From contig NZ_WRXL01000002.1 of assembly GCF_010119195.1 (NCBI RefSeq), positions 124,001 through 188,000 on the forward strand: a stretch of 64,000 bases of DNA, given 5' to 3'. The notes beneath the pieces were generated by a model, which worked only from the letters and a program-made list of their open reading frames with translations, searched no databases and was not told the DNA's origin. The DNA is from Haloarcula salina. GTDB taxonomy: Archaea; Halobacteriota; Halobacteria; Halobacteriales; Haloarculaceae. The position numbers were made by a program, and so were the translations under genes. Of this stretch, positions 1-64,000 are shown one piece after another (within the stretch, counting starts at the first letter, position 1; each line of letters opens with the position of its first letter).

Positions 1-743
1 ACGTGGCGGTTCGCGACGACGTTCTCGATGCCCGCACCGCCGTACTGTGCGTAGCCTCTGGCGTACGCGATCGGATAGAGCCGTGCGGTCAGCCGTTGAC
101 TCAGTCCCGGATGCGCGATCGAGGCGTTCACCCTCGTCTGATAGGTCGACACCTGATCGTGGAGCATGAGCGCCGGCGTCGGGACGACGACCGTCGGCGA
201 GACCCGTCGTTCGGCGACGACGCGCCCGTGACGACGGACCGTCAACAGCACGTCGGTGACAGTCGCACGCATCGCTGTTTCGTTCGCACCAGCCCGCGAG
301 ACCGACACACGTCGCTTGGCCGCCCGCAGGTCGCTCGCGTTCGAGACCGGCGGGAGGCTGGCCGCGACGGTCACGTCGCCGCTGCGATACGAGACCCCCT
401 CCAGTCGCTCACTGACCCGCAGGTAGACGCGGATGCGGAGCGCGTCGCGGAACGGTTCGGACTCGTTTAGCACCCGGCCCGCGGGCGTGTCGGCGGGCGT
501 GACGACCGGGTTCGCCGCCGCCCGCCGACCGGCCGTCGCGACGCCGCTCCGGACGGCGCTCTGCGTCTCGGCCGTCGCCCGGTCCAACGCTCGCTCGACG
601 GCTGTGTCGGTCGGCACGGGAGCGCCGACGAACGTCGGGGCCAGCGCGAGACTGCTCACGAGCAGGAGGACGCCCAGCAGCGCGAACGGGACCCGGCCTC
701 GCGTGTCGTCCGCCACGGTGAGTCCCCGTCCGCCGCGCGTCAC
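1..743 (-). CDS. Pilus-operon protein with N-terminal membrane segment (DUF7286-like), partial
   Basis: This is the last gene of the left-hand pilus/secretion-like operon. Its 3' end lies outside the window; about 247 residues are visible. A hydrophobic segment at residues 20-38 follows a short basic stretch, as in pseudopilins or TadE/TadG-type proteins; the remainder is soluble and probably extracytoplasmic. I chose the GTG at 743 because its GTGA overlaps the stop of the upstream gene by 4 bp, like the other junctions here; a second in-frame GTG at 716 is possible. No enzymatic motif is seen. The family label is from memory. The role (minor pilin or assembly factor) is inferred only from topology and operon context. 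Confidence 0.75.
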   Translation of the reverse strand, partial: MTRGGRGLTVADDTRGRVPFALLGVLLLVSSLALAPTFVGAPVPTDTAVERALDRATAETQSAVRSGVATAGRRAAANPVVTPADTPAGRVLNESEPFRDALRIRVYLRVSERLEGVSYRSGDVTVAASLPPVSNASDLRAAKRRVSVSRAGANETAMRATVTDVLLTVRRHGRVVAERRVSPTVVVPTPALMLHDQVSTYQTRVNASIAHPGLSQRLTARLYPIAYARGYAQYGGAGIENVVANRH

Positions 744-1609
744 GGCGACCACGTCCTGACCGTCACGCGAATCTCGCTCGTTCGAACGGCGCGGGCAGCG
801 GCCGCTGGCGAATCGAACCGGGACCGCATATCGGCGCGCAACTGTCGTGCCAGCGCCGCGGTCACCTCCCGGTTCATCGCGACCGTCGACTGGCGCTCGG
901 GGGCCACTTCGACCCCGGTCAGTTCGGCCGCCCGCTCGTAGCGCGTCCGCATCAACACGTCGGCGGGGTAGTCTCCCCGGAGCGCGTACCGCGTCCGGTC
1001 CGCCGGGAACAGGCCGTCGACGACCTCGCGGGCGACGACCGTCGAGACTCCGTCGTACCCCTGCGAGGCCGCCGCCGAGCGCGCCGCCGCGGAGGCGTTC
1101 TGCATCCCGCTCGGAACCGTCACTGTGGCCGCTCGCACGTCCGTGTCAGCAGGTGGCCGGTCCCCGACACGGTATTTGCCGTTAATCGGTGCGCCGGGAT
1201 ACGGCTCCCACGTGACGCGGACCGACGCTTTCCGCCCAGGACTGCCAAGACGGTCGCGTGCGGTCGACCGCATCGCGGACTCGAAGTCTTTGCCTGCGAT
1301 CGAGAGTCGATTTCCTTCGACAGACACGTTGCTCATCGCCGCTTCGCCGAGGAGTTGTGCGACCGTTCCGTGAGCCGTCCGTCGGTGTCGGGTGACGTGC
1401 TCGGGCGGCAAGTGGTCGTCCGTGTCCGGGACGGTCAGATCGTAGGAGACGTGAGCCGTGCTCGCGGCCAGCATCGACGCCTGTTCGGCGGCCGGGTTCG
1501 CCGTCGGTGGGTGCTCGGCGCTCGCGCCGCTCAGAATAACCGTGGCGGCGGCCCCGACGAGCAGGAGGAACACCGTCACGTCGGCGACGGCGCTCGTGGC
1601 TCGCGTCAT
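740..1609 (-). CDS. Pilus-operon protein with N-terminal membrane segment (DUF7284-like)
   Basis: The product is 289 aa. It has a single hydrophobic helix at residues 9-28 directly after a short polar N-terminus, then a soluble, acidic domain with no recognisable catalytic motif. The arrangement resembles a TadE/G-like pseudopilin. A longer upstream reading frame exists, but the ATG at 1609 overlaps the preceding gene's stop in an ATGA, which fits the coupled operon and puts the hydrophobic segment at the N-terminus. Its 3' end overlaps the next gene by 4 bp. Function unknown; a structural part of the predicted pilus or secretion device is inferred. Confidence 0.8.
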   Translation of the reverse strand: MTRATSAVADVTVFLLLVGAAATVILSGASAEHPPTANPAAEQASMLAASTAHVSYDLTVPDTDDHLPPEHVTRHRRTAHGTVAQLLGEAAMSNVSVEGNRLSIAGKDFESAMRSTARDRLGSPGRKASVRVTWEPYPGAPINGKYRVGDRPPADTDVRAATVTVPSGMQNASAAARSAAASQGYDGVSTVVAREVVDGLFPADRTRYALRGDYPADVLMRTRYERAAELTGVEVAPERQSTVAMNREVTAALARQLRADMRSRFDSPAAAARAVRTSEIRVTVRTWSP

Positions 1610-2001
1610 CGCCACACCCGAACTCGGAGCCGCCCGCGACGGACCGTTCCCGGGGCCATACGCACGCTCACGGTCCGTGTGTCGCTGTCGGCCCCGGACG
1701 GCGGTGTCGGTCCGGTACTCCACCGGCCGCCGTCGTCGACGGTGACCGTGACGTTTCCGCGATAGCCCGCCGGAACAGCATCGAGCGCCGCGTTGGTTCG
1801 CGCTGGATCGACGATCCCGGCTGACGAGAGGCGCTGCTCGACGGCGTCCGCGGTCGGCGCGGCGACGGATCGGTCCTGATTCATCGTCCCGAACGCCTCG
1901 TCGAGGACGCCCGCGTACAGCGACAGTCCGACGCCGACGGCGAAGACGGCGACGAGCGCCGCCAGCGGCTCCGTCGTCGCCCTACCCGACGAGCGTGACA
2001 T
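1606..2001 (-). CDS. Small pilin-like membrane protein (DUF7285-like)
   Basis: The product is 131 aa. The N-terminus reads MSRSSGRATTEPLAALVAVF: a basic Gly-Arg leader, then a Thr-Glu-Pro followed by a hydrophobic stretch at residues 13-32. Archaeal pilins share this layout, with a prepilin-peptidase site just before the hydrophobic segment and a Glu near the mature position +5. Cleavage after Gly6 is therefore plausible but unproven. The gene overlaps the upstream gene by 20 bp and the downstream one by 4 bp. Of the four small proteins of the operon, this is the best candidate for a processed pilin subunit. Confidence 0.8.
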   Translation of the reverse strand: MSRSSGRATTEPLAALVAVFAVGVGLSLYAGVLDEAFGTMNQDRSVAAPTADAVEQRLSSAGIVDPARTNAALDAVPAGYRGNVTVTVDDGGRWSTGPTPPSGADSDTRTVSVRMAPGTVRRGRLRVRVWR

Positions 2002-2443
2002 CGACTCCTCCCCAGGCGACGTGACCGATACTCAGCCGTTCGGGTGCAGGCCGCCACGTCTCGTTCCGTGCTCGCGCCCGGTCGAGGGCCGCGCGAAAGG
2101 CGGCGGGCGAGTCGTAGACGCTCGCCGGCGCGGTTCCGTCGAGGACGGTCCGTAGCCGCTCGGAGTCGGCCGCGACCGCGTACTGCGTGAGCCCGGCCTG
2201 TGCCGTCCCGCCGTCGTTGCGGAGCCGGAGCGCTCCGGCTTCGAGCGCCCACTCGTCGGCGAGCAGCCGTCGCTTCTCGACCGACCCGGGCGGACTCGTC
2301 GCCACTTCGTCGATGGTCGCCGCGGTCGCCGTCGCGTTCGGCGGCGCCGTCATCGGCAGTCCGGCGACGACGCCGAGGACGGCGACGCTCACCGCGCTCA
2401 GGCCTACCCAGAGGTACAGCGCGTCGACGTGTGTCTCGAACAT
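1982..2443 (-). CDS. Small pilus-operon membrane protein (DUF7283-like)
   Basis: The product is 153 aa with one transmembrane segment at residues 9-29 and an Ala/Thr-rich soluble domain behind it. It lies 38 bp downstream of the TadC/GspF-like gene and overlaps the next gene by 20 bp, so it is probably co-transcribed. A long reading frame running through this gene from 4246 is an out-of-frame shadow of the TadC gene and is not the start; the ATG at 2443 is the natural start. No known motif is present. A pseudopilin or anchor role is inferred from topology. Confidence 0.78.
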   Translation of the reverse strand: MFETHVDALYLWVGLSAVSVAVLGVVAGLPMTAPPNATATAATIDEVATSPPGSVEKRRLLADEWALEAGALRLRNDGGTAQAGLTQYAVAADSERLRTVLDGTAPASVYDSPAAFRAALDRARARNETWRPAPERLSIGHVAWGGVDVTLVG

Positions 2444-2481
2444 GGACCCTCTTGGTCCCGTATTCGGACTTAAACGTCCGG

Positions 2482-4242
2482 TCAGACCAGCAGTCCCGTC
2501 GCGACGACGGCGGCGAGAAAAGTCGCCGTGGCGGACAGGAGCGCGAGGCCGACTCGGTAGCCGACGAGCGCACGGTCCAGTCCGCGATGGAGCCCGGTCG
2601 ACAGCGCGGTCAGGAGCACGGCCAACACGAGGACGTACCAGCCGACGACGGGGCCCAGCGTCGCGCTCGGGACGGCGCTGAACTGCCCGCCGCCGCCCAT
2701 CGTCCCGGAGAGCGCGACGGTGGCGCCGCCGACCAGCGGCCCGAACAGCGCGGCGGTGTTCGAGAGCGTCTCGGTGATCCGCGCGAGGTCCCGGCGCGTC
2801 TCGCGTTCGACGGCCCGTAGCTCGTCGAGGTGGTCGCCCATCGCCGTGAGCGACTCGCCCGCCGGCGGACCGACGGTCGCTGCCGTCCCGAGCAGCGTCG
2901 CCGCTCGCCGGGCGCGCCTGCTCGGGAGGGTCGAGAGCGCGCCGTGGGGCCCCAGAAACGCGCCCTCGACGCTCGTTCTCAAGTGTTCCTGACGGGCGAC
3001 CGCGGCGTCGACAATTTCCTTGGTGGGGGACCGTGCTTCGGAAGCGGCCTCGGCCAGCGCTGACTCGACCGACTGTCCGGCGTCCAGCCGTCGGCCGACG
3101 GACGAGAGCAGGTCCGGTAGGCCCGCCTCGACGGCGTTGACGCGGTCGCGGACGCGCTTTGCGGGGCGATAGCGAAAGACGAGCGCTGTCCCCGTCCCAG
3201 TTCCGAGCGCACCGACGGGCGTCGCCCACGGCGCGACGAGCGCGGTCGCGAGACCGCCGCCGGCGACCGCGCCAGCGACGCCAGCCATCACCGCCGGCAG
3301 GGCGGTGGCCGGCACGTCCGGATGCGAACGTGGAATCGGCTTCGGCGGGAAGGCGACCGGTCGCCGGCCGAGCAGCCAGGCCGATGCGACTAGCAGCGCC
3401 GCGGGCAAGGCGACACCGTAGAGACCCGCCAGCGCCGGTCCCGTGACGGGGACCCCGGCCGCGGCCGCGGCGGGCAACAGCGACACCATCGCCAGCGGGA
3501 GCAGGACGCCGAACGCGTACAGTCCGGTGGCCGGGCCGCGGAGTGCGGCCGCGAACGCCGCCATCTCGTCCCGCGTCCCGTCGAGAATCTGTCGTCGGGC
3601 GCTGTCGAGGATCGCCGGCCGCTCGCTCGCCTGAGCCGCCGTGGCGCGCTCGACGAGGCCGACGGCGCGTTCGAGCGCCGGAAACGACTCTCCCCACGCG
3701 GCCGCGAACGCACTCAGGCCGCTTTGCGGTGTCCCGGCTGCACGCCGCCGGTGGGTATCGAGTCGGGCTGCCAGCGGTGTGTCGCTCGCACGTGTGGCGA
3801 ACGCGGTCGCCCGCTCCGCGCTCGGCCACAGCGTCGCGCCGAGCACCAGCGCGGAGACGAGCGAGGGGGCCGCTCCGAGTGTCCGGACCCGCTTCGCGTC
3901 GGCCGCGAACGGAACGCCGTAGCGTGCGAGTGCGACGATGCCGAGCGCGCCGGTGATGAGTGCCAGCGAAACGAGCGACGCCAGCGGACCCCCGACGGCG
4001 ACCGCGAGCACTGCGAGTCCGGCGGCACAGCTCGCGATTCCGTAGCCAGCGGTCAGTATCGCCGCTGCAGGCCGCGAGAGCGACAGCGAGCGACACGCCC
4101 GCCGGTAGCCGTCGGGAACCGAGGCGGTATAGGGAACGGTCGCTGCGACTGCGTCCGCGGTCGCTGCGATTGCGGCGAGGAGCGAGCGCGGCGCGCCTCC
4201 GTCCGAGCCCGAAGCTTCGGTCGATCCACTCGCGCCGCTCAT
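2482..4242 (-). CDS. TadC/GspF-type membrane assembly protein, double T2SSF domain
   Basis: This 586-aa polytopic protein is the inner-membrane platform of a type IV pilus/Tad-like machine. Hydrophobic blocks lie at about residues 58-103, 238-294, 308-355 and from 480 to the C-terminus. Two cytosolic T2SSF-like helical domains sit between them (about 150-235 and 375-480), the usual archaeal PilC architecture. The ATG overlaps the stop of the ATPase gene (ATGA), so the ATPase and its membrane partner are translationally coupled. The family is known to transmit ATPase motion to the growing filament or secretion pseudopilus. Which filament this one builds is unknown. Confidence 0.88.
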   Translation of the reverse strand: MSGASGSTEASGSDGGAPRSLLAAIAATADAVAATVPYTASVPDGYRRACRSLSLSRPAAAILTAGYGIASCAAGLAVLAVAVGGPLASLVSLALITGALGIVALARYGVPFAADAKRVRTLGAAPSLVSALVLGATLWPSAERATAFATRASDTPLAARLDTHRRRAAGTPQSGLSAFAAAWGESFPALERAVGLVERATAAQASERPAILDSARRQILDGTRDEMAAFAAALRGPATGLYAFGVLLPLAMVSLLPAAAAAGVPVTGPALAGLYGVALPAALLVASAWLLGRRPVAFPPKPIPRSHPDVPATALPAVMAGVAGAVAGGGLATALVAPWATPVGALGTGTGTALVFRYRPAKRVRDRVNAVEAGLPDLLSSVGRRLDAGQSVESALAEAASEARSPTKEIVDAAVARQEHLRTSVEGAFLGPHGALSTLPSRRARRAATLLGTAATVGPPAGESLTAMGDHLDELRAVERETRRDLARITETLSNTAALFGPLVGGATVALSGTMGGGGQFSAVPSATLGPVVGWYVLVLAVLLTALSTGLHRGLDRALVGYRVGLALLSATATFLAAVVATGLLV

Positions 4243-6122
4243 TCACCTCTCCCGTCCGGAATCGCGTCGGTCACGTCGGAGGCCGTCTCGCCGCCGCCGG
4301 TCGCGCTCCTGGGCGAGCGACGGACCGTCTCCGTCCGCCTCTCGATCGCCGCGAGGACGTCGGCGTAGCGCTCTCCGGGCGCGGTCAGCGATTCGACCAG
4401 CCGGCTGTTACCCCGTTCGAGGCGGCCGGTGGCAGTCGCCGCCGGCCCGTCGCGTTCGTACAGCGACTCGAAGGCGACTCCGTCACCGCGGGCGACGACC
4501 TCCGCGACAGACGCGACGCCGCGGCCGTGCGCTGCCGTCGGTGGCGCGAGCGTGACCACGAGGTCCGTCGCGGCGAACGACCGGACGGGGACGCCGAGAT
4601 CAGATACCAGTCGCTCGCGGATTGCGTCGGGGCCGTCGCCGTGAATCGTGCCGAGGACGGCCCCGTCACCGCCGCCGACGCGCATCGCCTCGTAGAGGAC
4701 GCCGGCCTCCTCACCGCGGACCTCGCCGACGACGAGCGCGCCCTCACCGAGGCGGAGCGCCGTCCGAAGCGCCTCTGTCGCGGTGATCGAGGGGCCGTCG
4801 CCGCTTGCCGTTCGCAGCGGCTGGACGTCCCGGCCGCTGGCCTGAAGCGCCGAGACCGGTAGCTCCGGCGTGTCCTCGATGAGGACTGTCCTGACCTCGC
4901 GGGGGAGCTCCCAGAGCAGCGCGCCGAGCGTCGTCGTCTTGCCGGCCCCGCGGGGACCGGCAACGAGACAGGCTCCGCCCCGCTCGGCCACCACCGAGAG
5001 CAGTCCCGCCACCGCCGCGGGCATGGTCCCGCCGGCGACGAAGTCGCTCAGTCGCCACGCGTTCGCGTCGTGGGCGCGGAACGCGAACGCCAGACCGTCG
5101 CTGACCGGCTCGGTCACGCCGGCGACTCGAATCTGCCTGCCAGCGACCGTCGCCGTCGCGTCCAGCGTCGGGTTCGCTCGCGAAAACGCACGGCCGCTGG
5201 TGCGCCGGAACGTCGATGCGAGCGCGCTGGCCCCGCCCCCGGTCAGCCTCACGTTGGTCCGCATCGTCTCGCCGTCGACGCGGACGCGGAGCGCCGTCTC
5301 GCTGACGGGGGCCGTCGCGAACACGTCCGAGACGCGCTCGTCGGCGAAGACGTCCTCGAGAATCCCGAGACCGGTGGTGTGCTTTTCGACGACCGAGCCG
5401 ACCGCTGCCGCGGTCGCACCGTCGTCGACCGCGTCCCCGGCCGCCGAATACGGGTCACAGCCCCCGTCGACCGCCGTGCTCGCGAGCCGCTCGTACACGG
5501 CCGCCAGCGCCCGCATCGCCGTCGGGCCGAACCGCTGTTCTCGCGGCTCGACGTGGTAGACAGGCAATCGGCCTGACGGCGTGTCGTACCGGCGTACGAC
5601 CGCCTCGGTCGTGAGTGTGCGCCGGTCTCGGAGCGACGACTCCGGCGGGGGCGACGCCGCGACGCGGGCGTCGCTGAGCGTCGGTCCGCGATATGCCGTC
5701 AGCGCCGCCGCGCTGCCGTCGAACCGCTCCGTGGCGACCGCGAGTCCGGTCTCCGCCGCGAGGTCCGCGACCGGTCCCGCGCGCCCCGTCGCTTCCGTGG
5801 CGGCCGCGACCGGGTCGCGTCGGGCCCGCACCGCGAGCCGCTCGTCGACGGCCTGTGCACGCACGGCGAACCGACCGGCGGCGACGAGTACCGCGGCCGC
5901 CCGGTCGACGTAGGCCCTCGTTCGCCCGCAGTGCGTCGTGGTCACGGAGTCGATGTCTCCGCCGTCGAGCGAGCCGATAACCGTCGCTCGGCAGTCGGCG
6001 GACTCGGCGAGGTCACCCTCGCCGGGACAGTCGTCCGCGGCCACAGCGAGCGAATTACCCTCGAAGGACGGACTGCACAGACACCCTTCATCCGCCGTGT
6101 CGCCGCCGAACCACTCACGCAC
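4239..6122 (-). CDS. PilB/TadA-type secretion ATPase
   Basis: This 627-aa hexameric motor ATPase of the type II/IV secretion superfamily carries the Walker A GPRGAGKTTT at residues 389-398, a Walker B-like ALVVGEVRGEEA near 461-472, and a His box GTIHGDG at 491-497. The N-terminal 70 residues carry five cysteines (14, 16, 32, 44, 65), unusual in a haloarchaeal protein, so a metal-binding N-domain is possible. Translation starts at GTG 6122, overlapping the upstream gene by 8 bp; no better in-frame start is seen. It powers the TadC-like protein encoded next. The cargo or filament cannot be read from the sequence. Confidence 0.9.
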   Translation of the reverse strand: MREWFGGDTADEGCLCSPSFEGNSLAVAADDCPGEGDLAESADCRATVIGSLDGGDIDSVTTTHCGRTRAYVDRAAAVLVAAGRFAVRAQAVDERLAVRARRDPVAAATEATGRAGPVADLAAETGLAVATERFDGSAAALTAYRGPTLSDARVAASPPPESSLRDRRTLTTEAVVRRYDTPSGRLPVYHVEPREQRFGPTAMRALAAVYERLASTAVDGGCDPYSAAGDAVDDGATAAAVGSVVEKHTTGLGILEDVFADERVSDVFATAPVSETALRVRVDGETMRTNVRLTGGGASALASTFRRTSGRAFSRANPTLDATATVAGRQIRVAGVTEPVSDGLAFAFRAHDANAWRLSDFVAGGTMPAAVAGLLSVVAERGGACLVAGPRGAGKTTTLGALLWELPREVRTVLIEDTPELPVSALQASGRDVQPLRTASGDGPSITATEALRTALRLGEGALVVGEVRGEEAGVLYEAMRVGGGDGAVLGTIHGDGPDAIRERLVSDLGVPVRSFAATDLVVTLAPPTAAHGRGVASVAEVVARGDGVAFESLYERDGPAATATGRLERGNSRLVESLTAPGERYADVLAAIERRTETVRRSPRSATGGGETASDVTDAIPDGRGE

Positions 6123-6588
6123 GGCTGCGCCCCTCTCCGGACCGCGCCCCCAGGCGTTCGACCGTCAGGACCCGTCGCCCGTCCGCGCGAGTGAGCGCGA
6201 AGACGAGCCGGTGGCTGCCCGGCTCGCTGAGTCGCCTTGTGCCACGCGATGGTCGGACCGGGAGCGGTGCGACTCGCCGGGAGACGGTCCTGTTTTCGAC
6301 CCGCCACGTCGCGACGCCGGTACCGGCCCGACCGTGAAAACGGAGCCAGTCGACGCCGGCGCTCGTGTAGCTCCGAGCGGGCAGCCGAAGTGCAGCCACG
6401 CGCCGCGCGTCGCCCGACGCCGTCGGGTCGTCGGTGGCGACGAGCGCGTCGAGTCGCGACGCGAGTGTCTCCAGTTGCCGCTCCACCGTACCGGTCGCCG
6501 CGTCGGCTCTGGCCGCCGACAGCGCGGGCGCGGAGGCGGCAACGAGCGCCGTCAGTACTGCCACCGAGAGGACGACGCGCAGTATCAC
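6115..6588 (-). CDS. Membrane-anchored pilus-operon protein (DUF7311-like)
   Basis: The product is 157 aa: a hydrophobic segment or signal anchor at residues 4-25, a short helical stretch, then an Arg-rich beta-like region. The start is a GTG whose GTGA overlaps the stop of the coiled-coil gene, so the two are translated in tandem. It precedes the ATPase gene with an 8-bp overlap. No catalytic motif is visible. The conserved pairing with the coiled-coil protein suggests a dedicated accessory pair for the secretion ATPase; this is inference. Confidence 0.78.
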   Translation of the reverse strand: MILRVVLSVAVLTALVAASAPALSAARADAATGTVERQLETLASRLDALVATDDPTASGDARRVAALRLPARSYTSAGVDWLRFHGRAGTGVATWRVENRTVSRRVAPLPVRPSRGTRRLSEPGSHRLVFALTRADGRRVLTVERLGARSGEGRSRA

Positions 6589-7088
6589 AGTCGCTCACGG
6601 ATCCGTTCCAGGACCCCCGGACTCGGTTCCTCGGTCGTCTCGCCGTCGCCACCGTTGGTGATCGCCCCGAAGTCGGTGTGGCCTTCGCCTCCGGGCACTG
6701 GAGGGCCGGAGTGTGAGTCAGCTCTCGTGCCATCGTAGGTCGTTTCGTTCGATCGCTCGGCGGCATCTCCACTCACTACCGGGCGTTCTGCGGGTGCGGG
6801 CTCGTCCAGTCGCGCTTCGAGTCGGTCGACCGCCGCGAGCGCCGCGTTGGCGCGGGACTCCACGTCCTCGTTGACCGCGCGGACGTTCCCGACGTACCCG
6901 CGCAGCGCCTGCGTCGCGGCTTCCAGTTCGGCTGTTCGGGTCTCCAGGTCGTCGACCCGTCCTTCGAGGCCATCGATTCGGTCTTCGAACTCGCCGCGGT
7001 CGGTGACCTCCGGGAACTCCGTCTCGCCGTCGGTGACCGCTCGCTCGACCGCTTGGAGGCGTTCGGCCAGCGTCTCGACGTCTGTCAT
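6585..7088 (-). CDS. Coiled-coil protein, first gene of the pilus-like operon (DUF7310-like)
   Basis: The 167-aa acidic protein has heptad-like repeats over residues 1-95, rich in Leu, Glu and Arg with no helix breakers, followed by a Pro/Gly/Ser-rich low-complexity linker and a short basic helix at the C-terminus ending LERIRERL. There is no transmembrane segment. It is the promoter-proximal gene of the eight-gene operon and probably a cytoplasmic scaffold or regulator of the ATPase. The ATG at 7088 is the only sensible start; a divergent gene begins 86 bp away on the other strand. Confidence 0.8.
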   Translation of the reverse strand: MTDVETLAERLQAVERAVTDGETEFPEVTDRGEFEDRIDGLEGRVDDLETRTAELEAATQALRGYVGNVRAVNEDVESRANAALAAVDRLEARLDEPAPAERPVVSGDAAERSNETTYDGTRADSHSGPPVPGGEGHTDFGAITNGGDGETTEEPSPGVLERIRERL

Positions 7089-7173
7089 GGCCGTGGCTGG
7101 TCCCGTGCTGATATTTGAACGCTCGGGCGAGCGTCGGCGAACGTTTATCAGTGAATCCGCGGCCAGCGGAGGT

Positions 7174-7533
7174 ATGGTCGACAGCGAGGACGTGCGGGCG
7201 GCGCTCGCGGCGCTGGCGAGCGGTGAGGCCGAGAGCGCCGACGGCTTCGGCGAGATCGAACTGGCGCGAACCCCGAACCAGGGGGACGCGCCCGAACGGC
7301 CGCGGCCGGAATCGGGACCGAACGACTACCGCGCGATCATCGAACGGGCCAGCGCGGCGGTAGAGGACCTCGACGCGGCCGCGGCGTTCGCCGAGGAAGT
7401 CGGTGTCGACGCGCTCGACGCGGCGGTTCGGCAGGCGGAGCGAGAGGTGAGTGCGCTGGCCGGCGATGGCCGAGCGGCGCGCGCCGCGTTTCGACGGTAT
7501 CGACACGCCGCACGGGACGGCGAGAGTGAGTGA
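7174..7533 (+). CDS. Conserved haloarchaeal hypothetical protein upstream of mre11
   Basis: The product is 119 aa, entirely soluble and helical, with no cysteine and no known motif. The first 50 residues are acidic and loosely ordered; the rest looks like a small helical bundle rich in Ala, Arg and Glu. The ATG at 7174 follows a GGAGGT Shine-Dalgarno sequence at once (7168-7173), a very short spacing. It is read in the same direction as mre11 and stops 111 bp before it. The association with Mre11-Rad50 is by position only; function unknown. Confidence 0.72.
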   Translation: MVDSEDVRAALAALASGEAESADGFGEIELARTPNQGDAPERPRPESGPNDYRAIIERASAAVEDLDAAAAFAEEVGVDALDAAVRQAEREVSALAGDGRAARAAFRRYRHAARDGESE

Positions 7534-7644
7534 GTGGGTCGGGCCGCGGACGGCGATTCCGGGGCCGTCACGCCGCGTCGCCGTCGACCACTTTCACCGC
7601 GGTTACGATACCCCTTTAGGCGGGGCTGGCATACGAACGGGCAA

Positions 7645-8943
7645 ATGACACGGGTGATACACACCGGCGACACCCACGTCGGGTACCAGCAGTACAACGT
7701 GCCCGACCGCCGGGCGGACTTCCTCGACGCCTTCCGGCAGGTGATCGCCGACGCCGTCGAAGACGACGTGGACGCCGTCGTCCACGCCGGCGACCTCTTT
7801 CACGACCGTCGGCCGACCCTGACGGACATCATGGGCACGCTCGACGTACTCGAGACGCTCTCCGACGCCGGCATTCCCTTTCTAGCCGTCGTAGGAAATC
7901 ACGAGGCCAAGCGCGACGCGCAGTGGCTCGACCTCTACGAGTCGCTCGGGCTGGCGACGCGCCTCGGGGGCGACCCGACCGTGATCGGCGACACCGCCTT
8001 CTACGGCCTCGATTTCGTTCCCCGATCCCAGCGCGACGACCTCGACTACGACTTCGCCCCCCACGACGCCGACGCCGCGGCGCTCGTCACCCACGGCCTG
8101 TTCCAGCCCTTCGACTACGGCGACTGGGACGCCGCAGAGATCCTGACCGAGGCGTCGGTCGACTTCGACGCGATGCTCCTCGGCGACAACCACGACCCCG
8201 GGAAGCAGCGGGTCGACGATGCGTGGGTCACCTACTGCGGGTCGACCGAGCGCGCGAGCGCCAGCGAACGCGAGGACCGGGGCTACAACATCGTCACCTT
8301 CGACGACGAGGTCCGCATCACTCGCCGCGGCCTCGATACCCGGGAGTTCGTCTTCGTCGACGTGGAACTCGGCCCCGAGGAGGGCGTCGAGCGCGTTCGG
8401 AGCCGCGTCGGCCAGCACGACCTCGAAGAAGCCGTGGTCGTCGTCTCCATCGACGGCGACGGCGAGCCGGTCACCCCCGCGAGCGTCGAATCGTTCGCGC
8501 TGGAGCGCGGCGCGCTCGTGGCCCGGGTCACCGACCACCGTGAGATCGCAGTCGAGGAGGGCGAGACGGAGGTCAGTTTCGCCGACCCCGACGACGCCGT
8601 CACCGAGCGGGTCCGCGATCTCGGACTGAGCGAGGCCGCGCGCGACATCGACGAGACGATCCGCGCCTCGAAAGTGGCCGACGCGAACGTCAAAGACGAG
8701 GTCGAGCGCCGCGTGCGCGAACTCGTCGACGAGGGAGCGGACGCGTTCGGGACCGCCGCGGAGGCCTCCGACGGTGAGACCGACGGAGCGACTGAGAGCG
8801 ACGACCCGTCTGTCGACGTTGACGAGGCGGCCGGTGCGGACGACTCGACTGCCGCGGCCGAGACGCCCCGCAAGTCGACGGGCGACGGCGAGGACGGAGA
8901 GGCACAGACGGACGGCCAGGCGAGCGTGGAGGAGTTCCTGTGA
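7645..8943 (+). CDS. mre11: DNA double-strand break repair nuclease Mre11
   Basis: This 432-aa calcineurin-like Mn-dependent nuclease forms the Mre11-Rad50 complex that processes double-strand breaks. The phosphoesterase motifs are in order: GDTHVGY at residues 8-14, HAGDLFHD at 47-54, GNHEAKRD at 84-91, then THG and GDNHDPG. The last 60 residues are acidic low complexity and end in QASVEEFL, which resembles a PCNA-interacting (PIP) box. The ATG at 7645 was chosen over upstream in-frame codons because it places the first metal motif at the N-terminus, as usual. rad50 starts 13 bp downstream, so the two are one operon. Confidence 0.96.
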   Translation: MTRVIHTGDTHVGYQQYNVPDRRADFLDAFRQVIADAVEDDVDAVVHAGDLFHDRRPTLTDIMGTLDVLETLSDAGIPFLAVVGNHEAKRDAQWLDLYESLGLATRLGGDPTVIGDTAFYGLDFVPRSQRDDLDYDFAPHDADAAALVTHGLFQPFDYGDWDAAEILTEASVDFDAMLLGDNHDPGKQRVDDAWVTYCGSTERASASEREDRGYNIVTFDDEVRITRRGLDTREFVFVDVELGPEEGVERVRSRVGQHDLEEAVVVVSIDGDGEPVTPASVESFALERGALVARVTDHREIAVEEGETEVSFADPDDAVTERVRDLGLSEAARDIDETIRASKVADANVKDEVERRVRELVDEGADAFGTAAEASDGETDGATESDDPSVDVDEAAGADDSTAAAETPRKSTGDGEDGEAQTDGQASVEEFL

Positions 8944-8956
8944 TGGAGGGACACCG

Positions 8957-11626
8957 ATGAGGTTCGAACGCGTCAGGCTGGAGCATTTCAAGTGCTACGA
9001 CGACGCCGACCTGCGACTCGACGGGGGCGTGACCGTCATCCACGGCCTCAACGGCAGCGGGAAGTCCTCGCTGCTCGAAGCCTGCTTCTTCGCGCTGTAC
9101 GGCTCGAAAGCGCTGGACGAGACCCTCGACGACGTGGTCACCATCGGGGCCGACGACTGCACCGTCGAACTGTGGTTCTCCCACGCCGGCGGCGACTACC
9201 ACATCACCAGACGGATCCGCGCGACGGGCGAGCGGGCCCAGACGGCCAAGTGCGTGCTGGAGACGCCCGACGGGAGCTACGAGGGAGCCCGCGACGTGCG
9301 CCGGCGCGTCACCGAACTCCTGCGGATGGACAGCGAGGCGTTCGTCAACTGCGCGTACGTCCGCCAGGGCGAGGTGAACAAGCTCATCAACGCCTCGCCG
9401 GGCGACCGACAGGACATGCTCGACGACCTCCTCCAGTTAGGCAAGCTGGAGGCGTACCGGGAGCGCGCCAGCGACGCCCGCGTCGGCGTGGGTCGCGTTC
9501 GCGACGACAAGCAGGGCGCGCTCTCGCAGCTCGACGAGCAGATCGACGAGAAGGAAGCCAAGGACCTTCACGAGCGGCTGAACGGGCTGGAGACGAAGGA
9601 GAACGAGCTCCAGACGGAGATCGACCACATCGAGGACCAGAAGGCCACTGCCGAGGAGACGCTCTCGCAGGCCCAGTCGGTCCTCGACGAGTACGAACAG
9701 AAGCGCGAGGAGCTGTCCGACCTCGAGTCCGACATCGAGGACCTCCGGGAGACGATCACCGAGGCGGAGACCGAACGGAGCCGGCTCACGGAGCGGATCG
9801 GTGAGCTGAACGACCGCCGCGAGTCGCTGGAGACGGACCTCGACGAGACGGTCGCGGAGACGGAGCTCGACGGCGCGGACCCGTCGGCGGTCGAGCGGCG
9901 ACTCGAGGAACTGCGGTCCCGCGACGACGAACTCCAGTCCCGCATCGAGGACCAGCGCGTCGACGCCAAGGAGCACAGCAGCACGGCCGAGGCCCTCGCG
10001 GAGAACGCCGCGGACCTCGAATCGCGGGCCGAGCGCAAGCGCGAGGAGGCGAGCGACCTGGCGGCGGATCTGGAGGACGCGCGCGAGACCATCGCCGCCC
10101 GCCGCGAGCAACTCGGCGACATCGACGAGCAGATTGCCGAACTCGAATCGCGGTTCGAGGACGCGCCAGCGGACCGCGACGGCGTCGGGGCGTACGAGCA
10201 GTCGGTCGCCGACGACCTCGACGACGCCCGCCAGCGGGTCACGGAACTGGAGACGAAGCTGAAGAGCGCCCGCGAGTCGCTCGCGGAGGCCGAAGACCTC
10301 CTCGACGCCGGCAAGTGTCCCGAGTGCGGCCAGGACGTGGGCGAGTCCCCGCACGTCGACTCCATCGAGGACGACCGCGAGCGCGCCGCGGATCTCGAAG
10401 CGACCCTCGACGAGGCCCGCGACCGGGTCGAGGACCTGGAAACGAAGCACGAGCGCGCTCGGGACCTCGCCGACGCGGCGGACGAACTGGACACGCTGGA
10501 GAGCAACCGCGCGAACGTCGTTCAGCTCGTCGAGGAGAAGGAGGCCGGACTGGCGGACGACGAGGCGCGCGCCGAGCGACTCCGCGAGGAGGCGGCGGAG
10601 CACGAAGACGAGGCGTCGTCGAAACGCGAGGAGGCGACCGAGGCGCGGGAGCGAGCGGACGACTGCCGGTCGGTCGTCGCCGAGTGCAACCAGGAGCGCC
10701 AGCGCGTCAAGGAGGCGATCCAGCGCCTGGAACGGATCGAGGACCTGCTGGACGACGTCGAGGACTGCGAGGCCGAGATCGAGCGCCTGCGCGAGAAACG
10801 CAGCCAGCAGGACGAACTGAACGACCAGCGACGCGACCGCCTCGCGGAGAAGCGCGAGCGCAGACAGGACCTCTCGGAGTCCTTCGACGAGGACCGCATC
10901 GAGGAGGCCCGCGGCGAGAAACAGCGCGCCGAGCAGTACATCGAGCAGGCAACCGACGCGCTCGCGACGAAGCGCGAGAAACGCGACGAGCTTCAGAACG
11001 CCATCGGTGCCGTCAGGAACGAAATCGAGGAACTGGAGTCACTTCGCGAGCGCCGCGAGGAGCTGAAAACGACGCTCGAACGGCTCGAAACGCTGTACGA
11101 TGAGACCGAACAGCTCCAGGAGATGTACGGCTCGCTCCGGGCGGAGCTCCGCCAGCGCAACGTCGAGACGCTCGAACGGATGCTCAACGAGACGTTCGAT
11201 CTGGTGTACCAGAACGACTCGTACTCCCACATCGAACTGGACGGCGAGTACCGGCTGACGGTGTACCAGAAGGACGGCGAGCCCCTGGAGCCCGAACAGC
11301 TCTCCGGCGGCGAGCGGGCGCTGTTCAATCTCAGCCTCCGGTGTGCCATCTATCGCCTGCTGGCGGAGGGTATCGAGGGCGCGGCCCCGATGCCGCCGCT
11401 CATCCTCGACGAGCCGACGGTGTTCCTCGACTCGGGCCACGTCACGCAGTTGCTCGACGTGATCGAGTACATGCGCGACGAGGTCGGCGTCGAGCAGATC
11501 CTCGTGGTCAGCCACGACGAGGAACTGGTCGGGGCCGCAGACGACCTCGTGCGCGTCGAGAAGGACGCGACCACCAACCGTTCGCGCGTCGAGCGCGTCG
11601 AGACGACCGTCGCGGAACTGGCCTGA
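8957..11626 (+). CDS. rad50: DNA double-strand break repair ATPase Rad50
   Basis: This 889-aa SMC-like ATPase is the partner of Mre11. The N-terminal Walker A GLNGSGKS is at residues 30-37. Long antiparallel coiled coils flank a zinc hook, CPEC, at residues 454-457. The C-terminal half-site has the ABC signature LSGGERALFNLSL followed by the Walker B LILDEPTVFLD. Length and symmetry (hook in the exact middle) are typical. The start ATG at 8957 gives the canonical short N-terminus; the ATG at 8943 is out of frame. The family tethers DNA ends and gates Mre11 nuclease activity by ATP. Confidence 0.97.
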   Translation: MRFERVRLEHFKCYDDADLRLDGGVTVIHGLNGSGKSSLLEACFFALYGSKALDETLDDVVTIGADDCTVELWFSHAGGDYHITRRIRATGERAQTAKCVLETPDGSYEGARDVRRRVTELLRMDSEAFVNCAYVRQGEVNKLINASPGDRQDMLDDLLQLGKLEAYRERASDARVGVGRVRDDKQGALSQLDEQIDEKEAKDLHERLNGLETKENELQTEIDHIEDQKATAEETLSQAQSVLDEYEQKREELSDLESDIEDLRETITEAETERSRLTERIGELNDRRESLETDLDETVAETELDGADPSAVERRLEELRSRDDELQSRIEDQRVDAKEHSSTAEALAENAADLESRAERKREEASDLAADLEDARETIAARREQLGDIDEQIAELESRFEDAPADRDGVGAYEQSVADDLDDARQRVTELETKLKSARESLAEAEDLLDAGKCPECGQDVGESPHVDSIEDDRERAADLEATLDEARDRVEDLETKHERARDLADAADELDTLESNRANVVQLVEEKEAGLADDEARAERLREEAAEHEDEASSKREEATEARERADDCRSVVAECNQERQRVKEAIQRLERIEDLLDDVEDCEAEIERLREKRSQQDELNDQRRDRLAEKRERRQDLSESFDEDRIEEARGEKQRAEQYIEQATDALATKREKRDELQNAIGAVRNEIEELESLRERREELKTTLERLETLYDETEQLQEMYGSLRAELRQRNVETLERMLNETFDLVYQNDSYSHIELDGEYRLTVYQKDGEPLEPEQLSGGERALFNLSLRCAIYRLLAEGIEGAAPMPPLILDEPTVFLDSGHVTQLLDVIEYMRDEVGVEQILVVSHDEELVGAADDLVRVEKDATTNRSRVERVETTVAELA

Positions 11627-11661
11627 ACGCCGGTCTGGGCGTCAGTCGGCGCGGGCGGACC

Positions 11662-12084
11662 CTACGCGCGGAGGACGGCCAGCGCCTCGCTCGTCGTCTC
11701 GGTCGCGTCGTAGCCCCGTCGGCCGTGCACCGTCGCCTCGGTCAGCAGGCCCGCGGCGCGGAACTCGCCGAGCAGCCCGTGGAGGTCGCTCTCGCAGAGG
11801 TCGTAGGCGTCGAGGAGTTCCTGGACCGACAGCGGGCCCCTGTCGTCGAGTTCGACCAGCAGGCCGAGCGCCCGGTCGCCGTGGGCCGCGGTGACGACGG
11901 TTCGGACCGCGTCCGGAACGGCCGTCGCCGCGGTCGAGAGTGGCGACGCGCCGTCGACCGACTCGAGGTCGGCGTTCGGGACGTGGCGCTCCGCGCCGGT
12001 CTCGGGGTCGCGGACCAGACTCGACTCGGCGGACTCCTTGACGAGCAGATAGCGTCGGCCCGACTCGTCGCGGACGGTACGCAT
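11662..12084 (-). CDS. Winged-helix-like haloarchaeal protein (DUF7346-like)
   Basis: The product is 140 aa. Its N-terminus (residues 1-40) looks like a small beta-rich module (RTVRDESGRRYLLVKES), and the C-terminal half (about 70-140) looks like a winged helix-turn-helix: PLSVQELLDAYDLCESDLHG followed by a recognition-like helix and a wing. It is convergent with rad50 (35 bp between stops). In genomes I remember, this gene sits in the same place after rad50, suggesting a linked but unstudied role. A DNA-binding function is inferred from fold likeness only. The ATG at 12084 is the clear start. Confidence 0.72.
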   Translation of the reverse strand: MRTVRDESGRRYLLVKESAESSLVRDPETGAERHVPNADLESVDGASPLSTAATAVPDAVRTVVTAAHGDRALGLLVELDDRGPLSVQELLDAYDLCESDLHGLLGEFRAAGLLTEATVHGRRGYDATETTSEALAVLRA

Positions 12085-12109
12085 AACGGGCTCTAACCGA
12101 GCGATTCGG

Positions 12110-12508
12110 TTAGCCGTTACGGTCGCTCGGGTCCGAGTCGCTCCCGCTCGCGTCGTCGGCCTCGCCGTCCGATCCGTCACCTCTGGCCTTGCGCTCGCGT
12201 TCGAACTTGACGTACCGGTAGGTCCCGTATCCGAACAGGATGACGCCGGCGAGGAAGATTCGCAGCCCCAGGTCGACCTGGCCCTCGAAGTACGCCAGCA
12301 TCGGGCCGATCGTGAGCGCGAGCAGCGCGACGTTGAAGACGACGACCAGCCTGACGAACAGGCCGGCGGCGTCGCTCTGGTAGTCGCCCGAGGACGGCGT
12401 CGGCACGTCGGGGCCGAGGCTGGACGGGTCGAACTCCTCGGGCTCGAACTCGCTCTTTTCGGAGAGGACGCTTCCGCCATCGTCGTCCTCGCCGGGACCG
12501 TCTATCAC
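12110..12508 (-). CDS. Small two-helix membrane protein (DUF7322-like)
   Basis: The product is 132 aa. An acidic N-terminal 45 residues with repeated Glu-Phe/Pro motifs is followed by two transmembrane helices (about 51-69 and 78-96) and a charged, Asp/Ser-rich C-terminal tail. No catalytic motif is visible. It lies 25 bp upstream of the winged-helix-like gene on the same strand, so the two are probably one transcript. Function unknown; it could be a membrane partner of the downstream protein. Confidence 0.75.
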   Translation of the reverse strand: MIDGPGEDDDGGSVLSEKSEFEPEEFDPSSLGPDVPTPSSGDYQSDAAGLFVRLVVVFNVALLALTIGPMLAYFEGQVDLGLRIFLAGVILFGYGTYRYVKFERERKARGDGSDGEADDASGSDSDPSDRNG

Positions 12509-12548
12509 GGGCTAGCTACGACGGTCGGGCGGTAAAAGTGCTTAGTTG

Positions 12549-12740
12549 TCAGGCGATCTCCTGGAGGGTGACCGCCGTGTCCGTCTGCAGCCACGCCAGC
12601 GGATTCTCGGCGTCGTAGAATACTGTCCCCTCCTCGGTCTCGTAAGTCTCGGTCGTCCGGATGGCATCCGGAAGCGCGGGTTCCGACCGCAGTTCTTCGG
12701 ACCGATCCGCCTCGCCGTGGGGGGATGCGTGGTGCGACAT
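12549..12740 (-). CDS. Small acidic haloarchaeal protein (DUF7331-like)
   Basis: The product is 63 aa and soluble. The N-terminal 30 residues are His/Glu-rich and disordered-looking. The C-terminal half has the conserved-looking core VFYDAENPLAWLQTDTAVTL, which could form a small beta/helix unit. It diverges from polB, with 108 bp between the two starts. No enzymatic or metal motif is seen. Small proteins of this sort are common in haloarchaea and mostly unstudied. Confidence 0.72.
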   Translation of the reverse strand: MSHHASPHGEADRSEELRSEPALPDAIRTTETYETEEGTVFYDAENPLAWLQTDTAVTLQEIA

Positions 12741-12816
12741 TGGGTCGTCACCAGGTGGTATGGTACTGCGTGGCATATACTTTCTGCCTGTGGCAAGACC
12801 CCGTCGACCGTCGGTG

Positions 12817-12823
12817 TTTTTAT
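12817..12823 (+). promoter_or_regulatory. Probable TATA box of polB
   Basis: A T-rich element, TTTTTAT, lies 26-32 nt before the polB ATG at 12849. With archaeal spacing this predicts a transcript that starts at or within a few nucleotides of the start codon, so polB mRNA is probably leaderless or nearly so. Confidence 0.45.
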
Positions 12824-12848
12824 CCGGCATCTCGAAGCATCCCCAAGA

Positions 12849-15662
12849 ATGAGCGACGGGACCCAGGGAACGCTGGGGGATTTCGGGCAGGATGCGGACG
12901 CAGACACGGGCACGGGCGACCGGCCAGTCGCCGACGAGGCGGCGGCTGTCGCCGGCAACGGCAACGGCGGCACGAGCGTCGTCGACCTCGACGAGCGCCA
13001 GTTCCCGCCGGTCGAGGAGACCGTCGAATTCGTCGTCACCCAGGTCGACTACACCATCGAGGGTCAGGGCGACGACGAGTTCCCGGTCGTCCACGTCTTC
13101 GGTCGCACCGAGGACAACGACCCGGTCCACGCGCGCGTCTTCGACTTCAAACCGTACTTCTACGCGCCGACGGACAGCGTCTCCGACGACCGCCTCCGCC
13201 AGTACGACCGCATCACCGACTGGGAGGAGGCCGGCGCGGACGGCGAGCCATACGAGTCGATCCGGGGCGAGCGCCTGACCAAGATCTTCGGCCAGACGCC
13301 ACGCGACGTGGGCCAGATGCGCGACGACTTCGACCACTACGAGGCGGACATCCTGTTTCCCAACCGCCTGCTGATCGACAAGGACATCACCAGCGGCGTG
13401 CGCGTGCCCGCTCGGGAACTCGACGACGGGAGCCTGAAGGTACACCACGAGGAGGTCACGCCGACCGAGGTCACCGCCGACCTGCGGGTGAACACCTTCG
13501 ACATCGAGGTCGACGACCGCCACGGCTTCCCCGAGGACGGCGAGGAGACGATCGTCTGTCTGACCTCGCACGACTCCTACCGCGACGAGTACGTCGTCTG
13601 GCTGTACGAGTCACCGGACGGCATCGACGGCCCGGCGGCGCTTTCCGGCTACGACCCGATTCGGGAGGACTTCGAGGCCGACGTGCGCGTCTTCGAGGCG
13701 GAAGAGGCCATGCTGGAGGCGTTCATCGAGTACATCGACGAGACCGATCCTGACGTGCTCACGGGGTGGAACTTCGACGACTTCGACGCGCCGTACTTCC
13801 TCGACCGCCTGGAGGAACTCCAGAGCTTCGACCACGACTACGACCTGTCCGTCGACCGACTCTCCCGCGTCGACGAGGTGTGGCGGTCGGGCTGGGGCGG
13901 CCCGGACATCAAGGGCCGGGTCGTCTTCGACCTCCTCTACGCCTACAAGCGTACGCAGTTCACCGAACTCGAGTCCTACCGGCTCGACGCCGTCGGCGAG
14001 CAGGAACTCGGCGTCGGCAAGGAGCGCTACGCCGGCGACATCGGCGACCTCTGGGAGGACGACCCCGAGCGCCTGCTGGAGTACAACCTCCGGGACGTGG
14101 AGCTGTGCGTCGAACTCGACCGCGAACAGGACATCGTGGACTTCTGGGACGAGGTCCGCACGTTCGTCGGCTGCAAGCTCGAAGACGCGACGACGCCCGG
14201 CGACGCCGTCGACATGTACGTCCTGCACAAGCTCCACGGCGAGTTCGCGCTCCCCTCGAAGGGCCAACAGGAGAGCGAGGACTACGAGGGCGGCGCGGTC
14301 TTCGACCCAATCACGGGCGTCCGCGAGAACGTCACCGTGCTGGACCTGAAGTCGCTCTACCCGATGTGCATGGTGACGACGAACGCGAGTCCCGAGACGA
14401 AGGTCGACCCCGATACCTACGACGGCGACACCTATCGCGCGCCCAACGGGACCCACTTCCGGAAGGAACCGGACGGCGTCATCCGGGAGATGGTCGACGA
14501 GCTCCTGTCTGAAAGAGAAGAAAAGAAATCCCACCGGAACAGCTACGACCCTGGTAATCCGGAGTACGAGCGATTTGACCGGCAGCAGCAAGCTGTCAAG
14601 GTAATTATGAATTCGTTGTATGGGGTTCTCGGATGGGATCGGTTCCGCCTCTACGACAAGGAGATGGGAGCGGCCGTCACCGCAACCGGCCGGGAGGTCA
14701 TCGACTACACCGACGAAGTCGTCGAAAACGAGGGGTACGAGGTCGTATACGGGGATACGGATTCCGTCATGTTGCAGTTAGGTGACGTTTCGGCGGACGA
14801 TGTTCAGGCCGACGTGACCGTCACCGAAGAGATGCGCGAGAAGCACCCGGTGATGAGTGACGACGAACTCGAACTCATCGCCGCGACCATCCAGAAAGGG
14901 TTCGAGCTGGAGGAGACGATCAACGACTCGTACGACGAGTTCGCCACCGAGCGGCTCAACGCCGACGAGCATCGCTTCCAGATCGAGTTCGAGAAGCTCT
15001 ACCGGCGGTTCTTCCAGGCGGGCAAGAAGAAGCGCTACGCCGGCCACATCGTCTGGAAGGAGGGCAAGCACGTCGACGACATCGACATCACCGGCTTCGA
15101 GTACCAGCGCTCCGATATCGCGCCCATCACAAAGCGGGTCCAGAAAGAGGTCATCGACCGCATCGTCCACGGCGAGGACGCGGAGTCGATCAAGCAGTAC
15201 GTCGGCGACGTGATCGAGGACTTCCAGGACGGCAACGTCGACTACGACGACGTGGGCATCCCCGGCGGTATCGGGAAGAAACTCGACAACTACGACACCG
15301 ACACCGCGCAGGTCCGCGGCGCGAAGTACGCGAACATGCTGCTGGGGACGAACTTCCAGAGCGGCTCGAAGCCGAAGCGGCTGTACCTGGACCGGGTCCA
15401 CTCGGACTTCTTCCAGCGCGTCGAAGCGGAGCGGGATCTCGACCCGCAACGGGACCCGCTGTACGGCGAGTTCCGGCGCGACCCCGACGTGATCTGTTTC
15501 GAGTACGCAGACCAGGTTCCCGAGGAGTTCGAGGTCGACTGGGACAAGATGCTCGACAAGACGCTGAAAGGGCCGATCGCCCGCATCCTCGAAGCCCTGG
15601 ACATCTCCTGGGAGGAGGTCAAGTCGGGGCAGGAGCAGACGGGGCTCGGCAGCTTCATGTAA
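12849..15662 (+). CDS. polB: Family B DNA polymerase (replicative), intein-free
   Basis: This 937-aa archaeal DNA polymerase B has a 3'-5' exonuclease domain (Exo I FDIEVDD around residue 217), then motif A DLKSLYP (about 498-504), motif B KVIMNSLYG (about 584-592) and motif C YGDTDS (about 634-639). No intein interrupts any of the three sites where haloarchaeal polB genes often carry one. Both termini have PIP-like peptides: QGTLGDF near residue 6 and QTGLGSFM at the very end. The ATG at 12849 was chosen because upstream in-frame codons run through the promoter and the divergent gene. Codon use shifts sharply around 14511-14820 (see findings). Confidence 0.97.
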   Translation: MSDGTQGTLGDFGQDADADTGTGDRPVADEAAAVAGNGNGGTSVVDLDERQFPPVEETVEFVVTQVDYTIEGQGDDEFPVVHVFGRTEDNDPVHARVFDFKPYFYAPTDSVSDDRLRQYDRITDWEEAGADGEPYESIRGERLTKIFGQTPRDVGQMRDDFDHYEADILFPNRLLIDKDITSGVRVPARELDDGSLKVHHEEVTPTEVTADLRVNTFDIEVDDRHGFPEDGEETIVCLTSHDSYRDEYVVWLYESPDGIDGPAALSGYDPIREDFEADVRVFEAEEAMLEAFIEYIDETDPDVLTGWNFDDFDAPYFLDRLEELQSFDHDYDLSVDRLSRVDEVWRSGWGGPDIKGRVVFDLLYAYKRTQFTELESYRLDAVGEQELGVGKERYAGDIGDLWEDDPERLLEYNLRDVELCVELDREQDIVDFWDEVRTFVGCKLEDATTPGDAVDMYVLHKLHGEFALPSKGQQESEDYEGGAVFDPITGVRENVTVLDLKSLYPMCMVTTNASPETKVDPDTYDGDTYRAPNGTHFRKEPDGVIREMVDELLSEREEKKSHRNSYDPGNPEYERFDRQQQAVKVIMNSLYGVLGWDRFRLYDKEMGAAVTATGREVIDYTDEVVENEGYEVVYGDTDSVMLQLGDVSADDVQADVTVTEEMREKHPVMSDDELELIAATIQKGFELEETINDSYDEFATERLNADEHRFQIEFEKLYRRFFQAGKKKRYAGHIVWKEGKHVDDIDITGFEYQRSDIAPITKRVQKEVIDRIVHGEDAESIKQYVGDVIEDFQDGNVDYDDVGIPGGIGKKLDNYDTDTAQVRGAKYANMLLGTNFQSGSKPKRLYLDRVHSDFFQRVEAERDLDPQRDPLYGEFRRDPDVICFEYADQVPEEFEVDWDKMLDKTLKGPIARILEALDISWEEVKSGQEQTGLGSFM

Positions 15663-15684
15663 CCCGGTGCGGGCGGCGGTTTTT
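15663..15684 (+). terminator. Likely polB terminator
   Basis: A short CCCG-GTG-CGGG hairpin immediately follows the polB stop and is followed by a run of five Ts at 15680-15684. Archaeal termination depends mainly on such T-tracts. The next gene, sufC, has its own TATA box downstream. Confidence 0.45.
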
Positions 15685-15702
15685 CTCTCGAAGAAATATT
15701 AT

Positions 15703-15711
15703 TTCTATATA
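15703..15711 (+). promoter_or_regulatory. Probable TATA box of the suf operon
   Basis: TTCTATATA stands in the only AT-rich patch (15691-15716) between polB and sufC, 77 nt before the sufC ATG. The predicted start of transcription is near 15736, giving a leader of about 50 nt that holds a CGAAAG...CTTTCG inverted pair. Metal or redox regulation would be reasonable, but no known operator is recognised. Confidence 0.45.
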
Positions 15712-15787
15712 CTGAACTGGATTTCACGACAATGCGAAAGCTTCATGGGTGAAACGGACCTCCTTTCGGGTGACCTAAGAGATACCT

Positions 15788-16711
15788 ATGGCAACACTCG
15801 AAATCAACAATCTCCACGCTGAAGTCGCGGAAGAGGACGGTGAGACGATCCTTCGCGGTGTCAACCTCGAAGTCGAGTCGGGCGAGATCCACGCGCTGAT
15901 GGGTCCCAACGGCTCGGGCAAGTCGACCACGGCGAAGATCATCGCCGGCCACCCCGCCTACGAGGTAACCGACGGCGAAGTGCTCATCCACCTCGACGAG
16001 GACGAGTTCGGCGACGAGGAGATCCCCGAGGATCTCCGAACCTGGAACCTGCTCGACCTCGAACCGAACGAGCGGGCCGCCCTCGGCGTCTTCCTCGGCT
16101 TCCAGTACCCGGCCGAGATCGAGGGCGTCACGATGGTGAACTTCCTTCGCACCGCGCTCAACGCCAAGCTCGAAGAGCGCGAGGAGCTGTTCGAGGAGGA
16201 CGACGAGGAGGAAGACGACGCCGAGGCCACCAACGAGGACGCCGCCGGCTACGACACCTCCCCGATGGAGGGCAACGTCGAAGAGGGCGAGATCGGCGTC
16301 GCCGAGTTCCAGGAGATCCTCCAGGAGAAGATGGAGCAACTCGACATGGACGAGAAGTTCGCCTCGCGGTATCTCAACGCCGGCTTCTCCGGCGGCGAGA
16401 AGAAACAGAACGAGGTCCTCCAGGCCGCGATCCTCGAGCCGTCGATCGCCGTGCTCGACGAGATCGACTCCGGGCTGGACATCGACCGACTGCAGGACGT
16501 CTCGAACGGCATCAACGCGCTCCGCGACGAGCAGGGCGCGGGCATCCTCCAGATCACCCACTACCAGCGCATCCTCGACTACGTCGAGCCCGACCACGTC
16601 CACGTGATGCTCGACGGCCAGATCGCCCAGAGCGGCGGTCCGGAACTCGCCGAGAAGCTCGAAGACGAGGGGTACGACTGGGTCCGCGAGGAAGCCTACG
16701 AGGCCGCGTAA
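15788..16711 (+). CDS. sufC: Fe-S cluster assembly ATPase SufC
   Basis: This 307-aa ABC-type ATPase of the SUF system drives the SufBD scaffold. Walker A is GPNGSGKST at residues 39-47; the signature [10 protein letters not shown] and Walker [15 protein letters not shown] lie in the C-terminal third. It is about 50 residues longer than bacterial SufC because of an extremely acidic insertion around residues 125-175 (a run of Glu/Asp after ALNAKLEER), typical of haloarchaeal versions. It is the first gene of sufC-sufB-sufD; sufB follows after 32 bp. Confidence 0.96.
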
Positions 16712-16743
16712 CGCCCATCAACCCAGACACACAACATCAAACT

Positions 16744-18174
16744 ATGAGTTCAGATCAAGACCACCTCAAAGAAACCGACACCGAAGCCCGATTCGAGTTC
16801 AAGAAGGAGGAGAAGGCCGCCTTCGAGACCGAGAAGGGACTCACCGAGGAGACCGTCCGGGTCATCTCCGAAGACAAGGACGAGCCCGAGTGGATGCTCG
16901 AGCGCCGCCTGCGCGCGCTGGAGCAGTTCCAGGAGATGCCCATGCCGGAAGGCTGGCCGGGCGCGCCCGACCTCTCCGAGGTCGACATCGACCACATCGT
17001 TCCCTACATCCGTCCGGACATCGAGACGCGCGGCGGCGCCGACTCCTGGGAGGACCTCCCGGAGGAGATCCAAGACACATTCGACAAGCTGGGCATCCCC
17101 GAGGCCGAGAAGAACGCCCTCTCCGGCGTCGGCGCGCAGTACGAGTCCGAGATCGTCTACCAGAACATGCAGGAGCGCTGGGAGGAGAAGGGCGTCATCT
17201 TCTGTGACATGGACAAGGCCGTCCAGGAGCACGAAGACCTCGTCAAAGAGCACTTCATGACGAAGTGCGTCCCCCCGAGCGACAACAAGTTCGCCGCGCT
17301 CCACGGCGCGGTCTGGTCCGGCGGGTCGTTCGTCTACGTCCCGGAGGACACGACCGTCGAGATGCCCGTGCAGGCGTACTTCCGCATGAACAGCGAGGGG
17401 ATGGGCCAGTTCGAGCACACGCTCATCATCGCCGAGGACAACTCCGAGGTCCACTACATCGAGGGCTGTTCCGCCCCGAAGTACTCGGCGTTCAACCTCC
17501 ACTCCGGCGGCGTCGAGGTGTTCGTCGGCGAGGACGCCCACGTCCAGTACTCCACGGTCCAGAACTGGTCGAAGAACACCTACAACCTCAACACCAAGCG
17601 CGCCATCGTCGAGGCCGACGGCACGATGGAGTGGGTCTCCGGGTCGATGGGCTCGAAGGCCACGATGCTGTACCCCGCGACCATCCTCAAGGGGCCCGGC
17701 GCGACGGACAACCACATCACCATCGCCTTCGCGGGCGAGGGCCAGGACATCGACACCGGCGCGAAGGTGTACCACAACGCGCCCGACACGAAGTCCACCA
17801 TCGAGTCCAAGTCCATCAGCAAGGACGGCGGCCGCACGAACTACCGCGGTCTCGTCCACATCAGCGACGGGGCCGAGGACTCCTCGACCTCCGTCGAGTG
17901 TGACGCGCTCATGTTCGACAACGAGTCCACGTCGGACACGATGCCGTACATGGAGATCCAGGAGTCCAAGGTCGACGTGGCCCACGAGGCGACCGTCGGC
18001 AAGATCGGCGACGAGGACGTGTTCTACCTCCAGAGCCGCGGGCTCGACGACGACGACGCAAAGCAGATGATCGTCGCCGGCTTCATCGAGCCGATCACGG
18101 AGGAACTGCCCATTGAGTACGCGGTCGAACTGAACCGCCTCATCGAACTGGAGATGGAGGGGTCGCTCGGATAA
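16744..18174 (+). CDS. sufB: Fe-S cluster assembly scaffold SufB
   Basis: The product is 476 aa. SufB is the cysteine-bearing scaffold subunit on which the cluster is built within the SufBC2D complex. The right-handed beta-helix core is recognisable from HYIEGCSAPKYSAFNLHSGG and the following repeats, and the C-terminal helical part contains the conserved LQSRGLD and FIEPITEELPIEYAVELNRL. The length is normal. The ATG at 16744 is preceded by an A-rich, weak ribosome-binding region. sufD begins 2 nt after the stop, so expression is coupled. Confidence 0.96.
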   Translation: MSSDQDHLKETDTEARFEFKKEEKAAFETEKGLTEETVRVISEDKDEPEWMLERRLRALEQFQEMPMPEGWPGAPDLSEVDIDHIVPYIRPDIETRGGADSWEDLPEEIQDTFDKLGIPEAEKNALSGVGAQYESEIVYQNMQERWEEKGVIFCDMDKAVQEHEDLVKEHFMTKCVPPSDNKFAALHGAVWSGGSFVYVPEDTTVEMPVQAYFRMNSEGMGQFEHTLIIAEDNSEVHYIEGCSAPKYSAFNLHSGGVEVFVGEDAHVQYSTVQNWSKNTYNLNTKRAIVEADGTMEWVSGSMGSKATMLYPATILKGPGATDNHITIAFAGEGQDIDTGAKVYHNAPDTKSTIESKSISKDGGRTNYRGLVHISDGAEDSSTSVECDALMFDNESTSDTMPYMEIQESKVDVAHEATVGKIGDEDVFYLQSRGLDDDDAKQMIVAGFIEPITEELPIEYAVELNRLIELEMEGSLG

Positions 18175-18176
18175 CA

Positions 18177-19388
18177 ATGAGCACGCAGGTACACGCCAAT
18201 CTCACAGCGAGCCAGGTCGAACAGATTTCCGAGGATCTCGGCGAGCCCGAGTGGCTGCTCGAGACGCGCAAGGAGGCCCTCGCGGCGCTCGACGACCTCG
18301 ACATGCCGGACGTCATCCGGACGCCGGGGCGCACGTGGACGAACCTCGACGCGCTCGACTACGAGTCGCTGGTCGACCCGCTCGACTACGCCCAGGACAA
18401 GGACCGCGTCGACGCCGAGGGCGTCGAGGTCCTCTCCTGGAGCGAGGCGCTCGACGAACACGAAGACCTCGTGAAAGAGCACTTCGGGACCGTCGTCGAC
18501 ACCCAGCGGGACTACCTCACCGCGCTGTCGACGGCGCTGTTCTCGGCCGGCACGGTCGTCTACGTCCCCGAGGGCGTCGACGCCGAGGACGTGAAGATTC
18601 GGACGACGATGAACAGCCAGTCGCTGTTCAACTACACGCTCGTCGTCGCCGAGGAGTCCTCGTCCGTGACGATCCTCGAACGCCAGCAGACCGGTGAAGA
18701 GACCGACGGCGACCGCTACTACTCGGGCGTCGTCGAGGCCGTCGCCGGCGAGAACGCCTACGTCCAGTACGGCGCGCTCCAGAACCTCTCTGAGAAGACG
18801 TACAACTTCTCCGCCAAGCGCGGCCACGCCGACACCTACGCCACGGTCAACTGGATCGAGGGCAACATCGGCTCTCGGCTGACCAAGTCCAGCGTCGAGA
18901 CGCGCCTGCTCGGCGACTCCTCGGAGTCCCAAATCCTCGGAGCCTTCTTCGGCCACGAGGACCAGCACTTCGACATCGCCAGCCGCGTCTGGCACGAGGC
19001 CGAGCACACCGTCGCCGACCTCGTCACCCGCGGCGTCCTCGACGACGAGGCCCGCTCGGTGTACGAGGGCGTCCAGGACGTGGGCCGAGAGGCCTGGGAC
19101 ACCTCGTCGTACCAGCGCGAGAACACGCTGATGCTCTCCGACGAGTCCGAGGCCGACGCGTCGCCGAAGCTCATCATCAACAACCACGACACCGAGGCCT
19201 CTCACTCCGCGACGGTGGGACAGGTCGACGCGGAGGACATGTTCTACATGACCTCCCGCGGTGTCAACCCCGAGGCGGCGAAGAACATGCTCGTCGAGGG
19301 CTTCTTCGTCCCCGTCCTGGAAGAGGTCCAGGTCGACGAACTCCGCGAGGACCTCGACCAGCTGATTTACGAGCGTCTGCGGGAGTGA
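18177..19388 (+). CDS. sufD: Fe-S cluster assembly protein SufD
   Basis: The product is 403 aa and a paralogue of SufB that pairs with it and SufC. The same beta-helix core and C-terminal helices occur (TSRGVNPEAAKNMLVEGFF near residue 360), but it lacks the Cys-rich loop of SufB. The N-terminal helices (residues 15-40) resemble those of SufB, showing common descent. It ends the suf operon; a 300-nt gap follows before the ferritin-like gene. Confidence 0.95.
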   Translation: MSTQVHANLTASQVEQISEDLGEPEWLLETRKEALAALDDLDMPDVIRTPGRTWTNLDALDYESLVDPLDYAQDKDRVDAEGVEVLSWSEALDEHEDLVKEHFGTVVDTQRDYLTALSTALFSAGTVVYVPEGVDAEDVKIRTTMNSQSLFNYTLVVAEESSSVTILERQQTGEETDGDRYYSGVVEAVAGENAYVQYGALQNLSEKTYNFSAKRGHADTYATVNWIEGNIGSRLTKSSVETRLLGDSSESQILGAFFGHEDQHFDIASRVWHEAEHTVADLVTRGVLDDEARSVYEGVQDVGREAWDTSSYQRENTLMLSDESEADASPKLIINNHDTEASHSATVGQVDAEDMFYMTSRGVNPEAAKNMLVEGFFVPVLEEVQVDELREDLDQLIYERLRE

Positions 19389-19688
19389 AACGACCGCAGG
19401 CTCGTCGGAGCTTCGCTCTCTCGGCGTCTGCGCGACTAACGTGAGCACAGACTCGTCGGACCTTTCTCTGATGCTGTCTTCGTGAGTAGCGAGGTTGCGT
19501 AGCGACCTCGGATAGCAGGCGGGGAGCGAAGCGATCGGCGAGCAGTCTATCGACCGCGAACGAACGCTCGCACGATTCCATTTGCCCGTGTTGCCGTCCG
19601 ATATGTGCCTAACAGGTCTGCGCCGCTCGGCGGTGAACGGGGCGCCGACAGGGAACCGCTTAAGTCCGCCCCTCCCCGAATTACGTCC
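19389..19688. other. Intergenic region after sufD
   Basis: No gene is supported in these 300 nt. A hairpin CGAGGT-N9-ACCTCG at 19490-19510 could act in 3'-end formation. Near the right end, a CTTAAG-containing patch about 20 nt before the small leader ORF at 19689 is the probable promoter of the ferritin/regulator pair. The stretch before the hairpin holds several GCTC/GAGC-type short repeats common in haloarchaeal spacers. Confidence 0.5.
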
Positions 19689-19727
19689 ATGACTGCATCA
19701 CAGCGCCGCGTGGGGGTGATGTCGTGA
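19689..19727 (+). CDS. 12-residue leader ORF overlapping the ferritin-like gene
   Basis: An ATG reading frame encodes MTASQRRVGVMS and ends in TGA at 19725-19727, overlapping the GTG start of the ferritin-like gene by 4 nt (GTGA). It is short and unproven. It may be a leader peptide that couples translation, or the true N-terminus of the ferritin-like protein in a relative separated by one base. The position close behind a promoter-like patch supports translation from this ATG. Confidence 0.35.
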   Translation: MTASQRRVGVMS

Positions 19728-20206
19728 GCCTCACGCAGCCGGTGGGATCGGACCATCAGCTCGCCCGGTTGCTGCAGATCGGGATCGTCCTCGAAGAGGT
19801 CGTCGAGGCCCGATCCGCGAAACACGCGGAGGAGACCGGTGACGAACTGGACCCCGACGTGATCGAACTCCTCGAACACGCCTCGACGGAGTCGGCGGAG
19901 CACCGCCGTCGACTGGAGGAACTGGTCGACGACCTGGAGGCGGACACCGTCGCCTTCGAGGAGATCGAGATGCTGGTCGAGGCCCAGTACGAGTCCGACG
20001 AGGACTTCGACGGCGTCCTCTACGATCAGCTCTGTAACGAGGAGACGGCGTACAAATTCTACGACGACCTCATCGAGGCCATCGAGGCGTCGGACGTGTC
20101 GTTCAGCGTCGACCGAGCGCGACTGCTCGACGTGCTCTCGGACATCCGTGCGGACGAGGCCGAGGGTGTCGAGGAAGTGACCGATCTGATGGAGGCTCAG
20201 CAATGA
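19724..20206 (+). CDS. Ferritin-like four-helix protein
   Basis: The product is 160 aa, all helical and strongly acidic. Helix 1 (VLEEVVEARSAKH), helix 2 with ESAEHRRRLEEL, helix 3 with EEIEMLVEAQ and helix 4 with NEETAYKFYDDLIEAIE give the Glu/His spacing expected of a ferritin-like di-iron fold; a metal centre is likely but not proved. The start is GTG at 19724, coupled to a tiny upstream ORF. Its stop overlaps the ATG of the DtxR-type regulator (ATGA), and sufCBD lies upstream, so a role in iron handling is well supported by context. Confidence 0.8.
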   Translation: MSLTQPVGSDHQLARLLQIGIVLEEVVEARSAKHAEETGDELDPDVIELLEHASTESAEHRRRLEELVDDLEADTVAFEEIEMLVEAQYESDEDFDGVLYDQLCNEETAYKFYDDLIEAIEASDVSFSVDRARLLDVLSDIRADEAEGVEEVTDLMEAQQ

Positions 20207-20637
20207 ACTCACAGGCCCAGTACCTGAAGGCGATCTATCTCACACAGCAGCAGAAGGACGGTCCCGCATCGACCGGCGACGTGGCCGACATGCTCGACGT
20301 GAGCCCGGCCAGCGCCAACGAGATGATCGGGAAGCTCGAGGACCGCGGACTGCTCAACCACGAGAAGTACAAGGGCGTCGACCTGACCGACGACGGCATC
20401 CACCAGGCCCGCGAGGCCCTCCAGAACTACTGCATCATCGAGCGGTTCCTCGTCGAGGTGCTCGAAGTCGAGGAATTCCGCACCGAGGCCAAACAGCTCG
20501 AAGGCGTCATCGACGAGACCGTCGCCGAGCGACTGGATACGATCATCGAGCGCGATCCCAAGTGCCCGGACTGCTTCGACGCCGAGGACGACGTCTGTGG
20601 TCTCCTGGAAGTCGAAGTCGAGGCCACGAGCGACTGA
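20203..20637 (+). CDS. DtxR/SirR-family metal-dependent regulator
   Basis: The product is 144 aa. An N-terminal winged helix-turn-helix (residues 1-65, GDVADMLDVSPASANEMIGKL as recognition region) is followed by a dimerisation/metal-binding domain with HEKYKGVDLTDDG and, near the C-terminus, a CPDC...C cysteine motif at about 123-134 (CPDCFDAEDDVC). It is shorter than full DtxR proteins because the SH3/FeoA-like third domain is missing. Its start overlaps the ferritin-like gene by 4 bp. It probably senses Fe or Mn and controls this pair and perhaps suf. Confidence 0.85.
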   Translation: MNSQAQYLKAIYLTQQQKDGPASTGDVADMLDVSPASANEMIGKLEDRGLLNHEKYKGVDLTDDGIHQAREALQNYCIIERFLVEVLEVEEFRTEAKQLEGVIDETVAERLDTIIERDPKCPDCFDAEDDVCGLLEVEVEATSD

Positions 20638-20682
20638 CTCTCGAAGCGTTCAAGTGCGTTCCGTCGGTTACTCAGAGTACAG

Positions 20683-20701
20683 CCCGCGAGCGAGTCGCGG
20701 G
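20683..20701. terminator. Inverted repeat between regulator gene and tRNA
   Basis: CCCGCGA and TCGCGGG with a 5-nt loop form a 7-bp stem that ends 6 nt before the tRNA. It could stop the regulator's transcript or be part of the tRNA leader. No T-run follows, so terminator function is uncertain. Confidence 0.35.
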
Positions 20702-20706
20702 ACTAC

Positions 20707-20779
20707 AGTCCCGTGGTGTAGTGGCCAATCATAAGGGCCTTTGGAGCCCTTGACGGCGGTTCGAATCCGCCCGGGACTA
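20707..20779 (+). tRNA. tRNA-Gln (anticodon UUG)
   Basis: The 73-nt sequence folds as a cloverleaf. The acceptor stem AGTCCCG pairs with CGGGACT plus discriminator A; the anticodon stem AGGGC/GCCCT holds the loop CTTTGGA (anticodon TTG); the T arm is GGCGG-TTCGAAT-CCGCC. CCA is not encoded. A TTCAAG box-A-like element lies about 55 nt upstream. There is no intron. A decayed copy of the 3' part follows downstream. Confidence 0.93.
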
Positions 20780-20858
20780 TGTTGCGGCGAGCAATCCGCG
20801 AGCCGCACTTATCCGCAGCGGTTCGAACCCCAGAAGACGAGCGAAGCGAGTCTTCGGA

Positions 20859-20882
20859 CGGTTCGAATCCGCCCGGGACTAT
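20859..20882 (+). repeat. Duplicated 3' end of tRNA-Gln
   Basis: Twenty-four nucleotides, including TTCGAATCCGCCCGGGACTA, repeat exactly the tRNA 3' segment at 20757-20780, 102 nt downstream. Weaker similarity continues for roughly 25 nt past both copies (TGCG-CGA and, after a one-base shift, GAGCCGC), and a further degenerate T-arm (GCGGTTCGAACC) lies between them at 20817-20828. No 5' half exists, so this is not a second tRNA. Such tRNA 3'-end duplicates usually mark attachment sites of integrated elements, but no integrase is nearby. Confidence 0.8.
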
Positions 20883-21085
20883 TCTGCGACGAACGAGGTC
20901 GTGAGCCGCCCCTCTGTCCACCGACCGGGGGCCCCGAAGGTCTGTGTAACATCCTCTTCCGGGAACGACAACTGAATCGGGCCTGAGTACCAAAGCCGTT
21001 CAGGTCGCCTCCGATACGCAGACGTACGTGACACTCCACGAGACATAACTGTAGATTTATAATGCGGCGTGCCAACTAGTGGCAT
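20883..21085. other. Gene-poor spacer after tRNA-Gln repeat
   Basis: Together with 20780-20858 this makes a gap of about 300 nt without a supportable protein gene. It holds the tRNA-end repeat, a GAAGAC...GTCTTC hairpin at 20832-20855, and an AT-richer stretch (21050-21080) that includes the probable promoter of the acetyltransferase gene. Short frames here have no haloarchaeal character. Confidence 0.5.
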
Positions 21086-21814
21086 ATGCGAATCCGAGAA
21101 GCGGAGCCGGCCGACCGGCCGGCGGTCCGGGACGTGGCGCGACGGTCGCTGGATGCATCGTACTCGCTGGGCCCCGAGGCCATCACCAGCGCTATCGAGG
21201 AGTGGTACGACGAGGACCGCATCGAGGAGATACTGGAGGGAGACGACCGACTCCTCCTCGTCGCCGACCGGGACGGACAGGTCGTCGGGGTCTCGGAGAG
21301 CGTCTTCTCGGGCGACCACGTCGGGACGATTCTGTGGCTGCACGTCGACCCGTCCTATCGGGGCGAAGGCATCGGGTCAGCACTGTTCGACGAGACCGAC
21401 CGCGTGCTTCGCGACCGCGGGGCCGAGACGATCCACGGCCGGGTGCTCGCGGACAACGTCGAAGGGAACACGTTCTACGAGGACCGCGGCTTCGAGCGAG
21501 TCGGTACCGGCGAGGTCGACATCGGCGAGCGCACCTACGTCGAGAATCTCTACACCGACGCCGACGAGATCGGGCGCGATCCGGTCACAGACGAGTCGGG
21601 GAAAACCGTCTACGTCGATCACGATACTCACGAGAAGGGGTCGATCGAGCCGTTCCACGTGGTGTACATGACCGAGGACGGCGACGACCGCTACGGGTAC
21701 TTCTGTAGCAACTGCGAATCGCTCGCGAACGCGATGAACTCGATGGGACGGATCGAGTGCAACAACTGCGGGAACGTGCGAAAACCCCTCCGCTGGGACG
21801 CCGCCTACCTCTAG
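21086..21814 (+). CDS. GNAT acetyltransferase with C-terminal zinc ribbon (DUF5816-like)
   Basis: The product is 242 aa. The first 150 residues are a GNAT fold; the acetyl-CoA loop reads YRGEGIGSALFDE (about residues 94-106), followed by NVEGNTFYEDRGF typical of strand 5/helix 4. The last 90 residues form a separate domain with a zinc ribbon, CSNC and CNNC 20 residues apart. The substrate is unknown. The stop TAG lies in a CTAG palindrome that also supplies the stop of the convergent neighbour. An ATG at 21086 with a nearby upstream AT-rich promoter patch is the natural start. Confidence 0.85.
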   Translation: MRIREAEPADRPAVRDVARRSLDASYSLGPEAITSAIEEWYDEDRIEEILEGDDRLLLVADRDGQVVGVSESVFSGDHVGTILWLHVDPSYRGEGIGSALFDETDRVLRDRGAETIHGRVLADNVEGNTFYEDRGFERVGTGEVDIGERTYVENLYTDADEIGRDPVTDESGKTVYVDHDTHEKGSIEPFHVVYMTEDGDDRYGYFCSNCESLANAMNSMGRIECNNCGNVRKPLRWDAAYL

Positions 21815-22014
21815 TTCCCCGTATTCCCCGGCGGCGGACTCCCCTGTGAGGTCTTGCGCTCGCTGGCCGGAACGAGGATCAGCCTGTAGTAGAGGCCGAA
21901 CAGGCACAGCGCGATGAACACGCCGACCAGGATGTCCGAGACGAGGTGTTCGTTGATCACGTGGCCGATGCTTCCACCGGCATCACCGGAGACGTGAAGC
22001 AGGGCTGGGTACAT
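21811..22014 (-). CDS. Small single-pass membrane protein
   Basis: The product is 67 aa with one transmembrane helix (about residues 26-48, LVSDILVGVFIALCLFGLYYR) and a polar C-terminal tail. It is convergent with the acetyltransferase and shares the CTAG stop palindrome with it. An AT-rich patch just upstream (22018-22046) can serve as promoter. No homologous family is recognised and function is unknown. Confidence 0.6.
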   Translation of the reverse strand: MYPALLHVSGDAGGSIGHVINEHLVSDILVGVFIALCLFGLYYRLILVPASERKTSQGSPPPGNTGN

Positions 22015-22300
22015 ACGTCCTCATTATCCAACTAGAACTAAAAATCCAGGACCGGGTTCCCGGACGCTGAGAACCGGGGCGGAGGACTCACCGGGGTCGG
22101 GCGGCTTCCGTCCCGTAGACTGCCCGCGACAGATCCTCCGGAAGGGCGACAGATGGCCGATAAAACCCGCACTGTCTACGCTCGTCGGGGGCGCGATACG
22201 GCGGCCGTGCCAGTCGTTCTCCCTGTCGTAACGCTAAAGAGTCGAACGTACCTCTATATGTGTAAGATGAATATCGGAATACGTCGCCGGAGGTGGTGCT
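22015..22300. other. Intergenic region with divergent promoters
   Basis: No gene is supported in these 286 nt. The left end holds the AT-rich promoter of the small membrane protein. The middle is GC-rich with a CCGGG-TT-CCCGG hairpin at about 22053-22064. The right end has TCTATATG near 22251 and the GGAGGTG ribosome-binding site at 22289-22295 for the HD hydrolase. Confidence 0.5.
22289..22295 (+). promoter_or_regulatory. Shine-Dalgarno site that fixes a GTG start
   Basis: GGAGGTG lies 5 nt before the GTG at 22301. It supports this non-ATG start for the HD-domain gene; the ATG at 22267 is out of frame. Confidence 0.6.
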
Positions 22301-23017
22301 GTGGGCGTCGAGATTAGGGAGTCACCTGTCTCGGCGGACGCGTTCGAGGACATGAAGGAGTTCGTCCACGGCTATCTCGCCGCGAGCGTCGAAAACGAGG
22401 AGGAAGGGGGTCGCATGCGGTGGTATCCGTGGCACTCGGCGGAGTACCGCTTCAACCACATCCTCAACGTCGTCGACATCGCGACGAAGATCGCCCGCAA
22501 AGAGGGGGCGAACGTGGACGTGACGCGCGTGGCCGCGCTCTTTCACGACATCGCGAAACTGGAGGCCGAGCAGGACGTCCACGCCGAAGCGGGCGCGCGG
22601 ATCGCCCGCGAGTACCTCACGACCCACGGAGACTACCCCGAGTCGTTCGTCGAGCAGGTGTGTTCGGCCGTCGAGGCCCATTCGTACCAGGGCCCGCTGA
22701 CCGACCTGCCCCTCGAGGTCCAGTGTCTGATCGAGGCGGACATCCTCGACAAGGTCGGCGCGAACGGGACGGCGCTCATGCTGTTGCGCATGGGCTACGA
22801 GTCCCGGACGCACATGGACGCCGCCGAGATGGTCGACCGGGTCATCGAACGCGGCGAGGACGCCAGCGAGCGCGTCGAGAGCGACACGGCCGAGTCCATC
22901 ATCCACCAGCGGCTCAAGCGGACCCGCTGGTTCCAGGAGTGGCTGACGATGGAGGTGGCCGAGATGGCCGTCGAGGAGGAACTCGACGACGTGGCGACCG
23001 GCATGGGCGACTCATAG
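22301..23017 (+). CDS. HD-domain phosphohydrolase
   Basis: The product is 238 aa. Metal-binding HD superfamily residues are in place: H53, the HD pair at 82-83 in LFHDIAKLEAE, a downstream His-containing EAHSYQG, and an Asp in EADILDKVGANG. The family hydrolyses phosphate esters, often of nucleotides. The C-terminal 60 residues form an extra helical tail. GTG start with strong ribosome-binding site. The gene's stop overlaps the convergent LysE gene by 6 nt. Substrate unknown. Confidence 0.85.
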   Translation: MGVEIRESPVSADAFEDMKEFVHGYLAASVENEEEGGRMRWYPWHSAEYRFNHILNVVDIATKIARKEGANVDVTRVAALFHDIAKLEAEQDVHAEAGARIAREYLTTHGDYPESFVEQVCSAVEAHSYQGPLTDLPLEVQCLIEADILDKVGANGTALMLLRMGYESRTHMDAAEMVDRVIERGEDASERVESDTAESIIHQRLKRTRWFQEWLTMEVAEMAVEEELDDVATGMGDS

Positions 23018-23746
23018 CGCCCGAACGACGAAGAGGACACCCGTGCCGGCCAGCACGGCGGCGCTGACCCACGCGACCAGCGGTGCGAATCGCTCGACGC
23101 GGTTCCTCGCGGCGACGATCGCCGCCGGGAACCCCGTGATCCAGAGGACGATGCCGCCGAAGAAGCCGGCCATCAGCACCGGGTGTCCGGTCTGAATCAC
23201 CAGCGCGTCCGTCGCGCCGGCCGAGAGCGCCGGGACGTACGACGCCACGTCGACCGTCCCCGGTTCGAGCAGGCCGACGCCGACGGTGAGCCAGAAGGCG
23301 ACCTGATACGGATTCGTCAGCGCCAGCACCAGCGCCTTCCGGAAGCCGCGGCTCTCGTCGTCGTCGACCGCGTGGTCCGCGGTCGCCACCGCGTGGGCCT
23401 CCCGAACCGCGCCGTAGGCGAACCAGAGCATCAGGAGGCCGCCCGCGCCGATCATCACGCGTCGCAGGCCCGGCGTCTCTGTCACGACGGCCGCGACGCC
23501 GAGCACTGCGAGCACGAAGAAGCAGGCGTCGGCCGTCATCGCGCCGAGTCCGGCGAAGAAGCCGGCCCGCCAGCCGCGGACCGCGCTCTCCTCGGCGATG
23601 ACCGCGTTCATCGGTCCGGGCGGGGCGGCGAGCGCGAGCCCGAAGAGGACGCCGCCCAGCGCCGTCGGCAGTAACGCCAATCCGCTGACGCCGGTGCTCA
23701 GCGACGCGAACGCGCCGAGCGGCGGCGAGACGAGCGTGAGATACAT
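23012..23746 (-). CDS. LysE-family exporter
   Basis: The 244-aa integral membrane protein has six hydrophobic helices. The first contains the family hallmark LALAAPPGPMNA (about residues 37-48), as in LysE/RhtB amino-acid exporters. A short acidic cytoplasmic loop (HAVDDDESRGF) splits the two halves. Substrate cannot be inferred; amino acid or metal export is usual for the family. It is convergent with the HD hydrolase with interlocked stop codons. Confidence 0.85.
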   Translation of the reverse strand: MYLTLVSPPLGAFASLSTGVSGLALLPTALGGVLFGLALAAPPGPMNAVIAEESAVRGWRAGFFAGLGAMTADACFFVLAVLGVAAVVTETPGLRRVMIGAGGLLMLWFAYGAVREAHAVATADHAVDDDESRGFRKALVLALTNPYQVAFWLTVGVGLLEPGTVDVASYVPALSAGATDALVIQTGHPVLMAGFFGGIVLWITGFPAAIVAARNRVERFAPLVAWVSAAVLAGTGVLFVVRAL

Positions 23747-23786
23747 CTATGGAGTCGAGAAAACAGAGAGAGAGAGTCGGGCGAGC

Positions 23787-24677
23787 TTACAGCTTGCCAG
23801 CTTTCTGCAGCTTCATCAGGTCCTCGGTGTCGAGGGTCTCGCCTTCCTTGAACTTCTGGTAGATCTCCTCGGCCTCCTCGCGGGCGGCCTCCTGCTTTTC
23901 CTCGCGCTGGGAGCGCTCCTGCTCCTCTTCCTTCTTGTCGAGTTCGCGCAGGCGCTTCTGGACGCGGACGAAGTCCTCGTGGTGCTGGTCGGCCGCCTCC
24001 TGGGCCTCGACGAACTCCTCGTGCTTCTCGTCGGCCTCGTCACGGATCTCGTCGGCCTCGCGGTAGGCCTCGATCATCTCGTTGTGGTGCTTCTGGGCCT
24101 CGTCGGCCAGTTCCGTGACCTTCTGGTGGTGCTTCGAGGCCTCTGATCGGACCTCTTCGGCCTCCTCTTTGAGCTCTTCGAGGTCGCCGCCCTGGTCGAG
24201 CTTCTCCTGTTTCTCCTGAAGCTTCTCGCGCTTGGTCTCGATCTTCTCGATGAGCTCCTTCTCGTCTTCCGAGGAGAGGACCTCCGTCTGCTGCTTGAAC
24301 TCGAGGTCTTCGATCTCCTCTTTGAGCTGGTCGACGGACGTGCCCTCGTCGAGTTCGAGGTCGTTCTTGAGCTTGTCGACCTTGTCGAAGAGCTCGTTGG
24401 CCTCGGCGTTGAGCTCGTTTCGCTTGTCCTTGTGCTCCTGGACCTGTTCGTTGAGCTCGTCGCGCTTCTCGCGGTGTTCCTGGGCCTCGTCGACCTTCTC
24501 GCGCGTCTTGGCGTTCAGGTCGTCGCGGGCCGACGCCCGCTCGGACGCCATCTGGTTCAGCTCGTTACGGCGGTCGCGGAGCTGGCCGGCGAGTTTGATG
24601 AGCTCGCCCTTCGATTTGTTTTCGAGATCCTCTTCGGTTACTGTAACGTTCTTTGATTCGTCTATCGAGTCTGCCAT
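23787..24677 (-). CDS. Long coiled-coil protein (COG1340/DUF7121-like)
   Basis: The product is 296 aa, almost completely alpha-helical coiled coil, with about a third Glu/Lys/Asp and unusually many lysines for a haloarchaeon. There is no membrane segment and no signal peptide. Helix periodicity breaks around residue 105 (LELDEGTSVDQL) and around 165, giving two or three rods. The family is widespread in archaea and uncharacterised; ribosome- or chromosome-associated roles have been suggested by analogy only. The long upstream region with a palindrome next to a TATA-like element suggests regulated expression. Confidence 0.82.
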   Translation of the reverse strand: MADSIDESKNVTVTEEDLENKSKGELIKLAGQLRDRRNELNQMASERASARDDLNAKTREKVDEAQEHREKRDELNEQVQEHKDKRNELNAEANELFDKVDKLKNDLELDEGTSVDQLKEEIEDLEFKQQTEVLSSEDEKELIEKIETKREKLQEKQEKLDQGGDLEELKEEAEEVRSEASKHHQKVTELADEAQKHHNEMIEAYREADEIRDEADEKHEEFVEAQEAADQHHEDFVRVQKRLRELDKKEEEQERSQREEKQEAAREEAEEIYQKFKEGETLDTEDLMKLQKAGKL

Positions 24678-24943
24678 TGTTGAAACCTCTATGCCATCAC
24701 CGCTTCAGCACAGGCAGTCAAGCCGCTACTGAGGGGCTGGCACCAATAACAAGGGTTCCCTCTCATGTTGGGCTGAAAGCGATACTGCCTGAACGCGGAA
24801 GCGTTCTGGTGTCTACAGATAGAGGTGGATATTGTTTAAATATTCCGGTGCACCGAATACCGCGTCAACGCCTCACACGCCCTATATTCGGGGGTGAGGC
24901 CCTCACACGAATGTGAAAGCGCCTTATATATCACGGAGATATA
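24678..24943. other. AT-rich regulatory intergenic region
   Basis: No gene is supported in these 266 nt. Going right to left (minus-strand direction) there is an interrupted palindrome GTGAGG-C-CCTCAC at 24894-24906, a repeated CCTCACACG (24871-24879 and 24901-24909), a palindrome TATTC-C-GGTGCACC-GAATA at 24841-24859, and a TTTAAA TATA-like box beside it. A stem CGGAG/CTCCG with an AT loop straddles the stop of the GH2-like gene (24934-24951). Confidence 0.5.
24841..24859 (-). promoter_or_regulatory. Palindrome next to TATA-like box of coiled-coil gene
   Basis: TATTC, GGTGCACC and GAATA make an 18-base-paired palindrome with one bulged C. On the minus strand it lies directly upstream of ATATTTAAAC (about 24831-24840), a good TATA element for the coiled-coil gene. 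This is an operator-like arrangement; the binding protein is unknown. Confidence 0.45.
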
Positions 24944-26848
24944 TTACTCCGAGATAGTGTACTCGTTCGTGGCGACCCGCTGGCCGTCGGTCACGGCGAG
25001 CGTCACGTCGTCGCCGGCCGAGAGCGAGAGAGTCTCGACGGTGACGCGGGCGAACGGGCCGACGGTGTGTTCGACCTGCTCGCGGTCGCCGTTGCGGTCC
25101 CACTCGACGGTGAGGTCCGCGCGGCGCGGGCGGTCGTGGAGGATCACGACCTCGCGCTCGCCGGGACGCGGATCGGAGAGGACGATCTGTGTCGGCTCGT
25201 ATCCGTTCGCCAGCGCGTCGTACGCGGGTTTCTCGTCCCTGTCGACGGTCAACAGTCCCATGCCGGCGTCGCCCGCGTCTCGCAGGCTGTCGGCGACGAG
25301 CACCGTCGCCTCGCGCTGACGGAGTCGCTCGGTGACCCGACGGACGACGGTCGCCTGATACGTTTGCGACGCGTCGACGCCGCCCTCGACGTGGCGGTCG
25401 TGGCACGAGCGGTCGAACCCGGGGGCCGCCTCCGGGTCCGCCCGTCCCAGCGACCCAGCGCCGAAGCCGCCGACGATCTCGCCGACACCGAAGCGCTCGC
25501 AGAGCCACTCGAGGTCGTCCACGGAGCCGTAGCGCCACCCGGGATAGAGCGTGACGGCGTCCGGGTCGATTCCGGGCGGCCCGACGACCGGAAACGTCGG
25601 GACGGACTCGACCGCCTCGGCGACGGCCTCTGCATCGCTCGCGTCGTAGCCGGCCCGCCACGCCCGAAAGCGAAAGCGCAGGCGGTCGAGGAACCCCGAC
25701 CCGAGCCCGTCGGCGTACGGCGACACCGGGTCGTCGTGGACGCCCACCGCGGCGAAGCTCGGGTGCCGCCCGTAGGTCTCATCGAGCCGTCGGGCGAGGT
25801 CCGAACCGCGCTCGGGGTCGAACTCGTCGGGCCCCGACAGCGGGAGGTCCTGCCAGAGGAGGACGCCGTGTTCGTCGCAGGCTTCCGCCACGTCGGGCGG
25901 CGTCCCCTGAGCGCGGACGCGGACGAGATTCGCGTTTGCCCGGACGGCCCGCTCGACGTCCGCCACCGTCGGGTCGACGAGCGTCACGCCGCGAGCCCGG
26001 ACGGTTTCGCCGTTGACCGTCAGGCCGTCGTCGTACTCGACGCTCGCCAGGCCGGTCGTCGCGGTGTGCTCGTCGTCGCCGAGCTTCGCCCGGACGACGT
26101 AGCGCGACTGCTCGCCGCGGTCGTGGGGCCACCACAGCGAGGGGTCGCGCACGTCCATCGCGTAGGTCACCGTCTCCGTACCCGGGTCGGTCGAGACGCG
26201 CGCCCGGTCCATCATCCCCCCGCCCCGCACGTCGCCCTCGGGCCGGAGCGAGAGCGTGAGTCGGTCGTCGAGCGACTCGTCGGTCGCGACGGTGGCCGTC
26301 ACCTCGACGGATGCACCGTCGTCGTGCAGCCGCGGTCGCGCGGACAGGTCGCGCACGCAGGGGTCCGGCCGGGTCGCTATCTCTGCGCCCCACCAGATCC
26401 CCGGAACGCAGCGGTCGTCCGGGAGCCGGTCGGTCGCGTGCAGGCCGCCGAAGCGGTCCTCGGGCGCGCGACACTCCACCACCACCCGCAGTTCTTCGGC
26501 GTCGGGCAACGCCACCTGAAGCGGCTCGAAGTAGGCGTCGTGGCTGGCGAGCAGGTCGCCGTCGCACCACACCCGCGTGTGCGCGAACGCCCCGTCGAGA
26601 ACGAGAAACGCGTGCTCGTCGCCCGCCGAGCGCGGGTCCGAAAGCGTCGTCTCGTAGGCGACGGCGTCCGCGCCGGCGAACTGGTCCGGCCGCCCGGGGA
26701 CCGTCACCGGTTCCCACTCCTCCGGGGTCGGCATCTCGTCGTCCGGCGCAACCGCCGCGCCGCGCCACTCCAGCGACATACCTTGTGGCGCGTTCTCCGC
26801 GGCCATATCCTTTGCGCCGTGCTTCACTTTCACTTTCACTCCGGACAT
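24944..26848 (-). CDS. GH2-like (beta-mannosidase-type) protein lacking catalytic glutamates
   Basis: The product is 634 aa with the glycoside hydrolase family 2 layout: a jelly-roll N-domain (about 35-170), an Ig-like domain (170-270), a TIM-barrel (270-500) and a C-terminal beta domain. The barrel entry LTVNGETVRARGVTLVD and the HPSFAAVGVHDDP strand are clear. However, the acid/base strand that normally ends in NE reads VGVHDDP (about residue 368), and the nucleophile strand that normally reads SEFG reads GGFG (about 461). An active glycosidase is therefore unlikely. The start is uncertain: ATG 26848, or a later ATG at 26806. Confidence 0.75.
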   Translation of the reverse strand: MSGVKVKVKHGAKDMAAENAPQGMSLEWRGAAVAPDDEMPTPEEWEPVTVPGRPDQFAGADAVAYETTLSDPRSAGDEHAFLVLDGAFAHTRVWCDGDLLASHDAYFEPLQVALPDAEELRVVVECRAPEDRFGGLHATDRLPDDRCVPGIWWGAEIATRPDPCVRDLSARPRLHDDGASVEVTATVATDESLDDRLTLSLRPEGDVRGGGMMDRARVSTDPGTETVTYAMDVRDPSLWWPHDRGEQSRYVVRAKLGDDEHTATTGLASVEYDDGLTVNGETVRARGVTLVDPTVADVERAVRANANLVRVRAQGTPPDVAEACDEHGVLLWQDLPLSGPDEFDPERGSDLARRLDETYGRHPSFAAVGVHDDPVSPYADGLGSGFLDRLRFRFRAWRAGYDASDAEAVAEAVESVPTFPVVGPPGIDPDAVTLYPGWRYGSVDDLEWLCERFGVGEIVGGFGAGSLGRADPEAAPGFDRSCHDRHVEGGVDASQTYQATVVRRVTERLRQREATVLVADSLRDAGDAGMGLLTVDRDEKPAYDALANGYEPTQIVLSDPRPGEREVVILHDRPRRADLTVEWDRNGDREQVEHTVGPFARVTVETLSLSAGDDVTLAVTDGQRVATNEYTISE

Positions 26849-26886
26849 GGCTCGCCTTGAGGTAGGTGGCCCCCCTACAGTCTGGT

Positions 26887-27060
26887 ATGTTCACCGAACT
26901 GCACGAGGCGACGACGCCGACCTGTGACGCGCCGGACTGCGAGCGGCCGCTCGGCGAACCGGCACTGGCCTTCGAGACAGCGGCCGGCCGACGGGAGGCC
27001 CACGAGTGTCCCTGCGGTGCGGTGACAGTGACCGTCGCTCGCCCGGAGTCGTCTCGCTGA
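26887..27060 (+). CDS. Small zinc-finger-like protein
   Basis: The product is 57 aa. Four cysteines are arranged as CDAPDC at residues 14-19 and CPC near residue 45, with a His just before the second pair; this looks like a small zinc finger. Haloarchaea encode many such proteins of 50-60 residues. The ATG at 26887 was preferred to an in-frame GTG at 26866 because the conserved-looking part starts there. It diverges from the GH2-like gene. Function unknown. Confidence 0.65.
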   Translation: MFTELHEATTPTCDAPDCERPLGEPALAFETAAGRREAHECPCGAVTVTVARPESSR

Positions 27061-27086
27061 AGTAGCCCGGCGTCCGACCGGCAGAT

Positions 27087-27515
27087 ATGCCACGCGAAGA
27101 GGTGGTCCGCGCGAGCGGCCACGAGAACGTCACGGGCGAGCACGCGAGCACGCTCGAAGTCACCAGCGACGATTTCCTGACCCCCGCCGGCGACTGCATT
27201 CTCGCCGTCGATGCTGACCGCGTCCCGGCGGACTTCGACGACGCCTTCGTCTCGGCCTGCCGGGACGCCGACGCGACCATCACGGCCACCGTCGCGGCCG
27301 GCGACCACAGCGACACCGTGACCGGCACCGGCCACCCTGATCTTACTTTCGAGAACGAACGCAGCCACGTCCTCCGGACGAGCGACTACGTCGACGACCG
27401 GACGGTGATGGTGAACGCCGACGCCGCCGCCGGCGACGTCGACCGCGCCCTCGTTTCCGCGCTCGCCGACGGCCACGACGCGACGCTGACGCTGACGGTC
27501 GAATCGCCGGACTGA
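27087..27515 (+). CDS. DUF371 domain protein
   Basis: The product is 142 aa. The N-terminal RASGHENVTGEHASTLEVTS and the later DCILAVDADRVP and HPDLTFENERSHVLRTSDYV are characteristic of DUF371, a small archaeal beta-rich domain of unknown function. No catalytic motif is evident. It sits 26 bp after the zinc-finger ORF and may share its transcript. The final codons plus stop are repeated twice more immediately downstream. Confidence 0.82.
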   Translation: MPREEVVRASGHENVTGEHASTLEVTSDDFLTPAGDCILAVDADRVPADFDDAFVSACRDADATITATVAAGDHSDTVTGTGHPDLTFENERSHVLRTSDYVDDRTVMVNADAAAGDVDRALVSALADGHDATLTLTVESPD

Positions 27516-27533
27516 CCGGACTGACCGGACTGA
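27507..27533 (+). repeat. Three 9-nt tandem repeats carrying the DUF371 stop codon
   Basis: CCGGACTGA occurs three times head to tail. Because the unit is 9 nt, each copy reads Pro-Asp-stop in the gene's frame, giving three in-frame stop codons in a row. The first is the real end of the gene. Confidence 0.85.
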
Positions 27534-27695
27534 CGATTCTCGGTGGCGGGCGAGCCGGCGCGAGGGCTGCCGCTCCCGGTTCGCTTCTCCGAAAGAAATC
27601 AGGTGTTGAGAGGCCGACACGGCCGCGAGGCGACCTCGCGTAACTCGACTCGGGATCTCGTCGACTTCTGCTCTCGCGACGAGGCGCTCGAGTCG

Positions 27696-29276
27696 CTAAC
27701 TCGACGAGATAACGTCGTCGATGCGGACGATCATCGTCGCCGCCTCGGTCGCGGACTCGATGGCCTCGCGCTTGACCGCGGCGGGGTCGAGGATGCCGTA
27801 CTCGACGGGGTCACCGACGACGCCGGTCTGGCCTTCGCTGATGACGCCGGCGATGCCCTCGCTCTCGTGTTCCGCGCGGAGGTCGACGAGCGCGTCGATG
27901 GCGTCGAGGCCCGTGTTCTCCGCGAGGGTGCGGGGCAGCACGTCGACGGCGTCGGCGAACGCCTCGACGGCGAGCTGCTTGCGGCCCTCGATGGAGGCCG
28001 CCTCGGAGCGGATGTGGTCGGCGATCGCGATCTCGGTCGCGCCGGCACCGGGGACGACGCCGCCCGCGTCGAGCGCGGCGACGACGGTGTCGAGCGCGTC
28101 GTTGAGCGCGCGCTCGATCTCGTCGACGACGTGCTGAGTGGAGCCGCGGGCCATGATCGTGACGGACTCGGCGGTCGCGCCGCCGGTGATGACCGTCGCC
28201 TCGTCGTCGCCGTGCTTCTCGACCTCGACGGCGTCGGCGTGGCCGAGGGCGTCCTCGTCGAGCGCGTCGAGCGAGCCGACGCGCTTCGCGCCCGTCGCCT
28301 CGACGATGTCCTTGGCCGTCGAGGAGCTGACGCTCTCGACGGCGAAGACGCCCGCCTTGGCGAGCTGGGAGGCGACGCGGTCGGCCACGTCCTCCGTGAC
28401 GAAGACCACGTCAGCGCCGCTGTCGACGATCTCCTCGGCGTAGCCGCTGAGCTCCTGCTCCTCGGCGTCGAGGGCGGCGTTGAGCTGGTCGACGCTGGAG
28501 ACGTTGTACTCGGCGTCGATGTTGCTCTCGCGCACGTCGAGCTCGGTGTCGACGACGGCGATGGACGCGTCGTCGACGGACTGGGGCATGTTGTCGTGGA
28601 CGGCCGTCTCGTCGACGATGACGCCCTCGACGAGTTCCGTCGCGGAGGAGGCCGCGCCCGTCTGGGCGTGGACCTCGATGTTGTCCCGGATGACGCCGTT
28701 ATCGCTCTTGGCGTGGCGGACCGCGTCGACGACGACTTCGGCGAGGCGCTCGGCCTCGACGTCGCCGGTGCCCTTGCCGGTCATCGAGGACTCGGCGACC
28801 TCGACCAGCGTCTCGTCGTCCAGGTCGACGTCGAGGACGGACTCGTCGACGGCCTCCTGAGCCAGTTCCGCGGCGACGGAGTACCCCTCGACGATGGTCG
28901 TCGGGTGCACGTCGTCGTCGAGCAGGTCCTCGCCCTTCGCCAGCAGTTCGCCGGCCAGGACGGACGCCGTCGTCGTGCCGTCGCCCACTTCGTCCTCCTG
29001 GGTCTGGGCGACCTCGACGATCATCTGTGCGGCGGGGTGTTCGATGTCCATCTCCGAGAGGATGGTCGCCCCGTCGTTGGTGATGACGACGTCGCCGTCG
29101 TCGGAGACGAGCATCTTGTCCATGCCGCGGGGGCCGAGCGTGGTCCGTACGGACTCGCTTACGGCCTTGCCGGCAGAGATGTTCGACGACTGTGCGTCCT
29201 TCCCGTGTGTGCGCTGGGCGTCCTCATCGAGGATGAAAAGAGGCTGGCCGCCCATGCGTCGCTGGCCAGATGACAT
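27696..29276 (-). CDS. Thermosome (group II chaperonin) subunit without Gly-Met tail
   Basis: The product is 526 aa. Group II chaperonin motifs: [20 protein letters not shown] (about residues 36-55), [19 protein letters not shown] at 98-109, and [11 protein letters not shown]-type [15 protein letters not shown] in the C-terminal equatorial domain. It folds proteins as a double ring. The C-terminus ends RIDDVISSS, without the Gly/Met-rich tail of most haloarchaeal CCT1/CCT2 subunits, so it is probably the third, minor paralogue. A strong TATA box lies about 40 nt upstream. Confidence 0.95.
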
Positions 29277-29313
29277 GTGTATTGAACCTCACCTAAGACA
29301 AGGCAAGCGGTTC

Positions 29314-29322
29314 TATATAAAT
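29314..29322 (-). promoter_or_regulatory. TATA box of thermosome gene
   Basis: On the minus strand the sequence reads AGAAAGATTTATATAG, a strong BRE/TATA pair. Initiation about 25 nt further on leaves a leader of roughly 13 nt. It is the most consensus-like promoter in the window and resembles heat-inducible cct promoters of haloarchaea; heat control is inferred. Confidence 0.65.
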
Positions 29323-29429
29323 CTTTCTAACGGAACGGGCCGCGACATCCGGTGACAGCGCCGTCCCGGGCGCGGATTCGGGTGCGCCGACGCATGTTTT
29401 AATAGAGGGGTATACACACCGTACTGTAG

Positions 29430-30239
29430 ATGCTCGAGTTGGAGCACGGGTTCCGCGTCGTCGACGCTCACGCGCGCCTGGAACCAGACGAGCAGCGCCG
29501 TCCCCGCGACGGCATGGGCGACCCGGAGCAACTGGAGCGGGAGATGCATCAGGCTGGCGTCGTCCGTGCCGTGGTCTTTCCGGGCAAGCGCGAGGGGTCG
29601 TACCTGAAAGCCAACAACGCCGTCGCCCGGATGACCGTCGAGCGGCCGATGGTGGCCCTCGCCAGGGTCAACGGCGCCCGCGATCCCGGCAGCGGTCCCG
29701 GATCGACCCTGCGGAACCTTACGAGCAGCAGGACCGACGCCCACACGTCGCCCGACGACATCGAGCAGTACGCCTACGACGACCGGTTCTGCGGCTTCAA
29801 GCTCCATCCCCCGGTCGACGGCCTGCCCGACGAGGAGGTCCTCTCGCAACTGGAGGCCGTCTCGCTGCCGGTCATCGTCCACGGCGGCGAGTCGTTCCCG
29901 CCCGAGACCGCCGCCGAGACGCTGTTGCGCTACGACTTCCCGGTCGTCCTCTCGCACTTCGGGGCCCATCCGCTCCGACGGAACCTGATGGACGCGGCCA
30001 TCGACCTGCTCGACTCGCACGACCAACTGTATCTCGACACTAGCGCCGTCCGCTACCGCCGGCCGATGGAGCGTGCGATCCTCGAACACCCCGACCGCGT
30101 CCTCTTCGGCAGCGGCGTTCCGAGCGTCCACCCGAACGTCGCCGTCATGGAGATTCTCACGCTCGACGTACCGGAGGACGCGATGCGGAAGGTATTCTCG
30201 AACAATCCCAGTCGCGTCGTCGAAGAACTGGCTCCGTAG
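29430..30239 (+). CDS. Amidohydrolase-superfamily protein with altered metal motifs
   Basis: The product is 269 aa. The overall pattern is that of amidohydrolase_2-type TIM-barrel proteins: VVDAHARL at residues 10-17, GFKLHPP, VIVHGGESFPPE, VVLSHFGAHP, LYLDTSAV, FGSGVPSVHP. The usual HxH metal pair is reduced to H14 and R16, and the catalytic Asp of FGSD is Gly229. Metal binding is thus weakened or different. Its stop is 30 bp from the convergent glycosyltransferase. Probable promoter: GTTTTAATAG about 30 nt before the ATG. Substrate unknown. Confidence 0.78.
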   Translation: MLELEHGFRVVDAHARLEPDEQRRPRDGMGDPEQLEREMHQAGVVRAVVFPGKREGSYLKANNAVARMTVERPMVALARVNGARDPGSGPGSTLRNLTSSRTDAHTSPDDIEQYAYDDRFCGFKLHPPVDGLPDEEVLSQLEAVSLPVIVHGGESFPPETAAETLLRYDFPVVLSHFGAHPLRRNLMDAAIDLLDSHDQLYLDTSAVRYRRPMERAILEHPDRVLFGSGVPSVHPNVAVMEILTLDVPEDAMRKVFSNNPSRVVEELAP

Positions 30240-30269
30240 CGGTCGATGCGCGGGCCGTGCGCCCGTCGA

Positions 30270-31175
30270 CTACCGCCAGTCGTACACCGTCACCGCGCGG
30301 TCCGCCCGCGCGGAGCGACCGTTGGGATTTCGCCGAACGCTCCGGTCGCCGAGGCGGGCGCGGACCCCGTCCGCGACGCCCGCGCCGACGCCCGATACCA
30401 CGTCCTGGCCGGTGCCGAGCCACTGCGACGGCGTCGCGTCGCCGCGGATCACGTCGAACATCGAGTCCTTCGCGTCGGATGCGGCGTGCCCGGCGATGCG
30501 GCGGACGACGGTCGGCCTGAGGTTGTAGTTCTTCACCAGGCGGTAGGTGAGCGACCGGTACTTCGGGGTCCAGTCCGTCTCGCGGATGCCGCCGTCGGCT
30601 TCGAACTCGCGGCTGACGCACATCTCGGAACTCCAGGAGAGGCCGTGGTCGCCCGCTGCCATCCGGTGAGCGAAGTCCCGCGCGCTCCCGACCGAGAGGT
30701 ACTCGTCGAACCCGTCGAGGCTCTCCAGTACGTCCGCGCCGAACGCCACGTTGCCGGGGTTGAAGTACGTCACTTCGCGGCCGGCGATCGTCCGCGCCTC
30801 CTTCGACTCGGTGGTCATCCCGGCTCTGAGTCGCTCGTGCGTCGGACCGGTGACCGCCTGAGCCGCCCCCGAGAGCCCCTCGCGGACCGCGTCGGCCCAG
30901 CCGTCTTCGACGGACAGCCCCTGGTTCACGAACGCGACGATGTCGCCGGTGGCGCGGTCGAGGCCGGCGTTGCGGGCGACGGTGACAGAGCGGTCGGCGA
31001 TCTCGACGAGGACCGACACGTCGTCGCGGTCCCGGACCATCCCCGTCGTGCCGTCGGCGGACGGCCCGTTGACGACGATGGTCTCGGCGTCGGGGACCTG
31101 CTCGGCGAGTGCGTCCAGACAGCCGGCCAGTTCCTCCCGGCCGTTCAGCGTCGGGACCACTACCGAAATAGTCAT
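30270..31175 (-). CDS. Family 2 glycosyltransferase
   Basis: The product is 301 aa. The GT-A fold is evident: SVVVPTLNGREELAGCLDAL at residues 4-23, then RSVTVARNAGLDRATGDIVAFVNQG, where the usual DxD is replaced by VNQ (about 96-99). Downstream, a GFDEYLSVGSARDFAHRM acceptor/catalytic segment is present. No transmembrane helix, so it is probably cytosolic or peripheral. Adjacent, a SAM methyltransferase points the same way about 100 bp upstream. Likely acts on surface glycans or glycolipids; the sugar is unknown. Confidence 0.85.
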   Translation of the reverse strand: MTISVVVPTLNGREELAGCLDALAEQVPDAETIVVNGPSADGTTGMVRDRDDVSVLVEIADRSVTVARNAGLDRATGDIVAFVNQGLSVEDGWADAVREGLSGAAQAVTGPTHERLRAGMTTESKEARTIAGREVTYFNPGNVAFGADVLESLDGFDEYLSVGSARDFAHRMAAGDHGLSWSSEMCVSREFEADGGIRETDWTPKYRSLTYRLVKNYNLRPTVVRRIAGHAASDAKDSMFDVIRGDATPSQWLGTGQDVVSGVGAGVADGVRARLGDRSVRRNPNGRSARADRAVTVYDWR

Positions 31176-31279
31176 GTCTCAGGGTACGTCGGCGAAGGCG
31201 CATAAAAGTCGCGGGCCGAACGTCCGCGTGTAGCACACCGAACGAGCGGCCGTCTCCCGGGAACCGGCCGCGGTACGCG

Positions 31280-31984
31280 TCAGACGTGGGTGTTCCAGTA
31301 CGACACCGAGGCCATCTTCTCGCCCAGCGGGGTCCCGCCCAGCGCCGTGTCGAGGGAGCGAAACGAGGCGGCCAGTTCGTTCGGGATCTTCCGGTAGAAT
31401 CCGTAGGGCAGCAGCCAGTCGTGGTCCGAGTCGGTCAGTTCGAGTCCGGCGCCATCGAGCAGCCTGTCGATCTCCCACCGGGAGTACAGCCGCGACCCCA
31501 TCGGGAGCGCCCAGTTGTAGATCGACCGGGTCGAGAACCGATTGAAGGTGTCGAAGAAGACCTGCTCCTTCGAGACGCGGCGCATCTCCGCGAGGAACGC
31601 CGCCGGCGTGTCGGCGAGGTGGAAAAACCGCATCGCGAACACCGTATCGAAGTGGTCGTCGGGGAACGGCAGGCGGGCCGCGTCGCCGCGCATGAACTCG
31701 ACGTGGTCGTCGACGCCGGTCGCCTGTGCCTTCTCGCGGCCCTGCTGGAGCATCGGCCCGGAGATGTCGAGCCCCGTGATGTTCGCGCCGCGCTCGGCGA
31801 GCATCACCGTGAACCGGCCGGTCCCGCAGGCGACTTCGAGCACGTTCTTGTCCGCCACGGGTCCGATGGCGTCGAGCACCGCCTGCTTCTCGCGGCGGTC
31901 GATCAACCGACCCCCGCGGGAGAATCGCTTGGCCTCGTACTCTTCGGCCACGGTGTCGGCCTGATACCACTCCTGCCCTTTCAC
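31280..31984 (-). CDS. Class I SAM-dependent methyltransferase
   Basis: The product is 234 aa. Motif I VLEVACGTGRFTVMLAERG (residues about 48-66), motif II ITGLDISGPML and motif post-I FDTVFAMRFFHL are typical of UbiE/Coq5-like small-molecule methyltransferases. The C-terminal part (SRWEIDRLLDGAGLEL) closes the fold. The start is GTG at 31984; no upstream ATG is available. The substrate is unknown; the neighbouring glycosyltransferase makes a glycan or lipid possible. Confidence 0.85.
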   Translation of the reverse strand: MKGQEWYQADTVAEEYEAKRFSRGGRLIDRREKQAVLDAIGPVADKNVLEVACGTGRFTVMLAERGANITGLDISGPMLQQGREKAQATGVDDHVEFMRGDAARLPFPDDHFDTVFAMRFFHLADTPAAFLAEMRRVSKEQVFFDTFNRFSTRSIYNWALPMGSRLYSRWEIDRLLDGAGLELTDSDHDWLLPYGFYRKIPNELAASFRSLDTALGGTPLGEKMASVSYWNTHV

Positions 31985-32225
31985 GCTCTATTGCTCACCC
32001 CGCGGGGGATAAAACGATACTGGAATCCCGCCTCGGGCGGCGGGGCTGGGACGTCCGCCGTCCGCCCGCCCGCACGAGTCCGTCCCGGCCCGCTCCAGCG
32101 ACGGCCCGACCGAAACCACACGATGACGGCCGTGTTTAAGGTCACATTATACACTTCATAGAATCTGTATTGTTTGGTCATGCATATAGCCAAGTTTTAC
32201 CATCAAGACTTGAATATCACAGAGT
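31985..32225. other. Intergenic region, GC-rich then AT-rich
   Basis: No gene is supported in these 241 nt. The half near the methyltransferase is GC-rich with short CCCGC/GCGGG inverted pairs. The other half (32130-32225) is clearly AT-rich with two TATA-like sites, near 32144 and 32195; the second suits a leaderless transcript of the small regulator gene. Confidence 0.5.
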
Positions 32226-32495
32226 ATGAGCGCACTTACTGAAAACGCCGCGCCAGCCCCCTTCACCGACGAGGAGTTCCGCGAGACGCTCCGGGAACTC
32301 CCGCCGAGCGCCAAGCTCGTGGCGAAGGTGCTGGAAGACGACGCCCCGCTGTCGCAGGGCCAGCTCGCCGAAGACTCGCTGCTCCCGGACCGGACCGTCC
32401 GGTACGCCCTGAACCGCCTCGAGGAGTCCGGACTGGTGGACTCCCGCTATAGCTTCACGGACGCGCGCAAACAGGTTTATTTCCTCACGGTCTGA
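32226..32495 (+). CDS. Small winged-helix transcription regulator
   Basis: The product is 89 aa and consists of a single winged helix-turn-helix: PPSAKLVAKVLEDDAPLSQG then LLPDRTVRYALNRLEESGLV as recognition helix, and a wing ending KQVYFLTV. The pattern is typical of MarR/ArsR-like single-domain haloarchaeal regulators. No ligand domain is present. The metallo-beta-lactamase gene starts 9 nt downstream, so they are co-transcribed. Its targets are unknown. Confidence 0.82.
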   Translation: MSALTENAAPAPFTDEEFRETLRELPPSAKLVAKVLEDDAPLSQGQLAEDSLLPDRTVRYALNRLEESGLVDSRYSFTDARKQVYFLTV

Positions 32496-32504
32496 CCCGC
32501 CGGT

Positions 32505-33311
32505 ATGGACTGGCAGCGGGCCGACGCGTCCGTTCCGACGCGCGCCCCGACCGGCGAGACGGCAGGGTACCTCCTTGGCGACGACGACGCACTTTTGATC
32601 GATCCGGCCGACGCGACCGACGCGCTGGACGACCTTCTCAGCGGCCGCACCGTCTCTCACATCGCCGTTACACACACGCATCCCGACCACGTCGGCGGCG
32701 TCGCACACTACGCCGCGACGACCGACGCGACCGTCTGGGCGCGCCGGGGTCGCGTCGCGGACTTCGAAGCCGCGACCGGCGTCCGGCCGGACCGCGTCTT
32801 CGGCGAGGGGACGACCATCCCGACCGACGCCGGGCCGGCGACCGTCGTCGAGACGCCCGGCCACGCGCCGGACCACGTCGCGTTCGCGGCCGGGGGAAGC
32901 GTCGTCTCCGGTGACCTGGCCGTCGCCGAGGGGAGCGTCGTCGTGGGCGCGCCCGGGGGCGACGTTCGCGCGTACCTGTCCTCGCTGCGTCGCCTCCACG
33001 CCCGTCGTCCGGACCGCCTGCTCCCGAGCCACGGCCCCGCTATCGAGGACCCGCGTGCGACGTGCGAACGGCTGATCGCCCATCGCCTCGATCGCGAGCG
33101 GCGGGTGCGCGAGGCGATCCGCTCGGGCGCGCGGTCGCTCGACGAGATCGTCGAAGCCGCCTACGCGAAGGACCTCTCCGGCGTCCGAGACCTCGCTCGG
33201 GCCACGGTTCGCGCGCACGTCGAGAAACTTGCCGTCGAAGGAGAACTCACGTGGGACGGCGAGCGGGCCCGCCTTGTCGGGGCCACCGAGCGCGATTCGC
33301 CGTTGGGGTGA
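32505..33311 (+). CDS. Metallo-beta-lactamase fold hydrolase
   Basis: The product is 268 aa. The zinc-binding motif THTHPDHVGG (about residues 64-73) is intact, with further ligands in TPGHAPDHVAF, SGDLAV and LPSHGPAI. After the MBL core a C-terminal winged-helix domain (about 195-262, ending EGELTWDGERARLVG) is seen, as in LACTB2-like enzymes. Such enzymes hydrolyse thioesters, lactones or nucleic acids; the substrate is not evident. It follows a small regulator gene after 9 nt. Confidence 0.85.
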   Translation: MDWQRADASVPTRAPTGETAGYLLGDDDALLIDPADATDALDDLLSGRTVSHIAVTHTHPDHVGGVAHYAATTDATVWARRGRVADFEAATGVRPDRVFGEGTTIPTDAGPATVVETPGHAPDHVAFAAGGSVVSGDLAVAEGSVVVGAPGGDVRAYLSSLRRLHARRPDRLLPSHGPAIEDPRATCERLIAHRLDRERRVREAIRSGARSLDEIVEAAYAKDLSGVRDLARATVRAHVEKLAVEGELTWDGERARLVGATERDSPLG

Positions 33312-33344
33312 CGCCTTTTTGCCCGTCCGGGCGCTACTGCGCGT

Positions 33345-34040
33345 GTGAAATCGCTCGAATCCGAACTCGAACGCGCCCGCGACCTCGACGAGTCGGCGCT
33401 CGCCGATGCCATCGAGGCCATCGGGTTCGAGTGTACGCGCTGCGGGGCCTGCTGCAAGGCGAAAACGGGCGGCTGTGGCGGGGAAGCCGACGATCAGAGT
33501 GAGAGCGACCCCCACACCGCGACGGTGTTCCCCGACGAGATCCGACAACTGCAGGCCGCGGGGGACTACGACTTCCGCGACGTGGCCCGACCGATGCCGT
33601 ACGGGCTAGAGGAAGGCCCGGACGGCCCCGAGGGCGAGACCTTCGAGTGGGCGCTCCAGACAGACGACTGCGGCGACTGTTCGTTCTACGCCGAGGCCGA
33701 CGACGGGACGGGGGCCTGTACGGTCCACGAGGACCGCCCGCTCATCTGCCGGACCTACCCGTTCAGCGTCGCGCTCGGCGGCACGAGCCAGCCGATGGGC
33801 GAGGCGGTCGACGAGGAGGGACTGGTCAGGGCCCACGAGTGCGAGGGCCTCGGCCGCGACATCCCGCGAGGCGAGGCAGAAGAACTGGCCGCGGCGCTCA
33901 AAGCGCGAGCGGTACGGGAACTGGAAGAAGCGATCGGCGTTCGCGACAGCTACCGGCCGACTGACCCGGCCGACGGAGAGGTCGTCGTCCACGACTCGGA
34001 GGGGGCGAAACGCCCCGACGGGACGCCCTACGAGCGGTGA
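33345..34040 (+). CDS. YkgJ-family cysteine cluster protein
   Basis: The product is 231 aa. The N-terminal FECTRCGACCKAKTGGC has the CxxCGxCC core of the YkgJ/UPF0153 family, and conserved partners follow: CSFY, CTVHEDRPLICRTYPF and HECEGLG. Eight or more cysteines could bind an Fe-S cluster or zinc. The start is GTG at 33345, since no ATG precedes the motif. The function of the family is not established. It is convergent with the TRAM gene, 2 nt apart. Confidence 0.85.
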   Translation: MKSLESELERARDLDESALADAIEAIGFECTRCGACCKAKTGGCGGEADDQSESDPHTATVFPDEIRQLQAAGDYDFRDVARPMPYGLEEGPDGPEGETFEWALQTDDCGDCSFYAEADDGTGACTVHEDRPLICRTYPFSVALGGTSQPMGEAVDEEGLVRAHECEGLGRDIPRGEAEELAAALKARAVRELEEAIGVRDSYRPTDPADGEVVVHDSEGAKRPDGTPYER

Positions 34041-34042
34041 TC

Positions 34043-34447
34043 TCAGACCTCGTCGATGATCTCACCGACGGCGAAGTTCGACTTGACCTCGGTGACCTCG
34101 ATCTTGACGCGCTCGTCGATCTCGGCGCCCGGAACGATGATGACGTAGCCGCGTTCGACCCGCGCGATGCCGTCGCCCTGCTTGCCGATGTCCTCGATCT
34201 CGACGTATCGCGTCTCGCCAGGTTCGACCGGTGGTTGGGGCTGGTCCGGCGGCGTCTCCGTCTCCGACGTGGACTCCTCGCTCGACGCCGACCCGTCGTC
34301 CGCCGAAATGAGTGCGACGCGGTACGTCCCGTTCGGGTCGACGCCGCCGGTCTCGATCTCGCGTCGCGGGATCTCGACGACGTAGCGGTCCCCCTCCTCG
34401 CGGACGTCAGCACTGAACAGACACAGCAGTTGATCCGAGATTTCCAA
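34043..34447 (-). CDS. TRAM-domain protein, TTG start
   Basis: The 134-aa product has an N-terminal (L/M)EISDQLLCLFSADV segment, an acidic Ser/Thr/Pro linker (about residues 45-75), and a TRAM beta-barrel (YVEIEDIGKQGDGIARVERG onward), which binds RNA; small TRAM proteins act as RNA chaperones in archaea. I chose the TTG at 34447: a GGAGGT lies 8 nt before it and a TTTAGTAA box at 34483-34490 predicts initiation near 34460, after the upstream ATG at 34483. A longer protein from ATG 34483 cannot be excluded. Confidence 0.82.
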   Translation of the reverse strand: MEISDQLLCLFSADVREEGDRYVVEIPRREIETGGVDPNGTYRVALISADDGSASSEESTSETETPPDQPQPPVEPGETRYVEIEDIGKQGDGIARVERGYVIIVPGAEIDERVKIEVTEVKSNFAVGEIIDEV

Positions 34448-34693
34448 TGTGATAGACCTCCGTTCGCCCACAAAACGGCCCATTACTAAAGAACTGCCGG
34501 AGGGAACGACCGGCGTCGTACCCACTCAGGTGGTGGCCCGGCGGTGTTTCCCACCTGTACCAACGCCCGGGCGCGCGGTCCGACTGGCGGGGATATCGCT
34601 CCCCGACATTCTGAAAAACCGCAAGACGGCAAGCCGTTAACCGACTGTACCAAACCCCCTAAGGGCGTCTCGGTCCTGCACCTAAACAGAGCA
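34448..34693. other. Spacer between divergent TRAM and DUF7123-like genes
   Basis: The part near the TRAM gene holds its TATA box (34483-34490) and Shine-Dalgarno site. From 34540 to 34610 there is a GC-rich, foldable stretch (GCCCGG...CCGGGC and GGGGATATCGCTCCCC inverted pairs) with no credible protein frame. The right end is a promoter-like region for the gene at 34694. Confidence 0.45.
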
Positions 34694-34936
34694 ATGAGCG
34701 CCACCGCACAGACCACCGACAGTCCCCTCTCGGACAAGCAGCGTCGCATCCTCGAGTACCTGCGGGACAACGCCGACGAGCAGACGTACTTCAAGTCGCG
34801 GCTCATCGGCGACGAACTCGGGCTCTCGGCCAAGGAGGTCGGGACGAACATGACCGCCATCGCGAACGGCGATCACGACCTGGCTGTCGAGAAGTGGGGC
34901 TACTCCTCCTCGACGACGTGGATGGTCGACGCCTGA
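34694..34936 (+). CDS. Small helix-turn-helix-like protein (DUF7123-like)
   Basis: The product is 80 aa. The sequence SDKQRRILEYLRDNADEQTY followed by SRLIGDELGLSAKEVGTNM resembles a compact winged helix with a C-terminal beta hairpin (WGYSSSTTWMV). It lacks a ligand domain. Many haloarchaea carry it as a stand-alone gene; role unknown but DNA binding is plausible. The ATG at 34694 was preferred to an earlier in-frame ATG because the conserved part starts here. Confidence 0.78.
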   Translation: MSATAQTTDSPLSDKQRRILEYLRDNADEQTYFKSRLIGDELGLSAKEVGTNMTAIANGDHDLAVEKWGYSSSTTWMVDA

Positions 34937-35096
34937 GTCGAGTCAACCGACTGACTCCCGAGGCGGCTCCCGGCCGCGAACCGTCACATTCGTGTACGAT
35001 TCGCTTACTATTCTCGCCGGATATTCTTCGAAACACCGTCTCGAAGTCCGAGAACCGTGAACTGGATTTATTAGATTCGGTGGCGTTTGTGTCGGT

Positions 35097-35651
35097 ATGT
35101 CGTCACAGGAGGTCACACTTACTAGCACGGTCGCGGGGTTCACTGCGGAGGGCAAGCTCCACACGCTGAGCGTGTGGTTCATCCTCGCGCTGCGGTTGAT
35201 GATGGGGATCGCGTTCTTCCAGAGCGGGATCGACAAGGCACTGTCTGGCAGTTTCAGTGCCGCGGGCTATCTCCAGAACGCCCCGCCGGCCAACGGGAGC
35301 CCCGTCGCCGGCGTCTTCGTGGCCATGGGGAACTCGCCGGCGTTCGTCGACTTCGTGAACGTCGCCGTCCCGTGGGGCGAGGTGTTCATCGGTCTCGGTC
35401 TGATCGTCGGCGCGTTCACCCGCCTCGCGGCGTTCTGGGGCGCGTTCATGATGCTCCTGTTCTACTTCGGGAACTGGGACATCGCCCACGGCTACATCAA
35501 CGGCGACTTCGCGTACATGCTCGTCTTCCTCGCCGTCGCCGCGTTCGGGGCCGGGCGAATCCTCGGGCTCGACCCGTACATCGAGCAGTACGAGGTGGGC
35601 GGTACGCCGCTGATCGAGCGCTACCCGTGGATGCGGTATCTGCTCGGGTAA
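35097..35651 (+). CDS. DoxX-family membrane protein
   Basis: The 184-aa protein has four transmembrane helices; LALRLMMGIAFFQSGIDKAL opens the fold and PWGEVFIGLGLIVGAFTRLAA and the FYFGNWDIAHGYIN loop follow the DoxX pattern. The family includes quinol oxidase subunits and proteins handling thiol/redox stress; the substrate here is not known. A GGATTTATTAG promoter element lies about 25 nt before the ATG, suggesting a nearly leaderless transcript. A two-HTH regulator gene is convergent and 15 nt away. Confidence 0.82.
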   Translation: MSSQEVTLTSTVAGFTAEGKLHTLSVWFILALRLMMGIAFFQSGIDKALSGSFSAAGYLQNAPPANGSPVAGVFVAMGNSPAFVDFVNVAVPWGEVFIGLGLIVGAFTRLAAFWGAFMMLLFYFGNWDIAHGYINGDFAYMLVFLAVAAFGAGRILGLDPYIEQYEVGGTPLIERYPWMRYLLG

Positions 35652-35666
35652 GACGGAACCCGACGC

Positions 35667-36272
35667 TCAGGGGTCGTACCGCAACAGCGAGTCGGCCTCA
35701 CCGGCCAGCGCGGCGGCGTCGTCGCCGAAGGAGTCTGCGTACCTGATGACGAGCGTTAGCACCGTCTCGGGCTCCGTGACAGCGTAGCCGTCTTCGCGCG
35801 ACAGCAGGTCGGCGGCTTCGAGGTCGGCGGCGTAGTTGCTCACCGTCGGGCGCGACACGTCGAGTTCGCTCGCAAGCTCCGAGGCGGTCGCGTCCGGGCG
35901 TCGGAGCAGCGTGACGAGCATCCCCCGCGCGGTCGAGCGTCGGAGGTAGCCGAGCGTCACCTGCTCGAACGCGGAGAACTGTCCGTCGGGGAAGTAGCGG
36001 CGGTAGTCGCCGTCTTTGCGCGAGGCGACGATGCCCTCGTTCTCCAGCCGATGGAGGTGGTGCTGGGCCTCGCCGGTCCCGAGTTTGAGGTCGTCCCGGA
36101 GCTTCGAGAAGTGGGTTCCGGGGCGGGCCGAGACGTAGCCCGCGATGGCGTCGGGCGCGTCGCTGTCGCTCCCGTCGTCGGTGAAGCGAGCGAGCGGACT
36201 CGCCGCGCCGAGGGCGGCGAAGCGGCGGAGCGTGGCCCGCTTGTCCTCGTCGACCTCGCCCTCGCGGCTCAT
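35667..36272 (-). CDS. Transcription regulator with two winged-helix domains
   Basis: The product is 201 aa. The first winged HTH spans about residues 40-100 (GTHFSKLRDDLKLGTGEAQHH and a wing ending DYRRYF), the second about 110-175 (ATASELASELDVSRPTVSNY and AADLLSREDGYAV). The layout is the tandem-HTH type found in haloarchaeal membrane-stress and redox regulators. No membrane segment was found. It is convergent with doxX and upstream of the SPFH gene on the same strand after 45 bp; targets unknown. Confidence 0.82.
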   Translation of the reverse strand: MSREGEVDEDKRATLRRFAALGAASPLARFTDDGSDSDAPDAIAGYVSARPGTHFSKLRDDLKLGTGEAQHHLHRLENEGIVASRKDGDYRRYFPDGQFSAFEQVTLGYLRRSTARGMLVTLLRRPDATASELASELDVSRPTVSNYAADLEAADLLSREDGYAVTEPETVLTLVIRYADSFGDDAAALAGEADSLLRYDP

Positions 36273-36317
36273 TGCTACGGAAAAGGCGGGTCGATGGTAA
36301 AACGTCTTCGCCTGCTA

Positions 36318-37514
36318 TCAGGATTGACTATCTTTGTCGACCTCGGAGGGCTGGGCCGTGTCGTCGGGGCCGCCCGCCACGTCCGTCTGCGACCCGCCCT
36401 CGAACTCGGCGTCCATCTCCTCGATGACGTCGTCGGCGTTGTCGACGCCGGAGTCCTCGCCGTGTTTGATCTTCTGGGCCTCCTCTTCCATCGCTTCCAC
36501 GTCGACTTGGGCCTCCTCGTCGATCTGGCCGAGGATCTCCTCGATGTCGTCCAGGCCGAGCATCTCGCGGGTCTCGTCGTCGAAGTCGAGCGCGTCGAGC
36601 GTGTGGCCGTTCTCCTTCACGTCCGAGCCCTGGAGGTGCTTGCCGTAGCGGCCGACGAGCGACGTGAGTTCCTGCGGGAGGACGAACTTCGTCGACTCGC
36701 CCTGGCCGATCTCGGCGAGCGTCTCCATCCCCTTGTCGATGACGGCGCGCTCGCCCATCGACTCGGCGGACTTCGCACGCAGGACGGTCGAGATGGCGTC
36801 ACCCTGGGCTTCCAGGATCTGGCTCTGTTTCTCACCCTGGGCGCGGATGATGTTGGACTGCTTGTCACCTTCCGCCGTCTCGATGGCGGAGCGCCGTTCA
36901 CCCTGGGCTTCCAGGATCATGGCGCGGCGTTTCCGCTCGGCGGAGGTCTGTTGCTCCATGGCCTGCTGGACGTCCTTCGAGGGGTTGACCTCGCGGACCT
37001 CGACGCTCTCGACGCGGACGCCCCACTCGTCGGTCGGTTCGTCCAGTTCCTTGCGGATGCGGGCGTTGATCTCGCCGCGCTTGTTGAGCGTGTCGTCCAG
37101 TTCCATGTCGCCCAGCACGGCGCGCAGCGTGGTCTGGGCGAGGTTGGAGACGGCGCGCTCGTAGTTGTCGACTTCCAGGAACGCCTTCTTCGGGTCCATC
37201 ACCTTGATGTAGACGACGGCGTCGGCGGTCACCGGCGAGTTGTCGCGGGTGATGGCCTCCTGACGCGGCACGTCGAGCGTCTGGGTACGCATGTCGAAGC
37301 GCGTCACGTCGGAGACGAAGGGGTAGATGAAGTGGATCCCCTGATCGAGGACGCCGCGGTAGGTCCCCAGGACCGTGTAGGCACCTTTCTGGTACGGGCG
37401 GATGATCACGACGCTCGAGTAGACGAGCGCGATAGCGAGCAGGAGGAAGATTACCGTGACGAAGCCGATAATCCCTCCGAGCGCTGACTGCAGCGGTACT
37501 GTCGCGGGGAACAT
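36318..37514 (-). CDS. SPFH/band 7 membrane protein
   Basis: The product is 398 aa. One N-terminal transmembrane helix (about residues 14-36) is followed by the SPFH domain (VVIIRPYQKGAYTVLGTYRG to about 210), then a long Glu/Ala/Lys-rich coiled coil, and an acidic low-complexity C-terminus. This is the stomatin/prohibitin type that forms membrane ring scaffolds. The adjacent NfeD-family gene 74 bp upstream on the same strand is its normal partner. Localisation: cytoplasmic membrane. Confidence 0.9.
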   Translation of the reverse strand: MFPATVPLQSALGGIIGFVTVIFLLLAIALVYSSVVIIRPYQKGAYTVLGTYRGVLDQGIHFIYPFVSDVTRFDMRTQTLDVPRQEAITRDNSPVTADAVVYIKVMDPKKAFLEVDNYERAVSNLAQTTLRAVLGDMELDDTLNKRGEINARIRKELDEPTDEWGVRVESVEVREVNPSKDVQQAMEQQTSAERKRRAMILEAQGERRSAIETAEGDKQSNIIRAQGEKQSQILEAQGDAISTVLRAKSAESMGERAVIDKGMETLAEIGQGESTKFVLPQELTSLVGRYGKHLQGSDVKENGHTLDALDFDDETREMLGLDDIEEILGQIDEEAQVDVEAMEEEAQKIKHGEDSGVDNADDVIEEMDAEFEGGSQTDVAGGPDDTAQPSEVDKDSQS

Positions 37515-37588
37515 GACAGTCAGAACTCCGGAGCGCGCAAGGAAAAGACTTCGGTGTCTGTGTCACACACTACCGAATCGCATGATTC

Positions 37589-38191
37589 TCACGCACGCTC
37601 GGACTCGCGCTCGGTTTCGGCGTCGGAATTCGCGTCGCTTTTGCTCCGTTCGCGTGCCAGTTCGCGGTCGATGCTGTCGGTTCCGGTTTCGACCGACTCA
37701 ACCGTGAGGACGTTCCCGCCCCCGGGGTCGATGACCATCACCTCGGCCCCCTCCTCGATCGGATCGCCGTCGCTGCGGGCCTGATAGTAGGGGTTGAAGC
37801 CGCCGTCCTCCAGTTTGACCTCGCCGTCGCTCCGGGTCACGCGCTCCGTCACGGTCCCGAACTGCCCGCGCAGCGAGTCCGAACTCAGCGTCTGGCCGCG
37901 CCCCTGACCGGCGAAGTCGAGCTTTCGGTAGCCCCACAGCGTCGCGGCCGTCGTCGCCAGCACCACGACGGTGAGGATGAGCGGCGCGAAGATGCCCAGG
38001 CTCGCCGGGATGAACAGCCCGACCAGCCCCGCCGTCAGCAGCGCCACGCCGAGGACGAAAAAGTGCGTCCCGGGCGCGAGCGCCTCGCCGACGATGAGTC
38101 CCGCGCCGGCCAGGAACAGCAGGATGGAGAGCGACATGCTCAGCAGCGGTTCGGCCTGCAGGGGGGCGAGCGCCGCCAGCGGGTTCACCAT
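37589..38191 (-). CDS. NfeD-family membrane protein
   Basis: The product is 200 aa. Three or four transmembrane helices (residues about 16-85) precede a soluble OB-fold domain (DSLRGQFGTVTERV, then LEDGGFNPYYQARSDG... EVMVIDPGGGNVLTVESV), the NfeD architecture without the ClpP-like protease part. NfeD proteins pair with SPFH proteins, encoded next. The C-terminal tail is charged and disordered-looking. The pair probably organises the membrane; specific role unknown. Confidence 0.86.
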   Translation of the reverse strand: MVNPLAALAPLQAEPLLSMSLSILLFLAGAGLIVGEALAPGTHFFVLGVALLTAGLVGLFIPASLGIFAPLILTVVVLATTAATLWGYRKLDFAGQGRGQTLSSDSLRGQFGTVTERVTRSDGEVKLEDGGFNPYYQARSDGDPIEEGAEVMVIDPGGGNVLTVESVETGTDSIDRELARERSKSDANSDAETERESERA

Positions 38192-38243
38192 GCCTCGCTG
38201 TTGGGTCGGCGCGGGATTAAGTGTCGGGGTCGGTTGACCGAAT

Positions 38244-38594
38244 TTACGCGTCGCCGGTCCGAACGAACAGGCCGTACAGCGCCGCCGTTCCGACGAGCAC
38301 CACGAGGATCACGCCGGCGAGCGTCGTCGGCGCGTACATCTGCTGGCCGAGGAACATCCGGCCGAGCGCGAGAATCGCAAAGATGACGCCGAGCGCGACG
38401 AACGCCACGTTCTCCGCTTTCGGCGTGCCCGGCGTCACCTCCAGGTCGGGCGCGAACGAGCCCGCGACCGCCCCTTCCCCTTCCTCGGCGTCGTCCTCGA
38501 CCTCGATGACGTCGGCTTCGGTGGCCAGTTCGTACTCCTCGGTGAACCCGCCGTCACGAGCGGCCGTCTCGTCGCGGCCGGCGTCGTCGTCCAT
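38244..38594 (-). CDS. Small membrane protein with acidic N-terminus (DUF7312-like)
   Basis: The product is 116 aa. An Asp/Glu-rich first half (residues 1-55) is followed by two transmembrane helices (about 63-81 and 89-110). No motif is recognised. It lies between metG and nfeD on the same strand, 44 and 52 bp apart, so it may share a transcript with either. Function unknown. Confidence 0.75.
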   Translation of the reverse strand: MDDDAGRDETAARDGGFTEEYELATEADVIEVEDDAEEGEGAVAGSFAPDLEVTPGTPKAENVAFVALGVIFAILALGRMFLGQQMYAPTTLAGVILVVLVGTAALYGLFVRTGDA

Positions 38595-38638
38595 ACCTCG
38601 AATACGGCCCGCGGCTACAAAAGCGCTGGCGACCGCGG

Positions 38639-40783
38639 TTACTTGACGCGAGTCCCCAGCGGGGCGTCCTCGTGGGTGGTCAGCAGGTCGGCCTCGTCGC
38701 CGGCCGCCAGCACCATCCCGTCGGACTCGACGCCGAACAGCTCTGCCTTCTCCATGTTCGCGAGCAGGATGACCCGCGTGCCGGGCAGGTCCTCGGCGTC
38801 GTGTAGCTGGCGGAGCCCGGCGACGACCTGCCGGACCTCGTGACCGATGTCGACTTCGAGGCGCAGGAGCTTGTCCGCGCCCTCGACGGCCTCGGCGCTA
38901 CGGACCTCGCCGACGCGCATGTCGACGCCCTCGAAGTCCTCGAAGCCGATGCGCTCCTCGACCAGCGGTTCGAGGTCCACGTCGTCGCTTTCATCACTCT
39001 CGTCGGCGTCTTCGTCGCCTTCGCCTCCGTTCGAGGCGTCGGCCGGCGCCTCGCTCTCGACGCGCTCCTGAAGCTCTTCGTTCAGCGCCTCGATGTGGTC
39101 GTCCTCGACCTGCTCGAACAGCTCCGCCGGCTCGTCGAACTCGGCGGGCGGCGCGTCCAGCGCCGCGTCGAGCGTCACGTCCGCCGCAGAGCCCTGTTCG
39201 CCCAGCTGGCCCCACAGTCGCTCGGCCTTGCCCGGCAGGACGGGCTGCATGAGCACCGCGACGGCCTTCGTCAGCTGGACGCAGTCGCGGATGACCTGCT
39301 CGGCGCGCTCGGGGTCGTCGTCCACGAGGTTCCAGGGCTCGTTGCGCTGGATGTACTCGTTCCCGTAGTTCGAGAGTTCGATGGCGATTTCGGCCAGTTC
39401 GCGCACGTCGTACGCGCGGACGGCGGCCTCGAAGTCCGCGATGGCGTCCTCGATGCGCTCGCGCACGTCGTCGCTGACGGGCGCGTCGGGCGTGCCGTCG
39501 TAGTTGCGCTCGGCGAACAGCAGCGAGCGGTAGATGAAGTTCCCGACGTTGCCGACGAGCTCGCCGTTGACGCGCTCCTGGAAGCGGTCCCAGGAGAAGT
39601 CCACGTCCGTGTCGAGCTCCGCGCCGGTCGCGATGTAGTACCGGAACAGGTCGGGGTGGAAGCCCGCGTCGAGGTACTCGTCGGCCCAGACCGCGCGGTT
39701 GCGCGAGGTCGAGAGGGCCTTGCCGTCGATGCCGACGAACCCGGTCGCCAGGATCGCTCGCGGTTCGTTGTAGCCCGCGCCGCGCAACATAGCTGGCCAG
39801 AAGACGGCGTGGTGCTGGATGATGTCGCGGCCGATGACGTGGATTATCTCGCCGCTCTCGCCGGCCCAGTCGTCGTCCCACTGCGGGCCGTGGCGCTCCT
39901 CGCCGCCGACCTTCCAGACATCCTCCCAGTTGTACTCGTCGGCCCCGACCCGCTCGGAGTACTGCCTCGTGGAGGCGACGTACTCGATGGGCGCGTCGAC
40001 CCAGACGTATAACACCAGGTCCTCCCCACCGTCGGCCTCGTCGGGGTAGTCCACGCCCCAGTCCATGTCCCGCGTGATACAGAGGTCCTGGAGTTCGCCC
40101 TCGATCCACTCGCGGGGCTGGTTCTGCGCGTTGTCGGTCCCTTCGAGGCGGTCGAGAAAGCCCTGGAGGTACTCCTGGAAGTCCGAGAGTCGGAGGAACT
40201 TGTGCTCGCGGGTGCGGTACTCGGCGGGGTTCCCGGTGATGGTGCTGACTGGGTCCTCGATCTCGCCGGGTTCGAGGTGGCGCTGGCACCCCTCGTCACA
40301 CTCGTCGCCGCGCGCCTGTTCGCCGCAGTAGGGGCAGGTCCCCTCGACGAAGCGGTCGGGGAGGGGCTGGTCCTCCTCGGTGTCCCAGGCGACCTGGATC
40401 TCCTTCTCGTGGACGTGGTCGTTCTCGACCCACGAGCGGACGAACTCCTGGGTGAGTTCGACGTTCGCCGCGTCGTCGGTGTGGCCGTAGTTGTCGAACT
40501 CGATGTTGAACTGCGGGAACGTCTCGGCGTAGGTCTCGTGGAAGTCCAGCGCGAACTCGCGGGGCTCGACGCCCGCCTCGGCGGCGTTGACCGCCACCGG
40601 CGTGCCGTGCATGTCCGACCCGGAGACGAACGCAGTCTGCTGGCCGATGCGTCGCAGCGCGCGCGAGAGCGCGTCGCCGTCGACGTACGTCCGGAGGTGA
40701 CCGACGTGCAGGTCGCCGTTCGCGTAGGGCAACCCGCAGGTCACGACCGCCGGGCGCTCCGTCGGGAACTCGTCGTGGCTCAT
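38639..40783 (-). CDS. metG: Methionyl-tRNA synthetase
   Basis: The product is 714 aa. The class I HIGH-like motif is YANGDLHVGHL (about residues 20-30), the KMSKS-like loop is GKALSTSR (about 340-347), and the zinc knuckle CPYCGEQARGDEC...C lies near 138-155. A C-terminal tRNA-binding EMAP/Trbp111-like domain (FEGVDMRVGEVRSAEAVEGADKL onward) is fused after an acidic Asp/Ser linker, so it is the full-length fused form. I chose ATG 40783 because the longer frame adds residues without homology. It charges tRNA-Met. Confidence 0.96.
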   Translation of the reverse strand: MSHDEFPTERPAVVTCGLPYANGDLHVGHLRTYVDGDALSRALRRIGQQTAFVSGSDMHGTPVAVNAAEAGVEPREFALDFHETYAETFPQFNIEFDNYGHTDDAANVELTQEFVRSWVENDHVHEKEIQVAWDTEEDQPLPDRFVEGTCPYCGEQARGDECDEGCQRHLEPGEIEDPVSTITGNPAEYRTREHKFLRLSDFQEYLQGFLDRLEGTDNAQNQPREWIEGELQDLCITRDMDWGVDYPDEADGGEDLVLYVWVDAPIEYVASTRQYSERVGADEYNWEDVWKVGGEERHGPQWDDDWAGESGEIIHVIGRDIIQHHAVFWPAMLRGAGYNEPRAILATGFVGIDGKALSTSRNRAVWADEYLDAGFHPDLFRYYIATGAELDTDVDFSWDRFQERVNGELVGNVGNFIYRSLLFAERNYDGTPDAPVSDDVRERIEDAIADFEAAVRAYDVRELAEIAIELSNYGNEYIQRNEPWNLVDDDPERAEQVIRDCVQLTKAVAVLMQPVLPGKAERLWGQLGEQGSAADVTLDAALDAPPAEFDEPAELFEQVEDDHIEALNEELQERVESEAPADASNGGEGDEDADESDESDDVDLEPLVEERIGFEDFEGVDMRVGEVRSAEAVEGADKLLRLEVDIGHEVRQVVAGLRQLHDAEDLPGTRVILLANMEKAELFGVESDGMVLAAGDEADLLTTHEDAPLGTRVK

Positions 40784-40875
40784 ACCTGTTCGTGTGCCGC
40801 CCACGGGTCAAAAGGAGGTTGGTTTCGGCGTCACGTGAGCCTGCCCGGCGTCCGTCGCGGCGTGACTGCCGTCCG

Positions 40876-41553
40876 TCAATCAAGCAGTTCCAGGCCGCCG
40901 AACGCCACGAAACCGGTGACGACGAGGTCGACCTCATCGTGTTCGTCGTCGGCGCGAGGTCGCGAATCCTCCGCCGCGCCGAACAGCGGCAGCACGTCGA
41001 TGCGGACGTTCCACTCCCGCGGGACCCGTATCTCGGTCCCGCCGAAGATGGTCGTCGTGCTCACGTGCGCCGGCGCGTCGGCGATGCCCGCGTCCCGGAG
41101 GTCGAGTTCGATGCCGCCGAACAGGGCCGTCAGGTCGGCGCTCCGGAACGCGTCGGCGGTGACGCGTCGCTCCGAACCGCCGAAGAACGCGAACAGCAGG
41201 ACGTGGTCGCTCTGCTCCGCCCGCGCCTTCGCCCGGTACTGCCCGAGGAGCAGCGAGAGTCCGAACAGGACGATCAGGAGCGGCCAGAACTGCACCACGG
41301 CACTCGCCGCGAGGAGGTCCAGCGCGACCAACTGCCACGCGCCGGCGACGAGGACGACCAGCAGCGGACCCACGAGGTTACGCAGTCCGCCGGTCACCAG
41401 CGCGTAGAGGCCGAGGAGGACGAACAGCGACGGGACGTAGACGAACAGCGCGCCGAGGTCGAACAGCCCGGTGGACCGTCCGAGCAGCGCGAGACCGATC
41501 AGCACGACGATTCCGCCGAGGAGGGTCTGGGCCGTCAAACGGCGTCGGGACAT
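40876..41553 (-). CDS. LiaF-like membrane protein
   Basis: The product is 225 aa. Four N-terminal transmembrane helices (within residues 8-105) precede a cytosolic or surface beta-helix-like domain with repeated FGGSERRV, LTALFGGIELDLRD and TTTIFGGTEIRVP units, the LiaF/cell-wall-response C-terminal fold. In bacteria such proteins sense envelope stress; in haloarchaea the role is unknown. It is the last gene before metG, 92 bp upstream of it, and downstream of a DedA-like gene. Confidence 0.78.
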   Translation of the reverse strand: MSRRRLTAQTLLGGIVVLIGLALLGRSTGLFDLGALFVYVPSLFVLLGLYALVTGGLRNLVGPLLVVLVAGAWQLVALDLLAASAVVQFWPLLIVLFGLSLLLGQYRAKARAEQSDHVLLFAFFGGSERRVTADAFRSADLTALFGGIELDLRDAGIADAPAHVSTTTIFGGTEIRVPREWNVRIDVLPLFGAAEDSRPRADDEHDEVDLVVTGFVAFGGLELLD

Positions 41554-41599
41554 GCGTCCGTTTACTCAAACGGATTACATAAATCTGTGCGGCGGCCGT

Positions 41600-42184
41600 T
41601 CACAGGAGCGCGAGCGTGCCGCCAGCGAGCCCGAGGGTGACGAGCAGCCGCCCCGCGCTCCCCGCGAACGTCGCCGCTCCGAAGCGGAGGTAGTCCTCCT
41701 CGAGGACGGTGAACGCGTAGATGGAGAGCGTGTCGGGGAAGAACGGGACACACAGCGCCAGCGCGAGGCCGACGTAGCCGTACTTCTTCGCCAGCTGGAT
41801 GGTGGTCTTCTCGGACCACTCGATGATGTCGAACCGGGACTGCTTGATGCGACGCACGAGCGGGCCGTACTCCTTCGCTTCCTGACCGATGTGGAACGCG
41901 ACGAGGCTCCCGAAGGCCTTTCCGAGGGCACTGACGACGACGATGGCCGCCAGGTTGCCGGTCGTCGAGAGGCCGAGGCGGAGCGTCTCGGCCGGGACGA
42001 GCACGACTTCGCTCGGAAGCGGCAGCACGAACGCGATGAGAAACGAGTAGACCGCGATGATGCCGAGGCCGGTCGGGCCAGTGGCCGTACAGACGGCGTC
42101 CTCGAGCGGGGTCAGGGCCGAGCCGGTCGTCGTACAGTCGCCGACGAACGCGACGAGCATCGGTGTCGAGACTACCAGGTCCAC
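41600..42184 (-). CDS. DedA/VTT-family membrane protein
   Basis: The product is about 194 aa with five or six hydrophobic helices and the VTT-domain pattern: PLPSEVVLVPAETL, then a loop SALGKAFGSLVAFHIGQEAK and the C-terminal FFPDTLSIYAFTVL. VTT/DedA proteins move lipids between membrane leaflets. The start is unclear. An in-frame TTG at 42199 and an ATG at 42145 also exist. I chose the GTG at 42184 because a CATTTAGG promoter-like box at about 42211-42218 predicts transcription starting there. Confidence 0.8.
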   Translation of the reverse strand: MDLVVSTPMLVAFVGDCTTTGSALTPLEDAVCTATGPTGLGIIAVYSFLIAFVLPLPSEVVLVPAETLRLGLSTTGNLAAIVVVSALGKAFGSLVAFHIGQEAKEYGPLVRRIKQSRFDIIEWSEKTTIQLAKKYGYVGLALALCVPFFPDTLSIYAFTVLEEDYLRFGAATFAGSAGRLLVTLGLAGGTLALL

Positions 42185-42199
42185 AGCACTCTCTAGCAA

Positions 42200-42577
42200 A
42201 CAACGGGTCCTAAATGTTCGTATGTTTACTCCGGAGCGTTCTATAGTGAGTCAAACGCTCGGCTTCAGTCCGGTCACGCCAGGGCCGGCTCAGTACCACC
42301 CGAAATCTGCTACAGTCCACTCAATACCAGTCCAGGTCCGCTACAGTCCACTCAGTACCAGTCCAGGTCCGCCACGAACGACCGTAGCATCGACCGCGTC
42401 ACGTGGGACACCACCTTTTTCTGCGTCGGGTGTCCTCGGCTGCACAGCAGCCTGCGGGCACCACTCCTTGAAAAACGTGGGTGAAAAAAGCCGACTGCTC
42501 GGCCGAATGCCTCGCAGTCGGGGACCGCCGCTCGCTCCGCTCGCGGCGACGTCTTTCACTCTCACCGCCGCAGTCTC
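42200..42577. other. Spacer built of duplicated mfnA 3' ends
   Basis: No gene is supported in these 378 nt. It contains the DedA promoter, two 31-nt tandem repeats (42289-42319 and 42320-42350) and a 59-nt near-copy of the mfnA 3' end (42351-42409), followed by about 170 nt of unrelated sequence with a GGCTGC/GCAGCC hairpin (42438-42452). The duplicate differs from the true mfnA end by one base in about 58. Confidence 0.75.
42289..42409 (-). repeat. Tandem copies of the mfnA C-terminal coding end
   Basis: Three consecutive units begin CTCAGTACCA or CTCAATACCA on the plus strand; on the minus strand each ends with codons for ADLDWY or a near variant and a TGA stop. The third unit (42351 onward) is nearly identical to 42577-42635 inside mfnA (one T/C difference in 58). 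The first two are more diverged. They look like decayed tandem duplications of the gene's 3' end. Confidence 0.82.
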
Positions 42578-43630
42578 TCAGTACCAGTCCAGGTCCGCCA
42601 CGAACGACCGCAGCATCGACCGCGTCACGTGGGGCATACACACCACGCGCATCTCGCCCGCGCCGGTCTTCGAGACGCGCCAGCCGCGCTCACGGAGCTC
42701 GTCGGTCATCGGCATCGAGAGGTCCGCCGCGACCAGCGGGAGCTCCGGGTCGACGACCTCGTGGCCCCGGGCCGACAGCTGCTCGGCCAGCCAGTCCGCG
42801 TTGGCCATCGAGGTCTCGTACTGCTGGCGGTAGCCCGACGGCCACAGCGCCTCCATCGCCGCGACGGCCGAGGCGACGCCCGCGCCCGAGCGCGTGCCGG
42901 TCAGGGTCAGCTGGTCCGTCGATTCGAGGTACGGCGTCTCGACGGCGAGTTCGTCCAGCAGCGTCCGGTCGCGGGCCAGCAGGCCGCCGGCGGGGACCGC
43001 CGCCTGTCCGACCTTGTGGGGGTCGATGGTCATCGTGTCCACGTCGGCGTGGCCGAAGTGCCAGTCGTGGTCGGTAAAGGGGAGGTAGAAGCCGCCCCAC
43101 GCCGCGTCGACGTGACAGAGCGCGTCGACGGACTCCGCGAGGTCGGCGATGGCCGGAATCGGGTCGACGTAGCCGTACTCGGTCGAGCCGGCGACGCCGA
43201 CCACGCAGACCGTGTCCTCGTCGACGAGTTCGGCCATCGCGTCGATGTTGACGCGGTGGTCCCGCGCGGGCGCGGTCCGTAGCTCGACCCCGAGCACGTC
43301 CGCGGCCTTGGTGAAGGAGAAGTGCGCGTGGACGGGCGCGACGACGTTCGGGTCGTCGGTGTCGGCGCGGTTCCGGGCGACGCGGATCGCCTGGATGTTG
43401 GCCTCAGTCCCGCCCGAGGATACGTAGCCCGCGGGGTCGGTCAGCCCGGTCACCTCGCCGAGGGACTCGACGGCCTCGCGCTCCAGGTCCGCGACGGTCT
43501 CGTAGGTCCCCGGGTCGCCCGGGTTCGTTGCGAGGAAGCGCTCGGCGGCCTCGCGCGCCGCGGGGTGGGGGACGGTGCACATCGACGAAAGAATGCGGTC
43601 GAAATCCTGTGGCTCGGCCCGCTGAAGCAT
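42578..43630 (-). CDS. mfnA: L-tyrosine/L-aspartate decarboxylase MfnA
   Basis: The product is 350 aa, a group II PLP-dependent decarboxylase. The fold is recognisable from [20 protein letters not shown] (residues 68-87), HVDAAWGG at 173-180 (D175 binds the pyridine nitrogen) and TIDPHKVGQ at 201-209 (K206 binds PLP). In haloarchaea the archaeal enzyme is thought to act as aspartate decarboxylase, giving beta-alanine for coenzyme A; this fits the phosphopantothenate ligase gene at 48.1 kb. Its last 58 nt are duplicated downstream. Confidence 0.92.
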
Positions 43631-43676
43631 CTAACCTGCATATGGTGGGTCGCCGTTTTATGCGTTGTGCTCGGGG

Positions 43677-44585
43677 CTACCAGTTCGAGGGCCCGATCTT
43701 CTTCGTCGCCTTCGCGCGGAAACCGGCCGGGCCGATCCGGGACTCGAACACCGTCTGGCGCTCGGTGTCGAGCGCGCCGCCGAAGGAGCCGACCCGCATC
43801 GTCCGGTACGTCTCGAACCCCTTGTCGTTGGAGTAGAAGTAGACGCTGCCGTGGAGGAGTCCGTGGATGAGTTCGTCCGAGCGGACGGCGCTCGCGGGCC
43901 GGTCGAGCTTCACGAACGCGACGGTCCCCCAGTTGACGACGGCCTCGCGAAGCCCCATCAGGAACGCCACCTCGTGGTTCCTCGGGAGGCCGAACTCGGT
44001 CGCCCGTTCCAGGTCGGTCAGCGAATCCACGACGACGAGCGTGTCCGCGGCGTCGGTCACCCGCTCGCTCACGTCTTCGAGGAACTTCTCGAAGGTCTCC
44101 TCCGACGGCTCCGTCGCCGACGGGTCCGGCTCCGTCTCGGGCTGTTCGATGTCGTCGGCCGACCGCCGCGCGTCGAACAGCGGGTTCGGGACCGGGAGCA
44201 GTTCCATGTACCGCTGGGAGAAGTCCGCGACGGTCATGTTCGCCGTCAGCGCCTCGAACTGGTAGCCGTCCAGCACGGCGTCGAGTTCGCTGTAGAGGTG
44301 GTCCCGGTCGTGCGAGAGCGTGACGTACGTAACGGAGTCGGGGATCGCCGCGGTGCGGTCGGCGACGCCGTTCGGGACCATCTCCGGGCGGTGTTTCGCG
44401 AGCATCAGCGTCGCGAGGCTGGTGTAGGTGAAGGCGTCGCCGCCGGCGTCGGACGCCCCCGCCAGCAGGACCGTGCTCCCGGTCGGGATGCCCCTGACGT
44501 GGCCGTCCAGCCCCGGAATCCCGAACGGGATGTAGGAGACGCCGGAGCTGATCCCCTTGGCCGTCGATGTCGGGTCTGCAGTCAT
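43677..44585 (-). CDS. RAD55/KaiC-like protein with degenerate Walker A
   Basis: The product is 302 aa. It has the RecA-fold layout of haloarchaeal RAD55-like proteins: a GIPTGSTVLLAGASDAGGDAF strand-loop at residues 32-52, a Walker B-like TLVVVDSLTDL, and a C-terminal GSVYFYSNDKGFETYRTMRV. The P-loop Lys-Thr/Ser is replaced by Asp-Ala (GASDAGGDA), so ATP binding is doubtful. It is probably a regulatory pseudo-ATPase. It lies 46 bp upstream of mfnA in the same direction. Confidence 0.8.
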   Translation of the reverse strand: MTADPTSTAKGISSGVSYIPFGIPGLDGHVRGIPTGSTVLLAGASDAGGDAFTYTSLATLMLAKHRPEMVPNGVADRTAAIPDSVTYVTLSHDRDHLYSELDAVLDGYQFEALTANMTVADFSQRYMELLPVPNPLFDARRSADDIEQPETEPDPSATEPSEETFEKFLEDVSERVTDAADTLVVVDSLTDLERATEFGLPRNHEVAFLMGLREAVVNWGTVAFVKLDRPASAVRSDELIHGLLHGSVYFYSNDKGFETYRTMRVGSFGGALDTERQTVFESRIGPAGFRAKATKKIGPSNW

Positions 44586-44637
44586 ACCCGAACGACGGCA
44601 AAGAGCAGGAAAAGTCTGCTGTCCGCGACCGTCTCGA

Positions 44638-46944
44638 TTACCGAATCGATTCCAGCAGGAGGCGCTGTTCGACGCGCTTGACCTCGTGTTGCACGTCGCG
44701 AACGGCGTCGATGTTCGGCGAGATGGAGGTGACGCCCTCGTCGACGAGGAAGTTCACCATCTGTGGCTTCGAGGCCGCCTGCCCGCAGATGCTCGTCGAC
44801 ACGTCGTGCTCGCGGCAGGTCCCGATGACCTGGCTCATGAGTTCGAGGACGGCGGGGTGCAGTTCGTCGAAGCGGTCGGCGACGTTGCCGTTGTTGCGGT
44901 CGACGGCGAGCGTGTACTGGGTCAGGTCGTTCGTCCCGAAGGAGACGAAGTCGACGCCGGCCTCGCAGATCTCCTCGATGGAGAGTGCGCTCGCCGGCGT
45001 CTCGACCATGACGCCCCAGTCGCGCTTCTCGGGGTCGATGCCGACCTCTTGCATGAGCGCCTTCGCCCGCAGGATGTCCTCGGCGTCGGTGACCAGGGGG
45101 AGCATCAGTTCGACGTTGTCGTAGCCGAGGTCGTACAGCCGCTCGAAGGCGCGGAGTTCGAGCTTGAATTCGCCGGGCCGGTCGAGCGAGCGGCGGATGC
45201 CGCGGTAGCCGAGCATCGGGTTGTGCTCGCTGGGCTCGTCCTCGCCGCCCTCAAGCTGGCGGAACTCGTCGGAGGGGGCATCGAGCGTTCGGACGCGGAC
45301 GGGTCGCGGGTAGAACGCCTCGGCGACCGAGCGGACGCCGTCGACGATCTCGTCGATGTAGGCTCGCTCGCCGTGGTCCTCGACGTACCGCGAGGGCGTC
45401 TTGTCCGTCGAGAGGACCATGTGCTCGGTGCGCAGCAGGCCGACGCCGTCGGCCCCCGTTGCGGCGGCGCGTTCGGCGGCCTCCGGGATGGAGACGTTGA
45501 CCTTGACCTCGGTCCCGGTCATCGGCTTGACCGGCGAGTGCTGCTGGACCGGTTCCTCGTCCTCCTCATCTGCTGTCTGGGGGACCTCGGCCCCCTTCTC
45601 GACCGTGCCCCGTTCGCCGTCGAGGGTGACGGTCTCGCCGTCGCGGAGCTTCTCGGTCGCGTCCTCGGCTCCGACGACGGCCGGGACGCCGAGTTCGCGC
45701 GAGACGATGGCGGCGTGACTCGTCATCCCGCCCTCGTCGGTGACGATGCCGTTGGCGCGTTTCATCGCCGGCACCATGTCGGGCGTCGTCATCTCGGCGA
45801 CGATGATGTCGCCGTCCTCGACCTTGTCGAGGTTGTCGAGCTTGTCGACGATGCGGACGACGCCGGTGACGCGGCCAGGCGCGGACCCGATGCCCGAGAT
45901 CCTGACCGGCTCGGACTGGCTCTGCATCGAGCCGCCGTCGGCGACGCCGGAGTCGGTGCCGTCGGGCTGGCTCTCCGCGTCGGCGGACGCGTCGGCGCTC
46001 TCAGCGCTCTCGTCGATGGTGGTGATCGGTCGCGACTGGAGCAGGTACACCTCGTCCTCGTAGATCGCCCACTCCACGTCTTGGGGCGTGTCGTAGTGGT
46101 CCTCGACGCGCTCGCCGACCTCGATGAGGCGGTGGATCTCCTCGTCGGAGAGGACGCGCTCGTTGCGCTTGTCATCGGGGACGGCGCGCTCGATGGTCTC
46201 GCCGTCGTCGCCGCGGACGCACATCACCTTCTTGTCGGCGACGGTGACTTCCTCGATCTCGCCGCTCTCGCGGTCGACGACGTAGTTGTCGGGCGAGACG
46301 GCGCCGGAGACGACCGCTTCGCCGAGCCCCCACGCGGCCTCCAAGATCGCCGTCGGGCCGCCCGTCGAGGGGTGGCTCGTGAACATGACGCCGGACTTCT
46401 CCGCGTCGACCATCTGCTGGACGACGACGGCGATGTCGACGGCGTCGTGGGCGAAGCCGTTCTCGTTGCGGTAGTAGATGGCCCGCTGGGTGAACAGCGA
46501 CGCCCAGCACTCCTTGACGCGCTGGAGGAGGTCGGCGCGCGAGACGTTGAGGTACGTCTCCTGTTGCCCGGCGAAGGAGGCGTCGGGGAGGTCCTCGGCC
46601 GTCGCCGAGGAGCGGACCGCCACGTCCTCGTCGCCCATCTCGTCGTAGGCGGCCAGCAGGTCCTCGCGGACCGACGGCGGGGTGTCAGTTTCGAGGATCA
46701 GTTCCTGGGCGCGCTCGGCCGCCTCGGCCAGCGCCTGCGAGTCGTCGCTGTCGATGTCGACGGTCTCGAAGAGTTCCTCGTCGATCCCGGTTGCTTCGAT
46801 GAACGACCGATACGTGTCGGCAGTGACGACGAACGCCGACGGAACGGGCAGGCCCGCCCCGGTCAGTTCTCCGAGAGACGCCGCCTTGCCGCCGACCCGC
46901 TCGAGGTCGTCGGCACCTATCTCGTCGAGCCACAGTGTTGGCAT
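44638..46944 (-). CDS. ppsA: Phosphoenolpyruvate synthase
   Basis: The product is 768 aa. It has the PPDK N-terminal ATP-grasp (VGGKAASLGELTGAGLPVPS, RSSATAEDLPDASFAGQQETY), the swivelling phosphohistidine domain with GGMTSHAAI (His near residue 409), and the C-terminal PEP-utilising TIM barrel (GTNDLTQYTLAVDRNNG and SICGQAAS with the active Cys). It makes PEP from pyruvate for gluconeogenesis. An acidic linker of about 30 residues (SADASADAE...) lies before the His domain. ATG 46944 matches the family N-terminus; the longer frame does not. Confidence 0.96.
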   Translation of the reverse strand: MPTLWLDEIGADDLERVGGKAASLGELTGAGLPVPSAFVVTADTYRSFIEATGIDEELFETVDIDSDDSQALAEAAERAQELILETDTPPSVREDLLAAYDEMGDEDVAVRSSATAEDLPDASFAGQQETYLNVSRADLLQRVKECWASLFTQRAIYYRNENGFAHDAVDIAVVVQQMVDAEKSGVMFTSHPSTGGPTAILEAAWGLGEAVVSGAVSPDNYVVDRESGEIEEVTVADKKVMCVRGDDGETIERAVPDDKRNERVLSDEEIHRLIEVGERVEDHYDTPQDVEWAIYEDEVYLLQSRPITTIDESAESADASADAESQPDGTDSGVADGGSMQSQSEPVRISGIGSAPGRVTGVVRIVDKLDNLDKVEDGDIIVAEMTTPDMVPAMKRANGIVTDEGGMTSHAAIVSRELGVPAVVGAEDATEKLRDGETVTLDGERGTVEKGAEVPQTADEEDEEPVQQHSPVKPMTGTEVKVNVSIPEAAERAAATGADGVGLLRTEHMVLSTDKTPSRYVEDHGERAYIDEIVDGVRSVAEAFYPRPVRVRTLDAPSDEFRQLEGGEDEPSEHNPMLGYRGIRRSLDRPGEFKLELRAFERLYDLGYDNVELMLPLVTDAEDILRAKALMQEVGIDPEKRDWGVMVETPASALSIEEICEAGVDFVSFGTNDLTQYTLAVDRNNGNVADRFDELHPAVLELMSQVIGTCREHDVSTSICGQAASKPQMVNFLVDEGVTSISPNIDAVRDVQHEVKRVEQRLLLESIR

Positions 46945-47011
46945 GGACTCACCTGTATCATCTCCAACGACAAGTAAGGACCTTCCGGTCTGGCTCTCGA
47001 CAGCACTCGAA

Positions 47012-47031
47012 TTCACTCGATAGCGAGTGAA
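47012..47031. promoter_or_regulatory. Perfect 8-bp-arm inverted repeat upstream of ppsA
   Basis: TTCACTCG-ATAG-CGAGTGAA lies between the stop of the PhzF-like gene (47065) and the ppsA start (46944), about 70 nt before ppsA. It could be an operator or a terminator hairpin for the PhzF-like gene. A direct repeat of CACTCGA (47004-47010 and 47014-47020) overlaps it, which favours a protein-binding site. Confidence 0.5.
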
Positions 47032-47064
47032 CCAGCCCCTCTCGACGGCGTCTCCGCTCGCCGC

Positions 47065-47979
47065 TCAGACCTCGATGATGTCGTCGTCGCTGGGGTCGGG
47101 GACCGAGACGGACCCGTCCAGCGCCGTCGCGCCGCGGCCGCCGACCCACACCTCGTCGCCGTCGGTGTCGACCGACACCGTCCCGGGCCGGTCCCGGAAG
47201 TGTCCCCCCTCGACGACGACCTGTTCGATGGTGGAATCGAGCGCGCCGCGGCGGCGGACGAACGCCGCGACCGCCCCCGCCGCGCTGCCGAGAATCGGGT
47301 CTTCGGTCCCGCCAGCACCGGCCCGGAAGGCTCGCCCGTGCAGCGTCGACCGGCGGGTCGCGTCGCCGCCCACCGTGTCGAAGGTGAACGGGTACACGCC
47401 GTCGGCGTCGACGGCGTCGCACAGGTCGTCGACGGCGGCGGCGTCCACCGACAGCCCGCTCAGGTGCTCGAAGTAGTTGACCGGGACGGCGAGCCAGGAC
47501 TCGCCGGCGTCGGCCGTCGCGAGCGGGAGGTCCGCTCCAACGTCCTGTAGTGCCGCCGGGTCGACGCCCAGGGCCGCTGCCACCTCGTCGTACCCGAGGT
47601 CGACCTCGGTCACCGCGGCGCGGCCCAGGTCGACCCACACCGTTCCGTCCTCCTTCGTCTCCCCGTCGACCACGCCGTCGCCGGTGGCGACCGTCCACTC
47701 GCCCGCCTCGGCGAGTCCGCGCTCGGACAGCGCCGCGTGGGCGGCGACCGTCGCCGTGGCCGACCGCTCGACCTCCCCGGTCGGCGTGAAAAAGCGGAGC
47801 CGTCGGTCGGCCCCCTCGGCCGGCAGCACGAACGCCGTCGCCCGCGCCCCCAGTTCGTTGGCGACGGCCCGCAGCTGGTCGTCTGTCAGTCCCGCCGCGT
47901 CCGGCACGACGCCGGCCGGCGTCCCGACCGTCGGTTCGGCGGCGAACGCGTCGACGAGCAACGCCTGTCGGGTCTCCAT
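47065..47979 (-). CDS. PhzF-family protein with altered active site
   Basis: The product is 304 aa. The diaminopimelate-epimerase-like double fold is present: DAFAAEPTVGTPAGVV near the N-terminus, RLRFFTPTGEVERSATATVAAH, and in the second half DPILGSAAGAVAAFV. The catalytic Glu of the SETAF-type motif is Ala here (NELGARATAFVLP, about residue 46), and the GHAT motif reads SATAT. Isomerase activity is therefore uncertain. Start ATG 47979; same strand as ppsA, 120 bp upstream. Confidence 0.82.
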   Translation of the reverse strand: METRQALLVDAFAAEPTVGTPAGVVPDAAGLTDDQLRAVANELGARATAFVLPAEGADRRLRFFTPTGEVERSATATVAAHAALSERGLAEAGEWTVATGDGVVDGETKEDGTVWVDLGRAAVTEVDLGYDEVAAALGVDPAALQDVGADLPLATADAGESWLAVPVNYFEHLSGLSVDAAAVDDLCDAVDADGVYPFTFDTVGGDATRRSTLHGRAFRAGAGGTEDPILGSAAGAVAAFVRRRGALDSTIEQVVVEGGHFRDRPGTVSVDTDGDEVWVGGRGATALDGSVSVPDPSDDDIIEV

Positions 47980-48075
47980 GGCACGGCATTGTGTCGACCT
48001 CGGGATAACCTTTTCCGGACCACGGTTCGCGATCCCGACGGGCGACTTTTGTACGGGGGTCTCCCACCTGAAGTC

Positions 48076-48825
48076 ATGAGTGACGACGTGGAGGTCCCCC
48101 AAAGTCACCCCCGTTACGAATCGCTGCTGACCCGCCACCGCATCGAGGCCGGCGTCGACCGCGGCATCACGTCCCGACAGGGCCTCATCGCCCAGGGCCG
48201 CGGCGAGGCCTTCGACTACCTGCTCGGCGAGCGGACCATCGACAGCGCCGACCGCGCCGAGCGGGCCGCCGCCGCATACCTCCTCTCGGCCGACCACGCC
48301 GTGATTTCCGTCAACGGCAACGCCGCCGCGCTGGTCCCCGGCGAACTGGTCGAACTGGCCGAAGTGACCGGTGCGGACCTCGAAGTGAATCTGTTCAATC
48401 GCACGGAGGAGCGGATCGAGGCCATCGCCGAGTACCTCCGCGAGCACGGCGCGAGCGACGTGAAGGGACTGACCGCCGACGGCCGCATCCCCGGGCTGGA
48501 CCACGAGCGCGCGAAGGTCGACGCCGACGGCATCGGCGACGCCGACGTGGTGCTGGTCCCGCTGGAGGACGGCGACCGCGCCGAGGCGCTGGGCGAGATG
48601 GGCAAGACCGAACTCGTCGTCGACCTCAATCCGCGGAGCCGCTCGGCCGAGGTCGCGGCCGTCCCCATCGTCGACAACATCATCCGAGCGGTCCCGAACG
48701 TGACCGAACACGCCCGGGACCTCCGGGGCGACGCCGAGGCCCAGCGGGCCGCAATCGAGGGCTTCGACGCCGACAGCGCCCGCGCCGACGCGGAGCGCAC
48801 CATCCGCGAGGGCGACCTGGAATGA
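48076..48825 (+). CDS. 4-phosphopantoate--beta-alanine ligase (archaeal phosphopantothenate synthetase)
   Basis: The 249-aa product matches the archaeal family that joins phosphopantoate and beta-alanine with ATP in coenzyme A synthesis: HPRYESLLTRHRIEAGVDRG and QGLIAQGRGEAFDYLLGERT open the sequence, followed by LIVDLNPRSRSA-like VVDLNPRSRSAEVAAVPIVDN (about residues 178-198). The length is normal. ATG 48076. Its stop overlaps the start of the tandem AAA ATPase (ATGA), a tight coupling. Beta-alanine may come from MfnA, 5 kb away. Confidence 0.94.
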   Translation: MSDDVEVPQSHPRYESLLTRHRIEAGVDRGITSRQGLIAQGRGEAFDYLLGERTIDSADRAERAAAAYLLSADHAVISVNGNAAALVPGELVELAEVTGADLEVNLFNRTEERIEAIAEYLREHGASDVKGLTADGRIPGLDHERAKVDADGIGDADVVLVPLEDGDRAEALGEMGKTELVVDLNPRSRSAEVAAVPIVDNIIRAVPNVTEHARDLRGDAEAQRAAIEGFDADSARADAERTIREGDLE

Positions 48826-51392
48826 GCCTGCCGCCGTACGTCTACGCCGACCGCCGGCTCCCCGACGAGGACACCGTCCGGGCCGAACTCGACGAGCGGA
48901 CGCTGACGGAGTTCGGGGAGCGCGAGGAACTCGAACGCCTCCACCGCGTGTTCTACCCGGTGTTCGCCGTCGAGTACGCCTACGAGACGGGGAAGGGCAA
49001 GCTGTTCGGGACGGAGGAAAAGCGGGCGACGGCGTTGCTCGACGGCCTCTGGACCGACAACGACCGGGCCGTCGCCCAGTACGCCGACGGGACCGAGGAC
49101 GTGGTCCGGCGCGCCACCGCCGACTACGACTTCGGCATCGGCGACCCGGCGCTCGGCCGGTCCGTCCTGCTCCAGTTCCAGGTGACCGACGACGAGGCGC
49201 GGTCGCTGCTGCCCCGGCGCGTCTCGGAGTACCGCGACCAGCGGCGGACGGCCGCCTCGGGGACAGCGAACGTGTTCCTGCGGAAGCTCCGGGAGTCCTA
49301 CGGGCTCCCCGGCGACTTCGACCCGGACGGCTTCGACGCGGTGACGAGCGTCGACCGGCTGTACCTCCCGTTCTGGCTCGCCGAGTACCACACGCCGGAC
49401 CGCGAGGAGGTGAAGCTCGTCACGTTCCGGGACCCCTCGGCACCTGTCGAGGACCTGAAGCGCCACGCGTGGCTCTCGCAGTTCCTCAGCGCCGACCCGC
49501 GACGGCTCGCCGAGTACGGCTACGACGTGAACCCCGACCGGCTCGAACGGAACATCCGCGAGCGCATCGAAGGGGCCACCGAGACAGACGAGTCGGCCGG
49601 CCGGGACGCCCGCGGGCGACGCGACGGGACCGCGCCGGACCGCGGTGACGGCGCGCCGACCGTCGACCACGAACGCCCCTCGGACGAGGACAGCGTGGTC
49701 CAGCCCGACGGCGTCGACCTGCGGGCCGAGCGGCTGGTCGACCCGAACCCCTCGCGGAGCTTCGCCGACGTGGGCGGAATGTCCGACCTGCTGGAGACGC
49801 TCAACCACAAGGTCGTCCGGCCGCTACAGGACCCCGAGACCTTCGAGGAGTACGGTATCGGCGTCGTCAACGGCGTCCTCCTGCACGGCCCGCCGGGCTG
49901 TGGCAAGACCCACGTCGCCGGCGCGCTGGCGGGCGAGGTCGACCACGCCTTCGTCGAGGTCAGCCCCGCGGACGTGACGAGCAAGTACATGGGCGAGCCC
50001 GCCCAGAAGGTCGAGGAGCTGTTCCAGATCGCCCGCGCGAACGCCCCATGCGTGCTGTTCATCGACGAGATCGACGGCGTCGCCGGCGCGCGCGACGGCG
50101 ACAGCAACATGAACAGCAGCGAGCAACAGCTCGTGAACCAACTGCTCACCGAACTGGAGGGAATCGCCGAGGACGACGTGGTGGTCCTGGGCGCGACGAA
50201 CCTCGTCGAGGATGTGGACGGCGCGATCCGCCGCTCGGGCCGGTTCGACGAGCGCGTAGAGGTGCCGCCGCCGGACGCCGAGGCCCGCCGGCAGATCCTC
50301 GACATCCACCTCGCAGGGCGGCCGACGGAGACCGACCTCGACCACGGTCCCGTCGTCGAGGAGACGGCCGGCTTCGCCGCCAGCGACGTGGAACTCGTGG
50401 CGGACGACGCCGCGCGCCACGCGCTACGAGAGGACGCCCCCATCGGGACGGCCCACCTCCTGCGGGCCGCCCGGGACATCGACACCAGCATCGCGGACTG
50501 GGTCGACCCCGAGACGGTGGCCGGGGACGGCGTCGTCCAACCGGACGGCGTCGACCTGCAGGCCGCCTCGCTCGTCGAACCAGACCCGGGACGCGACTTC
50601 GACGACGTGGGCGGAATGGGCGACCTGAAGGCGCGGCTCCGCGATGCCGTCGTCGACCCCATCGAGAACGCCGACGCCTACGACGAGTACGGCATCGACG
50701 TGCTCTCCGGCCTGCTGTTGTACGGCCCGCCGGGCTGCGGGAAGACCCACCTGGCGGGCGCGCTGGCCGGCGAACTCGGCCACAGCTTCGTCGAGATCAG
50801 CCCCGCGGACGTGACGAGCAAGTGGATGGGCGAGCCGGCGCGCAACGTCGCCGAGGTGTTCGAGATCGCCCGCGCGAACGCGCCGTGCGTGCTGTTCGTC
50901 GACGAGATCGACGGCATCGCCGGGTCGCGTCGCGGCTCGATGAACGCGAGCGAACAGCAGCTCGTGAACCAGCTGCTCACCGAACTGGAGGGCGCGGCCG
51001 AGGAGGACGTGGTCGCGGTCGCGGCGACGAACTTCGTCGAGGACATCGACGCGGCGCTGCGCCGCTCGGGCCGGTTCGACGAGCGCGTGGAGGTGCCGCC
51101 GCCGGACGCCGAGGCGCGGGCGGCGATCCTCGATATTCACCTCCGCGACCGCCCGGTGGCGGACGACATCGACCGCGCGGCCGTCGCCGGACTGAGCGCG
51201 GGCTACGCCGCGAGCGACCTCGAACTGCTGGTCGAGGACGCCGCCAGACACGCCTTCCGGGACGGCTCGGAGATCGCACAGGAACACCTCGAAACCGCCG
51301 CCCGGGAGACGCATTCGAGCATCGCCGACTGGGACGACCGGGAGCGCTACCAGCGGGCCGACGATACGGCGGACCTCGGACGCAGTCGGTGA
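48822..51392 (+). CDS. Tandem-AAA ATPase with unusual N-terminal domain
   Basis: The product is 856 aa. Residues 1-250 form a domain I do not recognise (not the CDC48 N-domain). Two CDC48-type AAA modules follow: Walker A GPPGCGKTHVAGAL (about residue 354) and GPPGCGKTHLAGAL (about 636), Walker B FIDEIDGVAG and FVDEIDGIAG, and both SRH arginines (RRSGRFDERVEVPPPDAEAR in each). Even the linkers are duplicated (VVQPDGVDL before both). It is a likely unfoldase or remodeller. The ATG overlaps the stop of the phosphopantothenate ligase, so the two are co-translated. Confidence 0.88.
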   Translation: MSLPPYVYADRRLPDEDTVRAELDERTLTEFGEREELERLHRVFYPVFAVEYAYETGKGKLFGTEEKRATALLDGLWTDNDRAVAQYADGTEDVVRRATADYDFGIGDPALGRSVLLQFQVTDDEARSLLPRRVSEYRDQRRTAASGTANVFLRKLRESYGLPGDFDPDGFDAVTSVDRLYLPFWLAEYHTPDREEVKLVTFRDPSAPVEDLKRHAWLSQFLSADPRRLAEYGYDVNPDRLERNIRERIEGATETDESAGRDARGRRDGTAPDRGDGAPTVDHERPSDEDSVVQPDGVDLRAERLVDPNPSRSFADVGGMSDLLETLNHKVVRPLQDPETFEEYGIGVVNGVLLHGPPGCGKTHVAGALAGEVDHAFVEVSPADVTSKYMGEPAQKVEELFQIARANAPCVLFIDEIDGVAGARDGDSNMNSSEQQLVNQLLTELEGIAEDDVVVLGATNLVEDVDGAIRRSGRFDERVEVPPPDAEARRQILDIHLAGRPTETDLDHGPVVEETAGFAASDVELVADDAARHALREDAPIGTAHLLRAARDIDTSIADWVDPETVAGDGVVQPDGVDLQAASLVEPDPGRDFDDVGGMGDLKARLRDAVVDPIENADAYDEYGIDVLSGLLLYGPPGCGKTHLAGALAGELGHSFVEISPADVTSKWMGEPARNVAEVFEIARANAPCVLFVDEIDGIAGSRRGSMNASEQQLVNQLLTELEGAAEEDVVAVAATNFVEDIDAALRRSGRFDERVEVPPPDAEARAAILDIHLRDRPVADDIDRAAVAGLSAGYAASDLELLVEDAARHAFRDGSEIAQEHLETAARETHSSIADWDDRERYQRADDTADLGRSR

Positions 51393-51431
51393 GCGGGGAC
51401 CGCGGCGGCCGCCGCGGGACGGTCGTCCGCC

Positions 51432-53018
51432 TCACTCAAGGTCGCCGTCGAGCGCCGCCGCCACGCGGCCCGCGAACGCCGCCGACTCGGCGAGAGCGCT
51501 CGCGGCCTCGATGTCATCGTGGACCGGCCGGTCCTCGGTCAGCGGCGGGACGACCTCGCGGACGGCGTCGTAGGCCGCCGCCGACCCGACGCCGAGGGCG
51601 AGGCCGTCGTCGACGAACTCGGCCGCCTGCGCCCCGCAGCAGAGTTCGACGCCGAGGACGGACGCGACGTTTCGGACCGCGCGCCGGGCGAACAGGGCCG
51701 ACTGCGCGCTCATGCTGACGTGGTCCTCCTGATTGCCGCTGACGGGCGTGTTGTCCATCGAGGGGCGGCCGAGCGACCGGCACTCGTTGACCAGCGCCGC
51801 GGCGGTGTACTGGGCGATCATGTAGCCCGAGCGGACGCCGCTGTCGGCCGTGAGAAACGGCGGGAGGTGGGACTCCTGGAGGTTCGGATTGAGCAGCCTG
51901 TCGACGCGGCGCTCCGAGATGGCGGCGAGTTCGGTGAGCGCGCTCACGAGGTAGTCGAGGCGGAGCGCGAGCGGCGCGCCGTGGAAGTTTCCGCCCGAGA
52001 GCACGGCCGCGCTGTCGGTCCCCGAGGCCCGGTCGTCGACTCGATCGCGGGCGAACACCAGCGGATTGTCAGTCGCGCTGTTGAGTTCGACTTCGACGGC
52101 CTCGCGGAGGTGCGAGACGGCGTCACGGACCGCGCCGTGGACCTGCGGGAGACAGCGGAAGGAGTAGGCGTCCTGCACGCGGTCGCAGTTCCGGTGGGAC
52201 TCGACCACGTCGGAGTCGGCGGTGAGGCGGCGGACGTTCCGCGCGCTCGCGGCCTGGCCCGCGTGGGGCCGCACGGCGCTGACGGCCTCGTGGGACGGGA
52301 CCGTCGAGGCCAGCGTCACCTCCGTCGAGAGCGCGCCGGCCACGTCGGCGGCGCTCACCAGCCGCTCGGCGTCAACGAGGGCGAGCGCGGCCAGGCCGAC
52401 CGTCACCTGCGTCCCGTTGACGAGCGCCAGTCCCTCCTTGGCCCGCAGGGTCACCGGCTCCAGTCCGGCGGCCGCGAGCGCGTCAGCGCCGTCGAGTCGC
52501 TCGCCGTCGACGTCTGCCTCGCCCTCCCCGATGCAGACCAGCGAGAGGTGGGCGAGGGGCGCGAGGTCGCCGCTCGCGCCGAGGCTGCCCCGCGAGGGGA
52601 CGACGGGCGTGACGCCAGCGTTCAGCATCGCCACCAGCAGGTCCACCACCGCCTCGCGGACGCCGGAGTAGCCCTTCGCGAGCGTGTTCGCGCGGGCCAC
52701 CGTCGCCGCGCGGACCTCCTCGCGAGTGAGTTCGCGGCCGACGCCGGCGGCGTGGCTCCGCAGGAGGTTCGCTTGGAGGGCTTCGAGTTCGTCGGCCGGG
52801 ATTCGCTCGTCCACGAGGTCGCCGAAGCCGGTGTTGACGCCGTACACCGCCTCGCCGCTCCCCAGGACGCTCTCGACGCGCTCGCGGGACGCCCGGATCT
52901 CCTCGCGGGCCGCGTCGGCGATCGCGACGGTCGCGTCGTCCCGCGCGACGGCGACCACGTCGGCGGGGGAGAGCGATTCCCCGTCGAGGACGACCTCGGC
53001 CGTGGTGTCGTCTGGCAT
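51432..53018 (-). CDS. hutH: Histidine ammonia-lyase HutH
   Basis: The product is 528 aa. It converts histidine to urocanate and ammonia. The ASG triplet that forms the MIO cofactor lies in GSLGASGDLAPLAHL (about residues 142-156), and the family signatures GVNTGFGDL and MDNTPVSGNQEDHVSMS are intact. It is the fourth gene of hutUGIH; the start may be GTG 53027, directly on the hutI stop, or ATG 53018 used here. Confidence 0.96.
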   Translation of the reverse strand: MPDDTTAEVVLDGESLSPADVVAVARDDATVAIADAAREEIRASRERVESVLGSGEAVYGVNTGFGDLVDERIPADELEALQANLLRSHAAGVGRELTREEVRAATVARANTLAKGYSGVREAVVDLLVAMLNAGVTPVVPSRGSLGASGDLAPLAHLSLVCIGEGEADVDGERLDGADALAAAGLEPVTLRAKEGLALVNGTQVTVGLAALALVDAERLVSAADVAGALSTEVTLASTVPSHEAVSAVRPHAGQAASARNVRRLTADSDVVESHRNCDRVQDAYSFRCLPQVHGAVRDAVSHLREAVEVELNSATDNPLVFARDRVDDRASGTDSAAVLSGGNFHGAPLALRLDYLVSALTELAAISERRVDRLLNPNLQESHLPPFLTADSGVRSGYMIAQYTAAALVNECRSLGRPSMDNTPVSGNQEDHVSMSAQSALFARRAVRNVASVLGVELCCGAQAAEFVDDGLALGVGSAAAYDAVREVVPPLTEDRPVHDDIEAASALAESAAFAGRVAAALDGDLE

Positions 53019-53026
53019 GCTACCCA

Positions 53027-54286
53027 CTACGGCCCCGAGGACTGATACGTTGGGGTACCGCTCTCTGCGACGACCGCGCCGCCCTTGAGGACGGTGTCGA
53101 CGACGTTCGTCCCGTACTGGTAGGGGACGTGGACGTGCGTCGGCGCGTCGAGCACGAGCGCGTCGCCCGGCGCGCCCGCGCGGAGCGTTCCGAGACCGTC
53201 GGTGCGGTCGAGCGCGAGCGCGGCGTTGCGCGTCCCGGCGATCAGCGCCTCGGCCGGCGTCAGCCCCATCTCGACGCAGGACAGCGACAGCGCGAACCCC
53301 ACGCTGTGGCTGTGGCAGTTCGGATTGAAGTCCGTCGCGACGGCCGCGGGCGCACCGGCGTCGAGGAACGCCTCGGCGTCGGCGTACTCGGCTCCGAGGC
53401 CGAACGCCGTCCCGGGCAGGAGAACGGGCGTCACGCCCGCCTCGACCAGCGCCGCGATGTCGTCGTCAGTGGCGTGCAGGAGGTGGTCGGCGCTCGCGGC
53501 CCCGAGTTCGGCCGCCAACTGGGTCCCGCCGAGATGCGCCAGTTCCTCGGCGTGGACCTTCGGCGTCAGCCCGGCCTCCCGCCCCGCGTCGAGGACGCGG
53601 CGGGACTGCGCGACGGAGAAGACGCCCTCCTCGCAGAACACGTCGCAGAACTCGGCGATCCCCTGCGATTCGACGGCCGGTATCTGCTCGTCGACGACCT
53701 CGTCGACGTACTCGTCGGCGTCGCGGCCCTCCGGCACGGCGTGTGCGCCCATGAAGGTCGGCACCACGTCGACCGGGTGGGCGTCGTCCGCGCGCTCGGC
53801 GACCCGCAGCATCCGAAGCTCCGTCTCGGTGTCGAGGCCGTAGCCAGACTTCACCTCCACCGTCGTCGTCCCGTGGGCGAGCATCGTATCGAGATGGCCG
53901 AGGAGGTTCGAGAGGAGCGTCTCGTCGTCGGCCTCCCTGACGGCGCGGACCGTCCGGAGGATGCCCCCGCCCTCGGCGAGGATGTCCTGGTAGGACTTCC
54001 CGCGCAGTTTCGCGGCGAACTCGTCGGAGCGGTCCCCGGCGAACAGCGCGTGGGTGTGCGGGTCGACGAATCCCGGCAGGACGGCCCGCCCGCTCGCGTC
54101 GACGGCGGTGGCGGCGTTCTCCGGCGGGTACTCCCGCGTCACCTCCTCGGTCGGCCCGACGGCGGCCACCGACCCGTCGACCACGGCGAGCGCGCCGTCC
54201 GAGACGGTTTCGAGGCCGCGGCCGCGCTCGTCCGGGCCGACCACGAGTTCGTTCGCGCCGTGGACCACGGCGTCGAGGCCGGTCAT
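53027..54286 (-). CDS. hutI: Imidazolonepropionase HutI
   Basis: The product is 419 aa, the amidohydrolase that opens imidazolonepropionate to formiminoglutamate. The metal motif HTH is in [17 protein letters not shown] (about residues 66-82); further ligands are in [10 protein letters not shown], the DHLLHA turn and [10 protein letters not shown]. The ATG at 54286 overlaps the hutG stop (ATGA); the longer frame is not supported. Third gene of the hut operon. Confidence 0.96.
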
Positions 54287-55206
54287 CGGGCCGCCCCCAG
54301 TCCGGAGAGGAAGTGCGCGACGGCGCGGGCACCGACGCGGGCCGTCCGGGTCCCGTCGTCCAGCGGCGGCGCGCACTCGACGACCTCGAAGCCCGCCACG
54401 CGGGGGTCGCCGGCCACGCGGCCGAGCATCCGAAACAGCTCTCGAGTCGTGAGGCCGCCGGGTGTCGGCGCGCTCACGCCGGGCGCGGCCGCCGCCTCCA
54501 GCACGTCGAGGTCGAGGCTGACGTAGACGGCGTCCACGTCGCCCAGCGCGGCCAGCGCCTCGTCGACCGCGCCGAGCGGGTCACCGCCCACGGCGTCTGG
54601 CGGCAGGACGCGCCCGCCCTGCTCGGCGAGGTAGTCGTGGTACGCCGTCGAGGTCTCGAAGTGGCGCGCGCCGACGACGGCCAGCGTGTCGAGGCCGGCG
54701 CGGTGGAGCTGTCGGTACGGCGTCCCGCTGGTCGGGGCGTCCCGGACCGCCCGGCAGTCGAGGTGCGCGTCGAAGCTGATCGCCCCCACGGTCGAGTGCG
54801 TCAACAGGGGCGCGGCGTTGGGGACCGTCAGGGAGTTGTCGCCGCCGAGGAACACGGGCACGGTGTTCGTCGCGTGGATATCGGTGGTCACCGATCGGAC
54901 GGCGTTCTGGACGCGCTCGACGCCGCCGGGCGGAATCTCCACGTCGCCGAGGTCCGCGACGGAGTCGACCGCGCCGCGCTCGACGTGGTGGGTCTTCGTC
55001 CCGGCGAGTTCGCGGCGGATGGCCGCCGGCCCCTCTCGCGCACCCGGGCGACCGATGACGGCTCCGTCGTAGGGTTCGCCCACCAGCACGGCGTCGTACT
55101 CGCCGGCGCTGTCGAGGTCGGCCGCCTCGACCACGTCGCCGAACTGCTCGTCGTTCGGGTCGCTCGACGGCCCCTCCCACGGCGCGGGGTCGGTCAGTCC
55201 CGTCAT
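54283..55206 (-). CDS. hutG: Formimidoylglutamase HutG, variant metal ligand
   Basis: The product is 307 aa of the arginase/ureohydrolase family; it splits formiminoglutamate to glutamate and formamide. Motif 1, normally GGDHS, reads GGDNSLTVP; motif 2 SFDAHLDCR and motif 3 SLDLDVLE are recognisable. The first Mn ligand His is therefore Asn, and the third motif's usual second Asp cluster is partly changed (VLEAAAAPG). Context (overlap with hutU and hutI by ATGA) fixes the role. Active, perhaps with altered metal use. Confidence 0.92.
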
Positions 55207-56957
55207 CGCTCGCGCTCGTCCTCGCGGTCGCGCATCGGGACGGCCACGCCGTGGGCGTCGGCCACGTCCTCGGCGACCTCGTAGCCGGCGTCGGCGTGGC
55301 GGATCACGCCCATGCCGGGGTCCGTGGTGAACACGCGCCGGGCCTTCTCGGCGGCGAGGTCGGACCCGTCGAGGACGACGTGGTTGTTGGTGTGCAGGGC
55401 GTTGCCGATGCCCACGCCGCCGCCGTCGTGGACGCTGACGATGTCCGCGCCGGCCGCGCAGTTCAGCAGGGCGTTCAGGATGGGCCAGTCCGCGACCGCG
55501 TCGGACCCGTCCTTCATCGCCTCCGTCTCGCGGTTCGGCGAGGCGACGCTCCCGGCGTCGAGGTGGTCGCGCGTGACGACGACGGGCGCGGAGATCTCGC
55601 CGTCGGCGACCAGTTCGTTGATGCGCAGGGCGAAGCGGGCGCGCTCGGTCAGGCCGTCCTCGGTCGCGTAGCCGAGCCAGCACACGCGCGAGGGGAGGCC
55701 CTGAAACGACACCCGCTCCTGTGCGAGGTCGATCCAGCGGTGCAGGTCGTCCTTTTCTGGGAACAACTCCTTGACGGCCTCGTCGGTCCGGTGGATGTCC
55801 GCGGGGTTTCCCGAGAGCGCGGCCCAGCGGAAGGGCCCCTTCCCCTCGCAGAACAGCGGGCGGATGTACGCCGGGACGAAGCCGGGGAAGTCGAAGGCCG
55901 CGTCGAGGTCGCGGTGGTCTTCGACCTGCCCCCGGATGTTGTTGCCGTACTCGAAGGCGATCGCGCCGCGCTCTTGCATCTCGAGGATGCCATCGACGTG
56001 GCGCTCCATCGTGTCGAGGCTCTCCTCGACGTAGGTCTCGGGGTCACGCTCGCGGAGGGCGTCGGCCTCCGCGACGGTGTGGCCCGACGGGTAGTAGCCC
56101 TCGAGTTCGTCGTGGGCGCTGGTCTGGTCGGTGACCACGTCCGGAACGAAGTCCCGTTCGAGCATCGCCTCCAGCATGTCGGCGGCGTTCGCGTGGACGC
56201 CGACGCTGTAGGGCTCGCCGTTGTCGGCGGCCTCGCGGGCGCGCTCGATGGCCTCGTCCAAGTCGTCGGTCTTCTCCTGGCAGTAGCCCGTCTCGATGCG
56301 GCGGTCGATGCGCTCCTCGTCGACCTCGGCGGCGATGCAGACGCCGTGGTTCATCGTCACCGCGAGCGGCTGTGCGCCGCCCATCCCGCCGAGGCCGCCG
56401 GTGACGACGATTTTCCCGCGCAGGCCGTCGTTGCCCGGGTAGTGCTCGCGCGCGAGGGCGGCCAGCGTCTCGTAGGTCCCCTGGATGATGCCCTGGGTGC
56501 CGATGTAGGCCCACGAGCCCGCGGTCATCTGGCCGTACATGATGAGGCCCTTCGCTTCGAGTTCGTGGAAGTGCTCCCAGGTGTCCCACTTCCCGACGAG
56601 GTTGGAGTTGGCGATGAGGACGCGGGGCGCTCGCTCGTGGGTCTCGAAGCGGCCGACCGGCTTGCCGCTCTGGACCAGCAGCGTCTCGGTGTCGCCGAGG
56701 TCCCGGAGTTCGTCCATGATCGCGTCGTAGGCGTCCCACGAGCGGGCCGCGCGGCCGGTACCGCCGTAGACGACGAGGTCCTCGGGCCGCTCGCCCACCT
56801 CGGGGTCGAGATTGTTGTTCAGCATCCGGAGGGCGGCCTCCTGTCGCCACCCCTCGCACTCGATGTCCGTCCCGGTGGGCGCGCCCCGGTACTCGCGCCA
56901 CTGCTCGGAGGGAGTGCCGATGCCGTTCGCGTCGTCGGGTGCTGACTGCTGTGCCAT
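55203..56957 (-). CDS. hutU: Urocanate hydratase HutU
   Basis: The product is 584 aa. It hydrates urocanate to imidazolonepropionate using tightly bound NAD. The NAD-binding glycine-rich [14 protein letters not shown] and the active-site region [14 protein letters not shown] are clear; the length is normal. First gene of the operon hutU-hutG-hutI-hutH; the next gene overlaps it by ATGA. A palindrome sits in its leader (56969-56992). ATG 56957 matches the family start. Confidence 0.96.
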
Positions 56958-56968
56958 ACCACGACAAA

Positions 56969-56992
56969 GGGTCGCGAGCGTGATAGCGACCC
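56969..56992. promoter_or_regulatory. Inverted repeat in the hutU leader
   Basis: GGGTCGC-N10-GCGACCC lies 12-35 nt before the hutU ATG, at or just after the predicted transcription start of the operon (TATA near 57010-57020). This position suits an operator for repression. The divergent HTH_10 gene starting at 57039 is the natural candidate to bind it. Confidence 0.5.
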
Positions 56993-57009
56993 CGCACCGC
57001 TCGGAAGTG

Positions 57010-57020
57010 TTTTTAAATAT
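57010..57020. promoter_or_regulatory. Shared AT-rich promoter core between hutU and its regulator
   Basis: TTTTTAAATAT is the only AT-rich stretch in the 81-nt gap between the divergent genes. Read rightward it puts the start of transcription near the ATG at 57039; read leftward it gives a leader of about 30 nt for hutU. The two promoters must therefore overlap and may exclude each other. Confidence 0.5.
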
Positions 57021-57038
57021 CCCTGTGAAACGATAGCT

Positions 57039-57683
57039 ATGTACGAGGCGGTGTTCCGGGTGTACGGCGACGGAGCTTACGAGGCGGCGACGGACGGGAC
57101 CGGGACCGTCGTCGAGCTGTGGTGCAACGACCACAGCGACCTGCTGCACGTCAGCGGCCGCGACGCGGACGCCGTGCTCGCCGAGGTGCGCGAGACGGTC
57201 GGTATCGGCGAGCGCCTGGAGAAGGGCGACGAACAGGTGCTCGTCACCGAGGACTGCCTGAAATCCCACCTCGACAACAACGTCGAGCGCTACCTGGCGA
57301 GCGAGGGGTGTCTGCTCGTCCCGCCGCTGAAGTACGCGGAGGGCGGGAAGCTGGTCCGGGCGCTGGCGCTCAGCGCCGACTCGCTGTCGGGGGTGTACCG
57401 CTCGCTGGCCGCCGAGTTCGACGTGACGGTCGAGTCCAAGCGCGAGGTGCAGTCGGTGACGCCGGACGCCCCGCTGCTGACGGTCGGCGCGGTGCTCCCG
57501 GACCTCTCGCCGCGCCAGCGCGAGGTGTTCCTGGCGGCGTACGAGGACGGGTACTACGAACTGCCCCGCGAGACGACGACCGAGGCCGTCGCGGAGCGCG
57601 TGGGCGTGCAGCGCCGAACCGCGGAGGACCACCTGCGACGGGCGGAGAAGAAGCTGGCCGAGGCGCTGGTGGAGTACCTATAG
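57039..57683 (+). CDS. HTH_10 (bacterio-opsin-activator type) regulator, probable hut regulator
   Basis: The product is 214 aa. The C-terminal domain (about residues 160-212) has the HTH_10 pattern [20 protein letters not shown], then a [21 protein letters not shown] recognition helix. The N-terminal 150 residues are the associated sensor domain of this haloarchaeal family. It is divergent from hutUGIH with an 81-nt promoter region between, and convergent with the permease. Control of histidine use is inferred from position. Confidence 0.82.
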
Positions 57684-59099
57684 GAAGCCCAGCGCGGCCA
57701 GCGCGTGGGTGATGCCGGCGACGAGCGGGACGAGGATGACCGTCCGCATGACGAACAGCGCGACGAGGTCACGGAAGCGGATGGGGACGTCGCTGAACAT
57801 GTCCATCATCATCGGGCCGACGCTGGAGAAGAAGATGAGCTGGGAGACGGCGAGGACGCCGACGAAGAACTTCGCCTTCGTCGCCGTCTCGGTCACCAGC
57901 AGGACAGGGACGTACATCTCGGTGATGCCGACGATGGTCGCGGGCGCGACCACCTCGGCGTTCGGGATGCCGAGCGCCGCGATGATCGGCGTCAGCGGGC
58001 GACCGAGGATGTCGAACACCGGCGTGTGCGCCGACAGGAGCGTGGCCGCGAGGCCGACTGCGAGGATGGTACCGAGAATGAGACTCGTCAGCTTCAGCCC
58101 GTCGACGAAGCCGCGCTTCGCCGCCTGCGCGAACGTCTCGCCCTCCGCGGCCTTCCCGACGGCCTCGCTGATCGCGAGCCTGACGTAGTCCGTCGGCGAC
58201 CCGGAGAACGCGACCTCCGGGTCCGGCTCGGCGATGTACTCCTCCGGCATCGTCGAGATGGGCGGGAGACGGACGAGGATGGCCCCGGTGACGACGACAC
58301 AGAGGAAGTACGCGCCGAAGATCAGCGGGAACTGGGGCAGCATCTCCAGCGTGGCGGCGACGACGCCGACGAAGCCGATGGACACCGTCGAGAAGCACGT
58401 CGCGATGGTGAACACGTCGCGCTTGTGGTAGCCGCCCTGTTCGAAGACGTTCCGCGTCACGTAGAGGCCGACGCTGTAGGAGCCGACCCACGAGGCGAGG
58501 CTGTCGAGCGCAGCCCGGCCGGGCACCTTGAACAGCGGGCGCATGACGGGGCGGGCGAGCGTCCCGACGAACTCCAGGCCGCCGAGTTCGACGAAGATGG
58601 TGATGAAGACAGCGCCGATGGGGATGATGACGCCGACGCTGTAGACGAGCGTCCCCCACATCAGGCCGCCGGTGCCCGGCGTGTGGAGCCACTCGGGGCC
58701 GAGCTTGAGAAACATCACGGGCGCGAGCAGCAGGCCGGCGACCCGGAGCGCCCAGAAGACGCCCGAGGTCTCGAAGTACGACAGGTCGTAGCCCGCGACG
58801 TCCTCGTCGCCGACCATCGCCAGCGTCGTCAGTACCCCGCCCGCGGCGATGATCGCAAGCGAGTAGACGCCGACGGCGGTCGGGAACGTCTCGGTGACCG
58901 CGCTGACGACGATGTCGAACGGTACCGTGACCTCGCCCTGATAGGGCACGGGCAGGAGGAAGAACACGCCGCCGACGAGGAAGGCGACGAGGAACTTCAC
59001 CACCGGCCGCGCGTCGTACTCGTGGAGATCGATGTCGTCGATGTCTCTGGCGCTCGGTTCCGTGTCGACCGTGTACGTCCCGCCGGTTTCGGTAGACAT
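57678..59099 (-). CDS. YjiH-type permease, probable histidine transporter
   Basis: The 473-aa integral membrane protein has about ten hydrophobic helices, starting at ARPVVKFLVAFLVGGVFFLL (residues 31-50), with a cytosolic acidic N-terminus. Its nucleoside-permease-like gate repeats match the YjiH family. Location beside the hut regulator, which is convergent (stops overlap by 6 nt), makes histidine or urocanate uptake likely. Alternative substrate: nucleosides. ATG 59099 is used; a GTG two codons upstream is possible. Confidence 0.8.
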   Translation of the reverse strand: MSTETGGTYTVDTEPSARDIDDIDLHEYDARPVVKFLVAFLVGGVFFLLPVPYQGEVTVPFDIVVSAVTETFPTAVGVYSLAIIAAGGVLTTLAMVGDEDVAGYDLSYFETSGVFWALRVAGLLLAPVMFLKLGPEWLHTPGTGGLMWGTLVYSVGVIIPIGAVFITIFVELGGLEFVGTLARPVMRPLFKVPGRAALDSLASWVGSYSVGLYVTRNVFEQGGYHKRDVFTIATCFSTVSIGFVGVVAATLEMLPQFPLIFGAYFLCVVVTGAILVRLPPISTMPEEYIAEPDPEVAFSGSPTDYVRLAISEAVGKAAEGETFAQAAKRGFVDGLKLTSLILGTILAVGLAATLLSAHTPVFDILGRPLTPIIAALGIPNAEVVAPATIVGITEMYVPVLLVTETATKAKFFVGVLAVSQLIFFSSVGPMMMDMFSDVPIRFRDLVALFVMRTVILVPLVAGITHALAALGFL

Positions 59100-59155
59100 T
59101 ACCACACACTACCCCTGTTCGGCCGTTAGTCCTGAAACCACCGTGTGGGGGTGGG

Positions 59156-59162
59156 TTTATAC
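59156..59162 (+). promoter_or_regulatory. Probable TATA box of thi4
   Basis: TTTATAC stands about 85 nt before the thi4 ATG. The predicted leader of 55-60 nt includes GC-rich palindromic sequence (GGCCGGCCCGGCC) followed by the inverted repeat at 59217-59244. It is the only strong TATA match in the gap. Confidence 0.4.
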
Positions 59163-59216
59163 GTAATGGCGGCCGGCCCGGCCGCGCGAGCGACGCGCCG
59201 CATCAGAACGACTTTG

Positions 59217-59244
59217 TACCACCACAAAATATCACTAAGTGGTA
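59217..59244 (+). promoter_or_regulatory. Inverted repeat at the thi4 start codon
   Basis: TACCAC (59217-59222) and GTGGTA (59239-59244) form a 6-bp stem whose right arm overlaps the first base of the ATG at 59244. The AT-rich loop contains CACTAAGTG. This may be an operator for a thiamine-responsive repressor or a hairpin that hides the start codon. No TPP riboswitch consensus was found. Confidence 0.5.
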
Positions 59245-60176
59245 TGAGCGACTTCGACCAGTTCAGCGACGTTGGCGAGGCGGAAGTGACCCGCGCGATC
59301 GGCCAGGAGTGGACCGAGGAGTTCATGGACTTTTCCGACTCCGACGTCATCATCGTCGGGGGCGGTCCTTCGGGGCTGATGGCCGCGAAGGAACTCTCGG
59401 AGCGCGGCGTCCAGACGATGGTCGTCGAGAAGAACAACTACCTCGGCGGCGGGTTCTGGCTCGGCGGCTTCCTGATGAACAAGGTCACGGTGCGCGACCC
59501 GGCCCAGCAGGTCCTCTCCGAACTCGACGTGGACTACAAGCAGTCCAAGGACAGCGACGGCCTCTACGTCGCCAACGGCCCGGAGGCCTGTTCGGGCCTC
59601 ATCAAGGCCGCCTGCGACGCCGGCGCGAAGATGCAGAACATGACGGAGTTCACCGACATCGTCATCCGCGAGGACCACCGCGTCGGCGGCATCGTCATGA
59701 ACTGGACGCCGGTCCACGCGCTGCCCCGCGAGATCACCTGCGTCGACCCCATCGCCGTCGAGGCGGACCTCGTCATCGACGCGACGGGCCACGACGCGAT
59801 GGCCGTCAAGAAACTCGACGAGCGCGGCGTCCTGAACGCCCCGGGCATCGAGGACGCGAAGTCCAACTCCGGCATGGACCAGACGAGCGACGACACCTAC
59901 GGCGCGCCCGGCCACGACTCGCCCGGCCACGACTCGATGTGGGTCGGCGAGAGCGAGGACGCCGTCGTCGAGCACACCGGCCTCGCCCACGACGGCCTCG
60001 TCGTCACGGGCATGGCCACGGCGACGACGTACGGCCTCCCGCGCATGGGCCCGACGTTCGGCGCGATGCTCGTCTCCGGCAAGCGCGCCGCCCAGGTCGC
60101 GCTCGACGAACTGGAGGTCGACGCCGACCCCGTCGACATCACGAGCCGCGACGCCGCGACGCCCGCGGACGACTGA
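59244..60176 (+). CDS. thi4: Thiamine thiazole synthase Thi4
   Basis: The product is 310 aa. It makes the thiazole half of thiamine. The FAD/NAD-binding [13 protein letters not shown] lies at residues 39-51; ISC in [13 protein letters not shown] places Cys166 where the sulfur-donating active-site Cys is found in Cys-type (self-sacrificing) enzymes; methanogens have His instead. The Gly-rich [11 protein letters not shown] loop and the C-terminal [20 protein letters not shown] complete the family. ATG 59244; upstream inverted repeat suggests thiamine control. Confidence 0.93.
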
Positions 60177-60184
60177 GCCCACAG

Positions 60185-60230
60185 CCGTCGCGCGACGGAC
60201 GGCCCGGTCGCGGCACGTCGCCGTGCCGCC
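60185..60230 (+). terminator. Hairpins downstream of thi4
   Basis: A perfect 14-nt palindrome (CCGTCGCGCGACGG, 60185-60198) is followed by CGGCAC-N6-GTGCCG (60211-60228) and then a T/A-rich stretch. This is the likely end of the thi4 transcript. Confidence 0.5.
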
Positions 60231-60348
60231 CTCTGGCAGTTTACATTTAGGCTATTTTCACCGCCAAGAATGAACATTCAGACACTAATATTGCACTAAC
60301 ACCAACAATTATGCTATAGCGGGTAGAAAGTGCGTGTAATTACCACCC

Positions 60349-60837
60349 ATGCCTGAGAAGATGCAGCGGACGGACGACGATCCCTTCGACGACGTCGAAG
60401 CCGGCACCGTCACGGTCCGCCTGTGGAGTCGTCGGCCGGTCTGTGGGCCGCGAACGACGGTCATCGATCGACTCACCGAACTCCGTGCCGCGGGCGTCCT
60501 CGACGACGTGGAGATCCAGACCTGGCCCGAGGAAATCGCCGTGTCGGAGCACAGCGTACACAGCGACGTTCTCGACACCGTCGAGCGCTACGAGACCTGG
60601 GCGAGCGAGCGGGGCCTGAGCCTCCGTCCGCCGTTCGAGACGCGCACGTCGTCGCTGCTCGTCGGCGGGAGCAAGGAGGTGCTCCGCACCCCGATGCTGG
60701 TCGCCGCCGCCTACGAGGGAGACGAACTGCTCGGCGTCTACCCCTGTACCGACGGTACCTCGGACTGGTCGATCACGGACTTCCTCGACGCGCTCGAAGG
60801 CGGTCTCACCGAACTGCCCCACGAATCCCCCGCCTGA
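60349..60837 (+). CDS. Conserved haloarchaeal HTH-like protein
   Basis: The product is 162 aa. It starts VTVRLWSRRPVCGPRTTVIDRLTEL, continues with a region about one-third along that reads TWPEEIAVSEHSVHSDVLDTVERYETW, and ends in GVYPCTDG plus an acidic helix. The pattern is a known haloarchaeal family with a proposed HTH fold; I recognise the family shape, not its function. It lies 172 nt after thi4 with its own AT-rich promoter region. Confidence 0.75.
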   Translation: MPEKMQRTDDDPFDDVEAGTVTVRLWSRRPVCGPRTTVIDRLTELRAAGVLDDVEIQTWPEEIAVSEHSVHSDVLDTVERYETWASERGLSLRPPFETRTSSLLVGGSKEVLRTPMLVAAAYEGDELLGVYPCTDGTSDWSITDFLDALEGGLTELPHESPA

Positions 60838-60998
60838 CGCCGCTGGCCTTCCGACGCCCGGATCCGTGCGGTCGTCACACTCGCCTGTCGCCGCCTCGCC
60901 GTCATCCCAGACCAGGGGATGCCACTGCGCCAGTCTCTGCCGGGACAGAAACGCGGGAGCGAAAACGGTATCACTCAGCGATACCACCGGCCGATACG

Positions 60999-61760
60999 AT
61001 GGAGTCCGTCACGCTGTACCGCGCGCCGACGGCCGCGGTCGACGCAGACGCGATCGCCGCGTGGCTCGACGAGCGCGTCGATGCCGCCGTCGCCGTCCGG
61101 GATCGGTTCCTCTCGCTGCACGGCGACTCGGACCTCGCCGAATCGTTCGCGGAGGCCCGCGTGCTCTCGCCCCACGACCGGGAGACGGGCAACACGATGC
61201 TGGGCATCGTCCGCTACGAGGAGCGGGCGCTGGACTCGCCCGAGCGCGCCGGCGGCGTCATCTACGACGGGCTGGCGGTCCAGCGCGCGCTCCACGAGCG
61301 ACTCCCCGCCGACGAACGCTCGCTCGACCACCTCCACGTCCCGCTGCTGGACCGCGTGGTCGGGACCTGGGGCGACCACGACGGCCGCTGGCACAAGCGC
61401 GTGACCGTCCTCGGCCAGCCCGCCATTGTCTCCGTGCCGGGGCTGTACGAAGCGCCCGCCAAGCCCGAGGCGTACTACAAGGAACAGCAGAAACACGCCC
61501 TCCTCTCCGGCGACGCGCCGCCCCGCGAGGTGCTCGAAACCGAGGTCGAGGGCGACTTCCTCGTGGCCGACGACCCGCGCACGACCGACGCGCTGACGGG
61601 CTACGTCCTGCAGGCGTACCACTACCTCGACACCGGCGAGGCATTCTGCGAGGACGAGGGCTGTCGGCTCCACAACCCCCATCGCCAGCCCGGCGTCGTC
61701 GACGCCCAGTTGCGCGGCACCGACTTCTGTCCGCGCCACGCCGACCGCTACGGGCGTTAG
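60999..61760 (+). CDS. Uncharacterised protein with C-terminal Cys/His cluster
   Basis: The product is 253 aa. The C-terminal 45 residues read FCEDEGCRLHNPHRQ then TDFCPRHADRYG, with four cysteines and three histidines suited to metal binding, similar to putative archaeal metallopeptidases (I recall a DUF6775/DUF7001-type family). The N-terminal 200 residues are soluble and mixed alpha/beta, without an HExxH. It is convergent with the HTH_10 gene, stops overlapping by 4 nt. Function unknown. Confidence 0.75.
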   Translation: MESVTLYRAPTAAVDADAIAAWLDERVDAAVAVRDRFLSLHGDSDLAESFAEARVLSPHDRETGNTMLGIVRYEERALDSPERAGGVIYDGLAVQRALHERLPADERSLDHLHVPLLDRVVGTWGDHDGRWHKRVTVLGQPAIVSVPGLYEAPAKPEAYYKEQQKHALLSGDAPPREVLETEVEGDFLVADDPRTTDALTGYVLQAYHYLDTGEAFCEDEGCRLHNPHRQPGVVDAQLRGTDFCPRHADRYGR

Positions 61761-62431
61761 ACTGTCGGTCCGAAGTCGTCCATGACAGCACGGACGAGTT
61801 TCGCCTCGGCGCGCTGGAGGTGGTCGCTGACCGTCGCGGGGGCACACTCCAGTTCGGCGGCCACGTCCTCGTGGGTCGCACCGCGAGGCCGGTCGTAATA
61901 TCCCAGGGCGAGGGCCGTCTTCACGGCCTGGCGCTGACGCTCGCTGAGCTTGGACGCCGGCTGCGCCAGTCCATCGCTGACGGCGCCGATGCTGTCCAGC
62001 CGTACGTCGATGGGCGCTGGCGCGTCGTCGAGGGCGTCCTGCAGCGGCCCCGCTTCGCCGACCACGCGACAGGAAACCGTGCCGTCGCGATAGATGAGCG
62101 GCTTGAGGACGACGATGCCGAGCCGAGTGCTGGCGTCGTGTATCGCGTCGAACATCGGCATCGACAGCGGCCGGTTCTCGACGAGTGCGTACGTCCGTCG
62201 CCGCTTGGCCCCCGAGAGCGTCACCGATTCGACGCCGGGCGTCGAGGGCGCGCGGTCGGCGAACCGGGTCGCGTCGCCGTCGATGGCGAACAGCACGGTA
62301 TCACACCCTTTGGAGGTACGATTCCAGTCGATAATACGCGACTCCTTGACTTCGGAGTCGTTCGCCAGCAGATCGAAGAACTCCGGCGCGTAGTTGGGCG
62401 GAACGCGAGCGGTGACCCGGAGATGTTTCAT
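61757..62431 (-). CDS. HTH_10 (bacterio-opsin-activator type) regulator
   Basis: The product is 224 aa. The C-terminal HTH_10 domain (about residues 165-215: LSERQRQAVKTALALGYYDR and THEDVAAELECAPATVSDHLQ) follows an N-terminal sensor region of about 155 residues. It diverges from an ABC exporter operon at 62521, with an 89-nt gap holding TTTATAT about 27 nt before its ATG. Regulation of the exporter is inferred from position. Confidence 0.85.
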   Translation of the reverse strand: MKHLRVTARVPPNYAPEFFDLLANDSEVKESRIIDWNRTSKGCDTVLFAIDGDATRFADRAPSTPGVESVTLSGAKRRRTYALVENRPLSMPMFDAIHDASTRLGIVVLKPLIYRDGTVSCRVVGEAGPLQDALDDAPAPIDVRLDSIGAVSDGLAQPASKLSERQRQAVKTALALGYYDRPRGATHEDVAAELECAPATVSDHLQRAEAKLVRAVMDDFGPTV

Positions 62432-62453
62432 GTCCGAATTGTGCCAGAATCGT

Positions 62454-62462
62454 CATATAAAT
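62454..62462 (-). promoter_or_regulatory. TATA box in the regulator-exporter divergent gap
   Basis: On the minus strand the sequence reads GGATTTATATGAC. It lies about 27 nt before the regulator ATG, predicting a leaderless transcript. As ATATAAAT on the plus strand it is also the only TATA-like element upstream of the exporter gene, though 60 nt away. Confidence 0.5.
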
Positions 62463-62520
62463 CCACCTCTCATACGTCACAGAATGCTCTCGGTGTCGGC
62501 GAGCGACAACGCTGACGACG

Positions 62521-63588
62521 ATGGCGAAACCGAAACAGCAACGTGGTGCGAGCGAGCCCGACCGGGCGGTCGCCGCTTCGACGGCGGCGATACGTGCCGA
62601 CGGCCTCCGCGTCACCTACGCGGACGGAACGACAGCCGTCCAGAACGTGACGCTCACCGTCCCTCGCGGCGAGTTCTTCGGATTTCTCGGGCCGAACGGC
62701 GCCGGCAAGACGACTGCCGTCAAGGTGTTGGCGACGCTGCTGGAACCGACCGAGGGGGGAGTCATCGTCAACAGTCACGACGCGACCGCGGCGCAGACGG
62801 CGGTCAGAGAGACCATCGGATACATGGCACAGGACGTGAGCGTCGACGAGGAATTGACGGCGCGAGAGAACGTCGCCTTTGCCTGCGAGGCTTACGGCGT
62901 CCCGCGCGGTCGGCGAGCAGAGCGAATCGAAGAGTTGCTCGACCTCGCAGACCTCGGAGATGTCGCCGACACGCCCGCCGGACGGTTCTCCGGTGGGATG
63001 AAGAAGCGACTCGACGCCGTGACGGCGCTCGTCCACGACCCGGACCTCGTCTTCCTTGACGAACCGACGACGGGGATGGACCCGAAGGCGCGAAACCGCC
63101 TGTGGGATCACTTCCGCCGACTCAACGAGGCGGGGACCACGATATTCCTCACGACCCAGTATCTCGAAGAAGCCGACGCGCTCTGTGACCGCGTCGCCGT
63201 CCTCCGGGACGGCCGCATCGCCGCGACGGGGTCGCCCGCCGAACTGAAGCGCCGCGTCGGCGGTCAGATCCTCGAAGTCGACGTGGACGGCGGCCGTGAG
63301 ACTGCCGAAACGGCTGCCGACCTGGCCCGTGAGGGGACGCGCTTCGGTCCGGACGCGACGATCGAAACCGTCGACGACACGGTTCGGGTGACGACGACGG
63401 ACGCCGCCGAACGCGGCACGGACTACCTGCTTGCGCTCCACGAGGCGGGCATCGCCGTGACCGGTTTCGACGTGGACGAACCGACGCTCGACGACGTTTT
63501 TCTCGCCATCGCGGACGGGCGAACCGACGGCTTCGACGTCGGGGACGACGGCGAGACCGGGCCGGGGACGTCCGGAGGGACACGATGA
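62521..63588 (+). CDS. ABC transporter ATP-binding protein (DrrA-like exporter)
   Basis: The product is 355 aa. Walker A GPNGAGKTT (about residues 58-66), Q-loop YMAQDVSVDEE, signature FSGGMKKRL (about 159-167), Walker B LVFLDEPTTGMDPKA and H-loop LTTQYLEEAD are intact. A C-terminal domain (about 250-345) of the DrrA type follows. The first 25 residues are a polar extension. Its stop overlaps the permease ATG (ATGA), so the two make one exporter. Confidence 0.95.
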   Translation: MAKPKQQRGASEPDRAVAASTAAIRADGLRVTYADGTTAVQNVTLTVPRGEFFGFLGPNGAGKTTAVKVLATLLEPTEGGVIVNSHDATAAQTAVRETIGYMAQDVSVDEELTARENVAFACEAYGVPRGRRAERIEELLDLADLGDVADTPAGRFSGGMKKRLDAVTALVHDPDLVFLDEPTTGMDPKARNRLWDHFRRLNEAGTTIFLTTQYLEEADALCDRVAVLRDGRIAATGSPAELKRRVGGQILEVDVDGGRETAETAADLAREGTRFGPDATIETVDDTVRVTTTDAAERGTDYLLALHEAGIAVTGFDVDEPTLDDVFLAIADGRTDGFDVGDDGETGPGTSGGTR

Positions 63589-64000
63589 GTTCCGCGGGCG
63601 TCGACGCCGGTCCGTCGCGGTCGGTCGAAAACTCCCTCGTCGGAGACATCTGGGTCAATTTCAAGCGGTGGGCCCGGAAGGCGATTCGGAATCCGACCGT
63701 CGTCTTCCTCGAACTCTTCATGGCGGTGTTCTCCCTGCTGATGTTCACGGCCGTCTTCGGCGATGTCGGCACCCTCGCTATCGAACGGGCCGGATTCGAG
63801 GGCGTCGGCTACCTCCCCTTCGTCCTCCCCGCAGCCGTCGTCCAGGTGTCGATGTCGTCGTCGCTCTCCTCTGGCCTCGGACTGGTCGAGGACCTCCAGA
63901 CGGGGATGTTCGAGAAGGTGACCGTCTCGCCGATGCGCTGGACCGCCGTCCTCGCCGGCAAGGCCGCCGCCGAACTGTTCCGCCTCGTCTGTTACGTGTT
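63585..64000 (+). CDS. ABC-2 type permease, partial
   Basis: Only 138 residues are visible before the window ends. The start ATG overlaps the ATP-binding gene's stop. A cytosolic N-terminus (FKRWARKAIRNPTVVFLELF) leads into a first transmembrane helix (about residues 38-60); the segment SSSLSSGLGLVEDLQTGMFE is the typical ABC-2 intracellular coupling loop, followed by MRWTAVLAGKAAAELFRL. It forms the membrane channel of the exporter. Confidence 0.88.
   Translation, partial: MSSAGVDAGPSRSVENSLVGDIWVNFKRWARKAIRNPTVVFLELFMAVFSLLMFTAVFGDVGTLAIERAGFEGVGYLPFVLPAAVVQVSMSSSLSSGLGLVEDLQTGMFEKVTVSPMRWTAVLAGKAAAELFRLVCYV

Follow-up and report, generated by a model that had tools for sequence, protein, structure and literature searches.

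Archaeal type IV pili of subclade 4F were catalogued in 2016 by Makarova, Koonin and Albers (PMC4858521) and have never been studied by experiment. Their ATPases are described there as a clade apart from clade 2, the archaellum and others, shared with Methanomicrobia/Methanocella and bearing a cysteine-rich N-terminal domain. According to the main text of that survey, the halobacterial 4F loci encode a coiled-coil cytoplasmic protein restricted to haloarchaea (arCOG07564), the dedicated pilin (arCOG02981) is mostly encoded in a stand-alone position, and an FtsZ/CetZ gene is found beside 4F loci. Here, we analyze an eight-gene operon at the beginning of a 64,000-nucleotide stretch of the Haloarcula salina genome (the window). 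The eight genes probably constitute the assembly operon of a type IV pilus of the 4F kind that works with a pilin and a HerA-core ATPase encoded in trans. A previous sequence-only reading had considered this locus the best candidate for an undescribed machine; that label has to be withdrawn because the features of the locus appear to match those of halobacterial subclade 4F, a match of features and not of named reference sequences or arCOG numbers. An FtsZ/CetZ gene was not found by motif scan in the loci read here.

Organization and conservation of the operon

All eight open reading frames lie on the minus strand, from position 7088 down past the start of the window, and the operon terminates with the DUF7286 gene. 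The components, including the two encoded in trans, are as follows.

6585..7088, minus strand: DUF7310, coiled-coil cytoplasmic protein, 167 aa (PF23991, E 1.4e-32)
6115..6588, minus strand: DUF7311, 157 aa, single N-terminal hydrophobic helix (PF23993, E 3.3e-31)
4239..6122, minus strand: VirB11/GspE-family assembly ATPase, 627 aa (PF00437, 70.1 bits, over cut-off)
2482..4242, minus strand: TadC/PilC-like platform protein, 586 aa (sub-threshold T2SSF match and hydropathy)
1982..2443, minus strand: DUF7283, 153 aa from the conserved ATG (PF23954, E 5.4e-43)
1606..2001, minus strand: DUF7285, minor pilin candidate, 131 aa (PF23956, E 1.3e-38)
740..1609, minus strand: DUF7284, 289 aa from the ATG at 1609 (PF23955, E 8.8e-87)
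1..752, minus strand: DUF7286, 5' quarter of a gene that runs on to G000:C7:121738 (PF23957, E 0 over 1-1000 of 1000)
G000:C13:44652-45092, elsewhere in the genome: DUF7382 pilin, stand-alone (N-terminus DERA|IEGLPIRLVIALVVGVA)
G000:C13:45168-46277, elsewhere in the genome: divergent HerA-core ATPase (Walker motifs, HerA relatives)

The window edge cuts the eighth gene, which when complete encodes 1004 aa and not 250 aa (L006:9738-12752, minus strand); its true length and the two trans-encoded parts lie beyond the window. As had been pointed out, the genes overlap at all junctions but one, the sole gap being that between the TadC-like gene and DUF7283 (38 bp if the conserved ATG at 2443 is the DUF7283 start). 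An overlap of 4 bp, described as the prevailing one, is seen at three or four of the seven junctions (DUF7310/DUF7311, ATPase/TadC, DUF7285/DUF7284 and, by choice of GTG, DUF7284/DUF7286, which otherwise overlap by 13 bp) and not at the remainder, with 8 bp for DUF7311/ATPase and 20 bp for DUF7283/DUF7285.

The sequence-only reading had proposed a profile search of all eight proteins and a survey of gene order. The search yielded a Pfam match for each protein, that of the platform protein being below the cut-off. The six genes deemed unrecognizable thus each belong to a Pfam DUF family (DUF7310, DUF7311, DUF7283, DUF7285, DUF7284 and DUF7286; E 1e-31 to 1e-100), and we found no literature on these DUF numbers. 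The survey confirmed the eight-gene operon, with the gene order almost invariant across 81 haloarchaeal loci from dozens of genera and two gene-order subtypes. Among 242 genomes, DUF7310 (counted as present at E<1e-9) was detected in 183, never without DUF7286; both families are represented in 183 genomes, DUF7286 alone in 4, DUF7310 alone in none, and neither in 55 (Fisher p about 3e-50, for genomes that are not independent). Furthermore, eight genera each include both complete and empty species, that is, the operon was lost jointly. That the locus is a chance assembly of unrelated genes, the outcome that would have undermined the earlier reading, is refuted by the conserved order and the joint loss in eight genera; we found nothing in its favor and consider it practically impossible.

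Several neighbors were rejected as parts of the machine. The gene next to DUF7286, DUF5791, is a conserved neighbor but is found in 239 of the 242 genomes, including those that lack the system, and is therefore not a part; the epimerase and DHH genes downstream were likewise discarded. The mre11 and rad50 genes were rejected as general parts because they are close to the operon in only 21 of the 81 loci.

Assembly ATPase and platform protein

The assembly ATPase retains an intact Walker A motif (GPRGAGKTT) and VGEVRGEE box, both conserved in the orthologs, and its relatives in the PDB are FlaI, CpaF and GspE; similarity to the TadA family is seen through NCBIfam TIGR03819, below the cut-off. 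In the phylogenetic tree, this protein and its methanogen orthologs (E 1e-65 to 1e-73, next-best 1e-25) form a clade that a branch with 100/100 support sets apart from every other archaeal T2SSE protein sampled. The other T2SSE proteins of Haloarcula salina are of the PilB3 type, the archaellum, the PilB4 type with its own pilin DUFs, and a PIN-fused form. Cysteines 14, 16, 32 and 44 of the N-terminal domain are invariant (100% in 66 orthologs), and the methanogen orthologs contain more N-terminal cysteines than the haloarchaeal four. These residues possibly form a metal site, which, in a cytoplasmic protein with four invariant cysteines, fits better than the disulfides suggested previously (PMC4858521).

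In the loci read, the platform gene comes directly after that of the ATPase. Its product had been described as a double TadC-type protein; the TadC-like nature stands, whereas the doubling is weakly supported, by one sub-threshold T2SSF match (residues 382-487, 20.3 bits against a cut-off of 25.2, E 5.6e-4) and, in the averaged hydropathy of 70 orthologs, six hydrophobic segments arranged as two triplets. Together with the prepilin motif described below, the ATPase and the platform support the pilus/secretion-like character originally attributed to the operon.

Pilin-like proteins and components encoded in trans

The prepilin-peptidase site noticed in the 131-aa protein DUF7285 is real and conserved: comparison of the N-termini showed a class III signal, R[AG]|[QT]xEP[LI]AALVAV. 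DUF7285 is also weakly related (E 0.015) to DUF7287, whose pilin-like members are encoded at the PilB4-type locus. The N-terminus of DUF7284 reads RA|TSAVADVTVFLLL, and its hydrophobic segment contains an invariant Asp; the N-terminus of DUF7286 reads RG|RVPFALLGVLLL, with DxDxDG-type loops near the C-terminus. DUF7283 (MF[DE]xxxDxxYxWxGL, followed by a soluble domain) is pilin-like in form, but N-terminus comparison detected no classical R[AG] cleavage site. In DUF7311, the prepilin site is not conserved among haloarchaea and there is no R[AG] cleavage site; a weak relative (L148, E 1e-5) adjoins an A24 prepilin peptidase gene (Peptidase_A24) in Methanocella-type genomes. No solid homology was seen between any of the five small families (best hhalign E 1e-3, probability 17%), nor any Pfam match of the small proteins to TadE, TadF, TadG or Flp.

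The view that four of the proteins are pseudopilin-like holds as far as the N-termini are concerned. The AlphaFold model of DUF7284 (pLDDT 88) contains an alpha/beta extracellular domain and that of DUF7286 has pLDDT 83, yet neither produced a significant PDB match, nor a pilin or pseudopilin, in Foldseek/VIA-align searches; because these confident models match no solved fold, a pilin fold is not demonstrated for either protein. Ribosomal protein uS3 was rejected as a relative of DUF7284, the rows at Z of about 6 reflecting a common arrangement and not kinship.

Within the operon, only DUF7310 encodes a coiled-coil protein (conserved core R..eLEAAtQALRGYvG.vRaVN..VErRAdaALA). The coiled-coil partner postulated earlier is thus supported, and by its features and distribution DUF7310 is a candidate for the 4F protein arCOG07564.

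The trans-encoded DUF7382 pilin carries a class III signal (DERA|IEGLPIRL), has the size of a major pilin and contains an Ig-like domain. It is present in 185 genomes, 183 of which have the operon; 4 of the 242 have the operon only, 2 the pilin only and 53 neither. In Methanocella-type loci, the same ATPase-TadC pair is found and a pilin homologous to DUF7382 adjoins the platform gene. The HerA-core ATPase has an intact Walker A motif (GKRGSGKTYT) and a DEAH-type Walker B motif, and is encoded in 175 genomes, 174 of them with the operon; by sequence, it is related to HerA helicases, CedD and TrwB-type coupling proteins. All four markers (DUF7286, DUF7310, pilin and HerA) are found in 173 of the 242 genomes and none in 53. 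Moreover, in subtype-B loci, the pilin and HerA genes lie immediately upstream of the operon, and HerA directly precedes DUF7310 in 23 genomes. In the proposed reading, the HerA-core ATPase belongs to the machine as its tenth part.

Proposed mechanism and rival explanations

We propose that the VirB11-type ATPase turns at the cytoplasmic face of the TadC-like platform, with DUF7310 as a putative cytoplasmic cofactor, so that prepilins cleaved by PibD would be pushed from the membrane into a filament. PibD, a stand-alone gene, is the single PF06847 match in the genome. The structural subunit would most likely be the DUF7382 pilin, whereas DUF7285, DUF7284, DUF7283, DUF7286 and probably DUF7311 may form a minor-pilin/tip complex. 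DUF7286, a large, putatively tip- or adhesin-like component of 1004 aa, is the prime candidate for the outermost position, since the acidic residue of DUF7285 and DUF7284 is missing from its pilin-like N-terminus. GspK also lacks this residue, and several distinct single-helix proteins, one of them very large and devoid of it, together with the absence of a PilA-type gene within the operon, could instead suggest a secretion pseudopilus, a short piston like GspG-K of type II secretion that exports proteins and builds no long fiber. Such a device appears improbable: a dedicated, conserved pilin, which is as large as a major pilin and contains an Ig-like domain, co-occurs with the operon and adjoins the platform gene in methanogens, and no substrate gene is consistently linked to the locus.

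The strict co-inheritance of an ATPase with intact Walker motifs, its location directly upstream of DUF7310 in 23 genomes and its HerA, CedD and TrwB-type relatives raise another scenario, in which the pilus joins cells or DNA and the HerA-core ATPase drives DNA through the pilus or alongside it, as VirB4/VirD4 do in conjugation or CedB/CedD in the Ced system of crenarchaea. The mre11-rad50 pair adjoins the operon in two unrelated arrangements, and the Ted loci of Thermoproteales carry herA and rad50 as well (PMC9905601). Nevertheless, we regard DNA transfer as rather unlikely: no convincing membrane-spanning segment is seen in the HerA protein, whose length leaves no room for a VirB4-like N-terminal domain, no channel resembling CedA or VirB6 was noticed in the loci, mre11-rad50 are close in just 21 loci, and HerA-core ATPases also serve outside DNA transport. 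A ComEC-type channel is absent from haloarchaea, with PF03772 over the cut-off in 2 of the 242 genomes and none in Haloarcula salina, so that a ComEC-type competence partner was rejected. The specific variant in which the pilus of haloarchaea and Methanocella-type methanogens possesses a DNA pump of its own, of the HerA type, and constitutes a DNA-exchange apparatus of neither the ComEC-type competence nor the VirB4/Ced type, seems slightly less likely still.

Under the proposed type IV pilus reading, a class that existed on paper and most of whose parts had no names becomes a defined machine of ten genes, found in about three quarters of the haloarchaeal species sampled. Among them is the genetically tractable Haloferax, and DUF7286 is encoded in the laboratory strain of Haloferax volcanii. 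The strict co-inheritance of HerA raises a concrete, unexpected and testable question, namely, whether this pilus moves DNA; if it does, a HerA-pump pilus could explain in part why haloarchaea exchange genes so frequently. For structural work, clear targets are DUF7284 and DUF7286, with their unmatched folds, and the invariant cysteines of the ATPase.

Comparison with known systems

The archaellum was rejected as an identity for the operon, which lacks ArlF/G/H; in this genome, the archaellum has a locus of its own (L177). With the PilB1-C1, PilB3-C3 and PilB4-C4 systems of Haloferax volcanii, the operon shares a PilB-PilC pair and, presumably, PibD-processed pilins, but the ATPases fall into different clades and the pilins into different families. 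The Haloarcula salina genome contains PilB3-type and PilB4-type loci as well, the latter with the pilin families DUF7287/7288/7289/7266/7261, and neither DUF7310, DUF7311 nor HerA was seen at these loci. Bacterial Tad pili (TadA/CpaF, TadB/C, TadE/F/G) are similar in the TadA-family ATPase, the TadC-like platform and several TadE/G-shaped minor components, but here there is one TadC gene, no TadZ and no secretin. The crenarchaeal DNA-import systems Ups/Ced and Ted likewise have, within a single genome, both a T4P-type pilus and an ATPase of the HerA/VirB4 family, whereas the HerA-core ATPase described here is apparently soluble and of the short form noted above, and no homologs of CedA or CedA1 were noticed. 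The strictly co-inherited HerA-core ATPase also distinguishes our loci from subclade 4F, for which neither this ATPase and its co-inheritance nor the two gene-order subtypes are mentioned in the main text of the 2016 survey (PMC4858521). Subclade 4F, as described there, nevertheless appears to be the closest relative, with a VirB11-family ATPase bearing a Cys-rich N-terminal domain, a TadC protein and a large extracellular protein, hosted by Halobacteria and Methanocella-like genomes; DUF7310 and the DUF7382 pilin are candidate counterparts of its coiled-coil protein and its mostly stand-alone dedicated pilin.

Operon structure and gene families

The window covers G000:C7:124001-188000 of the 3.79-Mb genome of Haloarcula salina. 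Eight minus-strand ORFs running downwards from position 7088 of the window form a single operon. The sequence-only reading had recognized this eight-gene unit, and our analysis confirms it and extends it by the true last gene and by parts encoded in trans. The last gene, DUF7286, is truncated by the window edge; its full-length product, taken from the genome, comprises 1004 aa.

Junctions between consecutive genes of the operon (minus strand)
DUF7310/DUF7311: 4 bp overlap
DUF7311/ATPase: 8 bp overlap
ATPase/TadC: 4 bp overlap
TadC/DUF7283: 38-bp gap
DUF7283/DUF7285: 20 bp overlap
DUF7285/DUF7284: 4 bp overlap
DUF7284/DUF7286: 4 or 13 bp

Profile search produced a Pfam match for each gene (DUF7310, DUF7311, T2SSE, a weak one to T2SSF, DUF7283, DUF7285, DUF7284 and DUF7286), so the small genes, previously considered unrecognizable, all belong to known families of unknown function and are not orphans. 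A literature search found no mention of the DUF numbers of these small families.

Five of the small proteins contain one hydrophobic helix close to the N-terminus. The prepilin site of DUF7285, R[AG]/xxEP, is conserved; in Haloarcula-like genera, DUF7284 starts with RA/T.. and has an invariant Asp within the hydrophobic segment; and the N-terminus of DUF7286 reads R[AG]/RVPFALVGVLLL, with no acidic residue, its C-terminal end carrying DxDxDG-type loops. A classical prepilin site was not found in DUF7283 and DUF7311. AlphaFold gave confident models of DUF7284 (pLDDT 88) and, for DUF7286, of an ortholog (pLDDT 83), neither of which matches a solved structure; hence, a pilin fold is neither shown nor excluded.

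Conservation of the gene order

Scanning the named genomes with a DUF7286 alignment yielded 80 loci, and gene order was checked in 81 loci with profiles made from the window proteins. The order 7310-7311-ATPase-TadC-7283-7285-7284-7286 is exact in 50 of the 81, the remainder being mostly contig ends, split frames or the same order with double matches. In Halorussus and relatives (loci L078, L085, L090), the operon is in two pieces, with DUF7311/7310 still accompanying ATPase/TadC, inverted. Among 242 haloarchaeal genomes, DUF7286 and DUF7310 (threshold for the latter, E<1e-9) are both present in 183 and both missing from 55, and DUF7286 is alone in 4.

Several individual arrangements were also observed. 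Genome G180 (L164, L166) has a split operon, with DUF7310 next to ATPase/TadC and DUF7311 in a pilin block adjoining HerA. Loci L155, L156 and L157 show the permuted order ATPase-TadC-7285-7284-7286-7283-7310, with a DUF7286 of ~1160 aa. In Haladaptatus litoreus and Halegenticoccus tardaugens, the ATPase ORF is fragmented over several frames (L051:5590-6430; L054:4581-6448), through decay or sequencing error. DUF7286 scored above its cut-off in the control genome of Methanosarcina acetivorans and is absent from the related methanogen ATPase loci L149-L152.

The downstream neighbors (DUF5791, an epimerase and a DHH gene) keep their synteny in most loci. They were rejected as operon parts: DUF5791 occurs in 239 of the 242 genomes, operon present or not. 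The mre11 and rad50 genes (window 7642-11626) lie beside the operon in 21 of the 81 loci (in the ranges L037-L047 and L093-L114) and show two arrangements: upstream of it in Haloarcula-like genera and, in Halorubrum, a few kb away on its downstream side.

The assembly ATPase and components encoded in trans

Beyond Halobacteria, orthologs of the ATPase were detected in two families of methanogen-like genomes (E 1e-65 to 1e-73), two of these genomes probably being Methanocella arvoryzae and M. paludicola; outside these groups, no match was better than 1e-25. In the ATPase tree, a 100/100 branch separates the window, haloarchaeal and methanogen orthologs from all other sampled T2SSE proteins, including the paralogs from the same genome. 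The N-terminal domain is cysteine-rich in the methanogen orthologs, and four invariant cysteines are kept in the haloarchaeal ones.

In Methanocella-type loci, TadC is followed by a pilin gene, and the vicinity also holds genes for a HerA-like ATPase, for an A24 prepilin peptidase and for a relative of DUF7311. Counterparts of the pilin and the HerA-like ATPase lie on another contig (C13) of the Haloarcula salina genome (G000).

Components encoded in trans
G000:C13:44652-45092: stand-alone pilin, DUF7382 (Pfam), E 3.5e-13 with the methanogen query
G000:C13:45168-46277: HerA-core ATPase, 370 aa, adjoining the pilin and divergent from it, 39% identity to the Methanocella protein

Of the 242 genomes, 185 encode the pilin and 175 the HerA ortholog; the operon accompanies the pilin in 183 and HerA in 174. 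The complete set of four markers (DUF7286, DUF7310, pilin and HerA) occurs in 173 genomes and none of the four in 53; in eight genera, complete species exist alongside species from which the whole set has been lost. Genome G012, possibly with a remnant, has DUF7286 and the pilin but neither DUF7310, HerA nor the cognate ATPase. A sister subtype has its pilin and HerA genes immediately upstream of the operon, the pilin running leftwards and HerA-7310-7311-ATPase-TadC and onward rightwards; judging from coordinates, 23 genomes have HerA as the gene just before DUF7310, in the same orientation.

Proposed working of the pilus

The components established here comprise the ATPase, the platform, the coiled-coil protein, the co-inherited pilin and HerA ATPase, the single PibD prepilin peptidase of the genome and the conserved prepilin motif. 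With these, the ATPase and TadC would polymerize the DUF7382 pilin, above which DUF7285, 7284, 7283, 7286 and perhaps 7311 might form a minor-pilin tip, with DUF7310 tuning the ATPase. By analogy with its relatives, HerA could be a DNA pump, or it could have a role in assembly. Two observations speak against conventional DNA uptake: ComEC is missing from almost all the haloarchaeal genomes (PF03772 above its cut-off in 2 of 242, and not in this one), and no convincing membrane segment was seen in HerA. We consider DNA transfer unlikely.

Relationship to known archaeal pili

The remaining T2SSE loci of the genome fit clades named in the main text of Makarova et al. (2016), namely PilB3-type, archaellum and PilB4-type, the last with the pilin-like DUF7287, 7288, 7266 and 7289. 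The fifth T2SSE match of the genome, an ATPase of PIN-T2SSE fusion type that also matches KH (L179:5747-7618; G000:C11:201747-203618), is not a pilus ATPase. According to the same text (PMC4858521), the ATPase of subclade 4F has a Cys-rich N-terminus, its dedicated pilin is mostly stand-alone, and further components are a large S-layer-like protein and a cytoplasmic coiled-coil protein unique to the halobacterial loci; the features described there match those found here. Because of this match, and of the clades of the other loci, we file the operon as 4F, an assignment made by matching features, not by arCOG numbers. The proposal that the operon encodes an undescribed machine is thus not borne out, since the class was already catalogued in 2016. 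The main text of that study makes no mention of a HerA gene in 4F. As far as this text shows, the new elements are DUF7286 as the true last gene, the two strictly co-inherited parts encoded in trans (pilin and HerA), the division into two gene-order subtypes and the invariant cysteine site of the ATPase.

Follow-up and report, generated by a model that had tools for sequence, protein, structure and literature searches.

The tRNA-Gln locus

The analysed window (the whole stretch of 64,000 nt) contains a tRNA-Gln(TTG) gene whose 3′ end is repeated about 80 nt downstream. The features of the locus are:

20707..20779, plus strand: tRNA-Gln(TTG) gene, called by ARAGORN and matched over the identical span by Rfam RF00005 (61.5 bits)
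20757..20780, plus strand: copy A, the last 23 nt of tRNA-Gln and one T (exact 24-nt repeat)
20783..20807, plus strand: H1 hairpin, abutting the tRNA end, with stem TGCGGC/GCCGCA and a GA..GA framed apex (folding and comparison)
20816..20829, plus strand: antiT, an inverted T-arm copy that pairs with copy B around H2 (10/14 pairs here)
20830..20859, plus strand: H2 hairpin AGAAGACGAGCGAAGCGAGTCTTCGG, with a GA-framed GCGAAGC apex, a GNA triloop (folding and R1 match)
20859..20882, plus strand: copy B, an exact copy of the tRNA tail that closes the cassette (exact repeat and comparison)
20882..20909, plus strand: H1-like TTCTGCGACGAACGAGGTCGTGAGCCGC directly after copy B (sequence)

A preliminary description of this DNA had reported an exact repeat of the tRNA tail, and 20757–20780 and 20859–20882 were indeed identical at 24/24 nt. 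Because the tRNA ends at 20779, the repeated segment comprises its last 23 nt and one T. The similarity said to continue past both copies was also confirmed, and the repeat could be extended to 34 nt with 31 matches. The third, degenerate T-arm placed between them (20818–20830) is present, but its likeliest reading is that of an inverted copy. The orientation of the middle copy is invisible in tRNA-Gln because TTCGAA is a palindrome. In units of TTCAAAT tRNAs, the middle copy was mostly ATTTGAA.

The approximately 80 nt between copies A and B form a recurring two-hairpin cassette, in which H1, antiT and H2 are followed by B. Copy A, the tail of the tRNA itself, is presumed to be the master copy. 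Hairpins also occupied the place of H1 in units of other tRNAs, and H1-like motifs stood after many other tail copies; judging from its sequence, the one at 20882–20909 is probably the relic of a second, older unit. When 20780–20882 was folded alone, the z score against shuffled sequences was −4.9 as RNA and −4.2 as DNA, the latter on either strand. A covariance model of antiT-H2-T (R1) matched 20817–20873 with 25.7 bits and an E value of 0.0012 (0.02 genome-wide). An Rfam search of 20400–21200 (E up to 10) gave the tRNA and three other-strand matches below gathering scores, and no known family matched the unit on the strand of the tRNA.

The spacer had been explained as the footprint of an element that integrated into the tRNA 3′ end and was later lost, so that relatives with an element and an integrase between the two copies were to be expected. 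None was seen among 29 related tRNA-Gln(TTG) loci, the best-scoring ones from 60 genomes with a query that included the unit. A tail copy was found at ≥20/24 in 14 of these loci and at a weaker level (16–19) in seven, and eight had none. The relatives have short units or remnants, which is largely the pattern of short spacers without an element that the preliminary description itself had taken to speak against a footprint.

A family of units behind haloarchaeal tRNA genes

Other tRNAs of this genome also have the layout, each copying its own tail. In four haloarchaeal genomes (two of this genus and two of other families, three families in total), own-tail copies at ≥18/22, 30–300 nt downstream, were found for 66 of 173 ARAGORN tRNA rows (17/43, 19/43, 13/45 and 17/42), where the 66 rows include a few non-units and the 173 at least one ARAGORN artefact (L037). 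Two controls were used: own-tail copies were found upstream in 2/173 cases, and another tRNA's tail matched at ≥18/22 in 164 of 7302 comparisons. A unique scar is ruled out by the copies at 66/173 tRNAs. Before the unit statistics, five of the 66 rows were dropped, namely three Asp rows (a neighbouring tRNA copy), the Leu-CAA of this genome (not unit-like) and one mis-split Gln. This left 61 units (16, 17, 11 and 17 per genome).

The tRNAs with units were common to the genomes beyond chance: seven of 39 tRNA species had a unit in all four genomes, compared with 1.8 expected, and nine had none in any, compared with 2.8 expected (permutation P = 5e-5; P = 0.005 for the three families alone, at a threshold of 16/22). 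Five haloarchaea were checked gene by gene, and in four of them between about a quarter and two fifths of the tRNA genes are followed by a cassette. The fifth, a low-GC haloarchaeon of the same order (genome G153, L398–L427, 47% GC in the loci), had no own-tail copy at the 29 tRNAs tested, which came from 30 of its 43 loci. Unit loss may accompany genome composition or the loss of a factor there. An outgroup control gave four copies at 31 tRNAs (30 of 50 loci), and they resembled neighbouring full tRNA genes, clearly so for three, with the Thr case read from coordinates.

R1 matched 50 of 294 genomes of the phylum, and all 50 belong to this order. Three genomes of this order were without a match among the 20 listed of the 244 match-less genomes, and the other 224 are assumed from the sorting to lie outside the order. 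In this genome, 20 of the 21 R1 matches (E up to 1) follow a tRNA on the strand of that tRNA; the single match away from tRNAs had an E value of 0.17.

A pattern scan of named genomes gave 98 matches in 97 stretches. Four of them were chance matches without a tRNA: three bacterial by title (L265, L268 and L271), and L297 in a context like that of L268 and L271. Among the other 94, all 78 in titled records were haloarchaeal. A tRNA was called upstream in 84 of the 94, at most 377 nt away; three had the tail at the locus edge or inside an uncalled tRNA, five had a truncated or degenerate tail in place of the tRNA, and two were a tRNA-Asp fused to the hairpin. In a subset of 69 scan matches with a tRNA, copy B reached ≥18/22 in 58.

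The two fusions (L244, minus strand, about 7579–7760; L305, minus strand, about 3928–4040) join tRNA-Asp to antiT-H2-B and have neither tail A nor H1; L305 keeps approximately the first ten tRNA bases. Each may be either a pseudogene or a tRNA with its T-arm replaced by a hairpin. The tRNA-Asp(GTC) loci of two genomes (G038 and G011; L101 and L159) were unusual in another way, having two complete tRNA-Asp genes in tandem. Behind the pair in G038 stand long units, 143 and 205 nt in length.

The common architecture runs from tRNA tail A through H1, antiT and H2 to tail copy B, and units are about 90–210 nt long. In an alignment of 42 chosen units (A2), covariation was 0.274, compared with 0.107 in shuffled alignments (0/500), and the H2 stem was 97% paired with GC/CG/AU exchanges. 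These units were chosen by a sequence pattern that fixes CTG and AGTCGCAG and by antiT pairing of ≥12/14, which leaves the H2 helices and the 3′ loop as the only independent evidence. The antiT:B helix also covaried in other units, with rows selected for pairing. Among the 61 units, which were not selected by motif, 19 had AGTCGCAG, in all four genomes, and 18 of these 19 also had CGTCT; other units have other H2 modules. A freely decaying, unconserved spacer would be expected of a scar; instead, one covarying architecture recurs after many tRNAs in three families, and the earlier account of the 80 nt as the remains of a vanished element was for the most part not borne out. Scars of independent losses would not have architecture, length class and motifs in common.

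The apex of H2 was GA-framed in 34 of the 61 units. Thirty of these were triloops, of which 23 were GNA with all four bases at N. An extract of PMC4686876 states that GNA and GNNA loops form exceptionally stable DNA mini-hairpins. These apices hint at single-stranded DNA, without proving it. At 0.7%, G.T pairs were rare in the H2 stem compared with tRNA stems (4.2%), whereas antiT:B had 5.0% and the inner helix 4.9%. In antiT:B, G opposite T was favoured (35 vs. 12 T or C) and T opposite G was not (20 vs. 47).

Box C/D guide RNAs carry boxes C (RUGAUGA) and D (CUGA), and the fifth base before the box gives the pairing rule for the methylation guide. In the units, antiT ends with GAACC directly before CTGN, and the fifth base before CTG pairs with C56 of the tRNA. 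The letters after antiT were mostly CTGG or CTGC and seldom CTGA, and no constant box C was seen, which led us to reject a box C/D guide. As the boxes are not conserved, the pairing with C56 at the antiT-H2 junction is probably a coincidence.

Apparent turnover of units, and visiting elements

Copy B followed its own tail closely. Over the 61 units, 52 mismatches were found in 1342 positions, acceptor part included, a rate that is capped by the selection of units at ≥18/22. Orthologous H1 and H2 across families were 58% identical, compared with 55–56% for random pairs, which is nearly saturated. The Ser-TGA loci of the genus were informative: position 15 of the tail is C in 17 and T in 13 of the 30 loci, and all 16 copies (≥18/22, within 200 nt) have the base of their own tail. 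This agreement holds even between units that are 83–88% identical.

In arrays, the freshest tail copy is the one next to the tRNA. At a common threshold of 17/22, the first copy was better than the last in 16 of 28 arrays, equal in 11 and worse in one; without the doubled Asp locus, the counts were 16, nine and one of 26. When the threshold was relaxed to 15/22, the counts were 31 better, 13 equal and 16 worse of 60, although many of the additional matches were antiT-like stretches inside units. In the acceptor part, mismatches over 34 arrays were 0/340 for the proximal and 43/340 for the second copy, at unequal thresholds (18 vs. 15). Folding energy did not differ between proximal and distal units (15/28).

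Whole-unit differences between close relatives fall exactly at the tail. Three loci (L020, L028 and L008) have a common unit and flank, preceded by nothing, by a unit X and by a different unit Y, respectively. In Ser-TGA, L337 is without the unit that L347–L349 have before a similar H1, and in L237 a different unit separates units 1 and 3, which share 99% identity. The hairpins are also shuffled. Twenty tRNA-Gln units fell into 8 H1 and 7 H2 clusters with 16 combinations, and 22 Ser-TGA units into 9 H1 and 7 H2 clusters with 12 combinations (78% identity, short sequences in both cases). No near-identical unit was found at two tRNAs of one genome, the best of 447 pairs being 77% identical, and the highest identities among 48 within-array pairs were 99%, 87% and 84%. 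Growth thus looks local, with no sign of hopping. A dispersed transposon was rejected, given this best inter-locus identity and the 20/21 R1 matches that follow a tRNA. Simple tandem duplication as the sole source was also rejected, since neighbouring units mostly differ.

As the preliminary description supposed, tRNA tails serve integrases as attachment sites here. In the five scan matches with a truncated or degenerate tail before the unit, the foreign DNA adjoined an intact cassette and never lay between A and B. The tRNA is about 2 kb upstream in L282 and L225 and beyond the sequence examined in L235, L285 and L290. A PF00589 integrase lies just before the tail in three of the five (L282, L285 and L290); none was seen in L235 or L225, and we read the tail copy of L225 as degenerate. 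In L282 (Halobacterium sp. CBA1126), a 2-kb element (1936–4053) lies behind tRNA-Lys(CTT); after it come a copy of the tail and, next, the unit. The element encodes one tyrosine integrase, of PF00589, besides a small ORF, and a hairpin, GAGCGAAGCGAG, stands just before its distal tail copy.

The integron integrase model TIGR02249 gave no match over the cut-off in 41 genomes; 31 had weaker matches, which presumably represent other tyrosine recombinases. When IMG/VR was searched with four unit patterns, neither a whole unit nor a tRNA tail was found; two patterns gave no stretch, and the other two gave five and one that matched the pattern alone. In one of these six (L367), R1 matched in part (23.9 bits, E = 0.0035), over the pattern-selected letters. 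With the tail alone as query, two proviral contigs at tRNA-Gln were recovered. Both contigs are without such a unit. No unit was found in the phage matches listed (20 of 24 records), which end by base 105 of 231 and lie nearly all over annotated tRNA genes, or in the plasmid matches, three records whose best places end by base 90. We rejected carriage by haloviruses on the IMG/VR pattern matches and the listed phage matches.

Two IMG/VR stretches at tRNA-Gln (L210 and L211) have a nearly identical CTCAAAATTCTTACATAGTCC after the tail. A similar stretch lies downstream of a decayed tRNA-Gln unit in genome G032 (L022), and is perhaps an integrated virus.

Origin of the units and comparison with known systems

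The family was found almost only at tRNA 3′ ends. We consider, with a probability of roughly one half, that 20780–20882 is one unit of a tRNA-anchored repeat family of haloarchaea that behaves as an array of recombining DNA cassettes. Comparison of sequences shows the architecture, the tRNA linkage, the restriction of matches to one order, the polarity, the whole-unit differences, the shuffling and the concerted change of B with A. These features suggest that the units behave as DNA and that units may have been gained and lost. The direct tail copies would act as exchange points, like att sites, and the folded antiT-H2-B hairpin would be the recognised structure. Units would be added, swapped or removed beside the tRNA, the tails and antiT being the points of exchange. 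The tRNA tail is strongly selected and would serve as the master copy, holding the nearest B to its own sequence, and units pushed away from the tRNA would decay. The candidate enzymes are tyrosine integrases that visiting elements bring along and that are specific for the tail, or a recombinase of the host that works on single strands in their folded form.

A bolder form of the same idea, possible but doubtful, is an integron-like system without integron parts, in which the tRNA 3′ end is the anchor and a recombinase adds, shuffles and deletes gene-less cassettes, using folded single-stranded hairpins of antiT, H2 and tail for the exchange. It is equally tentative that the tRNA would here act as the master, holding the newest site to an exact copy.

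Several results speak against recombining cassettes. No recombinase was tied to the units, and no integron integrase exceeded the cut-off in the 41 genomes. No hopping was seen, and local duplication fits equally. The looser polarity count was less clear, and folding energy was alike in proximal and distal units. That units recur at the same tRNAs in different families is also compatible with a host function, and G.T pairs in antiT:B and the inner helix were no rarer than in tRNA. Nor was a unit seen in IMG/VR with the four patterns or among the listed phage and plasmid matches.

Selection of the unit as RNA is a tentative alternative, which we hold to be rather improbable. The unit would be a structured 3′ trailer of the pre-tRNA, with a role in termination, in RNase Z processing, or in a competing fold of antiT and copy B with the tRNA. 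The covarying stems and 97% paired H2 of the 42 chosen units are in favour, as are the 18/61 units with both AGTCGCAG and CGTCT, the preference for G opposite U in antiT:B and the sharing of tRNAs across families. All 20 tRNA-linked matches of this genome lie on the strand of the tRNA, and hairpins can terminate transcription in Haloferax volcanii, according to an excerpt of PMC7237163. However, units are absent from 9/39 tRNA species in all four genomes and from the 29 tRNAs tested in the low-GC haloarchaeon; close species differ by whole units, and the GNA triloops and the few G.T pairs of the H2 stem suit DNA. A trailer alone also leaves the identity of B with the tail through the acceptor part unexplained.

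An origin without dedicated machinery, in which repeat-flanked hairpins promote replication slippage and template switching, seems unlikely. By such events units would be duplicated and deleted, the nearest B would be overwritten with the tail of the selected tRNA, and the two arms of a hairpin would be repaired jointly. This would explain the identity of B with the tail, the antiT:B complementarity and the decay with distance. It would also account for the double changes in H2 with few G.T intermediates (0.7%) and for near-identity within arrays without copies between loci. It does not predict motifs common to different families, such as AGTCGCAG in 19/61 units and all four genomes, nor matches confined to one order and so many tRNA genes per genome. 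Selection as RNA and slippage with template switching are live rivals to recombining cassettes, and each of these readings may be partly right at the same time.

It is quite improbable that the units derive from an integrative element bounded by H1 and antiT-H2, as gene-less miniatures that travel with the help of a related integrase. The layout of a cassette corresponds to that of attP, with arms on both sides of a core, and integrases use the tails, but the 2-kb tRNA-Lys element of L282 has no H1 or antiT at its ends, and this genome has a single R1 match away from tRNAs, at E 0.17. The loss of an element once integrated at this tRNA, proposed in the preliminary description, is very improbable: tRNA tails are integrase sites here and two proviral contigs stand at tRNA-Gln, but a common architecture follows many tRNAs, and foreign DNA, where it is seen, adjoins an intact unit.

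We found no description of such units in the titles and abstract starts of the papers listed by searches of the open-access literature, and this family of tRNA-tail cassettes of about 100 bases is apparently undescribed. It would change the annotation of tRNA 3′ flanks, att sites and 'tRNA fragments' in haloarchaea. As a natural experiment, it could show how an essential gene drives concerted evolution, and either a recombination system or a class of tRNA trailer RNA not known before may come out of it. The units occur in culturable genera, e.g. Halobacterium, Haloarcula and Halorubrum.

Among known systems, REP elements are short hairpin repeats outside genes, as the units are; unlike them, the units are anchored at tRNAs and have direct tail copies. 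Haloarchaeal MITEs, PATEs and small mobile repeats, as outlined in part of PMC3119063, are likewise short, non-coding and palindrome-bearing. In contrast to the elements in that account (PMC3119063), the units are not dispersed, since 20 of the 21 R1 matches follow a tRNA, and each carries the tail of its own tRNA. The att sites of archaeal tyrosine integrases at tRNA 3′ ends, in the portion of PMC8371274 seen, share with the units the direct tail repeat and the target segment, and integrase genes lie beside such tails in L282, L285 and L290. Unlike those att sites (PMC8371274, same portion), the units have no gene or integrase between the copies, and they have an inverted T-arm copy, two hairpins and arrays.

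The cassette arrays of integrons are similar in their polarity, with the freshest unit at the anchor (16 better, 11 equal and 1 worse of 28). The attC site of integrons folds into an imperfect hairpin that is interrupted by internal loops and varies at its tip, and the units resemble it. Its core is RYYYAAC...GTTRRRY; the copies in the units are mostly GTTCRAA, with C where the core needs R, which excludes this core. Membership among integrons was rejected on the TIGR02249 result. Unlike integron arrays, the units, at about 90–210 nt, leave no room for the usual genes, and none of the 41 genomes has a TIGR02249 match over the cut-off. Unlike in integrons, the anchor of the units is a tRNA and the repeat is specific to that tRNA.
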